NCBI RefSeq assembly: GCF_003544935.1
Contig: NZ_CP032098.1
Span: forward strand, 558,001 to 622,000
Direction: 5' to 3'
Source of the DNA: Malaciobacter molluscorum LMG 25693
GTDB taxonomy: Bacteria; Campylobacterota; Campylobacteria; Campylobacterales; Arcobacteraceae
DNA length: 64,000 nt
Both the position numbers and the translations under genes were made by a program. The notes under the pieces were generated by a model, which was not told the DNA's origin, searched no databases, and saw nothing but the letters and a program-made list of their open reading frames with translations. Positions within the stretch are counted from its first letter, which is position 1. Each line of letters begins with the position of its first letter. Positions 1 through 64,000 of this stretch are shown piece by piece.

Positions 1-429
1 GATGAGTTATTAGAATATGCTCCTTCATTTATGAAAGATAATTTAGAAGATATTTTTGATATTGAAAATGAAAAATTAGTTGAAGTTGAAACTAATCTTA
101 ATGAAGAAATTGTATTAAAAGCTAAAGAGAAGTTTTCTGAAGTGATTGATACACTTAAAAAAGATAAAGTAATAAAATCAACTTTAGAATTAGGTATTTC
201 AACAAATTGTGAAGATATTTTATCTTTACCTCAAGTTGAATCAGAAGATTTATTTTTAGTTAGTAGTGTAAGAAAAGATTATGAAGGTGAAGTTTTAGTA
301 ACTTTTGAAATTGATTCGATTAAATTTGATGTATTTAAAATACAAGAGCATAAATGTCCTAGATGTTGGAAATTTAAATCACAAGCAGAAGATGAATTAT
401 GCCAAAGATGTGAAAGTGTGATAGGATAA
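1..429 (+). CDS. ileS: Isoleucyl-tRNA synthetase, C-terminal part (5' end outside window)
   Basis: The frame is open from base 1, so this is the last 142 residues of a longer protein. The tail ends in a zinc-finger-like segment, CPRCW then CQRC about 17 residues later, which is typical of the C-terminal zinc-binding domain of bacterial IleRS. That domain helps position tRNA(Ile) during charging. The upstream part (DELLEYAPSF) fits the helical anticodon-binding region. It is the first gene of a packed run; the next small ORF starts 2 bases after its stop. The catalytic core is outside the window, so identification rests on the tail alone. A related class I synthetase with the same finger is a remote alternative. 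Confidence 0.85.
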   Translation, partial: DELLEYAPSFMKDNLEDIFDIENEKLVEVETNLNEEIVLKAKEKFSEVIDTLKKDKVIKSTLELGISTNCEDILSLPQVESEDLFLVSSVRKDYEGEVLVTFEIDSIKFDVFKIQEHKCPRCWKFKSQAEDELCQRCESVIG

Positions 430-430
430 G

Positions 431-538
431 ATGTTTTCAGAACCAGTTAGTCTATCTTTCGTATTAAAAACAATAGCAGTAGTATTAATTTTAACTGCTA
501 TTGGTATATATTATGTAAATAAAAAAAGAGGTAATTAA
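431..538 (+). CDS. Small single-pass membrane protein, 35 residues
   Basis: ATG at 431 begins 1 base after the ileS stop codon; the ORF ends 2 bases before the NifU-like gene. The product reads MFSEPVSLSF, then a hydrophobic stretch of about 18 residues (VLKTIAVVLILTAIGIYYV), then the basic tail NKKRGN. That is the layout of a one-helix membrane peptide with the positive end in the cytoplasm. The close fit between two housekeeping genes suggests it is translated in the same operon. No family is recognised. The ribosome site is weak (ATAAG just before ATG, overlapping the ileS end), so translational coupling to ileS is likely. Function unknown. Confidence 0.55.
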   Translation: MFSEPVSLSFVLKTIAVVLILTAIGIYYVNKKRGN

Positions 539-540
539 TT

Positions 541-819
541 ATGATGCCATTTTCAGATGAAGATTTAAAACTTCCTGTAAGTTCTATAATAGAAAGTAAA
601 ATTGCGCCTATGTTAGCACAAGATGGTGGAGCTATTTCATTATTATCAATAAAAAATGGAAAAATATATGTACAATTACAAGGTGCATGTGTAGGATGTA
701 GTTCAAGTGGAAGCACTTTGAAATATGTAGTGGAAAAAGAGTTACAAGCTTCAATTCACCCAGATTTAGTTATTGTAAATGTGCCACAAGGTATGGAAAA
801 TAAACTAGAGGAACTTTAA
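541..819 (+). CDS. NifU-like C-terminal domain protein (Fe-S cluster scaffold, Nfu type)
   Basis: The product has 92 residues and consists of a single Nfu domain. The family hallmarks are visible: an N-terminal helix with LAQDGGAISLL, then the paired cysteines in GACVGCSSS (CxxC), which in dimers hold a bridging 4Fe-4S cluster, then a helix and a short strand. Nfu proteins carry or deliver Fe-S clusters to apo-enzymes in the cytoplasm. The ribosome site is AGAGG just upstream, and two ATG codons (541, 544) are possible starts. Its stop overlaps the start of the next gene (TAATG), implying coupled translation. It lacks the U-type N-terminal scaffold of full NifU. Confidence 0.85.
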   Translation: MMPFSDEDLKLPVSSIIESKIAPMLAQDGGAISLLSIKNGKIYVQLQGACVGCSSSGSTLKYVVEKELQASIHPDLVIVNVPQGMENKLEEL

Positions 820-1412
820 TGATAAATGAAAGAAGATTATTGAATGAAGCAAATTCATATTTTTTAAATAAAGAGTATGACAAAGCACTATTTATTTATT
901 CTCAACTTTCTTCTTTATTCCCTAAAAAAGAAGAGTATAAAGTATATTCTCTTTTTTGTGATATTGCAACAGAAGATGAACAAAAAGCATTATCACTATA
1001 TGATTATTTTTGTGTTGCTGTAGAAGAAGATAAAGATGCAGCAATTTCTTATGTAGAGCAAGCAATAAATGCTTATGATGGTGATATAGATAATATGATG
1101 AATCTATTATATGATATTACAGAAACAAGTGTAGAAACATTAGATGCAATTAAATATGAAGATTTTATACAATTAGTAGAATCAAGAGGATCTTTTAGAG
1201 TTGCTTTTGAGGATATTATGTTTTCTACAAAAGTAGCTATTGAAACAAAAGAAGATTTTTTTGATTTTGTTTCTAAATTAATTGATAATGGATTTAATAC
1301 TACTGCATATAGCTATTTAGATGGTTTTAATGAGTACTTTAGTTATGATAAAAAATTAGAAGAGCTATATAAAAAATTAGAAGAGAAAAACATTGTTAAT
1401 AACCATAAATAA
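819..1412 (+). CDS. TPR-like helical protein of unknown function
   Basis: The product has 197 residues and no signal peptide. The start overlaps the previous stop by one base. The N-terminal 45 residues (LLNEANSYFLNKEYDKALFI) have the spacing of a tetratricopeptide helix pair, and the rest is acidic and predicted helical, with repeats of alternating charged and aromatic residues. TPR proteins usually mediate protein contacts. The position between nfu and murE, with overlaps at both ends, makes it part of the same transcription unit, but this says little about its role. The last 20 bases overlap the TTG start proposed for murE. Confidence 0.6.
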   Translation: MINERRLLNEANSYFLNKEYDKALFIYSQLSSLFPKKEEYKVYSLFCDIATEDEQKALSLYDYFCVAVEEDKDAAISYVEQAINAYDGDIDNMMNLLYDITETSVETLDAIKYEDFIQLVESRGSFRVAFEDIMFSTKVAIETKEDFFDFVSKLIDNGFNTTAYSYLDGFNEYFSYDKKLEELYKKLEEKNIVNNHK

Positions 1413-2676
1413 TAAAAAATTTACAGATAATTCAAAAGAAGCAAATAATGAAGTTGCTTTTGTCTATTCAGCTCAAAATGAAAAATTTTGTGATGATGCA
1501 AAAAATAATGGATGTAATGAATTAATTGCTTCTGAAAACTTAAAAGACTATGTTGATTTTTCAAAAATTAAAGTAATTGGAATTACAGGTACAAATGGAA
1601 AAACTACAACAGCAGCTGCTATTTATTCTATTTTATTAGATTTAGGATATAAAGTTGCACTTCAAGGAACAAGAGGTTTTTTTATAAATGATAAAAAAAT
1701 AGAAGATTATACATTGACTACACCTGTACAACTGGCCAACTTTGAACATATACAAAAAGCAATAGATAATCAATGTGATTTTTTTGTAACTGAAGTTAGT
1801 TCACATGCAATTCAACAAAAAAGAATTGAAGGAATTGATTTTGAGTTAAAAGTACATACAAATATTACAAGAGATCATTTAGATTATCATAAAACAATTC
1901 AAGAATATATAAATGTTAAAAATTCATTTTTTAATGATGAAACAAAAAAATTAATTAATAGAGATGATAAAATTGTAAAATTTAATACAAAAAATGCATA
2001 TACTTACTCTTTAGATAATCCTTCAACATATAAAGTTGGAGCATATTCTTTTAAAAATGGTATGAATGTAATGTTTTCAAATATAGAAAAAATGCACTCT
2101 TTTTCATCTTTGATGATGGGAATATTTAATATTTATAATCTAATGGCAGCGATTGCTTCTGTACACTTAACAACAAATAGAAATCTTGATGAAATTTGTG
2201 AAGTTGTAGAAAACTTTGCAGGAGTTAGTGGAAGAATGGAAGTAGTAAGTAATAATCCACTTATTATTATAGATTTTGCTCATACTCCAGATGGAATGAA
2301 AGAGGTTTATGAAAGTTTTAATCATAAAGATATAATTACAGTATTTGGAGCAGGGGGGAATAGAGATAAAGAAAAAAGACCACTTATGGGACAAATTGCT
2401 GCAAAATATGCAAAACAAATAATTGTTACCTCTGATAATCCAAGATTTGAAGATCCAGATTTAATAATTGAAGATATTTGTACTGGAATAAAAGATAAAT
2501 CAAATCTTTTAATTGAAGTAAATAGAAAAGAGGCTATTAAAAAAGCTATAGAACAAGCTAAAAAAAATGAAAATAGTGTTCTTTTGATATTAGGTAAAGG
2601 AGATGAACCTTACCAAATAATTTATGATAAAAAACTTCCTTTGATTGATAAAGATGAGGTATTAAAGCATATTTAG
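1393..2676 (+). CDS. murE: UDP-N-acetylmuramoyl-tripeptide synthetase, meso-diaminopimelate type
   Basis: MurE adds the third residue of the peptidoglycan stem peptide in the cytoplasm. The 427-residue product shows the Mur-ligase ATP loop ITGTNGKTTT, the central region with TEVSSHAIQQKR (carbamylated-lysine area) and the C-terminal motif TSDNPRFEDP. The DNPR tetrad is the signature of enzymes that use meso-diaminopimelate rather than lysine. It is shorter than the common 480-500 residues because the N-terminal UDP-binding domain is compact, as in other Campylobacterota. The start is TTG at 1393, inside the 3' end of the previous gene; no ATG gives a full N-terminus. The gene converges with the broken minus-strand gene, with overlapping stops. 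Confidence 0.93.
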   Translation: MLITINNKKFTDNSKEANNEVAFVYSAQNEKFCDDAKNNGCNELIASENLKDYVDFSKIKVIGITGTNGKTTTAAAIYSILLDLGYKVALQGTRGFFINDKKIEDYTLTTPVQLANFEHIQKAIDNQCDFFVTEVSSHAIQQKRIEGIDFELKVHTNITRDHLDYHKTIQEYINVKNSFFNDETKKLINRDDKIVKFNTKNAYTYSLDNPSTYKVGAYSFKNGMNVMFSNIEKMHSFSSLMMGIFNIYNLMAAIASVHLTTNRNLDEICEVVENFAGVSGRMEVVSNNPLIIIDFAHTPDGMKEVYESFNHKDIITVFGAGGNRDKEKRPLMGQIAAKYAKQIIVTSDNPRFEDPDLIIEDICTGIKDKSNLLIEVNRKEAIKKAIEQAKKNENSVLLILGKGDEPYQIIYDKKLPLIDKDEVLKHI

Positions 2677-2688
2677 TTTTTATATGCT
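2666..2688. terminator. Hairpin across the two convergent stop codons after murE
   Basis: AGCATAT (2666-2672) pairs with ATATGCT (2682-2688) around a 9-base loop. Both the murE stop and the stop of the minus-strand gene lie in the stem-loop. The loop contains a T5 run, but no long T tract follows on either side, so it is at best a weak two-way terminator. Confidence 0.35.
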
Positions 2689-3397
2689 CTAATAATAATA
2701 CCTTTATTTGATTCTTTAGAAATTATATTATAATTTACAGGAGTTAAGATTATATTCTTATCTCCTATAATTTCTTTTATTACCCAAAAAGCTTCTACAA
2801 CTCTATCTCTTGAAATACCATTTATTATATATTTCTGTATTTGTTCTTTTTTTGAATATTCTTTTGCTTTATTTATGTCTTTTTCTCCCACAATACCAAT
2901 AACTTCAAATCTAACAGATGAGTTGATGTTATTTTCAATAAATTCTTTAATTTTTTTATTACAATTAATTGTGGGCTTTTTTTGGAAAGTATCATAATCA
3001 TAACACTTTATAAGATCAAATTTTTTTGCATTAAATAAAGTTTTTAAATCTTTTTTGTTTGTAAGATTATCTTCTTCCCTTTTTAATGAATTTTTATCAC
3101 TAATTTTCTTTTCAACTATATCTTTTATTTTAGGAGTTATTTTAATATCAATTTTTTCTTTTTTATCAATTTGTTGTTTTTTTAAATTAGTTGAAACAAA
3201 TATATATGTAATAAAAGATATAACAATTAATGTAAAGAGTGTAATTAGTATATAGAAAAGTTTTTTTGTTTATTCTTTTTTGATTGTTTTATTAACTCTT
3301 GTTTTTGTTTCTCTTCATTTAGTTTTAGCTGAATACTTTCTTTACTCATATTTTTATTTAACACTTCTCTTAATTGTTCTTTTTTTTCATCATACAT
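2673..3397 (-). pseudogene. Frameshifted gene for a one-helix membrane-anchored protein
   Basis: ATG at 3397 has a plausible ribosome site (AAAGG) and opens a lysine/glutamate-rich helical N-terminus of about 45 residues, which stops early at SIY*. From 3269 another frame is open: KKLFYILITL, then a hydrophobic helix (about 20 residues), then about 180 residues of Lys-rich extracytoplasmic sequence ending IIIRAYKN. The frames join perfectly if the A7 tract (T7 on the plus strand, 3261-3267) had eight A's, giving a 240-residue protein: cytoplasmic coiled region, one membrane span, periplasmic domain. This is either a decayed gene, a slip-strand (phase-variable) site or a sequencing error. GTG at 2891 could only give the last 72 residues. 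No domain is recognised. Confidence 0.65.
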
Positions 3398-3473
3398 AAA
3401 ATAAAACCTTTATTTCTAATTCTTACTATTGTATAAAATAATAAATATTTTTGATAATTAAAATTAATTTAAC

Positions 3474-3971
3474 TTACTTATTAGATAGTAGCTTGACAAT
3501 TCTTGATTCTAACTGACATGCGACCCACATTATCCCTTCTTCAATTAAACTAATATCTTCATTAGGATCCTTCGTTTTATGGTTTTGCCAAATTCTTGGA
3601 TTATCTAATCCTCCAATGATTAATTTAATTTGATTGAAATTTGAGTGAAGTTCACAATTATAATTAAGAGTTTCACCTATTTTTCTCCATCGTTTTTTAT
3701 GTATTCCATCTCCAATAATTAAAACTGGTTCAAATAGTCTTCCACTTGAAATTATAGATTCTATAGGAGATTTAAGATTTCCTATATATTTAAATACTTC
3801 TATTAGTATTCCTGAACCTTTTAAATCTTTTATAATTCGAAGAAAACAAAAATTCTGCCTATCTTCTTCAAATTTATATCTAAAATAACTTTTATTACTC
3901 ATATCATGACTTAAAAATAAAGGAATAAAATAAATATCTCCTTCATTAACTGTTAATGTTTTTTTACTCAT
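3474..3971 (-). CDS. Imm26-like immunity protein
   Basis: The product has 165 residues and no signal or membrane segment. The N-terminus TLTVNEGDIYFIPLFL matches the opening of the Imm26 family (GD-I-F-x-I-PL followed by a beta-rich domain), known from polymorphic-toxin loci, where these cytoplasmic proteins neutralise a partner toxin. The start overlaps the preceding gene by 4 bases (ATGA), so the two are translated together. No cognate toxin gene is intact next to it; the nearest toxin material is the Rhs fragment around 6000. The family assignment comes from the short N-terminal motif and the neighbourhood and is moderately sure. Confidence 0.6.
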   Translation of the reverse strand: MSKKTLTVNEGDIYFIPLFLSHDMSNKSYFRYKFEEDRQNFCFLRIIKDLKGSGILIEVFKYIGNLKSPIESIISSGRLFEPVLIIGDGIHKKRWRKIGETLNYNCELHSNFNQIKLIIGGLDNPRIWQNHKTKDPNEDISLIEEGIMWVACQLESRIVKLLSNK

Positions 3972-4549
3972 CTTTTTCCTACTTTATAAAGTATTTTTTT
4001 ATATCCTTTTGAAGGTAATTCTACGTCAGGATATAATATTGCTTTTTGTTTATCCCAGTCTATTCCTTCTTTATAATACTTTAAAATACGATCTTTAATT
4101 TCTTTATAATTACCTTGCATTCCAATATATTCATATGAATATATTATATCTTTGTGCATAATTGGATCAAGTATAGGAATTATTACTTCAACATTATTAG
4201 GATCATATACTTTGTCATATTTTATTAATCTTAAACCAGGCATTGAAGTTGATTCTCTTATTTCTTTAGATAAGCTTAATCCTAAAAGTAGTCTAGGTCT
4301 TTTATTTGCTTTAACAACTGAAGTAACATTGTTTGAAAATAATTTTAGAAGTTTATGTTCTGCAACAACTATAGTAAATAATATATTAGTATTATTTAAA
4401 TCTTCACCTTGCCACTCATCTTTATCTTTCAGATTATCAAAGACATCCATTCGACTATCATCTCTTAATTGAGATAATACATACCCTAAATCATCTATTT
4501 TTATAGAAAAAATAGCATTTTCAATTAATTCTTTCTTTTTTATTATCAT
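3968..4549 (-). CDS. Probable immunity-type cytoplasmic protein, family not named
   Basis: The product has 193 residues. The opening FSIKIDDLGYVLSQLR, then DVFDNLKDKDEW, DLNNTNILF, VVAEHKLL and KYYKEGIDWDKQKA, gives a pattern I associate with small single-domain proteins found beside Rhs and other polymorphic toxins. I cannot give it a firm family name. No signal peptide or membrane helix is visible. It overlaps the Imm26-like gene by 4 bases and follows a truncated remnant, so it probably belongs to an immunity-gene array. An alternative is an unrelated accessory protein carried by the same island. Confidence 0.5.
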   Translation of the reverse strand: MIIKKKELIENAIFSIKIDDLGYVLSQLRDDSRMDVFDNLKDKDEWQGEDLNNTNILFTIVVAEHKLLKLFSNNVTSVVKANKRPRLLLGLSLSKEIRESTSMPGLRLIKYDKVYDPNNVEVIIPILDPIMHKDIIYSYEYIGMQGNYKEIKDRILKYYKEGIDWDKQKAILYPDVELPSKGYKKILYKVGKR

Positions 4550-4556
4550 CTATTTC

Positions 4557-4718
4557 CTAGTAATATATTTTTAGTTCCAATTTATCTGATATTATAAAAG
4601 GTTTACTACTTTCATAGGAAGTTAATATTCTTGTTTGTATTAGTAATGATTGGTTCATCATTGTACAATCCAATAACAACTCATTAATCATTCCATAGTT
4701 TGTAGGGAGTATTGCAAA
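4557..4718 (-). pseudogene. Remnant: C-terminal end of a lost protein
   Basis: On the minus strand a frame is open from 4718 to the TAG at 4557-4559, giving FAILPTNYGMINELL, then about 35 beta-rich residues ending in LELKIYY. The only ATG (4691) would give 44 residues and has no clear ribosome site. Its place, a few bases before the next gene's start, and its protein-like composition suggest the tail of a deleted toxin tip or immunity protein. I do not recognise the family. Confidence 0.35.
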
Positions 4719-4756
4719 TTAAGTGTTGAAGTTAAAAGCAGCACTGAATTGCGTTA

Positions 4757-5230
4757 TTATAAAGAACCGAAATGTATTTCCTTTCCAGCCACACCACCAA
4801 AGTCATCATTTATTAAATATTTTGCCATTACTTTATCATTTGATTTGATTAGAGTGAAATGATAATAGACTTCATCTTTCTCCAATATATCAAAATACAA
4901 TTGATATAAACCATCATCTAATTCAAAACTAATATTATGACTTTCTAATGCTGAGGATATTTTTAATGGATATTCCTTGTTATATAAAAAAGGTATAACT
5001 ATTGAACGATGAACATCATCTTTTATAACATGCTTATCTGATATAGATAATATAACTTTTGCTCCAAATGTCTCGTCTGGTATTGGATCAAATGAGACAA
5101 AACCTTCAAATAGTAATGCCCCTTGTTGTATGTTTATATCTCCCCATTGACAATAAGAATCATCATAATTTCTATTTTCTAATCTAACTTGATGATGAGA
5201 TATAAGTAGATCAACTTCATATTTTTTCAT
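4757..5230 (-). CDS. ComJ/NIN-like nuclease inhibitor (immunity protein)
   Basis: The product has 157 residues. The pattern near the N-terminus, LLISHHQVRL then QWGDINIQQGALLFEGFVSF, parallels Bacillus ComJ (NIN), the inhibitor of the DNA-entry nuclease NucA (LSISYHQF, then a W-D motif, then a GA-x-SF strand). The middle (VIPFLY, ISFELDDGLYQLYFDI) also follows ComJ. Here it would act as the immunity protein for a NucA-type DNase toxin tip. Strong support comes from the overlap of its start with the tail of a NucA-like frame (5217-5300). No export signal is seen, as expected for a cytoplasmic antidote. Family assignment is from memory of motifs. Confidence 0.6.
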   Translation of the reverse strand: MKKYEVDLLISHHQVRLENRNYDDSYCQWGDINIQQGALLFEGFVSFDPIPDETFGAKVILSISDKHVIKDDVHRSIVIPFLYNKEYPLKISSALESHNISFELDDGLYQLYFDILEKDEVYYHFTLIKSNDKVMAKYLINDDFGGVAGKEIHFGSL

Positions 5231-5300
5231 ATTCTTTTACCTTAAATAAAATTTTAGTTCCATCTTGTAAATCAGCCAAATATCTACTTACGTTAGAATT
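5217..5300 (-). pseudogene. Remnant: C-terminal end of a NucA-type nuclease toxin tip
   Basis: The minus-strand frame reads SNVSRYLADLQDGTKILFKV followed by KEYEKI and a stop. The ending of Bacillus NucA has the same shape: Asn, a Gly/Ser-rich turn, Val-Gly, then DGTKVLF and a final strand. The stop at 5217-5219 lies 14 bases inside the ComJ-like gene, the usual toxin-immunity overlap. Everything upstream, including the catalytic DEWPM-like part, is missing; the sequence before about 5300 belongs to the next gene. So only the last strand of the toxin survives. Confidence 0.5.
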
Positions 5301-5313
5301 TATAAAAAATAGT

Positions 5314-5901
5314 TTAGTAGCTATGATAAACGTTAAACATGTTATTATTTTCTATACTTTTTAAAAAATCAGTGCAAACGGTACTACTACTCAACTCGAT
5401 AAAACCGAATCCTTGTTCTTCATGAGGATAGATAGCAAAACCTGATTCCATATTTATCAGAAAAAAAACACTCCCAAGGACGCCACCGTGTGTCATCAAC
5501 AATCGGCAAATATCCAAAAAATTATCTTTATCATTGAAGTGTAAACTCAAGCACGAAGCTGTTAGATTACTTTCACCATATAGATATTTTTCAAACTCTT
5601 CTTTCATAGGAAGTAAAAATTTTTGAGCTTTAGCCATCTCATATATTGGGCCATATGTATGAATAATTTTTTCATCATCTTCTCTCTTATCGTCATAAGA
5701 CAAAGCTGATATTACAAACAAATCATCTCGATGAGGAGACAAAAAACGCTCTATTAACTTTATAGATTCTTCGACAATTTCCAGAGAAAAATCACCTGAC
5801 TTTTCAAAATATCCAACCCACCCCTTTGATGAGCTAAAAGAATTAAAATTTAGATAATCCAATGAAATACTATTTACCGTCAGTTTTAATGATTTTTCCA
5901 T
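5314..5901 (-). CDS. Unknown protein, possible immunity protein of the Rhs island
   Basis: The product has 195 residues, no signal peptide and no clear membrane helix. It starts MEKSLKLTVN and has GWVGYFEKSGDFSLEIVEES, an internal acidic region and a glycine-rich turn (THGGVLGSVFFL). I do not recognise the family. It lies between an Rhs core/tip fragment and a NucA-tip remnant, the place where a cognate immunity gene is expected. Its base composition differs from its neighbours: stretches around 5460-5520 and 5380-5420 are far richer in G+C than the surrounding genome, which suggests recent acquisition. The ribosome site is weak. Confidence 0.45.
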   Translation of the reverse strand: MEKSLKLTVNSISLDYLNFNSFSSSKGWVGYFEKSGDFSLEIVEESIKLIERFLSPHRDDLFVISALSYDDKREDDEKIIHTYGPIYEMAKAQKFLLPMKEEFEKYLYGESNLTASCLSLHFNDKDNFLDICRLLMTHGGVLGSVFFLINMESGFAIYPHEEQGFGFIELSSSTVCTDFLKSIENNNMFNVYHSY

Positions 5902-5952
5902 TACTTCTACCTACCGTTATTTTCTTTGTTCTCGTTGGTTGTTTATTTTTAC

Positions 5953-6280
5953 TCAAGCAAACTTTTTACTCACCTGATTTATCACTGTGATTTGTATTAC
6001 TTTTTTCCCCATATTTCTGATTATTCTTATTTTATATGTTTCCTTACTTTTATCGAAATCCTCAGGGTGAGTATCAGGGATTCTAATAGTATCTCCAATC
6101 TCAGCCGAATTTACTTTTTTCTTCGGATTTGATGTATGGTTCTGAGGACATTGCACCCCCCCAACCTTCGCCAAGCCCAACGAATCAATCCACTCCATCG
6201 AGTTATGCATATTTAACAGAACATACAAAGTCAATGGGATTAGTGCTGAGATACTGCCTACTGTTTGCATCGTAGTTGAA
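5953..6280 (-). pseudogene. Rhs core end plus start of a toxin tip, frameshifted remnant
   Basis: Read on the minus strand from 6280, one frame gives FNYDANSRQYLSTNPIDF, which matches the Rhs-core repeat end (RYYDxxxGRYxSxDPIGF). After about 20 codons that frame stops, and a second frame (ATG at 6268-6270) continues with NSMEWIDSLGLAK, matching the universal Rhs core boundary WIDPLGLA. About 65 residues of tip follow (VGGVQCPQNH, then DTIRIPDTHPEDFDKSKE), ending at 5953. So this is the last piece of an Rhs protein with one frameshift between the two motifs. A G7 tract (C7 on plus, 6156-6162) lies exactly at the core/tip junction. Upstream of 6280 the Rhs frame is closed, so the main body is deleted. 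The tip family is not recognised. Confidence 0.65.
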
Positions 6281-6402
6281 CTATCTTTTTATATAATATT
6301 ATCTAAATAAATTTAAATTTATTTAGTAAAAGAAGTAGATTATTTTATGAAAAGTCTATTCTTTTTCAATATATAAGTATAAATATTATGACTCTTCTAT
6401 TA
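6281..6402. other. AT-rich spacer between remnants
   Basis: About 120 bases of very AT-rich DNA between the Rhs remnant and the next remnant. It contains TAAATAAATTTAAATTTATTTA (a near-palindrome around 6303-6324) but no ORF and no clear promoter. Confidence 0.4.
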
Positions 6403-6795
6403 TTAAGATATTTTGAGAAAATTTAAACCATTTAGTTTATTTCCTCTATTTTTAAAATCTTCATTAACAATACTATAACTAGTTTTTTCTTTTACTAAAA
6501 AAACACTTTTATTATCGGTTTTATCTGCATTTATACTAAGTTTCTTTATTCTTATACTTTTAGAATCATCACGAAAAACTTTCTCTTCGACAACAGATTT
6601 TATATCATCCATACATGATAAATGATTTAAAATAATCATCATATAAAAATCATTATTTGAATTACCTTCATTATCAACTATAACAGCCTTAAATAGCTTT
6701 ATATCACTACTTATTAAATGAGAAAATATATCTATAAAATTTTTACTTATTAAAAGTGGACCAATTATAAAGTAACTTTTTATAATGAAATTTTC
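6403..6795 (-). pseudogene. Imm11/DUF1629-like immunity protein lacking its N-terminus
   Basis: The frame is open from immediately after the stop of the VWA gene (6796-6798) to the stop at 6403, with no start codon for the first 51 codons. The first ATG pair, at 6642, leaves only 79 residues. The sequence FIIGPLLISKNFIDIFS, then DFYMMIILNHLSCMDDIKS, resembles the C-terminal half of the Imm11 (MXAN_0049, DUF1629) family, where a strand and helix are followed by a hydrophobic strand and a conserved Cys-x-Asp. It therefore looks like a truncated immunity gene whose 5' half was lost at the edge of the island. A short product from 6642 cannot be excluded. Confidence 0.45.
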
Positions 6796-7698
6796 TTATT
6801 CTTTATTTTTTAAATATATTAACAAAATTAAAATTATTATAGATAAGAATAGTGGATAAAAATAGTAATATTCTTTCAAAATAACTTTGTTTTGTTTTAT
6901 TTTTGATTTTTCTAAATTATCAATTTGTGAATAAATCTGTATTAAATCTTCTTTATTATTTGCATTAAAATATTTACCATTTGTTTGATTTGCGATTTCA
7001 TCTAGTATATATTCATTTTCACTGTCTATTCCGATTGTATAGACTTTTATATTATATTTTTTTAAAAGTTTTAAAGTAAGTTGATAAGGAATTTTACTTG
7101 ATGTATCTTCCCCATCTGTTAAAACAATGATAACTTTACTTTTTGCTGTTGAGTTTTTTAATATTTTAACACTACTTACTAATGAGTCAAAAAGTGCAGT
7201 TCTTGGACCAACTATTCCTATATTTAAGTAGTTTAATATATTTTTTTGTGCTTGTTTATCAAAGCTAAGTGTAGAAGCAATTAAAGCATTGTTTCCAAAT
7301 ACAACTAATGCAATATTATCATTAATTCTTTTAGTTATAAAATCACTCACTAGTTCTTTTACCACATCAAATCTATTTTCATTTATATTAAATTTATTAA
7401 AACCTCTTTGTTTCATAGAATCACTTGTGTCTAAGCTTAAAACTATGTCTATCCCATCACTATTTATATATTGAGTGTTTTTTATCTTTATTGGTGAAGC
7501 AAGTGCTGTAATAGCAAAAATAATAGCTAAATATTTTAAAAATTCAATTAATGAGGAATTCTTTTGACTACTTTTTTTTAATAAAAATAAGTGAGGCATA
7601 AAAATAGTTGATTCTTTTGCTTTGCAATATTTAAAGCATAAAAAGAAAATGATTAAAACCAAAAATATATAGGAGTATTCAAAACTAAAATTATACAT
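6796..7698 (-). CDS. VWA-domain membrane protein (BatA-like)
   Basis: The product has 300 residues. It has an N-terminal membrane helix (about residues 7-22), a second hydrophobic segment (about 54-68), a von Willebrand A domain with the metal-ion site DIVLSLDTSDSM (DxSxS) and TDGED, and a final membrane helix near residues 275-295. This is the BatA layout: the A domain is held on the membrane between helices. It is the last gene of a four-gene moxR operon and overlaps the preceding gene by 8 bases. MoxR/VWA systems are thought to act as chaperones for folding or metal loading of envelope complexes; the client here is unknown. Confidence 0.8.
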   Translation of the reverse strand: MYNFSFEYSYIFLVLIIFFLCFKYCKAKESTIFMPHLFLLKKSSQKNSSLIEFLKYLAIIFAITALASPIKIKNTQYINSDGIDIVLSLDTSDSMKQRGFNKFNINENRFDVVKELVSDFITKRINDNIALVVFGNNALIASTLSFDKQAQKNILNYLNIGIVGPRTALFDSLVSSVKILKNSTAKSKVIIVLTDGEDTSSKIPYQLTLKLLKKYNIKVYTIGIDSENEYILDEIANQTNGKYFNANNKEDLIQIYSQIDNLEKSKIKQNKVILKEYYYFYPLFLSIIILILLIYLKNKE

Positions 7699-8077
7699 CT
7701 ACTGAATCCATAAATCTATGAAATTGATTAATTACATTATTATCAAAAATTTGTACATTTTTTTTATATTTATACTTTTCTAAATTTTCAATCAGTTCAT
7801 AATACAATTTCTTACTTCTATCATCTTTTGCCACGATTCTTCCATACTTTGTTATTTTATATGCATCCTCTTTACTATTATTAAGAGTGATGTTTTCTAA
7901 TATTTCAAATGCAATTTCTTCTTCACTTTTCTTTTTATTTAGAAATGATTTTATAATAAAATATAAAGTAATTAAACAAATAATACTTATGAATATAATT
8001 AAACAAATGTATATATAAAAAGAATAATCAGGAATTGTAACAAGATTTTTAATATCATTTATTTTTAATTCATTCAT
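7691..8077 (-). CDS. Small one-helix membrane protein of the MoxR operon (DUF4381-like)
   Basis: The product has 128 residues. A membrane helix at about residues 20-45 (FYIYICLIIFISIICLITLY) is followed by a charged cytoplasmic region rich in Lys and Glu. Size, topology and position between the DUF58 and VWA genes match the DUF4381 proteins of MoxR operons. The start overlaps the stop of the DUF58 gene and the end overlaps the VWA gene, so all are translationally coupled. It probably helps assemble the complex at the membrane. The family assignment rests mainly on context. Confidence 0.6.
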   Translation of the reverse strand: MNELKINDIKNLVTIPDYSFYIYICLIIFISIICLITLYFIIKSFLNKKKSEEEIAFEILENITLNNSKEDAYKITKYGRIVAKDDRSKKLYYELIENLEKYKYKKNVQIFDNNVINQFHRFMDSVDV

Positions 8078-8910
8078 TATTTCATTAACCTTATTAATTT
8101 TGAAAAAGGGTTTTCATCTGTATATATTTTTATAAAATTTATATTACATTTTCTTAAATGTTCATACAATATATGATCATTTTGTTTTAATAATTTTTTA
8201 TATTCATTAATTGAAGTTTTGTCTAAAATACCTTTATATTCAATACCATTTTCTAAATCTCTTAATTGAACATTTCCAAGTGTAGTAAGATTCTCTTCAA
8301 ATTTATCTCTTACTATAATTACTACAACTTCATGTTTTTTACTTAAAAGTTTTAAATCAATTTTTGAACTATCAAAAAAATCACCAATCAAAAATATTAA
8401 TGATCTTCTTTTTAAGTGAGAAAATAGTTGATTACAAATAGCTTTGTAATCACATTTTTTACCTACACTTTTATAATTAAAAATATTTTCAGCCATTCTA
8501 TTTACACTGAAATTTTTTTTACTCTTTTTTGTACAAACTTCAATATTGTTATTTGCTATATATGAAGAGAAAGTATCTCCTTGTTTTATTGCACTAAAAG
8601 CAAGAATAGAAGATATTTCACAAATTAAATCTTGTTTGAAAACATCAGTACCAAAATATACACTTCCATTTAAAATAGGTACAATATTTATATTTAACTC
8701 TTTTTGAGCATGAAAAACTTTTACATAAGGTTTTTGTAGTTTTGCACTAATAACCCAATCAATATTTTTTACATCTTCTCCATATTCATACTCTTTTAGT
8801 TCTAAAAAGTCATAACCTTCACCTTTTAGTTTAGAACTATTATTTCCAACAATTTCACTAAAAACTTCTTTTTTGCTTTTAATTAAGATTTTTTTTAATT
8901 TTGCATTCAT
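8077..8910 (-). CDS. DUF58 domain protein of the MoxR operon
   Basis: The product has 277 residues and no membrane helix. The N-terminal part has EYEYGEDVKNIDWVISAK, the conserved DUF58 core (YxxGDDxRxIDWxxSA), and later SLIFLIGDFFD and a VVIIVRDKFE strand consistent with the degenerate VWA-like fold of this family. DUF58 proteins always accompany MoxR ATPases. It overlaps its neighbours by single bases, so moxR, this gene, the small membrane gene and the VWA gene form one operon read right to left. Confidence 0.85.
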   Translation of the reverse strand: MNAKLKKILIKSKKEVFSEIVGNNSSKLKGEGYDFLELKEYEYGEDVKNIDWVISAKLQKPYVKVFHAQKELNINIVPILNGSVYFGTDVFKQDLICEISSILAFSAIKQGDTFSSYIANNNIEVCTKKSKKNFSVNRMAENIFNYKSVGKKCDYKAICNQLFSHLKRRSLIFLIGDFFDSSKIDLKLLSKKHEVVVIIVRDKFEENLTTLGNVQLRDLENGIEYKGILDKTSINEYKKLLKQNDHILYEHLRKCNINFIKIYTDENPFSKLIRLMK

Positions 8911-9863
8911 TAAGGTATATCAATATTTTCTATTATTTTTTGTATTACATCATCAACATTAATATCTTGTGCTTGAGCTTCATAACTTAATATAACTCTA
9001 TGTCTTAAAACATTTTTTACAATTAAAGCTACATCGATTGGACTAACATAATCATTCCCTCTTATATATGCTTGTGCTTTAACTGCTTTAAACATATCAA
9101 TTGTAGCTCTTGGACTTGCTCCAAATTCAATTTGAGAAGCAATCTCTTCTAAGCCATAATTTTTTGGGTCTCTTGTTGCACAAATAATATCAACAATATA
9201 CTCTTCAATCTCTTTATCAATATGAACTTCAAATATCTCTTCTTTTATTTTTTCTAGTTCATTTCTATTAATAATAGTATTTAAATCAATTTGTTGTTTA
9301 CTTGATGCCATTTTTGCAATTTCATACTCTTGTTCTTTTGTATTGTATGAAACTACAATTTTAAACATAAATCTATCTAATTGAGCTTCAGGTAAAGAGT
9401 AAGCTCCTTCTTGTTCTATTGGATTTTGTGTTGCTAAAACTAAAAATGGTTTATCTATTGAAAAACTATTATCTCCAATGGTAACTTGTCTTTCTTGCAT
9501 AACTTCAAGAAGCGCAGATTGTACTTTTGCTGGAGCTCTATTTATCTCATCTGCTAATAATAAATTTGTAAAAACAGGTCCCTTTTTTATTTTAAATTCA
9601 CCTGTTTTCATATCATATATTTGTGCACCAATAATATCACTTGGTAATAAATCAGGAGTAAATTGAACTCTTTTAAAATTTAAATCAATTGTTTTTGCTA
9701 ATGCATTAACAGTTGTAGTTTTTGCAAGACCTGGAACACCTTCAAGTAAAATGTGACCATTTGTTAATAATCCAATTAACAAAGCATCTATCATTTCATC
9801 TTGACCAATTATTTTTTTTGATAACTCTTTTTTTATTTTTAAAATTACTTCAAAACTATTCAT
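8910..9863 (-). CDS. MoxR-family AAA+ ATPase
   Basis: The product has 317 residues. Walker A is GVPGLAKTT, Walker B is LLADEINRAP, the pore-region sequence is VMQERQVTIG, sensor 1 is LATQNPIEQEG and the sensor 2 region contains GASPRATID. These are hallmark MoxR motifs. MoxR ATPases are thought to remodel proteins, together with VWA-domain partners, for cofactor insertion or complex assembly. It is the first gene of the minus-strand operon that continues with DUF58, a small membrane protein and VWA. The promoter should lie in the 118-base divergent gap before mltC; TATAAT-like sequences are abundant there, so I do not pick one. Confidence 0.92.
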   Translation of the reverse strand: MNSFEVILKIKKELSKKIIGQDEMIDALLIGLLTNGHILLEGVPGLAKTTTVNALAKTIDLNFKRVQFTPDLLPSDIIGAQIYDMKTGEFKIKKGPVFTNLLLADEINRAPAKVQSALLEVMQERQVTIGDNSFSIDKPFLVLATQNPIEQEGAYSLPEAQLDRFMFKIVVSYNTKEQEYEIAKMASSKQQIDLNTIINRNELEKIKEEIFEVHIDKEIEEYIVDIICATRDPKNYGLEEIASQIEFGASPRATIDMFKAVKAQAYIRGNDYVSPIDVALIVKNVLRHRVILSYEAQAQDINVDDVIQKIIENIDIP

Positions 9864-9981
9864 ATATTTATTATTACCTTTTTTTAGATTTTTAATTTTA
9901 TCAAAATAGAAATAAATGCACTTTAAAACAAAAAATTACTAATTCAAGCTGAATGTATATAATTTTTGTTAAAATAATTTT

Positions 9982-11160
9982 ATGAAAAGAAGTGTATTTA
10001 TATTAATTTTAATATTTTTTTTAGTTGGTTGTAGTAGTACAGATATTTATAATATTACTAGAGCAGCAATTAGTAAAGATCCTTCAATTGCATTTAAGTC
10101 ATTGGCTAGATCTAAAAGTATTTCTTATGTAACAAATCCTAAAAGTTTAGAAAATGATATAAAATCATTAGATAAAAACTTTAAAAAAATTATTTTGACA
10201 TTTACTAAAGCTATTAGTGGTGAGTGGGGAAAAGATAATATTGAGTTACCAAAACAAAAAGAATATGTAAAATATATGCAAAACTATAAAAGTAGAGCAT
10301 TAATTGATTTTGATAAAGGTCTAGTAACTGTTGAAACAGTTGATGAAAAAAATACAAAAGATAGTTTGCATAATGCAATTGTAACTGCACTTTTACTTCC
10401 TGATGACCCTCAATCTGTTGATTTATTTAATTCTAATAGAGTTAAATTAGGAAAAACTCCATATTTATTAGGAGAAGTTAAAGATGATCAAAATAAAAAT
10501 ATAAGATATTTATGGAGAGCAAATAGATTTGCTTCAATTTTGACAAAAAATATAAAATATAAAACAATCAAAAAAGATAATAAAAATTTAAAAGTATCAT
10601 ATATTGAAATTCCCATGGTTAAAGACCATGCCACAATTAGGGTTGCAAAATTTAAAAATATTGTAGATAAGTATTCAAAAAGATATAAGATAAGTAAAAA
10701 TTTAATTTATGCAATTATAAAAACTGAGAGTAATTTTAATCAATTTGCAATAAGTAACGCAGGTGCAATAGGTTTAATGCAAATTGTACCTACAACAGCT
10801 GGGCAAGATGCATATAAATATCTAACAAATAAAAACTATACTCCCAATAAGTCTTATTTATTTAATGCTGATAATAATATAAAATTAGGTACGGTTTATT
10901 TAAAAATATTAAATGATAGATATTTAAGTGGAATATATAATAAAGTATCAAAAGAGTATTGTGTGATAAGTGCTTATAATACAGGAAGTGGAAATGTTCT
11001 TAAAACATTTAGTTCAAATAAAACAAAAGCAAAAAATATAATAAATAAAAGTAGTGCTTCTCAAGTCTATAAAAAACTTATAAATGATCTACCTTATACT
11101 GAAACAAGAAGATATCTTAAAAAAGTAGTTACTAATAAAAAAGGATTTGTTGCTTTATAA
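9982..11160 (+). CDS. mltC: Membrane-bound lytic murein transglycosylase, MltC-like lipoprotein
   Basis: The product has 392 residues. The signal peptide ends in the lipobox LVGC (Cys at about residue 17), so it is an outer- or inner-membrane lipoprotein. The middle region resembles the MltC N-terminal domain. The C-terminal part is a goose-lysozyme-like SLT domain: AIIKTESNFNQFAIS with the catalytic Glu, then GAIGLMQIVPTTAG, and later AYNTGSGNV. It cleaves the glycan strands of peptidoglycan, forming 1,6-anhydro ends. It stands alone, divergent from the moxR operon, and is followed by a hairpin with a T tract. Confidence 0.85.
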   Translation: MKRSVFILILIFFLVGCSSTDIYNITRAAISKDPSIAFKSLARSKSISYVTNPKSLENDIKSLDKNFKKIILTFTKAISGEWGKDNIELPKQKEYVKYMQNYKSRALIDFDKGLVTVETVDEKNTKDSLHNAIVTALLLPDDPQSVDLFNSNRVKLGKTPYLLGEVKDDQNKNIRYLWRANRFASILTKNIKYKTIKKDNKNLKVSYIEIPMVKDHATIRVAKFKNIVDKYSKRYKISKNLIYAIIKTESNFNQFAISNAGAIGLMQIVPTTAGQDAYKYLTNKNYTPNKSYLFNADNNIKLGTVYLKILNDRYLSGIYNKVSKEYCVISAYNTGSGNVLKTFSSNKTKAKNIINKSSASQVYKKLINDLPYTETRRYLKKVVTNKKGFVAL

Positions 11161-11162
11161 AA

Positions 11163-11184
11163 GCAAAACTTTTTAGTTTTTTTG
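11163..11184 (+). terminator. Likely intrinsic terminator of mltC
   Basis: AAAACT (11165-11170), loop TTTT, AGTTTT (11175-11180) and further T's to 11183, three bases after the mltC stop. The stem is weak because it has little G+C, but the T7 tract is convincing. Confidence 0.5.
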
Positions 11185-11261
11185 ACTTAAACTTAAATTA
11201 AAGTTAATTTAGATATTATACGCGTTCTTAATTATCTTTAATTACTTTTAGATATGAAAGA

Positions 11262-11340
11262 AACCTCACATGTGTCAGTCCTAAAATGGGTTGTATTGTT
11301 ATGATACTAAGGGGCACAGAGGAAAAAACCCAATTGAAAA
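11262..11340 (+). promoter_or_regulatory. Structured rpsB leader, possible S2 autoregulatory element with pseudoknot
   Basis: The 204-base gap before rpsB holds unusually G+C-rich, complementary blocks. CCTC (11264-11267) can pair with GAGG (11319-11322), GTG (11272-11274) with CAC (11315-11317), and TCCT (11279-11282) with AGGG (11310-11313), making a nested stem. GGGTT (11288-11292), inside it, can pair with AACCC (11327-11331), outside it, which gives a pseudoknot. Ribosomal protein S2 is known to repress its own operon through the rpsB leader in other bacteria. A promoter probably lies near TATTAT/TATACG at 11212-11222. The pairing is by eye and is not covariation-tested. Confidence 0.5.
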
Positions 11341-11364
11341 AAATAAAAACTTAGGAGAAACAAT

Positions 11365-12156
11365 ATGGTTACAATGAAAGACCTATTAGAATGTGGTGTA
11401 CACTTCGGACACCAAACAAGAAGATGGAATCCAAAAATGAAAAAATTCATTTTCGGTGTTAGAAAAAATATTTATATTATCGACTTACAAAAAACATTAA
11501 GATATTTTAGATATACATATAATGTAGTAAGAGATGCAGCTGCTGAAGGTCAAACTATGATCTTTGTTGGTACTAAAAAACAAGCTAGTGAAGCTGTAAA
11601 AAGAGCTGCTGAATCTTGTGGTATGCCATATGTTAACCATAGATGGTTAGGTGGTATGTTAACAAACTACGGAACAATCAAAAAATCAATTAGAAAATTA
11701 GAAGTTATTAAAAAAATGAGAGAAGAAGGTCAATTTGATCTTTTAACTAAAAAAGAAGCTTTAATGCTTTCAAGAAAAGAAGAAAAATTAGAGTTATATC
11801 TTGGTGGTATCAAAGAAATGAAAAACTTACCAGATTTAATGTTCGTTCTTGATGCAGTTAAAGAAAAAATTGCAATTAAAGAAGCAAGAAGATTAGGAAT
11901 TAAAGTAGTTGCTCCTTTAGATACAAACTGCGATCCTGATTTAGTAGATTTCCCAATTCCAGGAAATGATGATGCTATTAGATCAATTCAATTATTTTGT
12001 CAAGAAATGGCAGCAGCAGTAAACGAAGGTAAAGCAGCAGCTGCGGATGCAGAAGGTAATGATGAACTTGATGCTCCTGTAACTGAAGAGGAAGCAAAAG
12101 AAGTAGTTGCTGAAGCAGTAGCAGAGGAAGAAACTACAACTGAAGAGGAAGCGTAA
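11365..12156 (+). CDS. rpsB: 30S ribosomal protein S2
   Basis: The product has 263 residues. The opening [20 protein letters not shown] and the segments IFVGTKKQA and [12 protein letters not shown] are S2 signatures. The C-terminal 35 residues are an acidic/alanine extension ([16 protein letters not shown]). S2 binds the head-body junction of the small subunit and is needed for S1 binding. AGGAG lies 8 bases before the ATG. It forms the standard operon with tsf, 2 bases downstream. Confidence 0.98.
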
Positions 12157-12158
12157 TC

Positions 12159-13205
12159 ATGGCAGGTGCAACTCCAAAATTAATCAAACAATTAAGAGAA
12201 ATGACTGGTGCAGGTATGCTTGATTGTAAAAATGCTTTAAATGAGTGTGATGGTGATTTAGATAAATCTATTCAACACTTAAGAGAAGCAGGATTAGGTA
12301 AAGCTGCTAAAAAAGCTGGTAATGTTGCAGCTGAAGGATTAATTTCAGTATTAGTTAATGATGATTTTACTAAAGGTACTATTTTAGAACTTAATTCTCA
12401 AACTGACTTTGTTGCTAAAAATGATAATTTTATCTCTTTAACTAAAGAGATTACAAATCATGCACAAGTTAATGATATTAAAGATGCTGAAACTTTAGCT
12501 TCATCTACAATTAATGGACAAGAATTTACTACATTTTTAAATGAAAAGATTGCAACAATTGGTGAAAATCTTGTTGCTAGAAAATTAGCTTCTGTTGAAG
12601 GACAAGTAGTTAATGGTTATGTTCATGCAACTGGTAGAGTAGGAGTTTTATTAGCTGCAACTTGTGATGATGCTGCTAAAGAAAAAACAGCTGCATTATT
12701 AAAAAGTGTAGCAATGCATGCTTCAGCTATGAAACCAACTGTTATTTCATATACTGATTTAGACCCAGAATTTGTTGAGTCTGAAAACAGAGCGATTATT
12801 GCTGAAATTGAAGCTGATAATGATGAATTAAAAAGATTAGGAAAACCTTTAAAAAACATTCCTGATTTTGTATCTATGTCTCAATTAACAGATGAAGCTA
12901 TTGCTAATGCAAAAGCTAAATTTGAAGATGAGTTAAAACAACAAGGTAAACCAGAAAAAATTTGGGACAAAATTATTCCAGGAAAAATTGAAAGATATAT
13001 TCAAGATAATACACAATTAGATGGTAGATTAGCATTATTATCTCAACCATATGTAATGGATGATAAAAAAACAGTTGAGCAAGCTATTGCTGATACTGAT
13101 GCTTCAATTAAAATTGTTGAATATATTAGATTTGAACTTGGTGAAGGTATTGAGGTAGAAGAAGAAGATTTTGCAGCAGAAGTTGCAAAACAAATGGGTA
13201 AATAA
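12159..13205 (+). CDS. tsf: Translation elongation factor Ts
   Basis: The product has 348 residues. The N-terminal UBA-like domain (LIKQLREMTGAGMLDCKNAL) is followed by the core with NSQTDFVAKNDNF, the TDFV element that contacts EF-Tu, and two dimer subdomains. EF-Ts exchanges GDP for GTP on EF-Tu in the cytoplasm. It is longer than E. coli EF-Ts (283), with an inserted segment near residues 200-290, as in other Campylobacterota. It lies 2 bases after rpsB. A GC-rich hairpin follows about 60 bases after its stop, already inside the next gene. Confidence 0.97.
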   Translation: MAGATPKLIKQLREMTGAGMLDCKNALNECDGDLDKSIQHLREAGLGKAAKKAGNVAAEGLISVLVNDDFTKGTILELNSQTDFVAKNDNFISLTKEITNHAQVNDIKDAETLASSTINGQEFTTFLNEKIATIGENLVARKLASVEGQVVNGYVHATGRVGVLLAATCDDAAKEKTAALLKSVAMHASAMKPTVISYTDLDPEFVESENRAIIAEIEADNDELKRLGKPLKNIPDFVSMSQLTDEAIANAKAKFEDELKQQGKPEKIWDKIIPGKIERYIQDNTQLDGRLALLSQPYVMDDKKTVEQAIADTDASIKIVEYIRFELGEGIEVEEEDFAAEVAKQMGK

Positions 13206-13221
13206 TCCATAAAGTTTAATT

Positions 13222-13911
13222 GTGCGCGAACAAAAAGAAAATAGCTCGTCACATCATATTCAAAATCCCCTTTTGCTGGAAGCAAAGGGGATTTCTCATA
13301 AATTTGACTACGAACTTTTTAATAATATAAACTTGTCTTTATATAAAAATGAAACTATTGCTATTATTGGTATGAGTGGTAGTGGAAAATCTACATTGTT
13401 AAATATATTATCATCTCTTTTACAACCAAATGAAGGTTCTGTTCTTTATAATGGTGTTGATATATATAAATTGAAAAAATCAAAGCTTTTAAATATACGT
13501 AGAGAAGATTTTGGTATAATATTTCAAGCACACTATTTATTTAGAGGATTTAGTGCAAAAGAGAATTTAGATATTGCAACATTATTAAGTTCAAATGAGA
13601 TAGATACTACTTTACTTAAAAATCTTGATATTGAACATGTTATAAATCAAGGTGTTGGAGAGTTAAGTGGAGGTCAGCAGCAAAGATTATCAATTGCTAG
13701 GGTTTTAACAAAAAAACCAAAAGTAATTTTTGCTGATGAACCTACAGGTAATTTAGATAAGCAGACTTCTACTCATGTAATGGATGCATTATTTAAGTAT
13801 GTTAAAAATGGTGAGGCTGGACTTATTTTAGTTACACATGATGAAGAACTTGCAAGTAAATGTGATAGAACTTTTAAAGTTGTTGATTTAAAGTTAGAGG
13901 AGATAAGGTGA
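13222..13911 (+). CDS. LolD-like ABC transporter ATPase
   Basis: The product has 229 residues. Walker A is GMSGSGKST, the Q loop lies in IIFQAHYLFRGF, the signature is LSGGQQQR, Walker B is VIFADEPTGNLD, and the H loop is in LVTHDEE. This is the MacB/LolD subfamily, which powers lipoprotein release or similar envelope export, but no LolC/E permease is adjacent. The start is uncertain: GTG at 13222 is annotated, but the conserved domain begins only at LLLEAKGISH (about residue 17), and a strong hairpin (13263-13294) sits over codons 14-24. A shorter start, for example TTG at 13273, is possible. It continues into a four-base overlap with the next gene. Confidence 0.8.
   Translation: MREQKENSSSHHIQNPLLLEAKGISHKFDYELFNNINLSLYKNETIAIIGMSGSGKSTLLNILSSLLQPNEGSVLYNGVDIYKLKKSKLLNIRREDFGIIFQAHYLFRGFSAKENLDIATLLSSNEIDTTLLKNLDIEHVINQGVGELSGGQQQRLSIARVLTKKPKVIFADEPTGNLDKQTSTHVMDALFKYVKNGEAGLILVTHDEELASKCDRTFKVVDLKLEEIR
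13263..13294 (+). terminator. Strong GC hairpin after tsf, inside the 5' end of the ABC gene
   Basis: AAATCCCCTTTTGCT pairs with AGCAAAGGGGATTT around a GGA loop, about 14 base pairs with one bulged T. It is the strongest hairpin by G+C in this part of the window. It lacks a long T tract downstream (ATTTCTC), so it could be a partial terminator, an attenuator or an mRNA processing site between the highly expressed rpsB-tsf pair and the ABC gene. Confidence 0.45.
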
Positions 13912-14699
13912 ATTTATTATTAGTCAGTGATACAACAATTATTATAAAAATTTTTACATTAATATGTAAAAAGTTAGGAATAAAATTAGATATTCAAAAT
14001 AAATATGAAATAGAAGAAAAAAAAGATTTTATAATAATTGATCAAAAATTCATTGATGATAAATTTAATAACTTTAAAAAACAATGCTCAAAATTAGGTG
14101 CGATTTCAAATGATGAATTGCCATTTGATAAAGCAAGAGATTTTATTATTCCTCGACCATTTTTACCTCTACAATTACAAGATATATTAAAAGAACAGAT
14201 ACAATTCTTAAAAGAAGAGAGTGTTGCTGAAAAAAAAGATATATCAAAAAAGTCTAATTTTAATATAAATTTAGATGAAGATCCAAGTGATTTAACTAAT
14301 TATGTAGAATCACTTGCAGATGATATTGCAGCAGATATTGATGATGATACAGATGAAAGTATTGTGACTTTAGCTTCATTAAGAGAAGGTGGAGTATTAG
14401 ATAATAGTGAATTAAGTAAAATTACTGATATATTAAGATACGAAGATGTACAAAACGAAGTTATAAAAGATGAAAATGATTGGAAAGAGTTATCTGATAT
14501 TATAGATGACGCATTAACAGAAGTAAATGAATATGATTTGACACATCCAAGTGAACCATTAAAATTAATTCTTAGTAGATATTCAATAGAAGAATTAAAA
14601 CCTCTTTTACAAAAATTTGATCAATCAGTTATTGATAAGTTATCAAATGGTGAAGATGTAGATTTAAAATTATGTTTAAAGGAAACAGCTAATGTTTAG
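13908..14699 (+). CDS. Acidic protein with a degenerate receiver-like N-terminus
   Basis: The product has 263 residues. It starts at GTG, overlapping the previous stop. The first about 95 residues alternate hydrophobic strands and helices (LLVSDTTIIIKIFTLI, DFIIIDQKF) and end in IIPRPFLPLQLQDIL. This is reminiscent of a response-regulator domain where KPF has become RPF and the phospho-acceptor Asp is not obvious. The rest is very acidic and helical (ADDIAADIDDDTDES). A role in protein contacts is possible; no enzymatic motif is visible. It is coupled to gmk by an 8-base overlap. Confidence 0.5.
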   Translation: MNLLLVSDTTIIIKIFTLICKKLGIKLDIQNKYEIEEKKDFIIIDQKFIDDKFNNFKKQCSKLGAISNDELPFDKARDFIIPRPFLPLQLQDILKEQIQFLKEESVAEKKDISKKSNFNINLDEDPSDLTNYVESLADDIAADIDDDTDESIVTLASLREGGVLDNSELSKITDILRYEDVQNEVIKDENDWKELSDIIDDALTEVNEYDLTHPSEPLKLILSRYSIEELKPLLQKFDQSVIDKLSNGEDVDLKLCLKETANV

Positions 14700-15312
14700 T
14701 GAATTTGGAGCAATATTACTTATCTCTGGACCAAGCGGATGTGGTAAATCGACTCTGTTAAAAGAGGTTTACAAAGATATTGATGAGTATTATTTCTCAA
14801 TTTCTACTACTACAAGAGCTCCAAGAGAGGGTGAACAACATGGAGTTGATTACTTTTTTGTTTCAAAAGAAGAATTTGAAAAAGATATAAAAGGTGGAAA
14901 CTTCTTAGAATATGCTAATGTTCATGAAAATTATTATGGAACATCATTAAAGCCTGTAAAAAAAGCTTTAGAAGAAGGTAAATTAGTTATCTTTGATATT
15001 GATGTTCAAGGACATGATTTAGTTAAAAGAACAGACCTTGCACCTTATGTTACATCTGTTTTTATAACTACTCCTACGCTTACTGAATTAGAAAATAGAT
15101 TAAATTCAAGAGCAACTGATTCAAAAGATGTGATAGAAAAAAGAATTAAGAATGCAAAAATTGAAATTAATTCAGTTGATAAATATGATTATTTTTTAAT
15201 AAATGATGATTTACAAAAAGCTAGTAAGAAATTAGTATCAATTGCAAATATTACAAAAATTAAATCAACTTTATTTGATAAAAATGAAGTTATAAATTCT
15301 TGGATGAAGTAG
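14692..15312 (+). CDS. gmk: Guanylate kinase
   Basis: The product has 206 residues. The P-loop is SGPSGCGKSTLL, followed by the GMP-binding segment STTTRAPREGEQHGVDYFFV and the lid region with NRLNSRATDS. It converts GMP and ATP to GDP and ADP in purine nucleotide metabolism. The length is normal. The start codon lies inside the end of the preceding gene. The gene converges with a GGDEF/EAL gene, and the two stop codons share a perfect 9-bp inverted repeat. Confidence 0.96.
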   Translation: MFSEFGAILLISGPSGCGKSTLLKEVYKDIDEYYFSISTTTRAPREGEQHGVDYFFVSKEEFEKDIKGGNFLEYANVHENYYGTSLKPVKKALEEGKLVIFDIDVQGHDLVKRTDLAPYVTSVFITTPTLTELENRLNSRATDSKDVIEKRIKNAKIEINSVDKYDYFLINDDLQKASKKLVSIANITKIKSTLFDKNEVINSWMK

Positions 15313-15326
15313 TATTATACTTCATC
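15303..15326. terminator. Perfect inverted repeat across convergent stops (gmk / EAL gene)
   Basis: GATGAAGTA (15303-15311) and TACTTCATC (15318-15326) with a 6-base loop. The stop codons of both genes are in it. No T tract follows on either side, so terminator function is likely but unproven. Confidence 0.4.
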
Positions 15327-16934
15327 AAAACTTATTGGTTTACCAAAGTAGTAACCTTGTGAATATGTAATATCAAGTGATTTTACTTTTTCATAGATCT
15401 CTTTACTACTTACGAACTCTGCAACTGTTGCAAATCCAAACTCTTTAGAGAATGTTGAAATAGTATTTACAATGATTTCTTGATTTTTTGAATGATCAAT
15501 CTCTTTTATTAAAGAACTATCAATTTTTACAAAATCAATATCTAAATTAGTAAGCATATTAAAGTTTGAGTATCCTGCACCAAAGTCATCTACTCCTACA
15601 TTACAGCCTAGTTCTTTTACATCTTTTATAAATTTTTTTACAATTTGCATATCAGAAATCTCTTCACTTTCTAATATTTCAAATTCTAAAAGATTTGTAT
15701 ATTGACTCTCATTTCTTAATTCTTCATATATAAATTTTCTTGTTTCACTACTTGCAATATCTTCAAAAGAAATATTAACTGCAACTCTTTTATTTTTATT
15801 TTTAATTAAAAGTAGAGCCTCTTTTAACATAACTCTTATTATATTGGGATAGAGTTTTGCTTTTTTTGCAATATCTAAGAATTTAAATGGAGCTATTACC
15901 TCTCCATTATCTTCAATAAATCTAATTAAAGCTTCATATTTATAAATTTCTTGAGTTTTATTGTTTACAATTGGTTGATAAAAACCTTTAAAATTGCCAT
16001 TTTTTAGACCATTCTTGATTTTCTTTACCCATTTAATATTTTCTTCAAATGATTCTTGAATATTAAAAGAATCTTCATAAATCATAACTTGTTCAAATTT
16101 GCTTCTTGCATAAGCAATAACTCTTTGAGAAAATTTATAAGCTCTATTTCCATCACCTTTTGCAATACCTATAGTAATTGCTAAATCAATTTCATTATCA
16201 TCAATAATAATAGTATCTTTTTGAATATTATCAGCAAAATCTTTACATTTGTTTTTAAATTCAATAATATCTTTTTTTTCATCTCTACAAACAATTGCAA
16301 ATTTATCAGCTTCAATTCTATAGATTTTATAATCTTGTTTGTTAAAATGTTCTTTTAAACTATCAGAAAATTCTGATAAAATTCTATCTCCATTATTTTC
16401 TCCAAATAAATCATTAATAGTAGAGAATTTATCTATATTAATTAGAGCCATTAAATCTTCTTTTGTTTGCTCTAAGTCTTTTTTTAATCTATTTCTATTT
16501 GGTAGGTGTGTTAATTTATCAATATATAAATCTTTTAACTCATGGTAAAGTAGTGATTGGCTCATAGTTTGAAGTAGTTTTTTCATATCTATTGGCTTTA
16601 ATACATATTTATCTACACCAATATCTATTGCCTCAAGTAAATACTCCGTATTAGAAAAAGCAGTTGCAACAATAATAGGAATATTTGGATTTATTTCTTT
16701 AATTTCTTTAATCATTTCTAAGCCATTCATCTGTGGCATATTTACGTCTGTAATGATTAAATCAATTTCTTCTTCATTTTCTTTAAATAGTTCAAGACCT
16801 TCTTTCCCATCTTTTGCAACAAATTGTTTTTTTGTAAAACCTTTTAAAATATTTAAGGTTATCTCTCTTAAACTCTCTTCATCTTCTGCATATAATATAG
16901 TAATATTTTTTAATATTGATATATTGTTAATCAT
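15315..16934 (-). CDS. Response regulator with degenerate GGDEF and intact EAL domain (c-di-GMP phosphodiesterase)
   Basis: The product has 539 residues. The receiver domain (residues 1-125) has the acidic pair in LYAEDEESL, phospho-Asp in LIITDVNMPQMNG and Lys in YVLKPID. The GGDEF domain (about 140-300) has EADKF where GGDEF should be, so it is not expected to make c-di-GMP. The EAL domain (about 305-539) has EALIRF, NISFED, FEILESEEI and DDFGAGYSN, all of which fit an active phosphodiesterase. It therefore probably lowers c-di-GMP when phosphorylated. No kinase is adjacent. It runs convergent to gmk. Confidence 0.88.
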   Translation of the reverse strand: MINNISILKNITILYAEDEESLREITLNILKGFTKKQFVAKDGKEGLELFKENEEEIDLIITDVNMPQMNGLEMIKEIKEINPNIPIIVATAFSNTEYLLEAIDIGVDKYVLKPIDMKKLLQTMSQSLLYHELKDLYIDKLTHLPNRNRLKKDLEQTKEDLMALINIDKFSTINDLFGENNGDRILSEFSDSLKEHFNKQDYKIYRIEADKFAIVCRDEKKDIIEFKNKCKDFADNIQKDTIIIDDNEIDLAITIGIAKGDGNRAYKFSQRVIAYARSKFEQVMIYEDSFNIQESFEENIKWVKKIKNGLKNGNFKGFYQPIVNNKTQEIYKYEALIRFIEDNGEVIAPFKFLDIAKKAKLYPNIIRVMLKEALLLIKNKNKRVAVNISFEDIASSETRKFIYEELRNESQYTNLLEFEILESEEISDMQIVKKFIKDVKELGCNVGVDDFGAGYSNFNMLTNLDIDFVKIDSSLIKEIDHSKNQEIIVNTISTFSKEFGFATVAEFVSSKEIYEKVKSLDITYSQGYYFGKPISFDEV

Positions 16935-17025
16935 TAAGACTTACTCCAAACTTAATTTGCTATAATAATAAGTTTATAAAATAAAACTGTTATTTTTACT
17001 AATAATAACATAAAAGTTTTTAAAA

Positions 17026-17068
17026 GAGGTTATATGAAAAAATATTAAAATAAATATATAAAAACCTC
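17026..17068 (+). promoter_or_regulatory. Leader hairpin with a 4-codon ORF before ccoI
   Basis: GAGGTT (17026-17031) and AACCTC (17063-17068) form an inverted repeat around an AT-rich loop. Within it, ATG AAA AAA TAT TAA (17034-17048) has AGAGG just upstream, so a four-residue leader peptide could be made. Either could be chance in AT-rich DNA. Confidence 0.25.
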
Positions 17069-17104
17069 AAATATTATATATTTTTAAAAGTTAGGAAATA
17101 ATAA

Positions 17105-19567
17105 GTGTCAAAAATAAAATGTAATCATTGTCATTTAGAGTATGATGATGATATTATGATTAAGGATGGGAATCTACATTTTTGTTGTAAAGGATGTCAA
17201 GGAGTTTATCATTTATTAAAATCTGATGGTTTAGACTCTTTTTATGATAAATTAGGAAATAAAACAATTACTCCCCCAATTCAAGCAGATAATGATGTTG
17301 AGAAGTTCGATACACAAAGCTTTGAAGAAAATTTTATAAGTGTTACAAATGATGGATATAAAAAAATTGATTTAATTATTGAAGGAATCCATTGTGCTGC
17401 TTGTGTGTGGTTAAATGAAAAAGTATTATTTAACACAGATGGTATTATTGAAGCTAATATAAATTTTTCTACAAATAAAGCAAAAATTGTGTGGGATAAT
17501 GAAAAAATAAATTTATCTCAAATTATATTAAAAATTAGAAGTATAGGTTATAACGCATATGCTTATGATGCGAGTATTGCAGACGAGCAAGCAAGTAAAG
17601 CAAAAAGAGATTTTTTTATAAGAATGATGGTTGCTGTATTTGCAACTATGAATATTATGATGCTTTCAGTTGCAAAATATACTGGTTTTTTTACTGGAAT
17701 TGATGAAGAAATAAAAAATTACATTCATATTGCTGAATTTATATTTTCTACTCCTGTATTATTTTATAGTGGATGGATATTTTTCAAAGGTGCATATTAT
17801 GGTTTAAAAAACCGTATCTTAAATATGGATTTTTTAGTAATTTCAGGAGCATCATTTTCTTATATATTCTCATTGTATATTCTTTTTGGTGGAAAAGGTG
17901 AGAGTTATTTTGATAGTGTTGCTATGATTATTACTTTTGTATTAGTTGGTAAATATTTAGAAGTAATAGGGAAAAAATCAGCAGTAGATACACTTGATAA
18001 AATTAAAAGTTCAATTCCCCTTGAAGCAACTATTATTGAAGAAGGAGTAAAAAAAGTCCTTCCAATAAATAGTGTAAAAGTTGGAGATATTGTAGAATTA
18101 AAAGCAGGAGAAAAAGCATCTTTTGATGGAAAATTAATTAGTAGTAGTGCTTCTTTTGATGAATCAAGTTTAAGTGGTGAATCTTTACCTATTGATAAAA
18201 TAAAAGGTGAAAAGATATTTAGTGGAACAATAAATAATGAATCAGTTATTAGATATGAAGTTGAAAAAACTTATAAAGATTCAACTTTAAATTCAATTGT
18301 AACACTACTTGAAGACTCTCTTAGCTCTAAACCAAAAATAGAACATAAAGCAAATGAAATTTCAAAAGGTTTTAGTCTTACAATATTATCTTTATCTATT
18401 ATAACTTTTATTGTTTGGTATTATTTTGGAATAGATTTGGGGTTTGATTATGATGGTGTAAATCATTTTGAAAAATCATTTATTGTAGCAATTTCTGTTA
18501 TTGTTATTGCTTGTCCATGTGCTTTAGCATTAGCTACCCCAATTGCAAATTTAATAGGTATTTCAGAACTTGCAAAAAGAGGATTGCTTTTTAAAGAAGC
18601 AAAATTTATTGAAACATTAGCAACGGCAGATACTTTAGTTCTTGATAAAACAGGGACGATTACAAAAGGAAAATTAAAAGTTAAAAAAGCAAAAATTTTA
18701 GACAATAATATACATAAATTAAATCTTTTATACTCTTTAATTATTAATTCGAATCATCCTATTAGTAAATCAATAAAAAGATATTTACAAGATAATTATA
18801 CTTTACAAGAAAAAGAGCTTTTTGATATTAAAACTATTAGTGCAAAGGGAGTAATAGCAAAGTATAGAAATATTGACGGTAAAAAATTTAATTTAATAGG
18901 TGGGAATATTAAACTATTAAAAGATAATAAAATTAATTATAAATTTGATAGTGAGAATTCTATTTATTTATTTGCTATAGATTCAAAAGTTATTGCTACT
19001 TTTGAACTTGAAGATGAACTAAAAGATAATGCAAAAGAGACTATCTTTAATATAAATTCCATGGGAATTAATACTGTTATGCTAACAGGAGATAACAATA
19101 AAACAGCATCAAAAGTTGCAAAACAATTAGGAATAAGAAATTATGTAAGTGATGTGAATCCTATTGAAAAAGCACAATTTATTGAAGATTTAAAAAAACA
19201 TAATAGAATAGTTGTTATGGCAGGTGATGGAATAAATGATTCTGTTGCTTTAGCAAAAAGTGATGTAGCTATTGCTATGGGTAATTCTGCAGATATTGCA
19301 CTTAGTGTATCTGATATTGTTTTGTTAAATAATTCACTAAAAAGTTTAGAAGAGTCTTTTATAATTTCAAAAAGAACTTATAAATTTATAAAACAAAATC
19401 TTTTAATATCATTGATTTATAATGCAATTACAATACCACTTGCAATTGCAGGCTATGTTATACCTTTAGTTGCTGCATTATCAATGAGTTTAAGTTCTTT
19501 ACTTGTTGTTGGAAATTCAATGAGAATAAAATTAAAAAATAGGGGGGAAATAAATGACTGTAAATGA
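17105..19567 (+). CDS. ccoI: Cation-transporting P-type ATPase for cbb3 oxidase copper supply
   Basis: The product has 820 residues. The N-terminal cysteine-rich segment CNHCHLEY...CCKGC is typical of CcoI/FixI. Next comes a heavy-metal-associated domain with GIHCAACVW, then eight membrane helices, the copper-translocation motif ACPCALALATP, the phosphorylation site LDKTGTITKG, HP in NSNHPISKS, and the hinge GDGINDSVALA. It moves copper across the inner membrane for the CuB centre of the cbb3-type cytochrome oxidase. The start is GTG with AGGAAA upstream. The following ccoS overlaps its end, which supports the assignment over a general copper exporter. Confidence 0.88.
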   Translation: MSKIKCNHCHLEYDDDIMIKDGNLHFCCKGCQGVYHLLKSDGLDSFYDKLGNKTITPPIQADNDVEKFDTQSFEENFISVTNDGYKKIDLIIEGIHCAACVWLNEKVLFNTDGIIEANINFSTNKAKIVWDNEKINLSQIILKIRSIGYNAYAYDASIADEQASKAKRDFFIRMMVAVFATMNIMMLSVAKYTGFFTGIDEEIKNYIHIAEFIFSTPVLFYSGWIFFKGAYYGLKNRILNMDFLVISGASFSYIFSLYILFGGKGESYFDSVAMIITFVLVGKYLEVIGKKSAVDTLDKIKSSIPLEATIIEEGVKKVLPINSVKVGDIVELKAGEKASFDGKLISSSASFDESSLSGESLPIDKIKGEKIFSGTINNESVIRYEVEKTYKDSTLNSIVTLLEDSLSSKPKIEHKANEISKGFSLTILSLSIITFIVWYYFGIDLGFDYDGVNHFEKSFIVAISVIVIACPCALALATPIANLIGISELAKRGLLFKEAKFIETLATADTLVLDKTGTITKGKLKVKKAKILDNNIHKLNLLYSLIINSNHPISKSIKRYLQDNYTLQEKELFDIKTISAKGVIAKYRNIDGKKFNLIGGNIKLLKDNKINYKFDSENSIYLFAIDSKVIATFELEDELKDNAKETIFNINSMGINTVMLTGDNNKTASKVAKQLGIRNYVSDVNPIEKAQFIEDLKKHNRIVVMAGDGINDSVALAKSDVAIAMGNSADIALSVSDIVLLNNSLKSLEESFIISKRTYKFIKQNLLISLIYNAITIPLAIAGYVIPLVAALSMSLSSLLVVGNSMRIKLKNRGEINDCK

Positions 19568-19787
19568 TACTCTTTTAATGATGTTAGTTGTAGCGCTAGT
19601 AATATCTTTTGCAATATTAGGAATATTTATATGGGGTGCAAAAAATGGACAATTTGATGATAGTGAAAAAATGATGGGTGGTTTACTTTTTGATTCAACT
19701 GATGATTTAAATGATGCAAAAGCTAAAGATGATAGGATAAAAGAAGCAAAAAAAGAGCATAAAAAAAGTAAATCACCCAAAGAGTGA
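19554..19787 (+). CDS. ccoS: Cbb3-type oxidase assembly protein CcoS
   Basis: The product has 77 residues. One N-terminal membrane helix (about residues 7-29, ending IFIWGAKNGQFDD) is followed by a charged tail. WAxKxGQFDD is the CcoS hallmark. CcoS is needed with CcoI to insert cofactors into the cbb3 oxidase. It overlaps the ccoI end by 14 bases. The stop codon lies inside a hairpin that also ends the opposing gene. Confidence 0.9.
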   Translation: MTVNDTLLMMLVVALVISFAILGIFIWGAKNGQFDDSEKMMGGLLFDSTDDLNDAKAKDDRIKEAKKEHKKSKSPKE

Positions 19788-19794
19788 TTTACTT
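19760..19794 (-). terminator. Intrinsic terminator, best in the minus direction
   Basis: AAGTAAATCAC (19766-19776) and GTGATTTACTT (19784-19794) form a perfect 11-bp stem with a 7-base loop. On the minus strand the stem is followed by T7, a good terminator for the cytochrome c gene. The stem includes the last codons and stop of ccoS, and it may weakly stop ccoS transcripts too. Confidence 0.75.
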
Positions 19795-19822
19795 AATATA
19801 ACTTAAACTAAAACAGAAAAAA

Positions 19823-20104
19823 TTATTTGAATGATGAAATAGTTTTAGCTAGTTCTTTAATATCAGCATCAGAAAGTCTTGCAACTTGACCTTTCATAAC
19901 ACCTTTCATTGCTCCACCATAAGATCCATCTTTATAACCATGTAAAGCTTTTTCGATTTTTTCTGCTGGCCAACCAGCAATGATTTTAGATTTACCTAAA
20001 GCTTTTTTCTCAGCTTTAGCTCCATGACAGCTTGCACATTGTGCGAAATTTGCAGCCATTAAAGATGCTGCAGCAATTAAAGTTCCTAATACAATTTTTT
20101 TCAT
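19823..20104 (-). CDS. Periplasmic class I cytochrome c (c553-like)
   Basis: The start chosen is ATG at 20104, with AAGGAG ideally placed; an upstream ATG at 20134 would add ten residues before the signal peptide. The 93-residue product has a Sec signal ending in AANFA, then the haem site CASCH, and a distal Met in the KGVMKGQVARLSD region. Such proteins shuttle electrons to cbb3 oxidase, which fits the neighbouring ccoIS. It ends at a strong terminator. Confidence 0.88.
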   Translation of the reverse strand: MKKIVLGTLIAAASLMAANFAQCASCHGAKAEKKALGKSKIIAGWPAEKIEKALHGYKDGSYGGAMKGVMKGQVARLSDADIKELAKTISSFK

Positions 20105-20284
20105 TTTTTTATTCTCCTTCAATATATAGGACATATATTTTATCTTTTTTTTCTTGAATTAAGTTTTAAAAAAAAAATTAATATTAGTGTAAAAAATCAT
20201 AATAATAATGCTAATTATCTTAGTTTAAAGGCTTCTTATTATATTATATTATAATTTTATGGGTATATGGTTTTGTAAGATAAT

Positions 20285-20896
20285 ATGAATAATGATGTAG
20301 TTTTAAGTATAAAAAATTTAACTTTTGCATATGATAAGAATAAACCAATATTTCAAGATTTTAATCTTGAATTAAAAAAGGGTGAATTGGTTTGTATTGT
20401 TGGAGAAAGTGGAAAAGGAAAAAGTACACTTTTTGAACTTATATGTAATAACTTAAAACCCTCAAAAGGAGAGATAAAAGCACAAAAATTAAGTTGTATT
20501 TATCAAGATCCTTATAGTTCTTTTCATCCATCTTTTAGTATTATAAATCAAATAAAAGATGTGATTCATGATAAAGAATATTTTTATAAAAATATCAATA
20601 TTTTTATAAAAGAGTTAAATTTAAGTAATGAACTTTTAGAAAAGAAACCACATAAATTAAGTGGTGGACAGTTACAACGTTGTTCTATTTTAAGAAGTTT
20701 ATTAATGAATCCAAAGTTATTATTAGTAGATGAAGCAACATCTGCTTTAGATAATGTAATTGCATTAGAAGTTATGAAGTTACTTCTTAAATATTTAGAT
20801 AAATGTGCAATACTTTTAATTACTCATGATATGTCTCTTGCAAAGTGGTGTGCTAACAAAATAATAGATTTAAATAGGTTGTATAATGGGAAATAA
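20285..20896 (+). CDS. ABC transporter ATPase (oligopeptide/nickel type)
   Basis: The product has 203 residues. Walker A is GESGKGKST, the signature is LSGGQLQR, Walker B is LLLVDEATSALD, and the H loop is in LITHDMSLA. QDPYSSFHP and the compact size resemble the DppF/NikE-type family. No permease or binding protein is adjacent, so the transported substrate cannot be told; it may pair with genes elsewhere. It overlaps hemH by 11 bases. Confidence 0.75.
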   Translation: MNNDVVLSIKNLTFAYDKNKPIFQDFNLELKKGELVCIVGESGKGKSTLFELICNNLKPSKGEIKAQKLSCIYQDPYSSFHPSFSIINQIKDVIHDKEYFYKNINIFIKELNLSNELLEKKPHKLSGGQLQRCSILRSLLMNPKLLLVDEATSALDNVIALEVMKLLLKYLDKCAILLITHDMSLAKWCANKIIDLNRLYNGK

Positions 20897-21815
20897 AAAA
20901 GCTTTAGTTTTATTAAATATGGGTGGACCAAGAACAAAAGATGAGTTGAAAATGTTTCTAACAAATATGTTTAATGATAAAAATATTATTACTGTAAAAA
21001 GTAATTTATTAAGAAAAATGATTGCATTTTTTATTACAACTTCAAGATTAAATAGTGCTTGGGAAAATTATGAAAAAATAGGTGGATATTCACCAATAAA
21101 TAAAATAACAGAGGATTTAGTTGATAAGTTAAATGATAGTTTTGATGATATATTTGTTACTCAAGCAATGAGATATACACCTCCATTTGCTTCAAGTGCA
21201 GTAAATGAAATAAGACAAAAACAAATAAAAGATGTAATTTTACTTCCTTTATATCCTCAATATTCAACGACTACTACAAAATCATCAGTTGAAGACTTTA
21301 TTGAAGTAGCAAATGATGAGTTTAATATAGAAGTAATTGACCCTTTTTATAAAAATGATACTTTTAATGATGTAATAATAAAAGAATTAACTTCCATAGT
21401 TGAAAATGTAAGTGAATATAATCTTATCTTTTCAGCTCATGGGCTTCCCCAAAAAATAGTAGATGCAGGGGATGTTTATGAAAAAAATATTAATGAACAT
21501 GTAAAAATATTATCTGAAAAGTTACAAGAAAAAGGATTTAATTTTAAATCAATAAATTTAGCATATCAATCAAAAGTTGGACCAATGAAGTGGTTAGAAC
21601 CTTCACTAGATAATATGTTGAAAAATTTTAAAGAACAAAAAGTTCTAATTTATCCAATAGCATTTATTATTGATAATTCAGAAACAGATTTTGAATTAAG
21701 TATAGAGTATAAAGAAATAGCAGATGAAATAGGAATTAGTGAATATAAAGTGTGTAAATGTGTAAATGATAGTTTAGAGTTTCAAGAAACAATAAAAGAA
21801 TTGATAAGTAAATAA
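20886..21815 (+). CDS. hemH: Ferrochelatase
   Basis: The product has 309 residues. It shows the N-terminal LLNMGGP, the catalytic His in FSAHGLPQK, and PIAFIIDNSETDFEL with the conserved acidic residues. It inserts Fe2+ into protoporphyrin IX, the last step of protohaem synthesis, on the inner face of the membrane. The haem is needed by the many cytochromes of this window. It overlaps the ABC gene and is followed 1 base later by the AMMECR1 gene. Confidence 0.95.
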   Translation: MGNKKALVLLNMGGPRTKDELKMFLTNMFNDKNIITVKSNLLRKMIAFFITTSRLNSAWENYEKIGGYSPINKITEDLVDKLNDSFDDIFVTQAMRYTPPFASSAVNEIRQKQIKDVILLPLYPQYSTTTTKSSVEDFIEVANDEFNIEVIDPFYKNDTFNDVIIKELTSIVENVSEYNLIFSAHGLPQKIVDAGDVYEKNINEHVKILSEKLQEKGFNFKSINLAYQSKVGPMKWLEPSLDNMLKNFKEQKVLIYPIAFIIDNSETDFELSIEYKEIADEIGISEYKVCKCVNDSLEFQETIKELISK

Positions 21816-21816
21816 C

Positions 21817-22368
21817 ATGGATCTCAAAATTCTTTTGGATGTTGCAAGAAAAAGTATTTTTACATATTTTGATAAATCTTTAGTTTTAAATAAAGACTAT
21901 TATTTATCAAATTATGATGAATTAAGTGAAAATAGAGCCTCTTTTGTTGCATTGAAATTAAATGGAAGATTACGAGGTTCTTTTGGGTCTTTTAATGCTT
22001 CTAAACAATTATTTGAAGATGTTTTTGATAATGCACGAAAAGCAGCATTTAATGATCCTTCTTTCGAACCAATTGAAATTAAAGATTTTACAAATATTAA
22101 AATTGAAGTCTCAGTTTTAACTCCTTCTAAAAAAATCGACTATATAGATAAATATGATTTAAAAGAAAAAATAATTCCTAAAAAGCATGGAGTTATTTTA
22201 GAATATCAAGATAAAAAAGCAACTTTTTTGCCTCAAGTTTGGGATGAATTACAAACTTTTGAACAGTTTATAACTTCTTTATGTCTAAAAGCTGGTGTTT
22301 CTTCTTCTTGTTTTGAAAATAATGCAAAAGTATTTATATATGAAGTAATAAAGGAGAAAGAAGAATGA
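21817..22368 (+). CDS. AMMECR1-domain protein
   Basis: The product has 183 residues. The family core LRGSFGSF (commonly LRGCIG), the region with NARKAAFNDPSF and LTPSKKID, then HGVILEYQDKKATFLPQVWDE, are all AMMECR1 features. Its biochemical role is unknown; in many bacteria the domain occurs with a MEMO1 partner, not seen here. It overlaps the next gene by 4 bases. Confidence 0.88.
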   Translation: MDLKILLDVARKSIFTYFDKSLVLNKDYYLSNYDELSENRASFVALKLNGRLRGSFGSFNASKQLFEDVFDNARKAAFNDPSFEPIEIKDFTNIKIEVSVLTPSKKIDYIDKYDLKEKIIPKKHGVILEYQDKKATFLPQVWDELQTFEQFITSLCLKAGVSSSCFENNAKVFIYEVIKEKEE

Positions 22369-23117
22369 TGTTTACTTTAAAAAAATTAATATCTAGTTTT
22401 TTGATGCCTCTGCCAATTGGAGTTATTTTATTAGTAGTTGCAATAGTTTTTTTATATAAAAAATCATATTTAAAAAGTAAAATATTTATAATATTATCTT
22501 GTTTGTGGTTTGTTTTATTATCATATGAACCTGTATCTAATAGATTATTGCTTCCTTTAGAAAGTAGCTATAAAGACTTAAAAGTAATACCAAATGATGT
22601 AAAATATATAATTGTATTAGGAAATGGGTATACTTCAAATGAGCAGTTAAGTATAACTTCTCAATTAAGTCAGACTGCTTTAAATAGATTTTTAGAAGGT
22701 TATAGAATATATAAAAATTTGCCAAATAGTAAACTTATATTTTCTGGTTATAAAGGACCTGATAAAATCTCACATGCAATTATGCAAAAAAAATTAGCAT
22801 TATCTTTAAATGTAAATAGTGAAGATATTATAACAATAGATAAACCAAAAGATACTGCACAAGAAGCAGTTGCTATAAAAAATTTATTACATGATAAAAA
22901 ATTTATACTTGTTACTTCTGCTTCTCATATGAAAAGAGCTATGAGATTATTTAAAAAGTTAAGATTAAATGCAATTGCTGCTCCTACTAATCATCTTGCA
23001 AAAGACAAAGGTAATTATATTTCAAGTTTAAAATCTTATAATTTGTATAAAAGTAAAGTTGCTTTTCATGAATATTTGGGGCTTTTGTGGGAAGATATAA
23101 AAGAGTTATTAAGTTAA
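22365..23117 (+). CDS. DUF218 (ElyC/SanA/YdcF) membrane protein
   Basis: The product has 250 residues. Two N-terminal membrane helices (about residues 10-35 and 38-54) precede a DUF218 domain with YIIVLGNGYTS, DTAQEAVAI and LVTSASHMKRAMRLF. In E. coli ElyC and SanA relate to envelope integrity; the enzyme activity is unknown. It starts at ATGATG, with AAGGAG upstream. Confidence 0.85.
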   Translation: MMFTLKKLISSFLMPLPIGVILLVVAIVFLYKKSYLKSKIFIILSCLWFVLLSYEPVSNRLLLPLESSYKDLKVIPNDVKYIIVLGNGYTSNEQLSITSQLSQTALNRFLEGYRIYKNLPNSKLIFSGYKGPDKISHAIMQKKLALSLNVNSEDIITIDKPKDTAQEAVAIKNLLHDKKFILVTSASHMKRAMRLFKKLRLNAIAAPTNHLAKDKGNYISSLKSYNLYKSKVAFHEYLGLLWEDIKELLS

Positions 23118-23134
23118 ATTAATAAAATTTTGGT

Positions 23135-23155
23135 TAAAATTGCAACTTAGTTGCA
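23135..23155. promoter_or_regulatory. Promoter with perfect inverted repeat before the zinc-type ABC operon (possible Zur/Fur-family operator)
   Basis: TAAAAT (23135-23140) resembles a -10 box. It is followed by the perfect repeat TGCAAC-TTA-GTTGCA (23141-23155), overlapping the probable transcription start, 20 bases before the TTG start of the ATPase gene. A metal-responsive repressor site is a natural idea, but the sequence does not match any operator that I know for this phylum. Confidence 0.4.
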
Positions 23156-23174
23156 TTTAAAATAAGGTAAATAA

Positions 23175-23912
23175 TTGAATATAGTAGAAATTAAAAATTT
23201 ATCATATAAATATGATAAAGCAAATGTTTTAGAAAATATAAATTTAGAAATAAAAAAAGATGATTTTTTGGCAATAATCGGACCTAATGGTGGTGGGAAA
23301 TCAACTCTTTTAAAATTAATATTAAATTTAAAAAAACCACAAATAGGAACAATAACAAAAAATTTAAAAGATGATTGTTTTGGATATGTTCCTCAAAATA
23401 CAAATTTAAATATAGATTTTCCTATAACTGCACTTGAGGTAGTTTTGATGGGACATATTTCAGCAAAAAATAAATTTTTTGGATATTCTAAAGAAGATAT
23501 TTCTTGTGCAATGAACTCACTAGAACAAGTGGGAATGAAAAAATATGCAAATAGTAAAATAGGTAATTTAAGTGGAGGACAAAGACAAAGAGTTTTTATT
23601 GCAAGAGCACTTTGTTCTAATCCTCAAGTCTTATTACTAGATGAACCAACTGCAAGTATTGATGTAAAAGGACAAAAAGAGGTTTATGAATTACTTGTAA
23701 AATTAAATGAACAGATGACAATTGTTGTAGTAAGTCATGATATATCAGTTTTATTGAATTATGCAAAAAGTGTTGCACATATAAATAAAAATCTGGTTTA
23801 CCATAAACTTGATAATGTAAAAAATAATATTAATGATAATGAACATTTATGTGAGGTAGAGTTATTATCAGCATTAGGTAAGTCATCGTGTGGGTGTAGT
23901 CATCATGGTTAA
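23175..23912 (+). CDS. znuC: Zinc/manganese-type ABC transporter ATPase
   Basis: The product has 245 residues and a TTG start with TAAGG upstream. Walker A is GPNGGGKST, the signature is LSGGQRQR, Walker B is LLLDEPTASID, and VVVSHDISVL carries the H loop. FVPQNTNLNIDFP is typical of the ZnuC/MntB branch. The C-terminus ends in SSCGCSHHG, a Cys/His cluster that could bind zinc. It energises the permease, which overlaps it by 8 bases. No periplasmic binding protein lies beside it, so the substrate is inferred from the family. Confidence 0.82.
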   Translation: MNIVEIKNLSYKYDKANVLENINLEIKKDDFLAIIGPNGGGKSTLLKLILNLKKPQIGTITKNLKDDCFGYVPQNTNLNIDFPITALEVVLMGHISAKNKFFGYSKEDISCAMNSLEQVGMKKYANSKIGNLSGGQRQRVFIARALCSNPQVLLLDEPTASIDVKGQKEVYELLVKLNEQMTIVVVSHDISVLLNYAKSVAHINKNLVYHKLDNVKNNINDNEHLCEVELLSALGKSSCGCSHHG

Positions 23913-24711
23913 TAGTATAGTTCAAGCATTATCTTATGATTTTGTTCAAAACGCATTAATTGCTGGAATTTTAATTTCAATTGCAGCAGGAATAATTGGT
24001 TCATTAGTTGTAGTAAATAGAATTACATTTCTTGCTGGTGGAATTGCTCATAGTTCATATGGAGGAATAGGGTTAGCAATATTTTTAGGTTTACCTATAT
24101 TACTTGGAGCAACTTTTTTTGCTGTAATATCTGCAATTTTCATAGCTTTTATCACACAAAATAATAAAGCAAGAATTGATAGTATTATTGGAATGATGTG
24201 GGCTTTAGGTATGGCAATTGGAATAGTGTTTGTCGATTTAACACCTGGTTATAATGTTGATTTGATGAGTTATTTATTTGGTTCAATTATTGCAGTATCA
24301 AATGAAGATATTACTTTTATGGCTATTTTAGATATTTTTATTATTTTTAGTGTATTGATTTTTTACAAACAGATATTAGCTGTTTCATATGATAGTGAAT
24401 TTGCAAAATTGAGAGGAATAAGTGTTAAGTTTTTTTATACTCTTATCTTGATACTTGCAGCACTTTGTGTTGTTGCTGCAATTAGAGTTGTAGGACTTAT
24501 TTTGGTAATTGCTCTTCTTACAATACCAACTTATATAGCAGAACTATTTGCATCTAGATTGTCATCGATGATGATTATAAGTGTCGTTTTTGCAGTTTTT
24601 TTTACTATTTGTGGATTAATAATTTCATATTTTTATGATATTAGTTCTGGTGCAAGTATAATAATTGTAGGAGTATTGACTTTGTTAATTATAAAATTGA
24701 TAAAAAGATAA
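23905..24711 (+). CDS. znuB: Zinc/manganese-type ABC transporter permease
   Basis: The start chosen is ATG at 23905 (MVNSIVQ); a GTG at 23890 would add five residues. The product has 268 residues with about eight membrane helices. GGIAHSSYGGIGLAIFLG is the family's conserved cytoplasmic loop (GGxxHxxxGG), and VVGLILVIALLTIPT is the conserved helix. It forms the channel of a ZnuBC/MntBC-type importer. It overlaps znuC by 8 bases. Confidence 0.82.
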   Translation: MVNSIVQALSYDFVQNALIAGILISIAAGIIGSLVVVNRITFLAGGIAHSSYGGIGLAIFLGLPILLGATFFAVISAIFIAFITQNNKARIDSIIGMMWALGMAIGIVFVDLTPGYNVDLMSYLFGSIIAVSNEDITFMAILDIFIIFSVLIFYKQILAVSYDSEFAKLRGISVKFFYTLILILAALCVVAAIRVVGLILVIALLTIPTYIAELFASRLSSMMIISVVFAVFFTICGLIISYFYDISSGASIIIVGVLTLLIIKLIKR

Positions 24712-24752
24712 ATTTAGATATAATTAATAAAATTTAATTAACGGAATAACCA

Positions 24753-25595
24753 ATGAATAAAAATATAAAAATAGGTGAAATAAACACTTTAAAAATAAAT
24801 AGAGCAAGTGAGCCTGGATTATACTTAATAGCTCAAGACGAAACAGAAGTTTTATTACCTAATGTCTATATTAAACAAACAATGAGTTTAGGTCAGGAAA
24901 TAGAAGTTTTTATATATACTGATAGTGAAGATAGACTTGTTGCTACTACTATAACTCCCAAGGCAATGATAAATGAAATCCAATATTTAGAAGTTGTAGA
25001 TACTACTAAATTTGGAGCTTTTGTTGATATTGGATTACCAAAAGATATATTAGTTCCTATTAATAAACAAAAATCAACTTTTAAAATAGGTGAAAAAAGA
25101 TTAGTTAAAATAATAGAAGATGAAAAGTCTCATAGATTAATTGGAACAGAAAAATTTATAAAAAGTTTTAACAGAAATACAAAAAAATTTAAAAAAAATG
25201 ATGAGGTTAATATTATTATCTATCAAAAAACACCTCTTGGATTTAAAGTAATTATAAATGAAGAGTATGAAGGTATGATTTTTCATAGTGAAATCTTTAC
25301 AAAAGTTGAGATAGGAGATAAAAGAAAAGCTTATATTAAAACTGTAAGAGAAGATGGAAAACTTGATTTATCATTACAAAAAATTGGAGAAGAAAAAAGA
25401 TTGGATGATGTATCAATTGTAGTTTCTATTTTAAAAAACAATAATAATGTTTTAAATATTACATCCAAAAGTGATGCTAAAGAGATTATGGATCTTTTTG
25501 AAATGAGTAAAAAAAGATTTAAAGCAGCATTAAATACCTTAGTTACTACAAATCAAGTTCATATTGAAAATGATTCTATAAGATTACATCATTAA
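24753..25595 (+). CDS. S1-domain RNA-binding protein, CvfB family
   Basis: The product has 280 residues. An N-terminal S1-like barrel, a second barrel (FGAFVDIGLPKDILVP, the typical S1 core), a third (GFKVIINEEYEGMIFHSE) and a C-terminal winged helix (about residues 225-278) match the CvfB layout. It is a cytoplasmic RNA-binding protein, and its role is regulatory in Staphylococcus. It has its own 40-base gap upstream and is probably a single gene. Confidence 0.85.
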   Translation: MNKNIKIGEINTLKINRASEPGLYLIAQDETEVLLPNVYIKQTMSLGQEIEVFIYTDSEDRLVATTITPKAMINEIQYLEVVDTTKFGAFVDIGLPKDILVPINKQKSTFKIGEKRLVKIIEDEKSHRLIGTEKFIKSFNRNTKKFKKNDEVNIIIYQKTPLGFKVIINEEYEGMIFHSEIFTKVEIGDKRKAYIKTVREDGKLDLSLQKIGEEKRLDDVSIVVSILKNNNNVLNITSKSDAKEIMDLFEMSKKRFKAALNTLVTTNQVHIENDSIRLHH

Positions 25596-25655
25596 GTATT
25601 ATTTCTAAAGTAATTTAATATAATAATTTGAAAATATAAAATAAGGATGGAGAAA

Positions 25656-26165
25656 ATGGCAATTACTCATTTAAAAGGTGAAGAGGTAAATTTACTTGGA
25701 AATGAAGTGAATGTTTCTGACCAAGCGCCAATAGTTAAAGTAGTAGGACAAGATTTAAATGAATTTGAAATTGGTGGAGCAAAAGATGTTATTCAAGTAT
25801 TAGTTGTTGTACCATCATTAGATACTCCAGTGTGTGCAGCTGAAACAAGAAAATTTAATGAAGAAGCAGCAAGATTAACTAATGTAGAAATTAGTGTAGT
25901 TTCTTTAGACTTACCTTTTGCAATGGGAAGATTTTGTACAACAGAAGGAATTGAAAATATAAATGTAGGAAGTGACTTTAGAAATAAAGATCTTACTAAT
26001 GCATATGGATTATTAATTGAAAATGGTCCTTTAGCAGGAATTGCAGCAAGAGCTGTATTTGTAATTGATACAAATGGAATAGTAGTTTATAAAGAACTAT
26101 GTGAAGAAATTACAAAAGAACCTGATTATGATACTGTAATGAAAGAAATTGAAAAATTAATATAA
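25656..26165 (+). CDS. tpx: Thiol peroxidase
   Basis: The start chosen is ATG at 25656 because GGAG sits 5 bases before it; ATG at 25647 would give three extra residues but overlaps the ribosome site. The 169-residue product has the peroxidatic Cys in DTPVCAAETR and the resolving Cys in GRFCTTEG, the Tpx spacing. Tpx reduces peroxides in the periplasm or cytoplasm with thioredoxin; there is no signal peptide here, so it is likely cytoplasmic. Confidence 0.95.
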   Translation: MAITHLKGEEVNLLGNEVNVSDQAPIVKVVGQDLNEFEIGGAKDVIQVLVVVPSLDTPVCAAETRKFNEEAARLTNVEISVVSLDLPFAMGRFCTTEGIENINVGSDFRNKDLTNAYGLLIENGPLAGIAARAVFVIDTNGIVVYKELCEEITKEPDYDTVMKEIEKLI

Positions 26166-26270
26166 ATTTTTAGCTAAATTTGTCATAAGTCAATTTTAAT
26201 ATCATTTTGAAAAGATATAATTTGAATATTAAAATTGAAAAAGGTCAATTTTGACTTTTTAGGAGTATTT

Positions 26271-27461
26271 ATGGCAAATTGGTTTAAAACTTTTTCAAAC
26301 CAACCACATCAACCTTTTTTCTTAAGTGGAATTATATTTTTTATATCATTTATATTATTACTTTTTGCATCATATGCAAGAATAGTTAATTTAAGTTCAA
26401 CAATACTTACATATCATACATATTCAATGCTTTTTATTGTATTTATACAGTTTATTTTAGGATATTTGTATATACTTTTCCCAAAAATTTTAGAAGAAAA
26501 GCCTATTAAAAGATCTGTATATATGATGCATTTTTATATATATTTTTTTAGTAGTTTAGGATTTTTATCATCACTGTTTTTTTCATCTGAATATATTATA
26601 TTTTTTACTTTAGCCTTACTTTTAGTACAATTTTTATCTTTTAAGCTATTATTTATTATTAATTTAGAAAGTAAAATAAAAGATAAAAAAGATACATCAT
26701 GGATACTATTTTTTCTTTTTATTGGACTAATTGCTCATATGATATTTTATGTATCTTTTTATGAATTAGAATATTCATTTACTTTGAAAAAAGCAGGAAC
26801 ATATATTGGATTTTATTTTTATTTTTTTGGTGTTGCTTTTGCCATTTCTCAAAGAATGATACTAGAAACTACAAAACAAAAAATTAAAAATTATAAAATA
26901 GATAAATCTATGTTTTTGATGACAAAATTTACTATATTGATATTTTTTAAAGTAATTTCTCATTTTTATGAGAATATATATTTTTCTTTAGTTATTGATA
27001 TTTTATTTTTTATATTTATTATGTACGAATTAATAAGATGGAAACTTCCAATATTTAAAGTAAATTCAATGTTATGGATATTATATATTTCTTTATATTG
27101 GATTCCTGTCTCTTTTTTACTATTAATATTACAAAATAGTTTTGAAATATTGCATATAAATTTTTTATTTGAGCAAGCACCTTTACATACCTTAGCTTTA
27201 GGATATATTAATACTTTAATTTTAGCTTTTATTTTAAGAGCTACACTTTATTACAAGGGCAAAACCCAAAATGCAAATAATATCACTACTTTAATTTTTC
27301 TATTTTTACAAATGGCAGTTATATTAAGATTAGTCGCATCTTTTAGCTTAAATACAGAATTAAGTTATGTTTTATGGATTAATATTGCATCATTTAGTTT
27401 AGTTATTATTTTATTACTTTGGTTTCTTAATTACTTAAAGATAGTATTAATTAACAAATAA
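26271..27461 (+). CDS. NnrS-like multi-pass membrane protein
   Basis: The start chosen is ATG at 26271, with AGGAG 6 bases upstream; an in-frame start at 26235 lacks support and would add 12 residues. The 396-residue product has about 12 membrane helices. NQPHQPFFLSG at the start resembles the His-Pro-Phe/haem-copper binding motif of NnrS, a nitric-oxide-stress membrane protein, and HTLALGYINTLI is also NnrS-like. Clear metal ligands are His in the N-terminal motif and His in HTYSML. Assignment is moderate; it might be another haem/copper-binding membrane protein. Confidence 0.55.
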   Translation: MANWFKTFSNQPHQPFFLSGIIFFISFILLLFASYARIVNLSSTILTYHTYSMLFIVFIQFILGYLYILFPKILEEKPIKRSVYMMHFYIYFFSSLGFLSSLFFSSEYIIFFTLALLLVQFLSFKLLFIINLESKIKDKKDTSWILFFLFIGLIAHMIFYVSFYELEYSFTLKKAGTYIGFYFYFFGVAFAISQRMILETTKQKIKNYKIDKSMFLMTKFTILIFFKVISHFYENIYFSLVIDILFFIFIMYELIRWKLPIFKVNSMLWILYISLYWIPVSFLLLILQNSFEILHINFLFEQAPLHTLALGYINTLILAFILRATLYYKGKTQNANNITTLIFLFLQMAVILRLVASFSLNTELSYVLWINIASFSLVIILLLWFLNYLKIVLINK

Positions 27462-27468
27462 TTACTAC

Positions 27469-27521
27469 ACAAATCCTTTATAATTTTTGTATAAACTAAT
27501 ATAATAGTATAAAGGATTTGT
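27469..27521 (+). promoter_or_regulatory. 14-bp perfect inverted repeat flanking the msrP promoter and covering its ribosome site
   Basis: ACAAATCCTTTATA (27469-27482) and TATAAAGGATTTGT (27508-27521) are perfect complements, 25 bases apart. The right arm contains the msrP ribosome site (AAGGA). Between the arms is TATAAT (27500-27505), a strong -10. Transcripts arriving from upstream would carry both arms and hide the ribosome site; transcripts starting from the inner promoter would carry only the right arm. The left arm could also serve as terminator of the NnrS-like gene. Confidence 0.5.
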
Positions 27522-27522
27522 T

Positions 27523-28482
27523 ATGAAATATATAAAAACAAAACAGTGGCAAATTAAAGAGAGTGAAGTTACATCAAAAACTTTATTTAATAAAAGAAGA
27601 GATTTTATTAAATTAGGTGCTGCATCTTTAGTATCATCTGGAGCAATTTTTGAACTACTTGCAAAAGATAAAATACCACTTGCAAATCTACAATATAAAA
27701 AAGATAAAAATGAAAATAATCTTACTTTAAATAGTTATGAACAAATAACATCACACAATAATTTTTATGAATTTACTACAAATCAAAGTAAAGTAAAAGA
27801 TATGGCTCATACTTTGGATATCTCAAATTGGAAAATAAAAGTTGATGGACTTGTAGAAAAACCTATGGTTATTGACTTTGAAACCATAATGAAAAAGTTT
27901 CCTTTAGAAGAGAGAATATATCGTTTTAGATGTGTTGAAGGTTGGGCTATGGTTGTTCCTTGGATTGGGTTTGAACTATCTAAACTTATAAAATATCTAA
28001 AACCTTTATCAAGTGCTAAATATATAAAATTTGAAACGTTGTATGATGAAAAAATGTTTCCAGATCAAGCAAGAGGAATTCTTTCAACTATATCTTATCC
28101 TTATGTTGAAGCTTTAAGAATGGATGAAGCGATGAATGAACTTACTATTTTAGCAGTTGGTTTATATGGTTCATCAATGCCAAAACAAAATGGAGCACCA
28201 ATTAGATTAATTGTACCTTGGAAATATGGATTTAAATCAATAAAATCAATTTCTAAAATTTCATTTGTAGATAAGCAACCTTTAAATAGTTGGCAAAAAG
28301 AGAATAAAAATGAGTATGGTTTTTATGCGAATGTAAATCCATATGTAGATCATCCAAGATGGTCTCAAAGTAAAGAGAGAGTTTTAGGTAAATTTTTCAA
28401 ACAAAGAACATTGATGTTTAATGGATATGAAAAACAAGTTGCAAGTTTATATAAAGGTATGGATTTAACTAAGGATTTTTAA
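27523..28482 (+). CDS. msrP: Periplasmic methionine-sulfoxide reductase, molybdopterin subunit
   Basis: The product has 319 residues. A twin-arginine signal lies in NKRRDFIKLGAASLVSS. The molybdenum-ligand Cys is in YRFRCVEGWAMVVPW, and GAPIRLIVPWKYGFKS and HPRWSQSKE match MsrP (YedY). It repairs oxidised methionines in periplasmic proteins, taking electrons from MsrQ in the membrane. It overlaps msrQ by one base. It is also distantly related to SoxC of this window, but it lacks the SoxC C-terminal dimer domain. Confidence 0.93.
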   Translation: MKYIKTKQWQIKESEVTSKTLFNKRRDFIKLGAASLVSSGAIFELLAKDKIPLANLQYKKDKNENNLTLNSYEQITSHNNFYEFTTNQSKVKDMAHTLDISNWKIKVDGLVEKPMVIDFETIMKKFPLEERIYRFRCVEGWAMVVPWIGFELSKLIKYLKPLSSAKYIKFETLYDEKMFPDQARGILSTISYPYVEALRMDEAMNELTILAVGLYGSSMPKQNGAPIRLIVPWKYGFKSIKSISKISFVDKQPLNSWQKENKNEYGFYANVNPYVDHPRWSQSKERVLGKFFKQRTLMFNGYEKQVASLYKGMDLTKDF

Positions 28483-29033
28483 TGAGAATATTTCTATTTG
28501 TAGTTTTTTTAACTCCTTTTTTTATAGCTTTATATTCACTATTTATAACTCAAAATGTAATTGACCCTATTAAATATATTTACACTTTTTCTGGAGTTGT
28601 TGCAACTGTTATTTTGTTTTTTACAATTATAATATCACTTATGAAAAGATTTATAAATTTGATGAAATATAGAAGAATGATAGGATTATTTGGATTTTTT
28701 TATGCTTGTTTACATATTATAAATTTTGTTGTTTTAGATGCACAATTTGATGTTGATTTTATAATTAACAATTTAATAAAAAAGCCATTTATATATCTTG
28801 GTGCAATGGCATTTTTTATTCTTGTATTTTTAGCATTAACTTCAACAAAAAGACTTTTTAGGAAATATAATAAGTATCATAAAACTTTGTATTTATCACT
28901 TGTTTTGATTACTATTCATTTTATATTGGCACAAAAATCACTTGATATTTATCAAATATTTTATATATTTATAATTGGTGTTATTTCTATTTTTAAACTA
29001 ATTCAAATAAAAAATTTATTCAATAGAAATTAG
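28482..29033 (+). CDS. msrQ: Haem-binding membrane subunit MsrQ
   Basis: The product has 183 residues. Five to six membrane helices belong to the ferric-reductase-like fold; His in CLHIINF and in LITIHFIL are candidates for haem b ligands. MsrQ passes electrons from the quinone pool or NADH to MsrP. It follows msrP with a one-base overlap and converges with the response-regulator gene, with which it overlaps by 18 bases at the 3' ends. Confidence 0.88.
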   Translation: MRIFLFVVFLTPFFIALYSLFITQNVIDPIKYIYTFSGVVATVILFFTIIISLMKRFINLMKYRRMIGLFGFFYACLHIINFVVLDAQFDVDFIINNLIKKPFIYLGAMAFFILVFLALTSTKRLFRKYNKYHKTLYLSLVLITIHFILAQKSLDIYQIFYIFIIGVISIFKLIQIKNLFNRN

Positions 29034-29681
29034 TTTATATCCTACACCTCTTAAATTTATAATCATTCCATTTTTTAATTTCTTTTTTAATTTATGAATA
29101 ATTGAACGCATACTAACTGATTCCATCTCTTTACTATCCCACACATATTCATGTATCATTTCATTTGTTACTGATTTATTTATGTTTTTTACAAATAGAG
29201 TTAAAAGTAGTTTCTCTTTAACTGTAAGTTCAATTTCATGGTTATGTTTATAAAGTTTTTCTTCTAATAAATTAAAAGTAAAGTTATATCCTAACTCAAT
29301 ATTCATATCTGAGTTTTGCTCTTTTTTATAAGATAAATGGTATTGAATTCTTAAAAATAGCTCTTCAAAATCAAATGGTTTTTTTATATAGTCATTGCAA
29401 CCAAGATTAAAAGATTTTTTTATATTTTCAATATCTATTTCTGCACTTATCATTATTACAGGAGTATTTATATTTTCATTTCTTATTATTTCTAAGATTT
29501 TATGGCCATCAAATCCTAATACATTAACATCCAAAATATATAAATCATATCTATTATTTAATATAATATTTGCAGCTTCATAACCATCAAAAAAGTTCTC
29601 TACAAAAAATCCTTTATTTTCTAATGATAGTTTTATTATCTTATTTAAAGAAGTATCATCTTCTAATAAAAAAATTTTCAT
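29016..29681 (-). CDS. OmpR-type response regulator
   Basis: The product has 221 residues. The receiver has LLEDDTSLN, phospho-Asp in LYILDVNVLGFDG and Lys in YIKKPFD. The C-terminal winged-helix DNA-binding domain has ELTVKEKLLLTLF and RGVGYKL. Its start overlaps the stop of the kinase gene by 4 bases, so they form a two-component pair. Target genes are unknown; msrPQ is adjacent but convergent. Confidence 0.9.
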   Translation of the reverse strand: MKIFLLEDDTSLNKIIKLSLENKGFFVENFFDGYEAANIILNNRYDLYILDVNVLGFDGHKILEIIRNENINTPVIMISAEIDIENIKKSFNLGCNDYIKKPFDFEELFLRIQYHLSYKKEQNSDMNIELGYNFTFNLLEEKLYKHNHEIELTVKEKLLLTLFVKNINKSVTNEMIHEYVWDSKEMESVSMRSIIHKLKKKLKNGMIINLRGVGYKLISIE

Positions 29682-30745
29682 AAATTACCTTTTATTACAT
29701 CTTTTATATCTATTTTATAAGAAAAAGATGTTGTATTATTTTCTGATTTTACACTAATTTCTATATTATTATTATCACAAATATCTTTTACAATATTTAA
29801 TCCCAATCCTAAACCTATATTTTTACTTTTATCTTGATAATATGCTTTAAATATAGAATCTGTATCTTGAATATATGAACCACTATTTTTTATTATTATA
29901 AAGTGTTCATCTTTATTTATATCCAAAATTATATCTATTTGGCTATTTATTTCTGCATATTTTATAGCATTTGAAATAGTATTATCAATAACTCTTTGAA
30001 GTGAGTTTTCATCAATAAAAATATTAAACTCAGCATGAATATCTAAGTTTATATCTATATTTTTTATATTTGCCATTTCATCAAAAAACATAACTCTTGA
30101 AGATAGAAATTTTATAAGTTCAATCTCTTTTTTCTCTTCTATTTTTTTTTCTTTTTTTATTAAATAGTATAAATCATTATATATAAAAGATAGAGATTTT
30201 GAAGATGCTTTAATTGCTTCAAACTGTTCTTTTGGACCAATTTGAGTCTCTAAATTATCAATATTTAAAGAGATGATACTTAAAGGTGTATTCATTTCAT
30301 GGATGATTTTTTTTAGAAAAAAGTCTTGTTGCTTTAATAAATTTATATTAGTTTGTTTACTTTCAAATAAATTTAGTTGAGTTTTTATTCTTGCTTTTAC
30401 TTCCTCTTTTTCAAAAGGTTTAGTTATATAATCAACTCCACCTTCTTCAAATGCTTTAACTTTACTTTGTACATCATCTAAAGCACTTATGAAAATAATT
30501 GGAATATCTTTTAGTTTTTCATCATCTTTGAATATTCTACAAACTTCAAATCCATTTAAATGAGGAATTTTAATATCTAAAAGTATTAAATCAGGTGCAC
30601 TTAATTTGGCAGATTTTATTGCAAATTGTGCATCTGTTGTTGCTTTTATTAGATAGTTTTCATCTTTTAATATATTATTTAAATATTGTAAGTTTTCAAC
30701 TTTATCGTCAATTATTAGTATTGTATATTTTTTATCCATTAACAT
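29678..30745 (-). CDS. Cytoplasmic histidine kinase with N-terminal receiver domain
   Basis: The product has 355 residues (a start at 30739 is also possible). The receiver is at residues 1-125 (LIIDDKVENLQYL, LILLDIKIPHLNG, YITKPFEKEEV). A kinase core follows, with the phospho-His in IIHEMNTPLS and ATP-binding boxes NTISNAIKYAE and GLGLGLNIVKDI. There are no membrane helices, so it should sense a cytoplasmic or protein partner signal. It is coupled to the response regulator, with which it forms the operon. Confidence 0.9.
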   Translation of the reverse strand: MLMDKKYTILIIDDKVENLQYLNNILKDENYLIKATTDAQFAIKSAKLSAPDLILLDIKIPHLNGFEVCRIFKDDEKLKDIPIIFISALDDVQSKVKAFEEGGVDYITKPFEKEEVKARIKTQLNLFESKQTNINLLKQQDFFLKKIIHEMNTPLSIISLNIDNLETQIGPKEQFEAIKASSKSLSFIYNDLYYLIKKEKKIEEKKEIELIKFLSSRVMFFDEMANIKNIDINLDIHAEFNIFIDENSLQRVIDNTISNAIKYAEINSQIDIILDINKDEHFIIIKNSGSYIQDTDSIFKAYYQDKSKNIGLGLGLNIVKDICDNNNIEISVKSENNTTSFSYKIDIKDVIKGNL

Positions 30746-30813
30746 TTTCTTTTGATTTTGCTACTTAGATATCATTATAAACAAAAAGTAATAAAATTAT
30801 ATTGAGGGGTTTG

Positions 30814-33111
30814 ATGAATTTAAAAAGACTTTTTATGCTACTATTTATTTTAAACACGGGATTATTTATCTTAGTTGTAATGGTAATAAATAGATACCAA
30901 AAATCAACAAATACTTTAGAACAAGCCTATCAAATGCAATATAAATCACTTGTTTTAGCCCATGAATTAAGACAAAGTAGTGATGATTTGACAAGAATGG
31001 CAAGAACTTATGTAATTACTGGAAATCCTTTATTTAAAAAGCAGTATCAAACTGTACTTGATATTAGAAATGGTGTGAAACCAAGACCCAAAAGATACAA
31101 TGGAATATTTTGGGATTTTCTTACTTTAGATGGAAGTATTGCAACTTTAGATGGAAAAAAAATACCATTAAAAGAATTGATGAAAGAAGCAAACTTTCCA
31201 GAAGAGGAGTTAAATCTTTTATTTACTTCTCAAAATGAATCAGATGATTTAACAAACTTAGAGCATAAAGCAATGAATGCAATAATAGGTGTTTTTCAAG
31301 ATAAGAATGGAAACTATACCATAAAATCAAAACCAAATTATAAATTAGCAAGAGAGTTGATGTATTCTGATGAATATCATAAAGCAAAAATAAGAATTAT
31401 GAAGCCATTGGATAAATTTTATAAAATGTTTGAGACAAGAACTAAAGCAAAAGTAAAAGAAGCAAGAGTTATTGTAAAAAAATTAGAATTTTATGTAACT
31501 GTAATAGTTCTTTTTTCTATTATTGTTTTTTTATTATCTTTTTTTATTATTCTTTTTAGAATTGTACAACCTTTAGAATTATTAAGAGTATCAATGCTTA
31601 GATTATCAAAAAATGATATGAGTGTCGAACTTGATAAAGATAAATATCAAGATGAAATTGGAGATATGATTGGTGCTGTTGATGTTTTTAAAGATAATAC
31701 AAAAAAACTAATAACAAGTGAGCAAAAAATTAAACTTTCTATGCAAGAAGCAACAAGTGCAAATAAAGCAAAATCTATTTTTTTAGTAAGAATGAGTCAT
31801 GAGTTAAGAACACCTCTAAATGCAATAATGGGCTTTTCAAATTTACTTAAAAAATCTCAAAATATAAATGAACAAGAGAGAAAAAATTTAACTATTATTA
31901 AAAAAAGTGCAAATCATCTACTAAATATCATAAATGAAATACTTGAACTTTCTAAAATAGAAGCAGGAAAAATAGAGATAGTTCCTAAAAGTTTTAATTT
32001 TGAAGAACTTTTAAAAGAGATAGAATCTATTTTTGAGTTTAGGTGTGAATCAAAAGGTTTAAAATTTAAACTAATAAAATCAGAAAATCTTCCATCATTT
32101 ATAAAAGTTGATGAATTAAGACTTCGTCAAATTCTAATAAATCTATTAGGAAACTCAATAAAGTTTACAAAAAAAGGTGAAATTTCATTATATGTATATG
32201 AACAAAATAAAAAGTTGTTTTTTGAAGTAAAAGATACTGGTATTGGTATTTCTAAAGTAAATTTAAAAAAGATTTTCAAACCATTTGAGCAAGTAAAAAA
32301 AGATGATTATAGTCAAAATGGTACAGGTTTGGGCTTATCAATTACTAAAGAGTTAATATCACTAATGAATGGAACTATATATGTAAAAAGTAATTTGAAT
32401 AAAGGAAGTGAGTTTTACTTTAGTATTAGTTATGAAGATTCAAGTAATGATGAAATAGATATAAAAATTGATAAAAGTAGTATAAAATCAATCCAAAACC
32501 AAAATTTCGAAAAATCAATTTTAGTAGTTGATGATATAAAAGAGAATAGACAATTAGTAACTCAAATATTAAATCAGTATGAGTTTAAAGTTTTTGAAGC
32601 AAGTAGTGGTACTGAAGCTTTAGAACTTTATGAAAAAAATAGAATTGATTTGATTTTTATGGATATTTTAATGAGTGATATGAATGGACTTGAAGCCATA
32701 AAAAAAATAAGAGAAGATAAAAACGATAGAAAAATTCCTATTATTACTCTATCTGCAAATGTTTTTTTAGAAGATAGAAGAAAAGCTTTAAAAGCAGGTG
32801 CAAATGACTTTTTACCTAAGCCTTTTGAAGAAGAGAGTATTTTAGCCTTACTTCAAAAATATCTAAATGTTGATGTATATCTTAAAGAAGAAGTTAAACA
32901 AACGTCTTCTCATATAGAAGATTTACCAATAGAATTTTATGAAAAATTAAAAGAGTATTCTACTCTTATGCGCAATGAAGAGATATTAAAAATATTAGAT
33001 ACATACTTGCTAAATGATTCTACTAAAAAAGTAATAATTGAATTATTAGAAAACTTTGACTACCAACAAATAATAAACCTATGTGATAGTAAATTAAATA
33101 AAGCTGTATAA
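30814..33111 (+). CDS. Membrane hybrid histidine kinase, upstream of the urea gene cluster
   Basis: The start chosen is ATG at 30814 with GAGGGG upstream; a TTG at 30802 would add four residues. The 765-residue product has a membrane helix near 5-22, a periplasmic sensor to about residue 225, a second helix, a HAMP-like linker, a HisKA domain (RMSHELRTPLNAIMGFS), a HATPase (LLGNSIKFTKKG; GTGLGLSITKEL), a receiver (VVDDIKENR, LIFMDILMSDMNG, FLPKPFEE) and a C-terminal tail of about 70 residues, possibly Hpt-like. The ligand is unknown. Its position directly before urtA suggests a role in urea or nitrogen sensing. Confidence 0.85.
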   Translation: MNLKRLFMLLFILNTGLFILVVMVINRYQKSTNTLEQAYQMQYKSLVLAHELRQSSDDLTRMARTYVITGNPLFKKQYQTVLDIRNGVKPRPKRYNGIFWDFLTLDGSIATLDGKKIPLKELMKEANFPEEELNLLFTSQNESDDLTNLEHKAMNAIIGVFQDKNGNYTIKSKPNYKLARELMYSDEYHKAKIRIMKPLDKFYKMFETRTKAKVKEARVIVKKLEFYVTVIVLFSIIVFLLSFFIILFRIVQPLELLRVSMLRLSKNDMSVELDKDKYQDEIGDMIGAVDVFKDNTKKLITSEQKIKLSMQEATSANKAKSIFLVRMSHELRTPLNAIMGFSNLLKKSQNINEQERKNLTIIKKSANHLLNIINEILELSKIEAGKIEIVPKSFNFEELLKEIESIFEFRCESKGLKFKLIKSENLPSFIKVDELRLRQILINLLGNSIKFTKKGEISLYVYEQNKKLFFEVKDTGIGISKVNLKKIFKPFEQVKKDDYSQNGTGLGLSITKELISLMNGTIYVKSNLNKGSEFYFSISYEDSSNDEIDIKIDKSSIKSIQNQNFEKSILVVDDIKENRQLVTQILNQYEFKVFEASSGTEALELYEKNRIDLIFMDILMSDMNGLEAIKKIREDKNDRKIPIITLSANVFLEDRRKALKAGANDFLPKPFEEESILALLQKYLNVDVYLKEEVKQTSSHIEDLPIEFYEKLKEYSTLMRNEEILKILDTYLLNDSTKKVIIELLENFDYQQIINLCDSKLNKAV

Positions 33112-33137
33112 ATTTTATACTAAAAATAGTAAGTAAA

Positions 33138-33180
33138 CAACACTAAAAGCAACACTTAAACAACACTACTTTTTTATACT
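33138..33180 (+). promoter_or_regulatory. Three CAACACT repeats plus -10 box before urtA
   Basis: CAACACT occurs at 33138-33144, 33150-33156 and 33161-33167, spaced 12 and 11 bases, about one helical turn, so all lie on one face of the DNA. TATACT (33175-33180) follows as a -10 box, giving a start near 33187. A DNA-binding regulator, possibly linked to the upstream kinase, could bind here. Confidence 0.45.
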
Positions 33181-33221
33181 TTCAATATAAGTTTAAAAGA
33201 CTTAAATTGAAAGGAGATTCA

Positions 33222-34499
33222 ATGAAAATGAGATTTGCTAAAGCAGTAGTTGCTTCTACATTATTAGCTGGTATGCTTGCACATGCTGCTGATACAATTA
33301 AGGTTGGTGTTTTACACTCACTATCAGGAACGATGGCTATTTCTGAAACAACATTAAAAGATACGGTATTAATGTTAATCAAAAAACAGAATGAAAAAGG
33401 TGGATTATTAGGTAAAAAATTAGAACCTGTTGTAGTAGATCCTGCTTCAAACTGGCCACTATTTGCTGAAAAAATGAGAAGTTTACTTACTAAAGATAAA
33501 GTTGATGTAACATTTGGTTGTTGGACATCTGTTTCTAGAAAATCTGTTCTTCCTGTTGTTGAAGAGTTAAATGGTATTTTATTTTATCCTGTTCAATATG
33601 AAGGTGAAGAATCATCTAAAAATATTTTCTATACTGGTGCTGCACCAAACCAACAAGCAATTCCAGCAGTTGATTACTTAATGAATGAAGTTAAAGTTAA
33701 AAGATGGGTATTAGCAGGAACTGATTATGTTTATCCAAGAACAACAAATAAGATTTTAAAAGCATATTTAAAATCTAAGGGTGTAAAAGATAAAGATATT
33801 ATGGTTAATTATACTCCATTTGGATATTCAGACTGGCAAAGTATAGTAAGTGATATTAAAAAGTTTGGTAGCACTGGATTAAAAACTGCTGTTGTTTCTA
33901 CTATTAATGGTGATGCAAATGTACCATTTTATAAAGAGTTAGCAAATCAAGGTATTAAAGCTGAAGATATTCCTGTTGTTGCATTCTCTGTTGGAGAAGA
34001 GGAACTTTCAGGTATAGATACTAAACCATTAGTTGGACACTTAGCTGCATGGAATTACTTTCAAAGTGTTGAAACAAAACAAAATGATGATTTTATTAAA
34101 TCTTGGCACAAATTCAAAAAAGATAATAAAAAAGTTACAAATGACCCAATGGAAGCTACTTATATTGGATTTAACTTATGGGTAAAAGCTGTTAAAAAAG
34201 CTGGAACTACAGATGTTGATAAAGTAAGAAAAGCAATGATTGGATTATCAGTTCCTAACTTAACTAGTGGAACAGCAACAATGCTTAAAAATCACCATAT
34301 TACAAAACCAGTATTAATTGGAGAAATTCAAGATAATGGGCAATTTGAAACTGTATGGGAAACAAAAAAAGAAGTACCAGGTGATGCTTGGTCAAACTAT
34401 TTACCAGATAGCAAAAATTTAATTTCTGATTGGACAGATCCTGTTAATTGTGGAAATTATAATACAGTTACTAAAAAATGTTTAGGAAATAGTAAATAA
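33222..34499 (+). CDS. urtA: Urea ABC transporter substrate-binding protein
   Basis: The start chosen is ATG at 33222 (AAGGAG upstream); 33207 would add five residues. The 425-residue product has a Sec signal (AVVASTLLAGMLAHA) and the mature start ADTIKVGVLHSLSGTMAISE, which is the UrtA opening of the amide-binding family. FGCWTSVSRKSV and PVQYEGEESS also match UrtA. It binds urea or short amides in the periplasm. It is followed by a hairpin that may stabilise the abundant urtA message. Confidence 0.93.
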   Translation: MKMRFAKAVVASTLLAGMLAHAADTIKVGVLHSLSGTMAISETTLKDTVLMLIKKQNEKGGLLGKKLEPVVVDPASNWPLFAEKMRSLLTKDKVDVTFGCWTSVSRKSVLPVVEELNGILFYPVQYEGEESSKNIFYTGAAPNQQAIPAVDYLMNEVKVKRWVLAGTDYVYPRTTNKILKAYLKSKGVKDKDIMVNYTPFGYSDWQSIVSDIKKFGSTGLKTAVVSTINGDANVPFYKELANQGIKAEDIPVVAFSVGEEELSGIDTKPLVGHLAAWNYFQSVETKQNDDFIKSWHKFKKDNKKVTNDPMEATYIGFNLWVKAVKKAGTTDVDKVRKAMIGLSVPNLTSGTATMLKNHHITKPVLIGEIQDNGQFETVWETKKEVPGDAWSNYLPDSKNLISDWTDPVNCGNYNTVTKKCLGNSK

Positions 34500-34523
34500 T
34501 ATGAGAGTTTTCCTCTCATATTA
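34497..34523 (+). terminator. Strong hairpin between urtA and urtB
   Basis: TAATATGAGAG (34497-34507) pairs perfectly with CTCTCATATTA (34513-34523); the loop is TTTTC. It includes the urtA stop codon. A run of A's follows, not T's, so it is more likely an mRNA-stability or partial-attenuation element that makes the binding protein more abundant than the membrane parts. Confidence 0.55.
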
Positions 34524-34536
34524 AAAAAGGATTTGT

Positions 34537-36135
34537 ATGAAGTTTTTAAAAATAATATTGCTTAATTTATTACTTTTAACTTTTTGTTTTGGTTCTAGTT
34601 TTGAAGAAGACTCTTCTAAACTTATGACTAGAAGCTTTAATAAAAAACAAGTGGTTTTAGATGAGTTATTAAATAAATATAAAGATGATGCAAGATTTGA
34701 AACACTTTTAAAATATATGTTAAAAGGTGACTTGTATTATACAAAAAAGGATAAAAGACTTGTAGTTTTATTAAAAAAAGTAGAGTATTCATATTTTACA
34801 CAAGATTTACTAACAAGTAAGAACTTAGAAAAAAAAGAGAAATATGACTTTAAAAAGATAAAAATAAATAATAAATTAAGAAGTGTTATAAAAGCTGCAC
34901 TTGCACAAATAAATCTTTTTTCAACAAATAAAGATAAAAGATATAGTGCTGCAAAAAATATATTATCAAACTTAGAAAAAGAAGATGAGGTATTGATAAA
35001 TAAAGCTTTACAAATAGAAAAAGTTGTAAGTGTAAAAGAACTTTTACTAGAAAGTAAAATAAATTTAATAGCTTTATACTCAACTAATTTAGAACAAAGA
35101 GTAGAAGCTGTTAAAAAACTTGGTTCATATATGTCTTCAAGAACATTTGAAACATTAAAAAATATAGAAAACTCTTCAGATGAGAAGATATTAAAAGATG
35201 AAGCAAAAAAAGCATTAGGAACTATAAAACACAAAAAAAGTTTTTATGGAGTAATTCAAGAGCTATTTTTTGGTCTTAGTTTAGGTTCTGTTTTATTATT
35301 AGCAGCAATTGGTTTAGCTATTACTTTTGGAGTAATGAAAGTTATTAATATGGCTCATGGAGAATTGATTATGATTGGAGCATATACAACATATACAATT
35401 CAACAATTAATGCCAAATTTAATAGAGTATTCTGTCATTATTGCAATTCCTGCTGCTTTTGTAGTAAGTGGATTAGTTGGGGTTTTAATTGAAAGATTAG
35501 TTATAAGACATCTTTATGGAAGACCTTTAGAAACACTGCTTGCAACATTTGGAATTAGTTTAATATTACAACAATTAGTAAGAAGTATTTATTCTCCTTT
35601 AAATCAAGAAGTAAAAACACCTTCTTGGATGAGTGGAGCAATGGAAATAAATAGTTCACTATTTTTAACATACAATAGATTGTATATTATTATTTTTGCA
35701 TTGATTGTATTTTTTGGTGTTTTATTTGTGATGAAAAAAACATCTTTAGGATTAAAAGTTAGAGCAGTTTCCCAAAATAGAACAATAGCAAGAGCAATGG
35801 GAATAAAATCAAGTTATATTGATGCATTAACTTTTGGTATAGGTTCCGGAATTGCAGGAATTGCTGGTGTTGCATTATCTCAACTTACAAATGTTGGACC
35901 AAATTTAGGACAAGCTTATATAGTAGATAGTTTTATGGTTGTTGTATTTGGTGGAGTTGGTAATTTATGGGGAACATTAATAGCAGCATTCTCTCTTGGT
36001 GAAATAAATAAATTCATAGAACCAGTTGCAGGAGCTGTTTTAGCAAAAGTAATTATTTTAGTATTTATAATTCTATTTATACAAAAAAGACCTAGAGGAT
36101 TATTCCCTCAAAAAGGTCGAGATGCAGAGGATTAG
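34537..36135 (+). CDS. urtB: Urea ABC transporter permease UrtB with N-terminal helical extension
   Basis: The product has 532 residues. A signal-like N-terminus precedes about 210 residues of helical, HEAT-like repeats, then the LivH-type permease with about eight helices (LLAAIGLAITFGVMKVINMAHGE and VVVFGGVGNLWGT). The N-terminal extension is known in UrtB of other Proteobacteria. It forms one half of the channel. UrtC starts 3 bases after the stop. Confidence 0.9.
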   Translation: MKFLKIILLNLLLLTFCFGSSFEEDSSKLMTRSFNKKQVVLDELLNKYKDDARFETLLKYMLKGDLYYTKKDKRLVVLLKKVEYSYFTQDLLTSKNLEKKEKYDFKKIKINNKLRSVIKAALAQINLFSTNKDKRYSAAKNILSNLEKEDEVLINKALQIEKVVSVKELLLESKINLIALYSTNLEQRVEAVKKLGSYMSSRTFETLKNIENSSDEKILKDEAKKALGTIKHKKSFYGVIQELFFGLSLGSVLLLAAIGLAITFGVMKVINMAHGELIMIGAYTTYTIQQLMPNLIEYSVIIAIPAAFVVSGLVGVLIERLVIRHLYGRPLETLLATFGISLILQQLVRSIYSPLNQEVKTPSWMSGAMEINSSLFLTYNRLYIIIFALIVFFGVLFVMKKTSLGLKVRAVSQNRTIARAMGIKSSYIDALTFGIGSGIAGIAGVALSQLTNVGPNLGQAYIVDSFMVVVFGGVGNLWGTLIAAFSLGEINKFIEPVAGAVLAKVIILVFIILFIQKRPRGLFPQKGRDAED

Positions 36136-36138
36136 AAA

Positions 36139-37245
36139 ATGAAAAGAGAACCAATATTTTTAAATATATTAAAAAATGACAAGGGAGGTAAAATAGTTTT
36201 ATCTACCCTTGGAGTTGTTGTTTTTGTTGTAGCATTTTGTAATCTTTTCATGCCGCAAGATTCAATTTTTTATATATCAACATTTACTGTTACTATTTTA
36301 GGCAAATATCTTGCGTTTGCACTTTTAGCACTTGCTCTTGATTTAGTTTGGGGATATTTAGGAGTTTTAAGTTTAGGTCATGGTGCATTTTTTGCACTTG
36401 GTGGATACGCATGGGCTATGTATTTGATGAGACAAATAGGTGATAGAGGAGTTTATGGAAATCCTGATTTACCTGATTTTATGGTGTTTATGAATCTAAA
36501 AGAGTTACCATGGTTTTGGCAAGGCTTTGATAATCCTATATTTGCTTTTTTAATGGTGATGTTAGTTCCTGCTCTTTTGGCTTTTGTTTTTGGTTATTTA
36601 GCTTTTAAATCAAGAGTAACAGGGGTTTATCTTTCTATTATAACTCAAGCTTTAACTTATGCTTTAATGCTTGCATTTTTTAGAAATGATATGGGATTTG
36701 GTGGAAACAATGGACTTACAGATTTTAAAGATATTTTAGGATTTGATTTATCTTTAGATTCTACTAGAGTAGGTTTATTAATTATTACTTTTATTGCTTT
36801 AGTTATTGGATATTTTATTTGTAGATTTATTATGAATTCAAAACTTGGAAGAGTAATTATATCTATTAGGGATGCTGAAAGCAGAGTAAGATTTATAGGG
36901 TATAAAGTAGAACAATATAAACTATTTATTTTTATAGTTTCAGCAGTTTTAGCAGCAATAGCAGGAGCATTATATGTACCTCAAGTAGGTATTATTAATC
37001 CTAGTGTTTTTTCTCCACTATTTTCAATTGAGTTAGTTATTTGGGTTGCAGTTGGTGGTAGAGGAACTTTATATGGAGCAATTATTGGAGCAATTGTTGT
37101 AAGTTTTGCAAGTACGTATTTTACTTCAGCACTTCCAGAAGTTTGGTTATATGCTCTTGGTGGATTATTTGTTGTTTCTACATTATATCTTCCAAAAGGA
37201 ATAGTTGGAGTTTTTGAAAAACTAAAAGTTAAAAAGGAAGCTTAA
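36139..37245 (+). CDS. urtC: Urea ABC transporter permease UrtC
   Basis: The product has 368 residues. The LivM-type permease has about nine helices; VWGYLGVLSLGHGAFFALGGYAWAMYL, GFGGNNGLTDF and VAVGGRGTLYGA are family motifs. It is the partner of UrtB. It runs directly into urtD, which starts 1 base after the stop. Confidence 0.92.
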   Translation: MKREPIFLNILKNDKGGKIVLSTLGVVVFVVAFCNLFMPQDSIFYISTFTVTILGKYLAFALLALALDLVWGYLGVLSLGHGAFFALGGYAWAMYLMRQIGDRGVYGNPDLPDFMVFMNLKELPWFWQGFDNPIFAFLMVMLVPALLAFVFGYLAFKSRVTGVYLSIITQALTYALMLAFFRNDMGFGGNNGLTDFKDILGFDLSLDSTRVGLLIITFIALVIGYFICRFIMNSKLGRVIISIRDAESRVRFIGYKVEQYKLFIFIVSAVLAAIAGALYVPQVGIINPSVFSPLFSIELVIWVAVGGRGTLYGAIIGAIVVSFASTYFTSALPEVWLYALGGLFVVSTLYLPKGIVGVFEKLKVKKEA

Positions 37246-37246
37246 A

Positions 37247-38035
37247 ATGAAACTATTAAAACATGAAATAAAACAAGACTTTGGAAATATAAGAAAAGGA
37301 GATAGAATCCTTTTAGTGGATGGTGTAAGTGTTAGTTTTGATGGTTTTAAAGCTTTAAATAATCTAAGTTTTTCTATTGATTATGGAGAACTTAGGTGTA
37401 TTATTGGTGCAAATGGAGCTGGTAAGTCTACAATGATGGATGTAGTAACAGGAAAAACTAAACCAGATGTTGGTCAAGTTATTTTTGGTGATGCTATTGA
37501 TTTATTATCAATGGATGAGCCATCAATTGCAGATGTTGGCATTGGAAGAAAATTTCAAAAACCAACAGTTTTTCAAAATAATACAGTTTTTGAAAATTTG
37601 GAGCTTGCAATGAAAGATGATAAGAGATTTTTTAAAACAATTTTTTCTAAATTGAATAGTGCACAAAAAGATAAAATAGAACACACAATGAATTTAATAG
37701 GTCTAAAAGAACTTTATAATAAAGAAGCTGGAATTTTATCACATGGTCAAAAGCAATGGTTAGAAATAGGAATGCTAATAATGCAAGAACCAAAACTTCT
37801 ATTAGTTGATGAGCCAGTTGCTGGTATGACTCCACAAGAAGTTGAAAATACTGCACAAATTTTAACTGATTTATCAAAAGAAAATGCAGTTGTAGTAGTT
37901 GAACATGATATGGAATTTATAAGAAGTATTGCAAGTAAAGTAACTGTATTACATGAGGGTTCTGTTTTAGCTGAAGGTAATATGGATGCGATACAGAACA
38001 ATGAAAAAGTGCGAAAAGTATATTTGGGTGAGTAA
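37247..38035 (+). CDS. urtD: Urea ABC transporter ATPase UrtD
   Basis: The product has 262 residues. Walker A is GANGAGKST, the signature is LSHGQKQW, Walker B is LLLVDEPVAGM and VVVEHDMEFI carries the H loop. LSHGQKQWLEIGML is characteristic of UrtD versus LivG. It energises urea uptake together with UrtE. A hairpin with a short T tract follows. Confidence 0.92.
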   Translation: MKLLKHEIKQDFGNIRKGDRILLVDGVSVSFDGFKALNNLSFSIDYGELRCIIGANGAGKSTMMDVVTGKTKPDVGQVIFGDAIDLLSMDEPSIADVGIGRKFQKPTVFQNNTVFENLELAMKDDKRFFKTIFSKLNSAQKDKIEHTMNLIGLKELYNKEAGILSHGQKQWLEIGMLIMQEPKLLLVDEPVAGMTPQEVENTAQILTDLSKENAVVVVEHDMEFIRSIASKVTVLHEGSVLAEGNMDAIQNNEKVRKVYLGE

Positions 38036-38050
38036 AACTCAAATATAAAG

Positions 38051-38070
38051 GCAAACTTGTTTGCTCTTTT
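38051..38070 (+). terminator. Weak terminator-like hairpin between urtD and urtE
   Basis: GCAAAC-TT-GTTTGC followed by TCTTTT. The short stem suggests partial termination. A second small hairpin (GTCCC at 38132 with GGGAC at 38146) lies just before urtE. Confidence 0.4.
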
Positions 38071-38166
38071 AGGGTTTTGTTCACTTTTAATAATTTTTTA
38101 TAAATTGTGCTAAAAGTGTTATAGAGGAAAGGTCCCTGTTAAATTGGGACAATTTAAGAGGAATGA

Positions 38167-38865
38167 ATGATGTTAAAGATAGAAAAAATAAATCAATTTT
38201 ATGGACAAAGTCATACCTTATGGGATTTAGACTTGGAGATTAAAAAAGGTCGTTGTACTTGTATTATGGGAAGAAATGGTGTTGGTAAAACTACTTTGAG
38301 TAAAGTTATTATGGGACTTCTTCCTATAAAAGATGGAAAACTTTTATATAAAAAAAAAGATATTTCTAAATTAAGTGATTATAAAAGAGCAAATATTGCT
38401 ATTGGGTATGTTCCTCAAGGAAGAGAAATATTTTCTCAACTTACTGTAAAAGAGAATTTAGAAATTGGTGTTTTATCAAATAGAAATAAAATAACAAAAG
38501 TTCCTGAAAAAATATATGATTTATTTCCTGTTTTAAAACAGATGGAAAAAAGAAAAGGTGGAGATTTAAGTGGAGGACAACAACAGCAACTAGCAATTGC
38601 AAGAGCACTTTGTATTGATCCTGAATTTTTAATTTTAGATGAACCAAGTGAAGGAATTCAACCTAATATTGTTTCTCAAATTGGTGAAGTAATTGATTAT
38701 TTAACAAAAGAAGAAAATATTACAGTAATGTTAGTTGAACAAAAACTTCCATTTGCAAGAAAGCATGGGGATGATTTTTACGTTATTGATAGGGGTAGTG
38801 TTGTAGCAAATGGAGAGATAAACCAATTAAGTGATGATATAATAAAAAAACATCTATCAGTTTAG
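38167..38865 (+). CDS. urtE: Urea ABC transporter ATPase UrtE
   Basis: The product has 232 residues. Walker A is GRNGVGKTT, the signature is LSGGQQQQLAIARAL, Walker B is FLILDEPSEGIQPN and VMLVEQKLPFA has the H-loop region with Gln, as in UrtE/LivF. GRNGVGKTT and SEGIQPNIV distinguish UrtE from LivF. Starts at 38167 or 38170. The 131-base gap before it contains two hairpins, so it may have its own promoter. ureD follows after 7 bases, linking transport and hydrolysis. Confidence 0.92.
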   Translation: MMLKIEKINQFYGQSHTLWDLDLEIKKGRCTCIMGRNGVGKTTLSKVIMGLLPIKDGKLLYKKKDISKLSDYKRANIAIGYVPQGREIFSQLTVKENLEIGVLSNRNKITKVPEKIYDLFPVLKQMEKRKGGDLSGGQQQQLAIARALCIDPEFLILDEPSEGIQPNIVSQIGEVIDYLTKEENITVMLVEQKLPFARKHGDDFYVIDRGSVVANGEINQLSDDIIKKHLSV

Positions 38866-38872
38866 GAAGATT

Positions 38873-39622
38873 ATGAGTATTAAATTTAATTTTGTAAATA
38901 ATAAGTTTGATTTAAAAAAACAGAGTTTACCTTCAAGACACTACTTTTTTAATGAAACTGAAAATTACATAAAATTATTAAATATAGGTGAGGGAATATT
39001 CCCAAAAGATAGAGTTAAAACCTATTTTTCTTTAAAAGACTCATCTTTAGTTTTAACTACAGAATCAGCAACAAAAATTTATTCTTCAAAAAAAGAGTAT
39101 GGAATAAATAGTTTTAATATCAATTTAGAAAATTCAAATTTAGAGTTTATAAATGATGAATTGATTTTATATAAAAATTCAAAATATGTTCAAACATTTA
39201 GATTAATCTTTGATGAAAATTCCACTTTTTTTTATACAGATATATTAAGTAAAGGTCGAAGTTTTGAAAACTTTGATTTTACTTCAATGCTGATAAAAAA
39301 TTCATTTTATAAAAATAAGAAATTAGAATATATAGAAAAATTTGATATTTCAGGTAAAGAATTAAAAAATTATATTTTTAGAAAAAATATAAAAAATTAC
39401 TTTTTTGCAAAAATTTATATAAAAATTAACCATATTGATTGTTTTTTAGACATCTTACATCTAGAAGAATTTGAAAGTTTTACCTATAGTTGTAATAAGC
39501 AGATTATTATAGCTTCAATTAGTAGTGATTGTATGTCAATTTTAAAAAAGAAGATTGATTATATTTGGAAACTTTATAGAAAACAATTGTGTAAAAAAGA
39601 ATTCATTCTAGGAAAACAATAA
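38873..39622 (+). CDS. ureD: Urease accessory protein UreD (UreH)
   Basis: The product has 249 residues. The weakly conserved UreD pattern is visible: FPKDRVKTYFSL, LVLTTESATKIYSS, and FIFYKNS-type strand followed by FRLIFDENSTFFYTDILSKGR. UreD joins UreF and UreG in the complex that matures apo-urease. It is the first gene after urtE. The assignment is helped by the following ure genes, since UreD is divergent. Confidence 0.88.
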   Translation: MSIKFNFVNNKFDLKKQSLPSRHYFFNETENYIKLLNIGEGIFPKDRVKTYFSLKDSSLVLTTESATKIYSSKKEYGINSFNINLENSNLEFINDELILYKNSKYVQTFRLIFDENSTFFYTDILSKGRSFENFDFTSMLIKNSFYKNKKLEYIEKFDISGKELKNYIFRKNIKNYFFAKIYIKINHIDCFLDILHLEEFESFTYSCNKQIIIASISSDCMSILKKKIDYIWKLYRKQLCKKEFILGKQ

Positions 39623-39637
39623 GGGAGATTATTTAAA

Positions 39638-40315
39638 ATGTTTTTGACTAACCGTGAACAAGAAAAACTGCTTATTTATACAGCGTCAAAGTTAGCAATT
39701 GAACGAAAAGAAAGAGGATTGAAACTTAATTATCCAGAAGCTGTATCAATAATTAGTTCTTTTATTTTAGAGGGTGCAAGAGATGGAAATAGTGTTGCAG
39801 ACTTGATGGTTAATGCAACAAAAGTTCTAAGAGAGGATGATGTTTTACCAGGAGTTGCTTCTATGATGCAAATGGTACAAGTTGAAGCTACTTTTGATGA
39901 TGGAACAAAACTTGTAACGATACATAATCCAATATCTTTTAATAAAAATGAACTTGTTCCAGGTGAGTATTTTATTGATGAGGGTGAAATTTCTTTAAAT
40001 GAAAATAGTAAAGTTATAACTATTGAAGTAGAAAATAGAGGTGATAGACCAATTCAAATAGGTTCACATTATCACTTTTTTGAAGTAAATAAAGAACTGT
40101 TTTTTAATAGAGAAGAAGCATATGGAAGAAGATTAGATATTCCTGCTGGAACTTCTGTTAGATTTGAACCAGGGTCTAAAAAAAATATAAATTTAATAGA
40201 TTTTAGTGGAAAAAGATATGTAAGTGGATTTAATGGTTTAGTTGAGGGCTTATTAGATGATAAAGAAGTAAAAACTAAAGCAATGCAAAATTTAAAAGAA
40301 TTTTTGGGAGAGTAA
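39638..40315 (+). CDS. ureAB: Fused urease gamma and beta subunits
   Basis: The product has 225 residues. The first about 100 ([28 protein letters not shown] and EDDVLPGV) are urease gamma; from about 105 ([33 protein letters not shown]) it is urease beta. This fused form (called UreA in Helicobacter) is typical of Campylobacterota. It assembles with the alpha subunit. AGGGAG lies upstream. ureC follows after 1 base. Confidence 0.96.
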
Positions 40316-40316
40316 G

Positions 40317-42017
40317 ATGAAAATATCAAAAGAAAAATATACATCAATGTATGGACCAACTACAAATGATAGATTTAGACTTGCTGATACTTCTTTAATA
40401 GCAAAAATTGAAAAAGATTATACTATTTATGGTGAAGAGAGTAAATTTGGTGGTGGAAAAACAATAAGAGATGGAATGGCTCAAAGTCCAACTGCTACTA
40501 ATGTTGTAGATTTGATTATCACAAATGCAATCATTATTGATTATACAGGTATTTACAAAGCTGATATTGGAATAAAAGATGGACTTATTAGTGCTATTGG
40601 TAAATCTGGAAATCCAAATTTATGTGATGGAATAACTGAAGGTTTAGAAATTGGAGCAAATACAGAAATTTTATCGGCTGAAGGGAAAATTATAACAGCT
40701 GGTGGCATTGATTCACATATTCATTTTATAAGTCCAGAACAAATCGATGTTGCACTAGCAAGTGGAGTTACAACAATGGTTGGAGGAGGAACAGGTCCAA
40801 ATACAGGAACAAACGCTACAACTTGTACTCCAGGAGAGTGGAATATTTCAAAAATGATTCAAAGTGTTGATAATCTTCCTTTGAATTTTGGTTTTATGGG
40901 AAAAGGAAATAGCTCAAGATATGAAGCACTGAAAATGCAAGTTGAAGCTGGAGCAATGGGATTGAAACTTCATGAAGATTGGGGAAGTACACCAAATGCA
41001 ATTGATACTTGTTTGAAAGTTGCAGATGATTTTGATATTCAAGTTGCTATTCACACAGATACTTTAAATGAGTCAGGATTTGTTGATAGTACAGTAGGTA
41101 GTTTTAAAAATAGAACAATTCATACATTCCACAGTGAAGGTGCTGGAGGTGGACATGCTCCTGATATTATGAAAGTAGCAGGATTAGCAAATATTTTACC
41201 ATCAAGTACAAATCCAACTTTACCATATACAAAAAATACAATTGAAGAACACCTTGATATGCTTATGGTTTGTCACCATTTAAGTCCTAAAATTCCAGAA
41301 GATGTAAGTTTTGCAGAATCAAGAATAAGAGGAAAAACTATTGCAGCTGAAGATGTATTACATGATATTGGAGCAATATCAATAACAAGTAGTGATTCTC
41401 AAGCAATGGGAAGAGTAGGAGAAGTTATTATTAGAACTTGGCAAGTTGCTGATTCTATGAAAAGACAAAGAGGTGCTTTAAAAGGTGATGATAACTTAAG
41501 TGATAATGAAAGAATCAAAAGATTTGTTGCAAAATATACTATAAACCCTGCAATTGCTTGTGGAATTGATGATTATGTAGGAAGTGTTGAAGTTGGTAAG
41601 ATGGCAGATTTAGTTTTATGGAATAGAGCATTTTTTGGAGTAAAACCAGAAATTATTGTTAAAGGTGGATTTATCGCTCTTGCTATGATTGGAGATAGTA
41701 ATGCTTCAATTCCAACACCAGAACCTAATATGTATAGACCAATGTTTGGAAGTTTAGGAAAAGCAAGTGCAAAAACAAGTGCTATTTTTACATCCAAAGT
41801 TGCAAGTTCTAATTTAAAAGAGAAATTAGAAATATGCAAAAAAGTATTAGCAGTTAAAAATACTAGAAATATTGGTAAAAAAGATATGAAATTAAATGAT
41901 TTCATCGGAGATATAAAAGTAGATCCAGAAACATATGATGTTACTGTAAATGCAGAGTTGATTGAATCAAATTATGTTGAAACTGTACCAATGGCAAAAA
42001 AATACTTTTTATTTTAG
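40317..42017 (+). CDS. ureC: Urease alpha subunit
   Basis: The product has 566 residues, the normal length. Counted from its start, all nickel ligands and catalytic residues fall at the Klebsiella positions: His134 and His136 (DSHIHF), carbamylated Lys217 and His219 (GLKLHED), His246 (AIHTDT), His272, flap Cys319 and His320 (VCHHLSP), and Asp360 (TSSD). It hydrolyses urea to ammonia and carbamate in the cytoplasm. It should be functional once the accessory proteins insert nickel. It is called UreB in Helicobacter nomenclature. Confidence 0.98.
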
Positions 42018-42023
42018 GAATAT

Positions 42024-42464
42024 TTGATGATAAAAAAGATTATAGATATAAAAAAAGATTTAGATAATTTTGATGATAAAGTTGAGTTATCTTGGTTTGA
42101 TATGCAAAAACCAAATTTAAGTGCAATTACTAAAAATGGTGTAGAATTTATTATAAAAGTAAAATTTACTCATTTACATGAAAATGATTTTTTAGTGGAT
42201 GAAGATGATTATAAAATAAAAGTAAGTAGATGCGAAGATGAAATTTATATTTTAAAATTTGATGATGTTTTAACTTTTGCAAAAACAGCATATGAGATTG
42301 GAAATAGACATCAGCCTATAATGATAAGTGATTTTCAAATTACTGCTTTGGAAGATATTTCAATTTTAGATATTATCAAACAGTGCCAATCAAATGAGAA
42401 GATTGATGTAAACAAAACAAAAGGCTATTTTAAACCAAATGGAAAAGCACATCACTCACACTAG
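42024..42464 (+). CDS. ureE: Urease accessory protein UreE (nickel chaperone)
   Basis: The product has 146 residues. It shows GNRHQPIM, the UreE motif with the nickel-binding His, and a His-containing tail, KAHHSH. It delivers nickel to the UreG/UreF/UreD complex. The tail is short compared with Klebsiella UreE, where it has about ten His. It overlaps ureF by 26 bases, an unusual length but consistent with translational coupling. Confidence 0.9.
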   Translation: MMIKKIIDIKKDLDNFDDKVELSWFDMQKPNLSAITKNGVEFIIKVKFTHLHENDFLVDEDDYKIKVSRCEDEIYILKFDDVLTFAKTAYEIGNRHQPIMISDFQITALEDISILDIIKQCQSNEKIDVNKTKGYFKPNGKAHHSH

Positions 42465-43143
42465 TACAGATTTAAAAAGTCTTAGTAGATTTTTACAAAT
42501 ACTTGATGGAAGTTTTCCATCAGGTGTTTTTGTACACTCTTTTGGACTTGAACCACATATTTTAAAAAATGAAGTATTTGATATAAAAAGTTTAAAATCA
42601 TATTTACAAAACTTGATTATTGACCAATATTTTAAACAAGAGTTTGTTTATATAAAAAAAGTATATAAAGCTTTAGAAGATAAAAAAATGAATCTTATTG
42701 TTAAAATAAATAAAGAGTATAGTGCATTTTTAACATATGAGTATGCAAAGGCTTCAAAAGATATTGGTGAAAATTATTTCAAACAAATAAAGCATTTACC
42801 AGTAAAATATGAGGTAAAAGAGTATTTTAAAAAAATAGAAGATAAAAAAATTTTAGCAAATGAGATTATAGTTTTAAGCTGTTTAGCTTATGATATGAAT
42901 ATTCATTATAAAGATTTTATTGTCATGTGGACAAAAAAGAATTTGATTAATATCTCTGCAAGTGCATTAAAAATTTCAAAGATTAAACCAACTGAAATTC
43001 AACAAATGCTTTTTGATTTTGATGATATTTTAGAAAATATAGAGTTTGAGAATATAAGAAATAAAATTACAAATTTTAATCCTTCTTTTGAAGAGATCAT
43101 TTTTTCTCATAAAAGATTAGAACCTAAAATGTTCACTACTTGA
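42439..43143 (+). CDS. ureF: Urease accessory protein UreF
   Basis: The product has 234 residues. The N-terminal FLQILDGSFPSGVFVHSFGLE is the UreF signature (DSxFPxGxFxHSxGLE). The rest is helical, as in the family. It bridges UreD and UreG. It starts inside the ureE end, and ureG follows after 17 bases. Confidence 0.92.
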   Translation: MEKHITHTSTDLKSLSRFLQILDGSFPSGVFVHSFGLEPHILKNEVFDIKSLKSYLQNLIIDQYFKQEFVYIKKVYKALEDKKMNLIVKINKEYSAFLTYEYAKASKDIGENYFKQIKHLPVKYEVKEYFKKIEDKKILANEIIVLSCLAYDMNIHYKDFIVMWTKKNLINISASALKISKIKPTEIQQMLFDFDDILENIEFENIRNKITNFNPSFEEIIFSHKRLEPKMFTT

Positions 43144-43160
43144 TAAAAAGGAAATAATAA

Positions 43161-43748
43161 ATGAGTTTAAAAATTGGAATAGCAGGACCAGTTGGAAGTG
43201 GTAAAACTTCATTAATAGAATCAATGACTAATTTATTAAAAGATAAATATTCACTAGCAATTGTAACAAATGATATTTATACAACTGAAGATGCAAACTA
43301 TTTAAAAAAAACTTTGGACTTAGATGAAAATAGAATAATTGGAGTTGAAACAGGAGGATGCCCTCATACTGCAATTAGAGATGATATTTCTATGAATCAA
43401 AAAGCAGTTGAAGGACTTGAAGAAAAATTCAATCCAGATATTATATTTGTTGAAAGTGGTGGAGATAATTTAAGCGCTACATTTTCTTATGAGTTGATTG
43501 ATTATTATATGTATATAATTGATACTGCGCAAGGTGCTGATATTCCTAGAAAAAAAGGTGCAGGTTTACTTTTTTCAGATTTATTAGTAATAAATAAAAC
43601 AGATTTAGCCCCTTATGTTGGTGTAAACTTGGATGAAATGAAAAAAGATGTATTACTTAATAGAAAAAATAAACCATCAGTATTTATCTCAAATAAAGAT
43701 GAACAAAGTTTACAAAAGATTATTAATTGGATAGAAGTTATATTATAG
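43161..43748 (+). CDS. ureG: Urease accessory GTPase UreG
   Basis: The product has 195 residues. P-loop [13 protein letters not shown], then TNDIYTTED, the CPH-type metal motif in [23 protein letters not shown] and [10 protein letters not shown]. UreG hydrolyses GTP to drive nickel insertion into urease. It is the last gene of the urea cluster; no ureI channel gene is seen. Confidence 0.96.
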
Positions 43749-43796
43749 TTAACCATTCATTAACTATTGGTTGAAATTTAGTTAATACTTAACTGT

Positions 43797-43802
43797 TATA
43801 AT
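43797..43802 (+). promoter_or_regulatory. -10 box of small-RNA copy 1
   Basis: TATAAT within AACTGTTATAATTTT, a block repeated with one change before copy 2. A weak TTGAAA at 43771 is too far for a -35, in line with the usual lack of a -35 in this phylum. Confidence 0.5.
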
Positions 43803-43808
43803 TTTCTT

Positions 43809-43924
43809 ATGAATAAGCAAGAAGCGGACTTACTTATTTATGCTTAAAATACATAGCGAATTTTTCCTATGAAAATTTTATGTTTCCTTGTGTGTAAAGA
43901 CCTCCTAATAGGAGGTTTTTTTTT
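43809..43924 (+). ncRNA. Candidate small RNA, copy 1 of a tandem pair
   Basis: About 115 nt from a TATAAT promoter to an intrinsic terminator. The 5' part folds into a hairpin, AATAAGcAAG (from 43812) with CTTaCTTATT (to 43838), exposing the loop AAGCGGA. The 3' part has TTTATGTTTCCTTGTGTGTAAA followed by the terminator ACCTCCT-AAT-AGGAGGT and T9 (43900-43924). The same blocks recur in copy 2, while the middle differs. No ORF with a ribosome site is present. The CCTCCT in the stem is complementary to the consensus ribosome-binding sequence. The start is estimated from the promoter. Confidence 0.65.
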
Positions 43925-43986
43925 GCCTAAAATTTCTATTAACTAATCATTAATATTCTATTCAAAAACAGTTAATTATGAACTGT

Positions 43987-43992
43987 TACAAT
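43987..43992 (+). promoter_or_regulatory. -10 box of small-RNA copy 2
   Basis: TACAAT within AACTGTTACAATTTT, matching the promoter block of copy 1. Confidence 0.45.
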
Positions 43993-43999
43993 TTTAATA

Positions 44000-44109
44000 T
44001 AAATAAGCAAGAATACGGACTTACTTATTTTTGGTAGAATTAAATTTCTACAAGATTTTTTTTATGTTTCCTTGTGTGTAAAAGCCTCCTTTTGGGAGGC
44101 TTTTTTTTT
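44000..44109 (+). ncRNA. Candidate small RNA, copy 2 of a tandem pair
   Basis: About 110 nt. The 5' hairpin AAATAAGcAAG with CTTaCTTATTT exposes the loop AATACGGA. The middle is different from copy 1, but TTTATGTTTCCTTGTGTGTAAAA is again identical, and the terminator AAAGCCTCC-loop-GGAGGCTTT with T9 (44081-44109) is conserved in position though its sequence has changed. Preservation of pairing with base changes in the terminator stem supports a selected RNA. Two homologues in a row suggest duplication of a regulatory RNA. Confidence 0.65.
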
Positions 44110-44205
44110 GCTTGCTATTTTTTCTAACTAATTAACAAAAAAATACTACTAAAAAAACTTTTATGATAATAAGATACTTTTAAAGCTTAAAATAAAGGAC
44201 ATATC

Positions 44206-44961
44206 ATGTCTAAAAATATTTGGATAATAGGTGCAAGTAGCGGAATAGGATTAGAGTTAGTTAAAATATGGCTAGATAAAGGACATAATGTTATAGTTAG
44301 TGCAAGAAGTGCAACAAAATCAAAAGAGTTAATGTCTTTACTTTACTCTTATAATGAAAAATTAATACTTCTTAATCTTGATGTTAGTGATGAAGCTTCA
44401 ATAATCGATGCTCTAGAAAAAATTCAATCACAAAATCTTAAAATTGATTTACTGTTTTATAATGCTGCTGTTTATAATGCTTTTGATCTTGATAATTGGA
44501 ATATAAAAGATTTTGAACAAATGATAAATATTAATTATTTAGGTGCTATTAGAGTAATAAAAATTTTAAAAAGTTTCTTTGAAAATCAAGATTATGCAAA
44601 ATGGGTATTTAATTGTAGTTTATCTAGTGATTTTGGACTTCCTTATGGTGGTGCATATAGTGCCTCAAAAGCAGCTCTTGTTAATATTTTACAATCTATT
44701 CAACCTGAATTAAAAACAAAACAAATAGATTTACAAATAATAAATCATGGTTTTGTAAATACAAGACTTACTCAAAAAAATGATTTTGAAATGCCACAGC
44801 TTTTAGAACCAGTTGATGCTGCAAATATAATAGCTACACAATTGGAAAAAAATAAAGGTTTTGAGATTAGATTTCCATTTAAATTAGCATTATTTTTAAG
44901 ACTTCTAAAAATTTTACCTTACTCAATTTCATTAAATATAACTAAAAAGCTTTTAAAATGA
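44206..44961 (+). CDS. Short-chain dehydrogenase/reductase
   Basis: The product has 251 residues. The N-terminal NAD(P) motif is IGASSGIGLELV, followed by LFYNAAVYN (NNAG-like) and the catalytic Ser...YSASKAAL (YxxxK). It opens the lipid-type cluster ending at 50963 and overlaps the next gene by 4 bases. In comparable clusters of other bacteria an SDR acts with an FAD enzyme and a CFA-like methyltransferase. The substrate is unknown. Confidence 0.85.
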   Translation: MSKNIWIIGASSGIGLELVKIWLDKGHNVIVSARSATKSKELMSLLYSYNEKLILLNLDVSDEASIIDALEKIQSQNLKIDLLFYNAAVYNAFDLDNWNIKDFEQMININYLGAIRVIKILKSFFENQDYAKWVFNCSLSSDFGLPYGGAYSASKAALVNILQSIQPELKTKQIDLQIINHGFVNTRLTQKNDFEMPQLLEPVDAANIIATQLEKNKGFEIRFPFKLALFLRLLKILPYSISLNITKKLLK

Positions 44962-45395
44962 GTCTAAAAAAAAATATTAAAGCTTATTGTGATTTTTTTG
45001 AGAATATACATAAAAATACATCTATTGATAAATATAAACTCTTTTTTGATGATAATTCAGTTTTCCAAGATCCTTTTCAAAAAGTACAAGGAGTTAATAA
45101 AATATATAAAGTTTTTCAAGATATGTATGAAACTTTGCATAGTGCAAATTTTAAAATAAAAGATTATAGTGCAAATGACAAACAAGCTTTTATTCAATGG
45201 AAATTTATATACAAAATGAAAAAAAGTAGTGATGAAAGTAGTTTTGTAGGTGTTAGTATTGTTAAGTTTGATGAAAATTCAAAAGTCATATCTCATATTG
45301 ATTATTGGGATGCAGCTAGCAATATTTATGAAAAAATACCTTTTCTTGGTGCTATTTTAAAAATAATAAGAAAAAAGATTAGTATCAATGAATAA
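44958..45395 (+). CDS. NTF2/SnoaL-like protein
   Basis: The product has 145 residues. The pattern YKLFFDDNSVFQDPFQKVQG, then a tryptophan-rich beta sheet and HIDYWDAASNIYEKIP, fits the SnoaL-like/NTF2 fold (cone-shaped pocket for small hydrophobic molecules). It overlaps both neighbours (4 and 8 bases), so it belongs to the cluster. It is likely to bind or isomerise a lipid or polyketide-like intermediate; this is inference. Confidence 0.75.
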   Translation: MSLKKNIKAYCDFFENIHKNTSIDKYKLFFDDNSVFQDPFQKVQGVNKIYKVFQDMYETLHSANFKIKDYSANDKQAFIQWKFIYKMKKSSDESSFVGVSIVKFDENSKVISHIDYWDAASNIYEKIPFLGAILKIIRKKISINE

Positions 45396-46644
45396 AATTT
45401 TATCAAAATTCAAACTACTTTCTTATTCATTATTTGCAATTCCTTTAGCAATTTTAGGATTACCTTTATATATATATTTACCTACATTTTATGTAAAAGA
45501 TGTTGGAATTGATATTGCTTTAGTTGGTATGATTCTTTTTATTACAAGAATTATTGATGTTTTTACGGATCCTATTATTGGAAGATTAAGTGATAAATAT
45601 TTTAAAAGATACGTTTTTATAATAATTGGTTCAATAATTGTTCTATTTTCTTTTTATTTTCTTACTCATCCAATTAAAAATGCAAATGCATTATATTTAC
45701 TTTTATTTTCAATTCTTATTTATACTGGTTGGAGTTTTATTACAATTACATATTTTAGTTTAAGTGCTGAAATAAGTTATGATAAAAATCATACAAATTT
45801 ACTTGCTTCTTCAAGGGAGTTTTTTACCATAATTGCAATTGTACTTGCATTGTTTTTACCATATTATTTAGATATTTCAAAAAATGAACATAAGTCTTTA
45901 TTGTTAATGTGGGATTTAGTTTTATATTCACTTCCTATTTTACTTTTAATTTTGATAATAGGAACAAAAGATACAAAAAAAATAGATACAAATATTTCTA
46001 TAAAACAATCATTTTTATTTTTAAAAGAGAATAGCTATAAATTTAAAAGACTTTTCTTTGCATTTTTTATAAATAATATGGCAAATGCAATTCCTTCAAC
46101 ACTTTTTATTTTGTTCGTTACGAATGTAATAGGTAAAAAAGATTCAATTGGTTTACTTCTTTTAGTATATTTTCTTTCAGGTGTTTTAGCTTTACCTTTT
46201 TGGTATTATCTTTCTAAAAGATTTGGCAAAAAAAATAGTTGGATTTATTCAATAATTTTAGCTTCAACTGTCTTTTTATATGTACCATTTTTATCGCAAG
46301 GAGATTTTATTGCTTTTTTAATTGTTTGTATTTTGTCAGGATTTAGTTTAGGTGCAGATATGTTTTTACCTTCATCAATTCAGGCTGATATTGCTCAAGA
46401 GTTTGCTAAAAAAGATAGTCAATTTACTGGAGTTTTATTTAGTTTTTGGGCAATGCTAACAAAATTTGCATTAGCAGCTGCTGTTGGAGTTACTTTTGTG
46501 ATTTTAGGATTATTTGGTTTTGATGAAAATCCTCAATCTCAAACTTCTTTATTTGTTTTATCTTCACTTTATAGCATTTTACCTATTTTATTAAAAATTA
46601 TAGCAGTAATAAATATATTAAAATCAAAACATTTAAAATATTAA
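45388..46644 (+). CDS. MFS transporter, MelB/GPH-like
   Basis: The product has 418 residues with 12 membrane helices. DIALVGMILFITRIIDVFTDPIIGRLSDK is the MFS_2 motif. It belongs to the sugar:cation symporter branch, but in such clusters these proteins are thought to move lipids or their precursors. It overlaps the NTF2-like gene by 8 bases. The substrate is unknown. Confidence 0.8.
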   Translation: MNKILSKFKLLSYSLFAIPLAILGLPLYIYLPTFYVKDVGIDIALVGMILFITRIIDVFTDPIIGRLSDKYFKRYVFIIIGSIIVLFSFYFLTHPIKNANALYLLLFSILIYTGWSFITITYFSLSAEISYDKNHTNLLASSREFFTIIAIVLALFLPYYLDISKNEHKSLLLMWDLVLYSLPILLLILIIGTKDTKKIDTNISIKQSFLFLKENSYKFKRLFFAFFINNMANAIPSTLFILFVTNVIGKKDSIGLLLLVYFLSGVLALPFWYYLSKRFGKKNSWIYSIILASTVFLYVPFLSQGDFIAFLIVCILSGFSLGADMFLPSSIQADIAQEFAKKDSQFTGVLFSFWAMLTKFALAAAVGVTFVILGLFGFDENPQSQTSLFVLSSLYSILPILLKIIAVINILKSKHLKY

Positions 46645-46707
46645 TTAACGTAAAATAAGTACAAAATAGTACCAATTTACAATAAAATGACATAGTAGGA
46701 GAATAAT

Positions 46708-47226
46708 ATGTTAATAAGATTACTTTTAATCACTTTTTTTTCTTTGAATGCTTATGCTTTAAAACCAGTTCAGTTTGTAAGTATAGAAAAATTTAGTGGT
46801 TTGTGGTATGAAATAGCAAGAACTCCAAATAGTTATCAAGAAAACTGTGTTGCTTCAAGTGTAGAGTATGTATTAAAAAATAATGAATACAAAATATATA
46901 ATAGATGTTTCGAAAATGAAATAGGTGGAAAACTTATTTCATATAATGGAGTAGGGCAAAGTGCTTCTAAAAATAAGAATTCAGTTGCAAAAATAGATAT
47001 GACTTATTTTTGGATTTTTACAAAAAGATACAATATTGCATACATAGATAAAGATTATAAAAGTGCATTAGTTACAGATGAGGATAATGAGCATATTTGG
47101 ATTATGAGTCGTACTCCAAAGATGAAAAAGAAAAAATTAGATTTGATATTAGATAAATTAAAAGATCATATTGATTTAAATACATTGATATATACAAAAC
47201 AAGATAAGCAAGGAAGATATAAATGA
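46708..47226 (+). CDS. Secreted lipocalin (Blc-like)
   Basis: The product has 172 residues. The signal peptide is MLIRLLLITFFSLNAYA. FSGLWYEIARTPNSYQENCV carries the lipocalin GxW motif, and YFWIFTKRYNIAYI and WIMSRTPKM match bacterial Blc. It binds fatty acids or lysophospholipids in the periplasm. Cysteine near residue 48 could form a disulfide with the later Cys. There is no lipobox, so unlike E. coli Blc it is not a lipoprotein. It overlaps the FAD gene by 4 bases. Confidence 0.88.
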   Translation: MLIRLLLITFFSLNAYALKPVQFVSIEKFSGLWYEIARTPNSYQENCVASSVEYVLKNNEYKIYNRCFENEIGGKLISYNGVGQSASKNKNSVAKIDMTYFWIFTKRYNIAYIDKDYKSALVTDEDNEHIWIMSRTPKMKKKKLDLILDKLKDHIDLNTLIYTKQDKQGRYK

Positions 47227-48458
47227 AAATAGCAGTTATAGGTGCAGGAATAAGTGGCTTAGCTAGTGCTTATTTACTTAGTAAAAAGTATGAAGTTGAT
47301 TTATATGAAAAACAATCAAGATTGGGTGGACATGCAAGAACTACTATTTTATCTGAAAATAATAATAGTTTTGGTGTTGATACAGGTTTTTTAGTTTTCA
47401 ATTATGAAACATATCCACTTTTAACGAAATTATTTGAACTACTAGATGTAAAAATTGAAAATAGTAATATGAGTTTTGGATTTTGGGATAAAATGACAGA
47501 TATTGCATATAATGCAGAATCTTTAAAAGGTTTATTTATTCAAAAAAGAAATCTATTTTCATTTAGTCATTATCAAATGATATTTGATATATTAAAATTT
47601 AATAAAAAAGCAAATAAAGATTTAGAGACTAATCATAAAGATTTAAATAAAACTTTAGGTGAATATATATCAATTTTTTCTGATGCTTTTAAACAAAGAT
47701 ATATATTACCTATGGGAGCTGCTATTTGGTCAACACCAGATACAAAAATGAATGATTTTCCTGCAAAAACATTTCTTCAATTTTTTAAAAATCATGGATT
47801 ACTTGGAATAAATACTCATCATCAATGGCTAACTGTTAGTAATGGTTCAGTTAATTATGTGAATAAAATCTCAAAAAAAATATCTGGAAAAATAATATTA
47901 AATAGTGATATTATAAAAGTTGAAAGAATTAATAATAAAATTATTTTGGAAAATAGTAAAAATGAAAAACTTATTTATGACAAAGTTATTTTTGCTTGTC
48001 ATGCACCACAAACTTTAGAATTATTAGCTGATGCTTCACAAGATGAAATAGAAATTCTTTCATGCTTTAAATATAAAACAAATAGAGCAGTTTTACATAA
48101 TGATAAAAATGCTTTATATAAAGATAAAAATATTTATGCTGCATGGAACTATACAAATAATAAAGATAGAACAAGTGTTAGTTTATCATATTGGATAAAT
48201 AGATTACAGAATCTAAAATCTAATAAAGATTATTTTGTTACATTAAATGAAGATTATGAATTTAAAGAATATATAGAAAAAATATCATATGAACATCCAC
48301 AGTTTGATAGAAAAGCCATAGAGGCACAAGAAAAAAGAGATCTAATAAATGGTAAAAATAATACCTATTTTGCAGGTGCCTATTGGAGATATGGTTTTCA
48401 TGAAGATGGTCTTTATAGTGCAAATACAATTGCAAAAGAGTTTGGATGTGAATTATGA
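47223..48458 (+). CDS. FAD-dependent amine-oxidase-like oxidoreductase
   Basis: The product has 411 residues. The N-terminal Rossmann FAD motif is IAVIGAGISGLASAYLLS, followed by EKQSRLGGHARTT. FACHAPQTLELL and the C-terminal AGAYWRYGFHEDGLYSA match the family found beside DUF1365 and CFA-like genes. It may desaturate or oxidise an acyl chain. It is coupled to DUF1365 by a 4-base overlap. Confidence 0.85.
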   Translation: MKIAVIGAGISGLASAYLLSKKYEVDLYEKQSRLGGHARTTILSENNNSFGVDTGFLVFNYETYPLLTKLFELLDVKIENSNMSFGFWDKMTDIAYNAESLKGLFIQKRNLFSFSHYQMIFDILKFNKKANKDLETNHKDLNKTLGEYISIFSDAFKQRYILPMGAAIWSTPDTKMNDFPAKTFLQFFKNHGLLGINTHHQWLTVSNGSVNYVNKISKKISGKIILNSDIIKVERINNKIILENSKNEKLIYDKVIFACHAPQTLELLADASQDEIEILSCFKYKTNRAVLHNDKNALYKDKNIYAAWNYTNNKDRTSVSLSYWINRLQNLKSNKDYFVTLNEDYEFKEYIEKISYEHPQFDRKAIEAQEKRDLINGKNNTYFAGAYWRYGFHEDGLYSANTIAKEFGCEL

Positions 48459-49201
48459 GCCATCAATTTATAGAAGGAAAAATATATCATAAAAGATTTG
48501 AACCTAAAATACATGATTTTACATATGGTTTTTATCTTTTGGATATTGATTTAAATGATTATAATAGTTTAAAAAATCAAAAATACTTTTCTATAAATAA
48601 ATTAAATTTATTCTCTTTTTATACAAAAGATCATTTTGGGAAAAGTAGTGATTTTTTAGAAAATGTTGATGAATTATTGAATAAATTTAAAATAGATAAA
48701 CAAAATATAACATTAAGGTTTATAACACTTCCTAGAGTTTGTAATTTTGTATTTAATCCAATTAGTTTACTTTTAGTAATTAAAGATGAAGTTCCTATTT
48801 ATATGTTAGCAGAAGTTCATAATTATAATGGAGGGAATATTGTATATGATTTGAAATTGATACAAAAAGATAATGATAAATTTGAGGCAACAATCACAAA
48901 GGATATGTATGTTTCTCCTTTTTTTAATAGAGATGGGACATATTTTTTTACATTATTTTTTAAATCGGATTTTCTAAGTTTAAAAATAGATTATTATGAA
49001 AAAGAACAAAAAAGTCTTACAGCTGTTTTTAGTGGTAAAACATTAGATTTTTCTAGTAAAAACATCTTAAAGTTATTTTTTAAGTATTGGTTCTTAACTC
49101 TTTTTGTAGTGACAAGAACATTTTTACATGCATTAAAACTATATAAAAAAGGTTTGAGTTGGCATAACCCTACAAAACAAGATAAATCAAGGAGATTTTA
49201 A
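48455..49201 (+). CDS. DUF1365 protein
   Basis: The product has 248 residues. HKRFEPKIHDFTYGFYLLDIDL at the start, RVCNFVFNPISL and MYVSPFFNRDGTYFF are the family motifs. DUF1365 proteins are almost always next to an FAD oxidoreductase and a CFA-like methyltransferase, as here. The last base is the first base of the next gene's start, so translation is coupled. Biochemical role unknown. Confidence 0.9.
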   Translation: MSHQFIEGKIYHKRFEPKIHDFTYGFYLLDIDLNDYNSLKNQKYFSINKLNLFSFYTKDHFGKSSDFLENVDELLNKFKIDKQNITLRFITLPRVCNFVFNPISLLLVIKDEVPIYMLAEVHNYNGGNIVYDLKLIQKDNDKFEATITKDMYVSPFFNRDGTYFFTLFFKSDFLSLKIDYYEKEQKSLTAVFSGKTLDFSSKNILKLFFKYWFLTLFVVTRTFLHALKLYKKGLSWHNPTKQDKSRRF

Positions 49202-50424
49202 TGAAAAAGTTTTGGGAAAAGTTCGGATATGGATTTTTGTCTAAAATAGAAAAAGGAACATTAGAAGTTACTTTTTCAAATGGAAATAAGCAGCTATTTG
49301 GGAATAATTCTAATCCAAAAGCAAAATTAAAAATAAATAATAATAATTTTTTTAAAAGGGTATTATTATATGGAGATATAGGTTTTGCAGAGAGTTATAT
49401 GGATGAAGAATTTGAAACAGATAATTTAACAAATCTAATTTCTATTGCATTACTTAATTCAAGTAAACTTGGTATATTAAGTAGTGATGAGAAGAATAAT
49501 AAGCTAATAAATTTATTTCCTCAATTTAATAAAATAAAACATATTTTAAGAAAAAACTCAAAAACTAATTCAAAAAAGAATATATCTGAACATTATGATT
49601 TATCAAATGATTTCTTTAAACTATTTTTAGATGATACAATGATGTATTCAAGTGCAGTTTTTAAAAATAAGGATGAAGATTTGTTTGAAGCACAAAAAAG
49701 AAAAATTTCATTATTAGCTGATAAATTAAGAATAAATGAAAATTCACATGTGCTTGAAATAGGTTCAGGTTGGGGTTCTATGGCTCTTCATTTAGTAAAA
49801 GAAAAAAAATGTAAAGTAACAACAGTTACATTAAGTAAAGAACAAAAGAGTTTATGTTTAAAAAGATTTAAAGAAGAAAAAGTTGAAGAAGCAATTGATA
49901 TTTTATTAGAAGATTATAGAGATTTATCTGGTAAATATGATGCAATAATTGCAGTTGAGATGTTTGAAGCAGTAGGAAGAGAGTATTTTGATGTATTTTT
50001 TAAAAAATGTCAAAGTTTATTAAAACCAAGTGGCGTATTAGCAATGCAAGTAATAACTATGCCTGATTGTAGATATGAACAATACTCTAAAAGTACTGAT
50101 TTTATACAAAAATATATTTTTCCAGGAGGTCATCTTCCAAGTGTTGGTAAAATTTTAGATGTAACTTCAAAATGCACAAGATTAAATCTATTACATATGG
50201 AAGAATTTACCGAAGATTATGCAAAAACACTTAATATTTGGCATGAAAATTTTATAAATAAAATCGATAAAGTAAAAGAGTTAGGTTTTGATGATTATTT
50301 TATTAGAATGTGGAAAATGTATTTAAATTATTGTGAAGCAGCTTTTATTACAAGAAATATAAATCTTGTTCAATTAGTTTTTTCTAGAGATCAAAATATA
50401 TATTTAAATAAAGGATTAATATGA
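49201..50424 (+). CDS. cfa: Cyclopropane-fatty-acid-synthase-family methyltransferase
   Basis: The product has 407 residues. An N-terminal CFA domain is followed by EHYDLSNDFFKLFLDDTMMYSSAVF, the SAM-binding motif HVLEIGSGWGSMALHL, TLSKEQKSLC and the C-terminal YCEAAFITRNINLVQLVFSR, all as in E. coli Cfa. It methylates a double bond of phospholipid acyl chains; in this cluster type the final product may be different from a cyclopropane ring (a branched or furan chain in related systems). The start overlaps DUF1365 by one base. Confidence 0.9.
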   Translation: MKKFWEKFGYGFLSKIEKGTLEVTFSNGNKQLFGNNSNPKAKLKINNNNFFKRVLLYGDIGFAESYMDEEFETDNLTNLISIALLNSSKLGILSSDEKNNKLINLFPQFNKIKHILRKNSKTNSKKNISEHYDLSNDFFKLFLDDTMMYSSAVFKNKDEDLFEAQKRKISLLADKLRINENSHVLEIGSGWGSMALHLVKEKKCKVTTVTLSKEQKSLCLKRFKEEKVEEAIDILLEDYRDLSGKYDAIIAVEMFEAVGREYFDVFFKKCQSLLKPSGVLAMQVITMPDCRYEQYSKSTDFIQKYIFPGGHLPSVGKILDVTSKCTRLNLLHMEEFTEDYAKTLNIWHENFINKIDKVKELGFDDYFIRMWKMYLNYCEAAFITRNINLVQLVFSRDQNIYLNKGLI

Positions 50425-50963
50425 ATTTCAAAATAATATGTACACTAGGACTTTGCTTTTTATTTGGTGGATGCAGTTCTATGAAACTTAGTGATTTTGA
50501 TAATACAACACCGAAATTTGTACCAGAAAACTATTTTAATGGTAAATTAACTGCATATGGATTAGTAAAAGATATAAATGGAAAAATTATTAGAACCTTT
50601 AAAGGTGATTTATTTGGTAGTTGGGATAAAAATGGAGTTGGAACTTTAGATGAAAAGTTTGTTTATAATGATGGTGAAAAACAAACAAGAGTTTGGACAT
50701 TAACACCAACAAAAGATGGTAAATATATTGGAACAGCAGGAGATATAATTGGTGATGCTATTATGAGTGTAAATGGAAATACAGTTATGATGGATTATAC
50801 AATGAAAGTTCCATATAATGATAGTACAATTAATCTAAATGTTAAAGATTGGCTTCATCTTCAAGAAGATGGTGTAATAATAAATCATTCAAAAATGAAA
50901 AAATTTGGAATAACTGTTGGTGAACTTGTAATTACAATAATCAAGGATTTTCCAAAGAAATAA
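50421..50963 (+). CDS. DUF3833 lipoprotein
   Basis: The product has 180 residues. Signal peptide with lipobox FGGC (Cys at about residue 18). NYFNGKLTAYGLVKDINGK and the beta-rich WTLTPTKDG, KDWLHLQEDGVIINHSKMKKFGI fit DUF3833. It may be a lipid-binding envelope protein, working with the lipocalin. It overlaps cfa by 4 bases and ends the cluster. Confidence 0.88.
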   Translation: MNFKIICTLGLCFLFGGCSSMKLSDFDNTTPKFVPENYFNGKLTAYGLVKDINGKIIRTFKGDLFGSWDKNGVGTLDEKFVYNDGEKQTRVWTLTPTKDGKYIGTAGDIIGDAIMSVNGNTVMMDYTMKVPYNDSTINLNVKDWLHLQEDGVIINHSKMKKFGITVGELVITIIKDFPKK

Positions 50964-51042
50964 ATAGTTGAAATAAATGCAAAGTATTTTTATGATAATA
51001 TTCGGAAATGATTAAACTTACTTATATAAATGAATTCAACTA

Positions 51043-53082
51043 ATGCCTTTATCAAATCTTAATAAAGAACAACTAGAAGCTGCAACTTGTGAACCTGGAT
51101 ATAATCTAATTATTGCAAGTGCAGGTACTGGTAAGACTTCTACTATTGTAGGAAGAATTGCCAATTTAATAAATAATGCAGTAAAACCTGAACAGATTTT
51201 ATTACTTACTTTTACAAATAAAGCAGCAGCTGAAATGGTGCAAAGAGTTGCTAAATATTTTGGTAAAGATGTTGCTCAAAGTATTATGGCTGGTACTTTT
51301 CATTCTGTTTCATATAAGCTACTAAAAAAATTAGAGATAAATATTACACTAAAACAACCAAGTGAATTAAAAACACTATTTAAATCATTATATGAAAAAA
51401 GAGTTTTTTATAATAGAGATGATGAAGCTAATCCTTATGATGGTGGATATTTATATGATATGTATTCATTATTTTTAAACTCAAATGATGGTGAAAGTTT
51501 TGCAGAATGGATTATATCTAAAAATGCTGCACATGAAATATATACACCAATTTATGAAGATGTTGTTTTAGAATTTGATGATTTGAAAAGAAAGTATGGT
51601 TATGTAAACTTTGATGATTTACTTATTTTGATGTTAAATACTTTAAAAGATAAAGATTTTGACTTTAAAGAGATATTAGTTGATGAGTATCAAGATACAA
51701 ATCCTTTACAAGGAAGATTGTTAGATGCTTTTAAACCTAAATCTCTTTTTTGCGTGGGTGATTATGATCAAAGTATATATGCTTTTAATGGTTCTGATAT
51801 AGGAATTATTTCTACTTTTTCGAAAAGATATTCAGGTGCAAATGTATTTACATTAAGAAAAAATTATCGTTCTTCTAAACCAATTTTAGATTTAGCAACA
51901 AAAGTAATTGAATATAATGAAAGAATTTATGAAAAGAACCTTGAAGTAATGAGAACTGATGTTGATATAAAACCTAAACTTTTAGCATTTACTGAACTTT
52001 TTAGTCAATATGAATATATTTCAAAACTTATATCTCAAAGTAGCACACCACATAATGAAATAGCAATAATTTTTAGAAACAATTCAAGTGCAGATGGAAT
52101 AGAAGTTAACTTAAGGGAGTTTTCAATTCCAGCTAGAAGAAAAGGTGGAATGTCTTTTTTTGATGCAGTTGAAGTGAAATTTATTTTAGATATTTTGATG
52201 ATGCACTTATCTCATAATGATATGATGGCTTTTATTCATGTTATTGAGTATGGAAAAGGAATAGGTAAAGCAATTGCAAAAGATATATTTGATGCTTTAA
52301 TAAAATTAGGTCATGGAAAACTATTTGAAGGTTTATTTAATCCTGATGAGAAAATAAAAAATCCATATGAATCAAATAAAGTAAAAAATATTCAATTAGG
52401 ATTATTTGATGATTTTATAGAGTTAGGAAGTTTATCAAAATTTAAAGATTGTGGTTTTGAAGAAAAGTTTTTATCAAATCCAATTTTAAAACATCCTAAA
52501 TTAAGTGTTGAGGGTGCAAATTATTTATATGATTTTTATAAATTAATAAAAGATTTAAAAAGAGTGAAAAATCCATCAACAAAAATAGAAAGTATTGTTA
52601 AAAGTCCATTATTTGAAAGAATAAAAGAAATAATATCTACTAAAAGAGCAACACAAAAAGATGGAACTGTTAATTTAGAATTAAAAAATAATGCAATTTC
52701 AAAAATAAATAGAAAAACTGTTTTATTAAGAAGATTATCTACTCATTATACTGATTTATCAAAGTTTATAAATTCTATGGTATTAGGTGGTAGTGAGATG
52801 AGTGAAGGTGATGGTGTTAATTTACTTTCTGTTCATGCAAGTAAAGGCTTGGAATTTAAAGAAGTTTATGTAATTGATTTAATGGATGGAAGATTTCCAA
52901 ATAGAAAATTAATGAGTAAAGGTGGAAGCTTAGAAGAAGAAAGAAGGCTTTTTTATGTAGCTGTAACTAGAGCTAAAGATATTTTGTATCTTAGTTTTGC
53001 AAAATATGATAGAATTAAGAAATTAGACTTTATTCATTCACCCTTTTTAAAAGAAGCTGGATTAATAAAAAATGAAGAGTAA
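51043..53082 (+). CDS. UvrD/Rep-type superfamily 1 helicase
   Basis: The product has 679 residues. Motifs in order: Q motif LNKEQLEAA, Ia/Walker A ASAGTGKTSTIVGRI, TFTNKAAAEM, II VDEYQDTNPLQ, III GDYDQSIYAFNGS, IV LRKNYRSSK, V SVHASKGLEFKEVYVI and VI EERRLFYVAVTRAKD. It unwinds DNA 3' to 5' in repair or replication restart. It is shorter than E. coli UvrD (720), and either UvrD, Rep or PcrA-like naming could apply. It converges with the diguanylate cyclase gene (4 bases apart). Confidence 0.92.
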   Translation: MPLSNLNKEQLEAATCEPGYNLIIASAGTGKTSTIVGRIANLINNAVKPEQILLLTFTNKAAAEMVQRVAKYFGKDVAQSIMAGTFHSVSYKLLKKLEINITLKQPSELKTLFKSLYEKRVFYNRDDEANPYDGGYLYDMYSLFLNSNDGESFAEWIISKNAAHEIYTPIYEDVVLEFDDLKRKYGYVNFDDLLILMLNTLKDKDFDFKEILVDEYQDTNPLQGRLLDAFKPKSLFCVGDYDQSIYAFNGSDIGIISTFSKRYSGANVFTLRKNYRSSKPILDLATKVIEYNERIYEKNLEVMRTDVDIKPKLLAFTELFSQYEYISKLISQSSTPHNEIAIIFRNNSSADGIEVNLREFSIPARRKGGMSFFDAVEVKFILDILMMHLSHNDMMAFIHVIEYGKGIGKAIAKDIFDALIKLGHGKLFEGLFNPDEKIKNPYESNKVKNIQLGLFDDFIELGSLSKFKDCGFEEKFLSNPILKHPKLSVEGANYLYDFYKLIKDLKRVKNPSTKIESIVKSPLFERIKEIISTKRATQKDGTVNLELKNNAISKINRKTVLLRRLSTHYTDLSKFINSMVLGGSEMSEGDGVNLLSVHASKGLEFKEVYVIDLMDGRFPNRKLMSKGGSLEEERRLFYVAVTRAKDILYLSFAKYDRIKKLDFIHSPFLKEAGLIKNEE

Positions 53083-53086
53083 TTTT

Positions 53087-54496
53087 TTATAATAAATTTA
53101 ATCTACTTCTAACTAAATTTTTACCTGAGTTTTTTGCATGATATAAATGTTTATCTGCTTTTTTGAGCATTTCATCAATATTTGATGCATTTTTCATATC
53201 TGCAACTCCAAAACTTGCAGTTATTTTTATTATGTTGTTTTTTGTAACAATTTCAATCTTTTCTATAGATTTTCTTATATAATCAACTTTTCCAATTGCT
53301 TTATCTAATGGAATATTTTTAAAAAGAATTGCAAATTCTTCTCCACCTAATCTTCCAAATATTGTGTCATCATCTATACAATCTTTGATACATTTACTAA
53401 AAGAAACCAAAACTTTATCACCTAAATCATGACCATAAGTATCGTTTAACCTTTTAAAATTATCTATGTCTATCATAACAGCACAAAGTTCATCTTTTTT
53501 TTCTTTTGCAACATTATATGCATTATTTGCATGCATAAAAAAATGTCTTCTATTCATAGTTTTTGTTAAGAAATCAGTGTGTGCCAAATCATATAATTTT
53601 AGATTAACTTTTTCTAATTCCGTTAATGTAGCTTTTATCTGATGAGTTCTTTGTTCAACTTTATTTTCTAATTCATTATTTTGCTCTTTTACTATTTTTT
53701 GATATAAGTGTGTTATGTAAAAAAGTATGATTAAGAATATAATAACAATTGCAACAAAAATATAAATCGTATCTTTACCTTCTTTAGATAATGTTGCTTC
53801 ATTTTTTGTAATTATAGAGAATAAGAAATCTTGGTTTATCCCATAAAAGCTGATAATATTCTGGATTTTTTTATTATTGAAGTTTGTATATACATCAATT
53901 CTTTTAAAGTTTTCAGAACTAAAATCTAAATTTTTCTTTTTATTTAAAATATGATTTTTTTGCACATTAATTGATGAAAAAATACTACCTAAGTTTTTTA
54001 AAAGATTATCATCAATTTGTTTTATAAAGTATAAGTAAGAATTATCTTTTATTTGTCTTTTTGATATATATATAAGAGTATTATTAATTTCTTTTATTAT
54101 ATTAAAATTTATAATATCTGGATGAATTTCTAAAATCTCTTTTTTTATAATACTTATTTGTTTTTCATCTAAACTTTCTTTTTTTATAAAATCTATTTTT
54201 TTATTATTTTTTATAAAAACTAAATCAAAATTTAGATTTTTCAATGTATTTTTTACTCTAGTTTGATTAGAAAAGTCTAAATTTGTTTTTATAAGAAAAT
54301 CGACCCTTTTTGAATTTGAATTAATATTTTCTTCAAAAGAATTTATTAGAGTATTTATATATTTTATATTCTGATTTTTTTCAATTTCTAAGTAATTATT
54401 TACTAATAAACAATATATAAAAGATAGAAAAATAGCAGTTAATAAGCTAATTATTGATAGAAATAAGATAGTTTTACTTTTTAGAATTCTCTTCAC
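53087..54496 (-). CDS. Membrane diguanylate cyclase with periplasmic sensor
   Basis: The product has 469 residues, GTG start. Membrane helix near residues 8-30, a periplasmic sensor of about 210 residues, a second helix near 247-268, a coiled-coil linker (KEQNNELENKVEQRT), and a GGDEF domain with DFLTKTMNRRHFF and GGEEF at 384-388, which fits active cyclases. The inhibitory RxxD site is absent, so product feedback is not expected. It raises c-di-GMP on an unknown periplasmic signal, opposite to the EAL protein at 15315. Confidence 0.9.
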   Translation of the reverse strand: MKRILKSKTILFLSIISLLTAIFLSFIYCLLVNNYLEIEKNQNIKYINTLINSFEENINSNSKRVDFLIKTNLDFSNQTRVKNTLKNLNFDLVFIKNNKKIDFIKKESLDEKQISIIKKEILEIHPDIINFNIIKEINNTLIYISKRQIKDNSYLYFIKQIDDNLLKNLGSIFSSINVQKNHILNKKKNLDFSSENFKRIDVYTNFNNKKIQNIISFYGINQDFLFSIITKNEATLSKEGKDTIYIFVAIVIIFLIILFYITHLYQKIVKEQNNELENKVEQRTHQIKATLTELEKVNLKLYDLAHTDFLTKTMNRRHFFMHANNAYNVAKEKKDELCAVMIDIDNFKRLNDTYGHDLGDKVLVSFSKCIKDCIDDDTIFGRLGGEEFAILFKNIPLDKAIGKVDYIRKSIEKIEIVTKNNIIKITASFGVADMKNASNIDEMLKKADKHLYHAKNSGKNLVRSRLNLL

Positions 54497-54922
54497 TAAT
54501 TATAAACTTTTTGTTGATTTTTTTAATGTTGTCGTATTTTACCAAAAAATTCTAAAAAAACTATAATTTACAACTTAAATAATAAAAAAGTTGAAAATAT
54601 ATCTATTTCATGTGTTATTTAAATAAATAAATTATTTTAAATAATAAAAAAATTATATTTAAATAATAAAGAGTAATACTTTTAGTAATAAAAACAATAA
54701 TTTGCTACATTTTTATTTTATTCATTTATTAAAAAAATTTATTCAAAAAGTAAATAAGTAATATAAATATTAAATTATTTTAAAAGCTATTATAATGCTA
54801 TTTTATTCTGATATAATTTTTTTAGTGATAAGAAAAAGTAATAATTTAAAAAATGATTATTATTAAAAATTACTATGTTTATAGAAAGAATTTACTGTTG
54901 TATCATTATAGGAGGTTCTAAA
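54497..54922 (+). promoter_or_regulatory. Regulatory gap before the sox operon with a repeated motif and -10 boxes
   Basis: Very AT-rich, 426 bases with no real ORF. TTAAATAATAAA occurs three times (54575, 54637, 54659). Two TATAAT boxes occur at 54791 and 54812; the second is the better start for sox, about 100 bases before soxC. GGAGG is placed 7 bases before the ATG at 54923. In DNA this AT-rich the repeats may be chance. Confidence 0.4.
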
Positions 54923-56257
54923 ATGAAAAACAAAAAAGCTGTAAATGTTCAGTTGAATAATGATTCCGATAAAAATCTTACTAGAAGAGATTTTTTTAAA
55001 AAGAGTTTATTATATTCTGCTAGTGCTCTTGGGACTACTTCTGTATTATCTCCTTCATTATTAAATGCTAATGAAAAAGAGATTATAGAAGAAGCTCCTT
55101 GGGGAACGAAATTAGGTGATCCTGTTGATAAAAATTTATATGGTGTCCCTTCTGCTTATGAACATAATAATATAAGAAGAACCCATGATTTATTATCTTC
55201 TGGTGATTCTTATGCTTCTATTTCTATGTGTCCCATCCATGAATCTGAAGGTATAATCACACCAAATGGATTATTTTTTACAAGAAATCATGGAGGAACT
55301 GCTCAAGTTGATCCAAATAAATGGCGATTAATGATCCATGGTAAAGTAAAGAAACCTATGGTATTTACTTTAGATGATTTAAAAAAATATCCTAGCGAAT
55401 CTAGAATATATTTTATAGAGTGCCCTGCAAATGGAAGCCCTGGTTGGAGAGGTCCTCAATTTAATAGTTTACAGTTTATGAAAGGTATGATGAGTTCAGC
55501 TCAATGGACAGGAGTTATGCTTAAAACTATTTTAGAAGATATTGGTTTAGAAAAAGATGCAGTGTGGATGTTAGCAGAAGGTAGTGATAATGCAAGTAAT
55601 CCACGAACAATACCAGTTGAAAAAGCACTTGACGATGTAATGGTTGTTTGGGCTCAAAATGGTGAGGCTTTGAGACCAGAACAAGGCTATCCTGTTAGAT
55701 TAATTGTTCCAGGATGGGAAGGAAATTTAAATACTAAATGGTTAAGAAGATTAGAATTTTCAGATAAACCTTGGCATTCAAAAGAAGAGACTTCAAAATA
55801 TACAATGTTACAAAAATCAGGCAAAGCAATTAGATATTTTTGGGTAAATGAAGTGAATTCAGTTATTACTTCACCATGTCCAGAAAAACCTTGGACTCAT
55901 CTAAAAAAAGGGGATAAGGTTGAAATTGAAGGTTTAGCTTGGTCCGGAAGTGGAACTATCAAACATGTTGATATATCATTTGATGGTGGTGATAATTGGG
56001 TTGAAGCTAATTTAAAAGGATTAGTTTTACCAAAATCATGGACTAGATTTAGTTATATTATGAAATGGGAAGGTAAACCTTTATTACTTGCAAGTAGAGC
56101 AACTGATGATGTTGGTAGAACTCAACCAACTATTGATCAAGAAACTTCTAAAGTTGGAGTTGAATCAGTTTATCATAGAAATGCAATAGTAACTTGGGAA
56201 ATTACAAAAAAAGGGGAGTGTAACAATGTACAAATTAGAAAACATAAAAAAGCATAA
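54923..56257 (+). CDS. soxC: Sulfane dehydrogenase subunit SoxC (molybdopterin)
   Basis: The start chosen is ATG at 54923 with AGGAGG; an in-frame ATG at 54875 has no site and would put 16 residues before the signal. The 444-residue product has a twin-arginine signal (LTRRDFFKKSLL), the molybdenum-ligand Cys in YFIECPANGSPGWRGPQ, EQGYPVRLIVPGWEGN and the C-terminal sulfite-oxidase dimer domain (IEGLAWSGSG, WVEANLKG). With SoxD it oxidises SoxY-bound sulfane. The end overlaps soxD by 32 bases. Confidence 0.93.
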   Translation: MKNKKAVNVQLNNDSDKNLTRRDFFKKSLLYSASALGTTSVLSPSLLNANEKEIIEEAPWGTKLGDPVDKNLYGVPSAYEHNNIRRTHDLLSSGDSYASISMCPIHESEGIITPNGLFFTRNHGGTAQVDPNKWRLMIHGKVKKPMVFTLDDLKKYPSESRIYFIECPANGSPGWRGPQFNSLQFMKGMMSSAQWTGVMLKTILEDIGLEKDAVWMLAEGSDNASNPRTIPVEKALDDVMVVWAQNGEALRPEQGYPVRLIVPGWEGNLNTKWLRRLEFSDKPWHSKEETSKYTMLQKSGKAIRYFWVNEVNSVITSPCPEKPWTHLKKGDKVEIEGLAWSGSGTIKHVDISFDGGDNWVEANLKGLVLPKSWTRFSYIMKWEGKPLLLASRATDDVGRTQPTIDQETSKVGVESVYHRNAIVTWEITKKGECNNVQIRKHKKA

Positions 56258-57416
56258 TGCTCTTCTAAAATCTGTTTTATGTCTATTTGTTGTTTCAGGA
56301 TTCTTATTTGCAAACGACAATGTTGCTGTAGATGGTGGTAAAAAATATCCTATAAAAGATGGAATGTACACAAAATATCATCTTAATACACAAGGATATA
56401 AAGAGTTTAATTTTGGTAGAAAAGCAACAAAAGATGAAATAAATGCCTGGAATGTTGATATTAAACCAGATGGGGAAGGACTTCCTAAGTATGATACAAA
56501 AAATGGGAAAGTTCTATTAGATGAAGATGGAAAACCTATAATTGCACAAGGTAGTGTAGAACTAGGAGAAGAGTTATATGATGAAAAATGTGCAAGTTGC
56601 CATGGCGATTTTGGTTCTGGAGGTAAAGGCTACCCAACATTAGCAGGTGGTTCAAGAAATTCATTAAAATTTCAAAGATTAAATCCTGCAGATATGAATC
56701 CAAATCCAGAAGGGCCTTTTAAAACTATAGGTACTTATTGGCCATATGCAAGTACATTGTTTTGGTATATCAAAGACTCTATGCCTTTTACTAATCCAAA
56801 AACACTTACAAATAGCCAAACATATGCACTTGTAGCTTATTTATTGTCTGTAAATAATATTAAGATAAATGCAAAAGAGTTAGATTATGAATTTATTTTA
56901 AATAAAGAAAACTTTTCTAAAATTAAATTACCAAATGAAGATGGTTTTTATCCAAATGTTGATACTCCTAAAAATCCAAAACAAGGAGTTGAAAATATTA
57001 CTAAATTTCTTGCAAATGCAGATAATTATGGTACTGGTAAAAGATGCATGAAAGATTGTATAAAAGAAAATGTTGCTGATTTAGTTTTAAGAATAAAACA
57101 TGATTTATCAAAAGATGCTAATCAGCCATTATCAACAAAAAGAGATTTACCTAAATTAAAAGCTGATGAAAAATCTAGTATTGGTAAAACTATTTATGAA
57201 TCAAAATGTGCAGTTTGTCATGGAAATGAGGCTATTGGTGCACCAGTCTTAGGAGATAAAGAAGCTTGGGCAAATGTAGTAAAAAAAGGTATGGATAAAG
57301 TATATAGTAATGCACTTAATGGTGTAAATGCTATGCCACCAAAAGGTGGTCATATGGATATTTCTGATGAAAATATCAAAAAAACTGTTGATTATATGGT
57401 AGAATCTAGTAAATAA
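56226..57416 (+). CDS. soxD: Sulfane dehydrogenase cytochrome subunit SoxD
   Basis: The product has 396 residues. A Sec signal is followed by a first cytochrome c domain (YDEKCASCHGDFG) and a C-terminal second one (YESKCAVCHGNEAIG, ending in MPPKGGHMDISD with the distal Met). This diheme layout is that of SoxD. It accepts six electrons from SoxC and passes them to other cytochromes. It overlaps soxC; soxX follows after 20 bases. Confidence 0.88.
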   Translation: MYKLENIKKHNALLKSVLCLFVVSGFLFANDNVAVDGGKKYPIKDGMYTKYHLNTQGYKEFNFGRKATKDEINAWNVDIKPDGEGLPKYDTKNGKVLLDEDGKPIIAQGSVELGEELYDEKCASCHGDFGSGGKGYPTLAGGSRNSLKFQRLNPADMNPNPEGPFKTIGTYWPYASTLFWYIKDSMPFTNPKTLTNSQTYALVAYLLSVNNIKINAKELDYEFILNKENFSKIKLPNEDGFYPNVDTPKNPKQGVENITKFLANADNYGTGKRCMKDCIKENVADLVLRIKHDLSKDANQPLSTKRDLPKLKADEKSSIGKTIYESKCAVCHGNEAIGAPVLGDKEAWANVVKKGMDKVYSNALNGVNAMPPKGGHMDISDENIKKTVDYMVESSK

Positions 57417-57436
57417 AAGAAAGGAGAGAGTGTATT

Positions 57437-57793
57437 ATGAAGTTAGCTAAATCATTTTTACTTGTAAGTATTACTTGTGGGTTATTTTCAATTAGTTCTT
57501 TTGCTTCTGATAATATGAAGTTAATAAAAGAGGGTGAAAAGATTTTTAATACTAAAAATCTTGGAAACTGTCTTGCCTGTCATGCAGCTGATGGTAAAAA
57601 TATAGATGGACCTGGAAGTATGGGACCCAAATTACAATATTTATCATCTTGGCCTGATGAAGCATTATATGAAAAGATTTATGATCCATATACAACTAAT
57701 CCAATTTCTCAAATGCCAGCATTTGGTAAGAATGGATGGTTAAGTGATCATCAAATTAAAGCACTTATTGCTTATTTAAAAACAATAAATTAA
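57437..57793 (+). CDS. soxX: Cytochrome c SoxX
   Basis: The product has 118 residues, with a Sec signal (LLVSITCGLFSISSFA) and the haem site LGNCLACHAADG, then a distal Met in SQMPAFGKNG. GPGSMGPKL and LSDHQIKALIAYL are SoxX motifs. With SoxA it joins thiosulfate to SoxY. AGGAGAG lies 9 bases upstream. Confidence 0.88.
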   Translation: MKLAKSFLLVSITCGLFSISSFASDNMKLIKEGEKIFNTKNLGNCLACHAADGKNIDGPGSMGPKLQYLSSWPDEALYEKIYDPYTTNPISQMPAFGKNGWLSDHQIKALIAYLKTIN

Positions 57794-57808
57794 TAGTAAG
57801 GATATAAA

Positions 57809-58261
57809 ATGTTAAATAGAAGAGAATTTTTAGGATTAGGTTTATTAGCATTTGGTGTAGCAATAGCTCCAAATCAATTAAATGCTATTAATTTTAGGGA
57901 AACTAAGCCAAAAGCTTGGACTGCAACTAAAGTTGATGAAGCAATAAAAGAGTTATTTGGTACTACTCAAACTGTTGAAGGAAAAATTAAATTAAAAGCT
58001 CCTGATATTGCAGAAAATGGTGCTGTTGTTCCAATTTCATTTGAAACAAATTTAAAGGCTTCAAAAGTAGCAGTATTTCAAGATGCAAACCCAGAAAGTA
58101 CAGTAGCTGTATTTAATATTCCAGAAAATGCAGTAATTGATTATGCTTTTAGAATCAAAATGGCAAAAACAGGTACAGTTACAGTAGTTGCAGATGTTGG
58201 TGGAAAACTTCATAAAGTTTCAAAACTTGTAAAAGTAACAATTGGTGGATGTGGTGGTTGA
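57809..58261 (+). CDS. soxY: Sulfur carrier subunit SoxY
   Basis: The product has 150 residues, with a twin-arginine signal (NRREFLGLGLLAFGVAIAP). The tail ends in GGCGG, whose cysteine carries the covalently bound sulfur intermediates. The Ig-like domain (VVPISFETNL, VTVVADVGGK) is intact. The start is ATG at 57809 with AAGGA upstream. Confidence 0.95.
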   Translation: MLNRREFLGLGLLAFGVAIAPNQLNAINFRETKPKAWTATKVDEAIKELFGTTQTVEGKIKLKAPDIAENGAVVPISFETNLKASKVAVFQDANPESTVAVFNIPENAVIDYAFRIKMAKTGTVTVVADVGGKLHKVSKLVKVTIGGCGG

Positions 58262-58305
58262 TTTAACTCAACAACTAATCATAGATGAAAAATGAAGGAT
58301 AAATA

Positions 58306-58608
58306 ATGGCAAAAACAAGAATCAAAGCAAAATTAAGAAAAGGTGTTGTTACAGTTAAAACTCTTTCTAAACACCCAATGTTAAGTTACGTAGAAGCAAA
58401 AAGAGCGAAAAAAGAAGCAAATTTTATTACTTATTTTGTAGCTGAAGTTAATGGTAAAGTAGTTTTTGAAGTATCTACTTCTCAATTTTTATCAAAAGAC
58501 CCTTATTTAAAATTTGCATTTACTGGTGCAAATAAAGATGATATTATCAAGATCACTTGGAAAGATTTAAAAGGTGCAACTGTAGTAAGTACAGGGAAAA
58601 TTAGATAG
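58306..58608 (+). CDS. soxZ: SoxZ, partner of SoxY
   Basis: The product has 100 residues. No signal peptide, so it is exported with SoxY. TRIKAKLRKGVVTVKTLSKHPM and ITWKDLKG match SoxZ. It forms the heterodimer that presents the SoxY arm to SoxB, SoxCD and SoxXA. Confidence 0.94.
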   Translation: MAKTRIKAKLRKGVVTVKTLSKHPMLSYVEAKRAKKEANFITYFVAEVNGKVVFEVSTSQFLSKDPYLKFAFTGANKDDIIKITWKDLKGATVVSTGKIR

Positions 58609-58641
58609 TTATATCTTATGATTAAAACAAGGAGAGAAGGT

Positions 58642-59556
58642 ATGTTAATGAAACTATTAAAAGCAGTATCATTTTTATCACTTGCATTAATTACATTAAA
58701 TGCAAGTGAGTTTGATAAACAAGCACAAAAAGACAAGAATGAATTAGTAAAATACTTTGAAGCAAAATTTGCAGATCCTTATAAAGAAAAAAATAGATTT
58801 TTCCCATACTCTACTGATGATGAGTTGAAAAATGGATATTCTAAAGGATTAAAGCATATGGATTTTGCAATAGGAAGTTATTCTTATGCAAAAGATGCAA
58901 AAGAACAATATGAAGCAATTAAAGAGTTTCCACCTTATGAAGATAAGATTGAAAAAGGTGAAACTCTTTATAACCAAAAGTTTGTAAATGGAAAATCTTT
59001 AGCTACATGTTTCCCTGATCCAACAGTTGCTGGGAATTATCCATATTATGATTTAAACAAAAAAGAAGTTATTTCTTTAACAACAGCAGTAAACCAATGT
59101 TTGACAGATAATGGTGAGAAAAAATGGAATGCAAAAAAAGGTGATATGGCAGCATTTCAAGCATTTTTAGCATACTCTTCAGCAGAAGAGGGTAAAAAAG
59201 TTGATATTAAGATTCCAAATAAACAAGCACAAGAAGCTTATGAAAGAGGTAAAGAGTATTATTATACTCAAAGAGGTTATTTAAAAATGTCATGTGCTAC
59301 TTGTCATGTTCAAGGTGCAGGTGAAAGAGTAAGAAATGAAAAACTTTCTCCACTTTTAGGGCAAACTACACATTTCCCTGTATATAGATTAAAATGGGGA
59401 TCTTTAGGGACTCTTGAAAGAAGAATTGCTGGATGTATAAAAGATCAAGGTCAAGTTCCTCCAAAAGTTGATAGTAAAAAAATGCATGAATTACTATACT
59501 TTATGGCGTATATGTCAAATGGGATGCCAGTTGATGGTCCAGATGTAAGAAAATAA
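58642..59556 (+). CDS. soxA: Cytochrome c SoxA
   Basis: The start chosen is ATG at 58642 (AAGGAG 7 bases before); 58618 would add eight residues and 58648 would remove two. The 304-residue product has a Sec signal. The second haem site MSCATCHVQGAGERVR is intact, but the first domain has ATCFPDP instead of CxxCH, so this SoxA is monohaem. The active-site Cys is in RRIAGCIKDQGQVPP, as in SoxA. With SoxX it forms the thiosulfate-SoxY bond. Confidence 0.9.
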   Translation: MLMKLLKAVSFLSLALITLNASEFDKQAQKDKNELVKYFEAKFADPYKEKNRFFPYSTDDELKNGYSKGLKHMDFAIGSYSYAKDAKEQYEAIKEFPPYEDKIEKGETLYNQKFVNGKSLATCFPDPTVAGNYPYYDLNKKEVISLTTAVNQCLTDNGEKKWNAKKGDMAAFQAFLAYSSAEEGKKVDIKIPNKQAQEAYERGKEYYYTQRGYLKMSCATCHVQGAGERVRNEKLSPLLGQTTHFPVYRLKWGSLGTLERRIAGCIKDQGQVPPKVDSKKMHELLYFMAYMSNGMPVDGPDVRK

Positions 59557-59567
59557 AAGGAGAAATT

Positions 59568-60005
59568 ATGAATAAAATAATAAGTTTATCACTAATTGCA
59601 GTTTCTGCATTAACTTTTAGTGCTTGTGTGAGTTCATCATCTCCTTCATTTCAAACAGCACAAACTCTAGATGAAAAAAAAGTTTGCGATGTTAATTTAA
59701 ATGGAATAGATAAAGTAATAAAAACTGCAAAAGCATATAATGAAATTGCAATAAAAAGAGAAGTTGAATTTAGAAGATTAGGTGTTAATAATAGTGGATT
59801 AATTGCAGCAGTTGAAGAAGGAATTAAACTTGATGCTAAAGAGGTTAATCCTAAAGATTTTAAAGGAAAAGAATCTAAAACAGTATTACCTATTGATTTT
59901 GCAGCTGAACGTGCATGCAAATTTGCAATTAGTGCATTAGTACAAGAAAAAGAAGCTAAAACAACTTGGAGATTAGCAGTTCCTGGTGATGGGTATAAAT
60001 ATTAA
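59568..60005 (+). CDS. Small lipoprotein, possible SoxAX-binding protein
   Basis: The product has 145 residues. Signal with lipobox FSAC (Cys about residue 20), then a Ser/Pro stretch and a small helical domain with Cys in KKVCDVNLNG and RACKFAIS. I do not recognise the family. Its place right after soxA and its being a lipoprotein match the SoxK/SAXB accessory proteins described next to SoxAX in some sulfur oxidisers; this is inference from position only. Confidence 0.5.
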   Translation: MNKIISLSLIAVSALTFSACVSSSSPSFQTAQTLDEKKVCDVNLNGIDKVIKTAKAYNEIAIKREVEFRRLGVNNSGLIAAVEEGIKLDAKEVNPKDFKGKESKTVLPIDFAAERACKFAISALVQEKEAKTTWRLAVPGDGYKY

Positions 60006-60030
60006 AATTTAATACTTATTCAATAAATAG

Positions 60031-60048
60031 AAGACAAAAAATTGTCTT
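60031..60048 (+). terminator. Hairpin with short T tract before the rhodanese gene
   Basis: AAGACAA (60031-60037) pairs with TTGTCTT (60042-60048) followed by TTATTTG. Partial termination is likely, so the downstream genes may also have their own promoter. Confidence 0.45.
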
Positions 60049-60076
60049 TTATTTGTAAAAAGGGAGGGAATTAATT

Positions 60077-60730
60077 ATGTGTATTTCAAAAAAAATTCTT
60101 AAAACATTATTAGTAACATTTTTATCTATATCTTTTGCTAATGCAGAAGGTGGTGAAAAATTTGTTCCTATAATGCCAGGTGTAAAATCGATTGATATTA
60201 CATTAAATGGTCAATCTTTTACTATTCAAAGAAATCAAGATATAAAAAATAAAATCTCAGATTTATATAATATTACTGCAAGAGGTGTTCCTCAACCAAT
60301 GGTTGTTGCTAAAGGTGTTGAAACTATTGGAGAACTTGAATTTTTAGATTATATGAAAAAAGCACAAACTGATTCTTCAATTGCAATTATTGATACAAGA
60401 ACTCCTGGTTGGTTTGCAAGATTAAGAATACCAGGTGCTCTTAATGTACCATATACAAATTTTAATAATAGAGATGATGCTATTGATGTGATGGAAGATT
60501 ATATGGGAGTGTCTATCAAAGATGATGATTCTTTAGATTTTTCAAAAGCAAAAACACTTGTTCTTTATTGTAATGGTTATTGGTGTGGGCAAACTCCTGC
60601 AATGATTAAAAATGCTAAGCAATCACTTTTAACTTTAGGTTATCCTTCAAGTAAAATTAAATATTACAGAGGTGGTATGCAAGCTTGGACATCTTTAGGA
60701 TATACAGTTGCAGGCAGTGCAGCAAAATAG
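60077..60730 (+). CDS. Periplasmic rhodanese-domain protein of the sox operon
   Basis: The product has 217 residues, with a Sec signal (TLLVTFLSISFANA). The rhodanese domain is at about residues 90-210, active-site Cys in LYCNGYWCGQTPAM, with DTRTPGWFARLRIPGALNVPY before it. It probably carries or transfers sulfane sulfur in the periplasm. GGGAGGG lies 8 bases before ATG. It sits between the lipoprotein and soxB. Confidence 0.82.
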   Translation: MCISKKILKTLLVTFLSISFANAEGGEKFVPIMPGVKSIDITLNGQSFTIQRNQDIKNKISDLYNITARGVPQPMVVAKGVETIGELEFLDYMKKAQTDSSIAIIDTRTPGWFARLRIPGALNVPYTNFNNRDDAIDVMEDYMGVSIKDDDSLDFSKAKTLVLYCNGYWCGQTPAMIKNAKQSLLTLGYPSSKIKYYRGGMQAWTSLGYTVAGSAAK

Positions 60731-60745
60731 TAAGGATATTTTATT

Positions 60746-62524
60746 ATGAGTAAATTAAGTAGAAGAGAATTTATATATATGATGGCAATTTTAGGTGCTT
60801 CTCCTATATTTGCGAATTCTCATACAAGAATGACTAATACCAATAAATTAAGTGATTATTATAAACTTAAACCTTTTGGTAATGCACGATTTTTGCATAT
60901 GACAGATTCTCATGCTCAATTGACACCTATTTATTTTAGAGAACCAAGTGTAAATTTAGGTTTTCACAGTAATTATGCAAAGCCTCCACATGTAGTTGGT
61001 GAAAAGTTTTTAGAGTATTATGGAATAAAAGACAATAAAAGACTTGAGTATGCTTACACTTGTATTGATTTTGAAAAGCATGCAAAAGCAATAGGAAAGA
61101 CAGGTGGATATGCTCAAATTAAAACAGTTGTAGATTATTTGAGAAATAGTTTTGGTCATGAAAAAACATTACTTTTAGATGGTGGTGATACTTGGCAAGG
61201 TAGTGCGACTGCTTTATGGACACGTGGTAAAGATATGGTTGGAGCTATGAATTTACTTGGTGTTGATGTTGCTGTTGGTCATTGGGAATTTACATATAAA
61301 GCTCAAGAAGTTTTAGATAATGTAAAACTTTTAAAAGCTGAATTCTTAGCACAAAATATTAAAGTAAAAGAGACTGCTTTATTTGATGAAACAGATATTG
61401 CAAAACAAGCATATGATATGGATGAAGGCTATGCTTTTAAACCATATACAATTAAAAAAATGGGTAATGCAAGAGTTGCAATAATTGGTCAAGCATTTCC
61501 TTATACTGCAATTGCAAATCCACAAAGATTTATTCCTGACTGGACATTTGCAATAAATGATGAGAATATGCAAGAAGTTGTAAATGATATAAAAGAGAAT
61601 GAAAAACCAGATGCAATAATTGTATTATCTCACAATGGATTTGATACAGATAAAAAAATGGCAAATGTTGTTACGGGAATTGATTTTATTATGGGTGGAC
61701 ATACTCATGATGGAGTGCCAGAAGCAGTTCCTGTAAAAAATGCGCAAGGTGTTACATATGTTTGTAATGCTGGTTCAAATGGTAAATTTTTAAATGTATT
61801 AGATTTAGATATCCAAAATGGGAAAATAAAAGATTTTAAATTTACTCTATTGCCTATATTTTCAGATTTAGTTCCTGAAGATAAAAAAATGAAAGAGTAT
61901 ATTGAAAGTGTAAGAAAACCATATTTAAAAGATTTAAATAGACAAATTGCAACAACTGATGTAACTTTGTATAGAAGAGGAAATTTTAATGGTTCTTGGG
62001 ATCAGATAATATGTGATTCTCTTTTAGAAATTAAAGATGCTGAAATATCTTTATCTCCAGGATTTAGATGGGGAACATCTGTTATACCAGGACAAGTTAT
62101 TACTTTTGATGATTTAATGACTCAAACAGCTATGACTTATCCTGAAACATATGTTAGAAATATGAAAGGAAGTGAAATTAAACTTATTTTAGAAGATGTT
62201 GCTGATAACTTATTTAATATAGATCCATTTTATCAACAAGGTGGAGATATGGTTAGAACAGGTGGAATATCTTATAAAATTAATCCAATAGAAAAAATTG
62301 GAAATAGAATTTCTTCAATAACGCTTACAAGAACAGGTGAAAAAATAGAACCAAATAAACTATATAAAGTTGCAGGTTGGTCAACAGTTGGTGCCAAATC
62401 TGAGGGTGAACCTATTTGGGAAACTGTTGAAAAATATTTGAAAAACATAAAACATATAAAAAGTTTAAATGTTGATACACCTGATATTGTTGGAATAAAA
62501 AATAATCCAGGAATTATTATATAA
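60746..62524 (+). CDS. soxB: SoxB, dimanganese thiosulfohydrolase
   Basis: The product has 592 residues. Twin-arginine signal SRREFIYMMAILGASPIFA. Metal-site motifs of the 5'-nucleotidase-like fold: MTDSHAQLTP, LLDGGDTWQGSATALWTRG, VGHWEFTY, LSHNGFDTD and GGHTHDGVP. SoxB releases sulfate from the SoxY-bound intermediate. The C-terminal nucleotidase domain (FRWGTSVIPG, MTYPETYVR) is complete. It ends at a strong terminator. Confidence 0.95.
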   Translation: MSKLSRREFIYMMAILGASPIFANSHTRMTNTNKLSDYYKLKPFGNARFLHMTDSHAQLTPIYFREPSVNLGFHSNYAKPPHVVGEKFLEYYGIKDNKRLEYAYTCIDFEKHAKAIGKTGGYAQIKTVVDYLRNSFGHEKTLLLDGGDTWQGSATALWTRGKDMVGAMNLLGVDVAVGHWEFTYKAQEVLDNVKLLKAEFLAQNIKVKETALFDETDIAKQAYDMDEGYAFKPYTIKKMGNARVAIIGQAFPYTAIANPQRFIPDWTFAINDENMQEVVNDIKENEKPDAIIVLSHNGFDTDKKMANVVTGIDFIMGGHTHDGVPEAVPVKNAQGVTYVCNAGSNGKFLNVLDLDIQNGKIKDFKFTLLPIFSDLVPEDKKMKEYIESVRKPYLKDLNRQIATTDVTLYRRGNFNGSWDQIICDSLLEIKDAEISLSPGFRWGTSVIPGQVITFDDLMTQTAMTYPETYVRNMKGSEIKLILEDVADNLFNIDPFYQQGGDMVRTGGISYKINPIEKIGNRISSITLTRTGEKIEPNKLYKVAGWSTVGAKSEGEPIWETVEKYLKNIKHIKSLNVDTPDIVGIKNNPGIII

Positions 62525-62554
62525 AAATACAAAGCATTTGCTTTGTATTTTTTT
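62524..62554 (+). terminator. Strong intrinsic terminator after soxB
   Basis: AAAATACAAAGCA pairs with TGCTTTGTATTTT, a 13-bp perfect stem with a two-base loop, then more T's. It should end most sox transcripts. Confidence 0.85.
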
Positions 62555-62605
62555 CAAATTGATAAGTTTTTTTTTAAAGTTTATTTATTTGAAAAGGTTG
62601 AAGTT

Positions 62606-62986
62606 ATGAAAAAAATATTACTTTTATCTTTGTTATTTTTATCTTTTTTATATGCGAAGATAGATGATAATGAAGTTATTTCAAAAGCAAACAACTTAAA
62701 TAAACAAATTCTTGTTTATGTTTTTTCAAAAAACTGTTATTATTGTATGAAAATGGATAAAGAAGTTTTTGCAGAAAAAGAAGTACAAAATGCAATAAAT
62801 AAAAATTATATTTTGTTAAAAGTTGATGCATTTAAAGATAAATTACCTTTTTCATTACAAAAAAAATATAAAAAAATTACTCCTAGTTTTTTTATATTAG
62901 ATAAAAATGGTAAATATCAAAATAGCATTATAGGAAGTTGGACTAAAAAAGACTTTTTGGAAATATTAAAAGAGAATTTAAAATGA
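62606..62986 (+). CDS. Secreted thioredoxin-fold protein (SoxW-like)
   Basis: The start chosen is ATG at 62606 (AAAAGGTTGAAG upstream); 62543 would add 21 residues before the signal. The 126-residue product has a signal peptide (LLLSLLFLSFLYA) and the redox pair KNCYYCMKMD (CxxC), then TPSFFILDKNG with the cis-Pro. It may keep SoxY or other Sox cysteines reduced. It overlaps the MOSC gene by 4 bases. Confidence 0.78.
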   Translation: MKKILLLSLLFLSFLYAKIDDNEVISKANNLNKQILVYVFSKNCYYCMKMDKEVFAEKEVQNAINKNYILLKVDAFKDKLPFSLQKKYKKITPSFFILDKNGKYQNSIIGSWTKKDFLEILKENLK

Positions 62987-63438
62987 GTAAAATTATAGGT
63001 AATATTGTAGAAATATTTAGTGCTACAAAAGATACAAAAAGTAAGTCTAGACCAATAGTTCAAAGTTTAAATCTTATAAAAGATTATGGAATAGAAAATG
63101 ATAAGTTTGCTGGAAAAGATTTAGATAAAACAGTTATGATTGTTGGTATAAAATCGTATGAAATTGCAAGAGATAATGGTATAAAATTAGAGTATGGAAG
63201 TTTAGGAGAAAATATACTTTTAGATTTTGATCCACATAATTATAAAGTTGGAGATATTTTTGATATTGAAAATACAAAGATTAAAATTACACAAATTTGT
63301 ACAGTTTGTAGTCATTTAAGTAGATTTGATAAAAAATTGCCAAAATTATTAAATATGCATAGAGGTTTATATTGTAAAATATTGAATAATGGTATTATAA
63401 AAAATAAAATGAAAGTTAGAGTAAAGGAAATAAAATGA
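62983..63438 (+). CDS. MOSC-domain protein
   Basis: The product has 151 residues. It has the MOSC features: GIENDKFAGKDLDKTVMIVG, GSLGENILLDF and TQICTVCSHLSR with the conserved Cys. MOSC proteins carry sulfur to metal cofactors. It lies between a thioredoxin-like and a DsrE-like gene, which suggests a link to sulfur handling or to the molybdenum centre of SoxC. Confidence 0.8.
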   Translation: MSKIIGNIVEIFSATKDTKSKSRPIVQSLNLIKDYGIENDKFAGKDLDKTVMIVGIKSYEIARDNGIKLEYGSLGENILLDFDPHNYKVGDIFDIENTKIKITQICTVCSHLSRFDKKLPKLLNMHRGLYCKILNNGIIKNKMKVRVKEIK

Positions 63439-63872
63439 AAAAAATATTATTAGTTATACTTTTAAGTATGTTTTGTTTTGCAAATATGGAATTTTCAGAT
63501 CCTAAGCCAACTTTTGATAACCCAAGAAAAGTTGTCTATTCTCTTCATACTGGTGATTTAAAAAAAATAAATAGTATTATAGGTTCTATGTATAATATAC
63601 TAAAAGAGTATCCTTCTGAAAGCCTTAAGATTGTAGTTGTTGCATATGGAAAAGGTTTACGTACTTTAAGAAAAGATTTTGATAAAGCTACTATATTAAG
63701 AATAAAATCTTTAATGCAATATGATGTTGAGTTTATAGGATGTAAAAATACAATGGATTCAATGCATTGGAAAAAGGAGAATTTTTTAGATGGAGTTGAT
63801 TTTGTACAAGCAGGAATTGCAGAAATTATAGAAAAAAAAGTTGCAGGTTATATTGGAATTGACGCTTATTAA
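63435..63872 (+). CDS. Secreted DsrE-like protein
   Basis: The product has 145 residues, with a signal peptide (LLVILLSMFCFA). KVVYSLHTGDLKKINSIIGSMYNI, LKIVVVAYGKGLRTL and EFIGCKNTMDSM follow the DsrE/DsrF fold, including the candidate sulfur-carrier Cys (about residue 100). The export signal is unusual, because classic DsrE is cytoplasmic, but secreted versions accompany sox genes. It overlaps MOSC by 4 bases. Confidence 0.75.
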   Translation: MKKILLVILLSMFCFANMEFSDPKPTFDNPRKVVYSLHTGDLKKINSIIGSMYNILKEYPSESLKIVVVAYGKGLRTLRKDFDKATILRIKSLMQYDVEFIGCKNTMDSMHWKKENFLDGVDFVQAGIAEIIEKKVAGYIGIDAY

Positions 63873-63883
63873 AAGGAGTTACC

Positions 63884-64000
63884 ATGTTAAAAAAGATTTT
63901 TATTTCAAGTTTAGTTGTAGGAATTAGTCTATTAAATGCCCAAAATATAACAAAAAATGAATGTGAAAAATTGGGGAATGACTTTATATATGCAGGTGGT
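63884..64000 (+). CDS. Start of a secreted protein (runs off the window)
   Basis: ATG at 63884 with AAGGAG 9 bases before it. The first 39 residues show a Sec signal (MLKKIFISSLVVGISLLNAQ) and then NITKNECEKLGNDFIYAGG. The family cannot be told from so little. The reading frame stays open to base 64000, so it continues the post-soxB operon. Confidence 0.75.
   Translation, partial: MLKKIFISSLVVGISLLNAQNITKNECEKLGNDFIYAGG

Follow-up and report, generated by a model that had tools for sequence, protein, structure and literature searches.

Putative tandem small RNAs of Arcobacteraceae share a promoter box with htrA and have predicted outer-membrane protein targets

In enterobacteria, envelope stress leads to production of the protease DegP/HtrA and of small RNAs (sRNAs), such as MicA, RybB and others linked to sigma-E, OmpR or Cpx, that block the start sites of outer-membrane protein mRNAs. 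This pairing of HtrA induction with outer-membrane protein silencing is known there under sigma-E. How sRNA networks operate in bacteria without Hfq is an open question, for which Campylobacterota are a main case. NikS/HPnc4160 of Helicobacter pylori, an sRNA of this phylum, is controlled by NikR, unlike the control that we propose below. The LhrC sRNAs of Listeria monocytogenes have an Rfam entry. In Campylobacter jejuni, htrA adjoins cj1227c-cj1226c.

LhrC1-5 are multicopy sRNAs controlled by the two-component system LisRK under envelope stress; their CU-rich sites pair with the mRNA of a surface protein, an interaction for which Hfq is not needed (PMC4132741). NikS/HPnc4160 acts in a bacterium without Hfq and represses several mRNAs, including those of outer-membrane proteins, by pairing with their leaders (PMC8322730). 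CprRS of C. jejuni, a two-component system of the OmpR type, has links to htrA and to further envelope genes, and the accessible portions of two reports mention no sRNA under it (PMC4518328, PMC9449129).

The window, which is the whole stretch of 64,000 nucleotides that was analysed, belongs to a 2.80-Mb single-contig Arcobacteraceae genome (G000 in our numbering). An earlier note on it had proposed two tandem homologous small RNAs, and sequence and repeats bear this out. At 43797-44109 there are two homologous units of ~110 nt each in direct repeat, 184-191 nt from start to start, and each consists of a promoter, the arms of a 5′ hairpin, a fixed 3′ block and a terminator (Table 1). The parts described in that note occur in both units: the promoter block AACTGTTAyAATTTT, the hairpin arms AATAAGCAAG and CTTACTTATT with CGGA between them, and the fixed 3′ block. 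The sequence TTTTATGTTTCCTTGTGTGTAAA is identical in the two. The terminator stems have, as described, changed in sequence and kept their pairing (ACCTCCT-AAT-AGGAGGT and GCCTCCT-TTT-GGGAGGC). With its own promoter and intrinsic terminator and an intergenic position, each unit has the sequence anatomy of a trans-encoded sRNA. Two features described below were absent from the earlier note, namely the four 11-bp repeats upstream and the occurrence of the same RNA in relatives where urease does not adjoin it.

Table 1. Coordinates of the two units, their predicted elements and their neighbours in the window
Feature	Position	Strand	Basis or remark
Gene upstream, the final one in the urease operon (presumably ureG, by position and sequence)	43161..43748	+	Incidental
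Box of unit 1, response-regulator-type: four 11-bp direct repeats TTAACCATTCA TTAACTATTGG TTGAAATTTAG TTAA	43749..43785	+	Exact match (0 mismatches) to the box pattern, whether or not the -10 is included; box shared with htrA and other sRNA-like units
-10 of unit 1, TATAAT, no -35 seen, 11 nt past the box	43797..43802	+	Sequence and pattern scan
Putative small RNA 1, ~110-116 nt	43809..43924	+	5′ end estimated from the -10; homologues in relatives
Hairpin 1 (5′ hairpin) of unit 1, GCGGA in loop	43811..43839	+	Fold; covariation in the homologous helix of Aliarcobacter-type units
Core / predicted seed TATGTTTCCTTGTGT of unit 1	43879..43893	+	Conserved: TGTTTCCTTGTGT in 50/50 collected units
Intrinsic terminator of unit 1	43896..43924	+	Fold and sequence
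Box of unit 2	43939..43975	+	1 mismatch to the pattern with the -10 included
-10 of unit 2, TACAAT	43987..43992	+	Sequence and pattern scan
Putative small RNA 2, ~110 nt	43999..44108	+	5′ end estimated; hairpin 1 absent from the minimum-energy fold
Core / predicted seed of unit 2, same sequence as in unit 1	44063..44077	+	Conserved
Intrinsic terminator of unit 2	44081..44108	+	Fold
Downstream neighbour, short-chain dehydrogenase (adh_short)	44206..44961	+	Incidental

The units do lie after the urease operon, as had been pointed out, but a link to urease did not hold across relatives. The urease neighbourhood is incidental: among the ten genomes whose flanks were read (the window and L010-L018), urease genes flank the RNA only in G000, G002 and G005. 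In relatives the RNA adjoins what we take to be an msrQ-like gene, a helicase-like gene or others. Elsewhere in the window, at 40462-40752 on the minus strand, Rfam reports the 5′ ureB sRNA (RF02514) with 75 bits; the match lies within a urease gene, in antisense, and may reflect coding conservation.

No coding potential had been seen in the units, and we likewise found no frame conserved across 50 units collected from Arcobacteraceae. An ATG frame of at least 8 codons near the 5′ end was present in 5 of the 50. Four of these frames (11-12 codons) were in Malaciobacter, unit 1 of the window included, and one (20 codons) was elsewhere; unit 2 and the single-copy Malaciobacter units had no such frame there. 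A small-protein gene was dismissed because the frame is not conserved.

All five other genomes of the same genus carry the RNA, singly in G001, G003 and G004 and in tandem in G002 and G005. A motif consisting of the core with flanking bases, WTGTTTCCTTGTGTNWNA, matched 36 of 104 Arcobacteraceae genomes, in 8 of 20 genera, under a rule that misses at least G031 and with part of the matches read; the reversed control pattern gave 2 matches. Because of the five genomes of the genus and of this difference from the control, the family is not a product of chance, and the conservation in relatives that the earlier note had named as a check is found. Among named records, members occur in those of Arcobacter (Aliarcobacter) cryaerophilus, A. 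vitoriensis, A. caeni, A. vandammei and Poseidonibacter ostreae. An 18-mer scan of named genomes returned 38 loci, 18 of them members by their flanking anatomy and 20 that look like chance matches in unrelated genes. Genome G023 has three copies (L039, L040), a pair separated by 1 kb and one more on a different contig.

The core TGTTTCCTTGTGT is present in each of the 50 distinct units, a constancy that is partly built in, since the units were gathered by core search or by DNA similarity. The set covers the fetched genomes among the 36 with the motif. Five loci (L357, L358, L360, L158 and L161) were dropped from it as duplicates, and L046 (G031) was dropped with the similar L133 kept. In most units a second hairpin accompanies hairpin 1, and the promoter, core and terminator are likewise shared. 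The terminator and hairpin sequences diverge between genera and the core does not, in part because the units were found by their core.

No Rfam family reached its gathering threshold over the two window units, and a relaxed search gave only sub-threshold matches, none of them to LhrC. The earlier note knew of no described RNA of this form, and none was found in Rfam or in the open-licence literature searched. Unnamed intergenic candidates confined to Arcobacter are mentioned for Arcobacter sp. L (PMC6429828), and they may include this RNA. Apparently, this is a conserved, undescribed sRNA family of an already known kind, that of stress-induced, base-pairing sRNAs. We assign it to no named RNA family.

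Both window units folded better than dinucleotide shuffles, with z of -3.3 and -3.4, and 1 of 200 shuffles was as good for each. Hairpin 1 forms in the minimum-energy fold of unit 1; in unit 2 its 5′ arm pairs with the fixed block instead. RNAalifold found no structure in the all-genus alignment (A2), which we think is due to misalignment of the diverged arms by MAFFT, and the alignment was therefore split by group. With pairs counted for hand-written structures, 7 of the 11 pairs of hairpin 1 were changed on both sides in the 24 Aliarcobacter-type units (A4), and 97.7% of the cells of this hairpin were paired. These are compensatory changes of the type that the earlier note had proposed to look for. 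The covariation score of the whole A4 structure was reached by none of 500 shuffles. The A4 terminator helix was only 56.3% paired. When A4 was slid by +3, 28 cells were changed on both sides as against 26 unslid, with 8 pairs against 12 and a score of 0.151 against 0.201. For 16 units of another genus (A3), counted in the same way, covariation was weaker, several rows were out of register, and a slide of +1 on the 3′ side gave a slightly higher score (0.182 against 0.171).

Across the 50 units, the predicted seed had a mean unpaired probability of 0.64, compared with 0.38 for the whole RNA, and it was the more open of the two in 46 units. The seeds of the window units were no more open than the RNA average (0.35 against 0.37 and 0.44 against 0.42). 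Seven of the 9 Malaciobacter units have a minimum-energy fold without hairpin 1, in which the 5′ arm is bound to the core and 7-11 of the core's 13 bases are paired. This modelled fold may be a state in which the RNA inhibits itself, or the energy model may be in error; because of the fold, our confidence in the reading that we favour below is slightly lowered.

Upstream of each -10 there are four 11-bp repeats of a TTAAC type, TTAACyATTYA-TTAACTATTGG-TTGAAATTTAG-TTAA. A pattern of the box, an 11-nt gap and the -10, based on the sites of G000, G004 and G036, was run against 11 genomes. The gap was fixed by the pattern, and a gap-free pattern found the same sites in these three genomes. All 28 matches with at most 1 mismatch, classed with gene identity partly assigned by eye, belonged to this RNA (12), to other short sRNA-like units (7) or to htrA (9), so that they have in common a direct-repeat box before the -10, as a regulon would. 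The gene htrA was the sole protein-coding gene matched at this threshold. Five of the seven sRNA-like matches were of one type in Malaciobacter, and two, in G036 and G023, were of another make. Ten of the 28 (4 sRNA-like, 6 htrA) were in genomes where such sites were unseen when the pattern was written; the promoters of this RNA itself in those genomes had been seen before.

In G000, htrA is followed by a Response_reg-Trans_reg_C gene (an OmpR-type response regulator) and then by a HAMP-HisKA-HATPase gene (a histidine kinase). The same order was recognised by eye in G004 and G036. By analogy, envelope stress is the likely inducing signal, since CprRS of C. jejuni affects htrA and other envelope genes (PMC4518328).

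Box matches with 2-3 mismatches were mixed with noise. Box-like sites with 2 and 3 mismatches, respectively, precede eptA-type phosphoethanolamine transferase genes at L125:610-767 (G000) and L114 (G022). At L123, L127 and L129 (G001, G003, G004), a related but distinct TTAA repeat box accompanies an LTXXQ (CpxP/Spy-like) gene and, behind it, the gene of an OmpR-type response regulator, a pair that looks like a second, CpxRA-like system. A box-like site with 2 mismatches lies shortly before a TonB-dependent receptor gene in G023 (L106:1501-1578), and a similar site is at C5:117743 in G036. The site in G023 would mean activation of the receptor gene, not repression.

The fixed block UGUUUCCUUGUGU, which stands ahead of the terminator, is complementary to Shine-Dalgarno regions, and its core is complementary to ACACAAGGAAACA. 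The complement of the 15-nt seed, allowed up to 2 mismatches, had 10 non-self sites in G000, four of which were at gene starts (three receptor genes and a porin). A reversed-pattern control of this complement had as many whole-genome matches as the pattern itself, and the raw counts were without signal. The target signal resides in which matches sit at start codons.

There are 10 Plug genes (TonB-dependent receptors) in G000, and six of them, which are paralogues, carry AYACAAGG just before the start codon. At the start sites of 70 window genes, AYACAAGGA was absent (Fisher 7e-7 against 6 of 10 receptors, where the receptor hypothesis was formed on three of the same ten genes). The sequence ACACAAGGA alone was present in 4 of the 10 receptors (Fisher 1.3e-4), and four of the eight sites of the form ACACAAGGA-N3-10-ATG in G000 were receptor genes. 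Over all 10 receptors, duplex energies were stronger than for 68 window genes (p = 2.5e-5), a result matched by none of 300 control seeds in which the UUCCUU core was kept and the flanks were shuffled.

The receptor start match varied with the genome. It was seen in 3 of 4 receptors in G005 and 1 of 4 in G004, but in none of 5 in G003 and none of 17 in G001, G010, G022 and G036 together; of the 70 Plug genes of these seven genomes, 30 were read, with starts chosen by script. The RNA is present in all seven, matching or not. A seed complementary to mRNA start regions is thus found in G000, and beyond it the predicted receptor targeting is lineage-bound. Either the stress logic persists with changing targets, or some other gene is the ancestral target.

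In six genomes, 20 sites with up to 2 mismatches were at gene starts, and nine of these were beta-barrel genes: five receptors and four Porin_4-type genes (two porins by eye). The count went from 22 to 20 when L173 and L222, which lie inside longer open frames, were dropped; start sites were read for 80 of 82 non-self pattern sites and 30 of 81 control sites. With a permuted pattern, none of three start sites was in an outer-membrane gene, compared with 9 of 20, numbers too small for a test. At the Porin_4 starts, genes that were picked for matching, predicted pairing was -20.4 (G000), -24.2 (G005), -23.7 (G003) and -19.4 (G004) kcal/mol, against -16.6 for the best window gene. ACACAAGGA was also found at the start sites of two outer-membrane efflux (OEP) genes in G118, of a DUF3373 gene in G022, which we take to be an outer-membrane protein gene, and of a DoxX gene in both G010 and G036. 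Start-site matches outside the envelope, named by eye, were in prs-like genes (G003, G004, G036), a PAS gene (G000) and nuoL-like genes (G000, G001, G022, G118).

The same box also stands before a second sRNA type of ~80 nt, made up of a 5′ hairpin whose loop is GCGCGAA, the stretch UUCAUUGUUCUUCCUAAA and, last, a terminator. Its loci are L075:1919-2055 (G000 C1:2118418 onward), L077, L085, L090 and L110, with a [G/C]CGCGAA loop and UUCUUCCUAAA or UUCUUCUAAA; in G000 it is located before an MscS-type channel gene. Its predicted pairing with the start region of a Campylo_MOMP gene was -20.5, against -16.1 for the best window gene, and is a lead, the gene having surfaced when loci gathered for other purposes were scanned with mismatches allowed, and having been picked for matching. 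Its stretch showed no enrichment against the receptors of G000 (p 0.15), though 2 of 10 receptor starts outdid every window gene. Some porin mRNA leaders (L178 and L183, ~40 nt before the start codon; L223 and L243) contain GCGCGAA or GCGCGGA followed by UUCUCCUAAA or UUCUUCUAAU, resembling the second sRNA type.

Fifteen box-driven units outside the family of the window RNA were examined, several of them orthologues and eight of them at 2-3 mismatches to the box pattern. Ten, again including orthologues, have [C/T]GCGAA in their first 85 nt, where 0.004 per 80 nt would be expected from the window. All 15 have a CU-rich, anti-Shine-Dalgarno-like stretch by an expression that was written after viewing them. 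Box-like promoters with 2-3 mismatches precede short units with hairpins and CU-rich stretches at L113, L116, L119, L124, L128, L082, L112 and L117. Several of these units precede a HAD gene or a 135-aa gene, of which the G023 copy (L084:1791-2195) is without a Pfam match. As a tentative and rather doubtful extension, the box might drive a set of otherwise unrelated sRNAs built on one platform of a 5′ [C/T]GCGAA hairpin, a CU-rich anti-Shine-Dalgarno stretch and a terminator. The loop would then be a handle for a putative RNA-binding protein that replaces Hfq and CsrA, and the set would be an envelope-stress sRNA network that divides its labour between receptors and Porin_4 on one side and the MOMP porin on the other.

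RNA gene anatomy, conservation, covariation in one group, the shared box, and complementarity with enrichment in G000 were computed here; around them, we infer transcription, a regulator, an inducing signal and repression. We consider it fairly probable that these are envelope-stress-activated, trans-acting sRNAs by which outer-membrane proteins are repressed. The four 11-bp repeats would be bound by an OmpR-family response regulator, most likely that whose gene lies with the kinase gene behind htrA, and under envelope stress this regulator would activate a promoter that has a -10 and no visible -35. In mRNAs of outer-membrane proteins, the Shine-Dalgarno region (A[C/U]ACAAGGA) would be the pairing site of the block UGUUUCCUUGUGU, and ribosomes would be kept from binding. 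Predicted targets in the window species are several TonB-dependent receptors and a Porin_4 porin, and the second sRNA type would pair with the start site of the Campylo_MOMP porin. One stress switch could thereby make the protease HtrA and cut outer-membrane protein synthesis simultaneously.

The lineage-bound receptor match can be read in another way. The RNAs could be real base-pairing sRNAs whose conserved seed serves another, older target, with the match in G000 and G005 a recent or fortuitous side effect of the shared AAGGA Shine-Dalgarno core. The core is in 50 of 50 units, yet receptor matches are 0 of 17 in four genomes, and the DoxX start sites in G010 and G036 and the prs-like genes in three genomes also fit an older target. 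The enrichment in G000, however, was not reproduced by flank-shuffled seeds with the same core (0 of 300), and the OEP pair of G118 and the Porin_4-type genes that match in 4 of the 6 genomes searched (two by eye) argue for the outer membrane. We regard an older target as unlikely. The same shuffling result weighs on a broader idea, that of general anti-Shine-Dalgarno RNAs damping translation through any AAGGA leader and without specific targets. Such RNAs would be expected from the complementarity of UUUCCUU to the common AAGGA leader and would agree with the CU-rich stretches of the 15 other box-driven units (found with a post hoc expression), but conservation reaches past the Shine-Dalgarno complement on the GUGU side, and in the second sRNA type it is another stretch that is complementary to an entire start region, AUG included. 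General damping therefore seems improbable to us. CCTCCT, which the earlier note had suggested as a mimic of an anti-ribosome-site sequence, occurs in the terminators of 5 of 50 units only and was dismissed in that role; the conserved, predicted anti-Shine-Dalgarno element is UGUUUCCUUGUGU, not CCTCCT.

The regulator may also differ from the one proposed. If the box belonged to a response regulator other than the htrA-linked one, for example that beside the LTXXQ/CpxP-like gene or an orphan, the signal might not be envelope stress. Related boxes with 2 mismatches before the LTXXQ-response regulator gene pair are in line with this, whereas htrA as the sole protein-coding match at up to 1 mismatch (9 matches in 11 genomes) is consistent with autoregulation of its operon, and we hold another regulator to be unlikely. 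The earlier note had further suggested that CGGA loops capture a CsrA-like protein, which would make the RNAs CsrA-titrating decoys of the CsrB/RsmZ type. GGA does stand between the arms of hairpin 1 in Malaciobacter units, but CGGA is in the first 45 nt of only 9 of 50 units, all of one genus, and CsrA was above the cut-off in none of 11 genomes, the window genome included (one sub-threshold match in G031; controls positive in 3 of 14). Because the positive control genomes include no Campylobacterota and a CsrA homologue is reported for H. pylori (PMC8322730), a divergent CsrA could be missed by the search. Decoys of this type were nevertheless rejected as hardly credible. Hfq was found in none of 31 genomes, again including the window genome (controls positive in 5 of 14, none of these a member of Campylobacterota), and the Hfq pull-down that had been proposed is therefore without an object.

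Compared with the described systems, envelope-stress-activated repression by the window RNAs is closest in control and copy number to LhrC. Both occur in multiple homologous copies. The box common to the RNA and to the operon of htrA, response regulator and kinase would be the counterpart of LisRK control, and the predicted pairing of the fixed block that of the CU-rich sites of LhrC. In contrast to LhrC, the family is in another phylum, is joined to LhrC by no Rfam match, and has two copies in the window genome plus other co-regulated sRNA-like units; for Hfq, the search of 31 genomes found none. The 5′ ureB sRNA (RF02514) shares the urease neighbourhood. It differs in place and strand, being antisense within a urease gene, and the two units do not match RF02514.

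The proposed logic, stress-induced HtrA with a block at outer-membrane protein start sites, is that of MicA and RybB, which use Hfq and sigma-E, unlike the OmpR-family-type box and the Hfq-negative genomes here. NikS/HPnc4160 is the likeness within Campylobacterota without Hfq, and its repression by leader pairing has a predicted counterpart in the window RNAs. CprRS resembles the candidate regulator by domain content and adjacency to htrA; the sRNAs predicted to be under the candidate are a difference from CprRS as described in the text cited above. What the locus adds to the question of sRNA networks in Hfq-less bacteria is a promoter box and a candidate for its regulator, together with two or more sRNA types that share the box and a few predicted targets in the outer membrane. 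On our best reading, by analogy, the RNAs would work like LhrC in control and copy number and like MicA and RybB in logic, with membership in neither group, which suggests that the coupling of HtrA induction to the silencing of outer-membrane proteins evolved a second time, here under two-component control.
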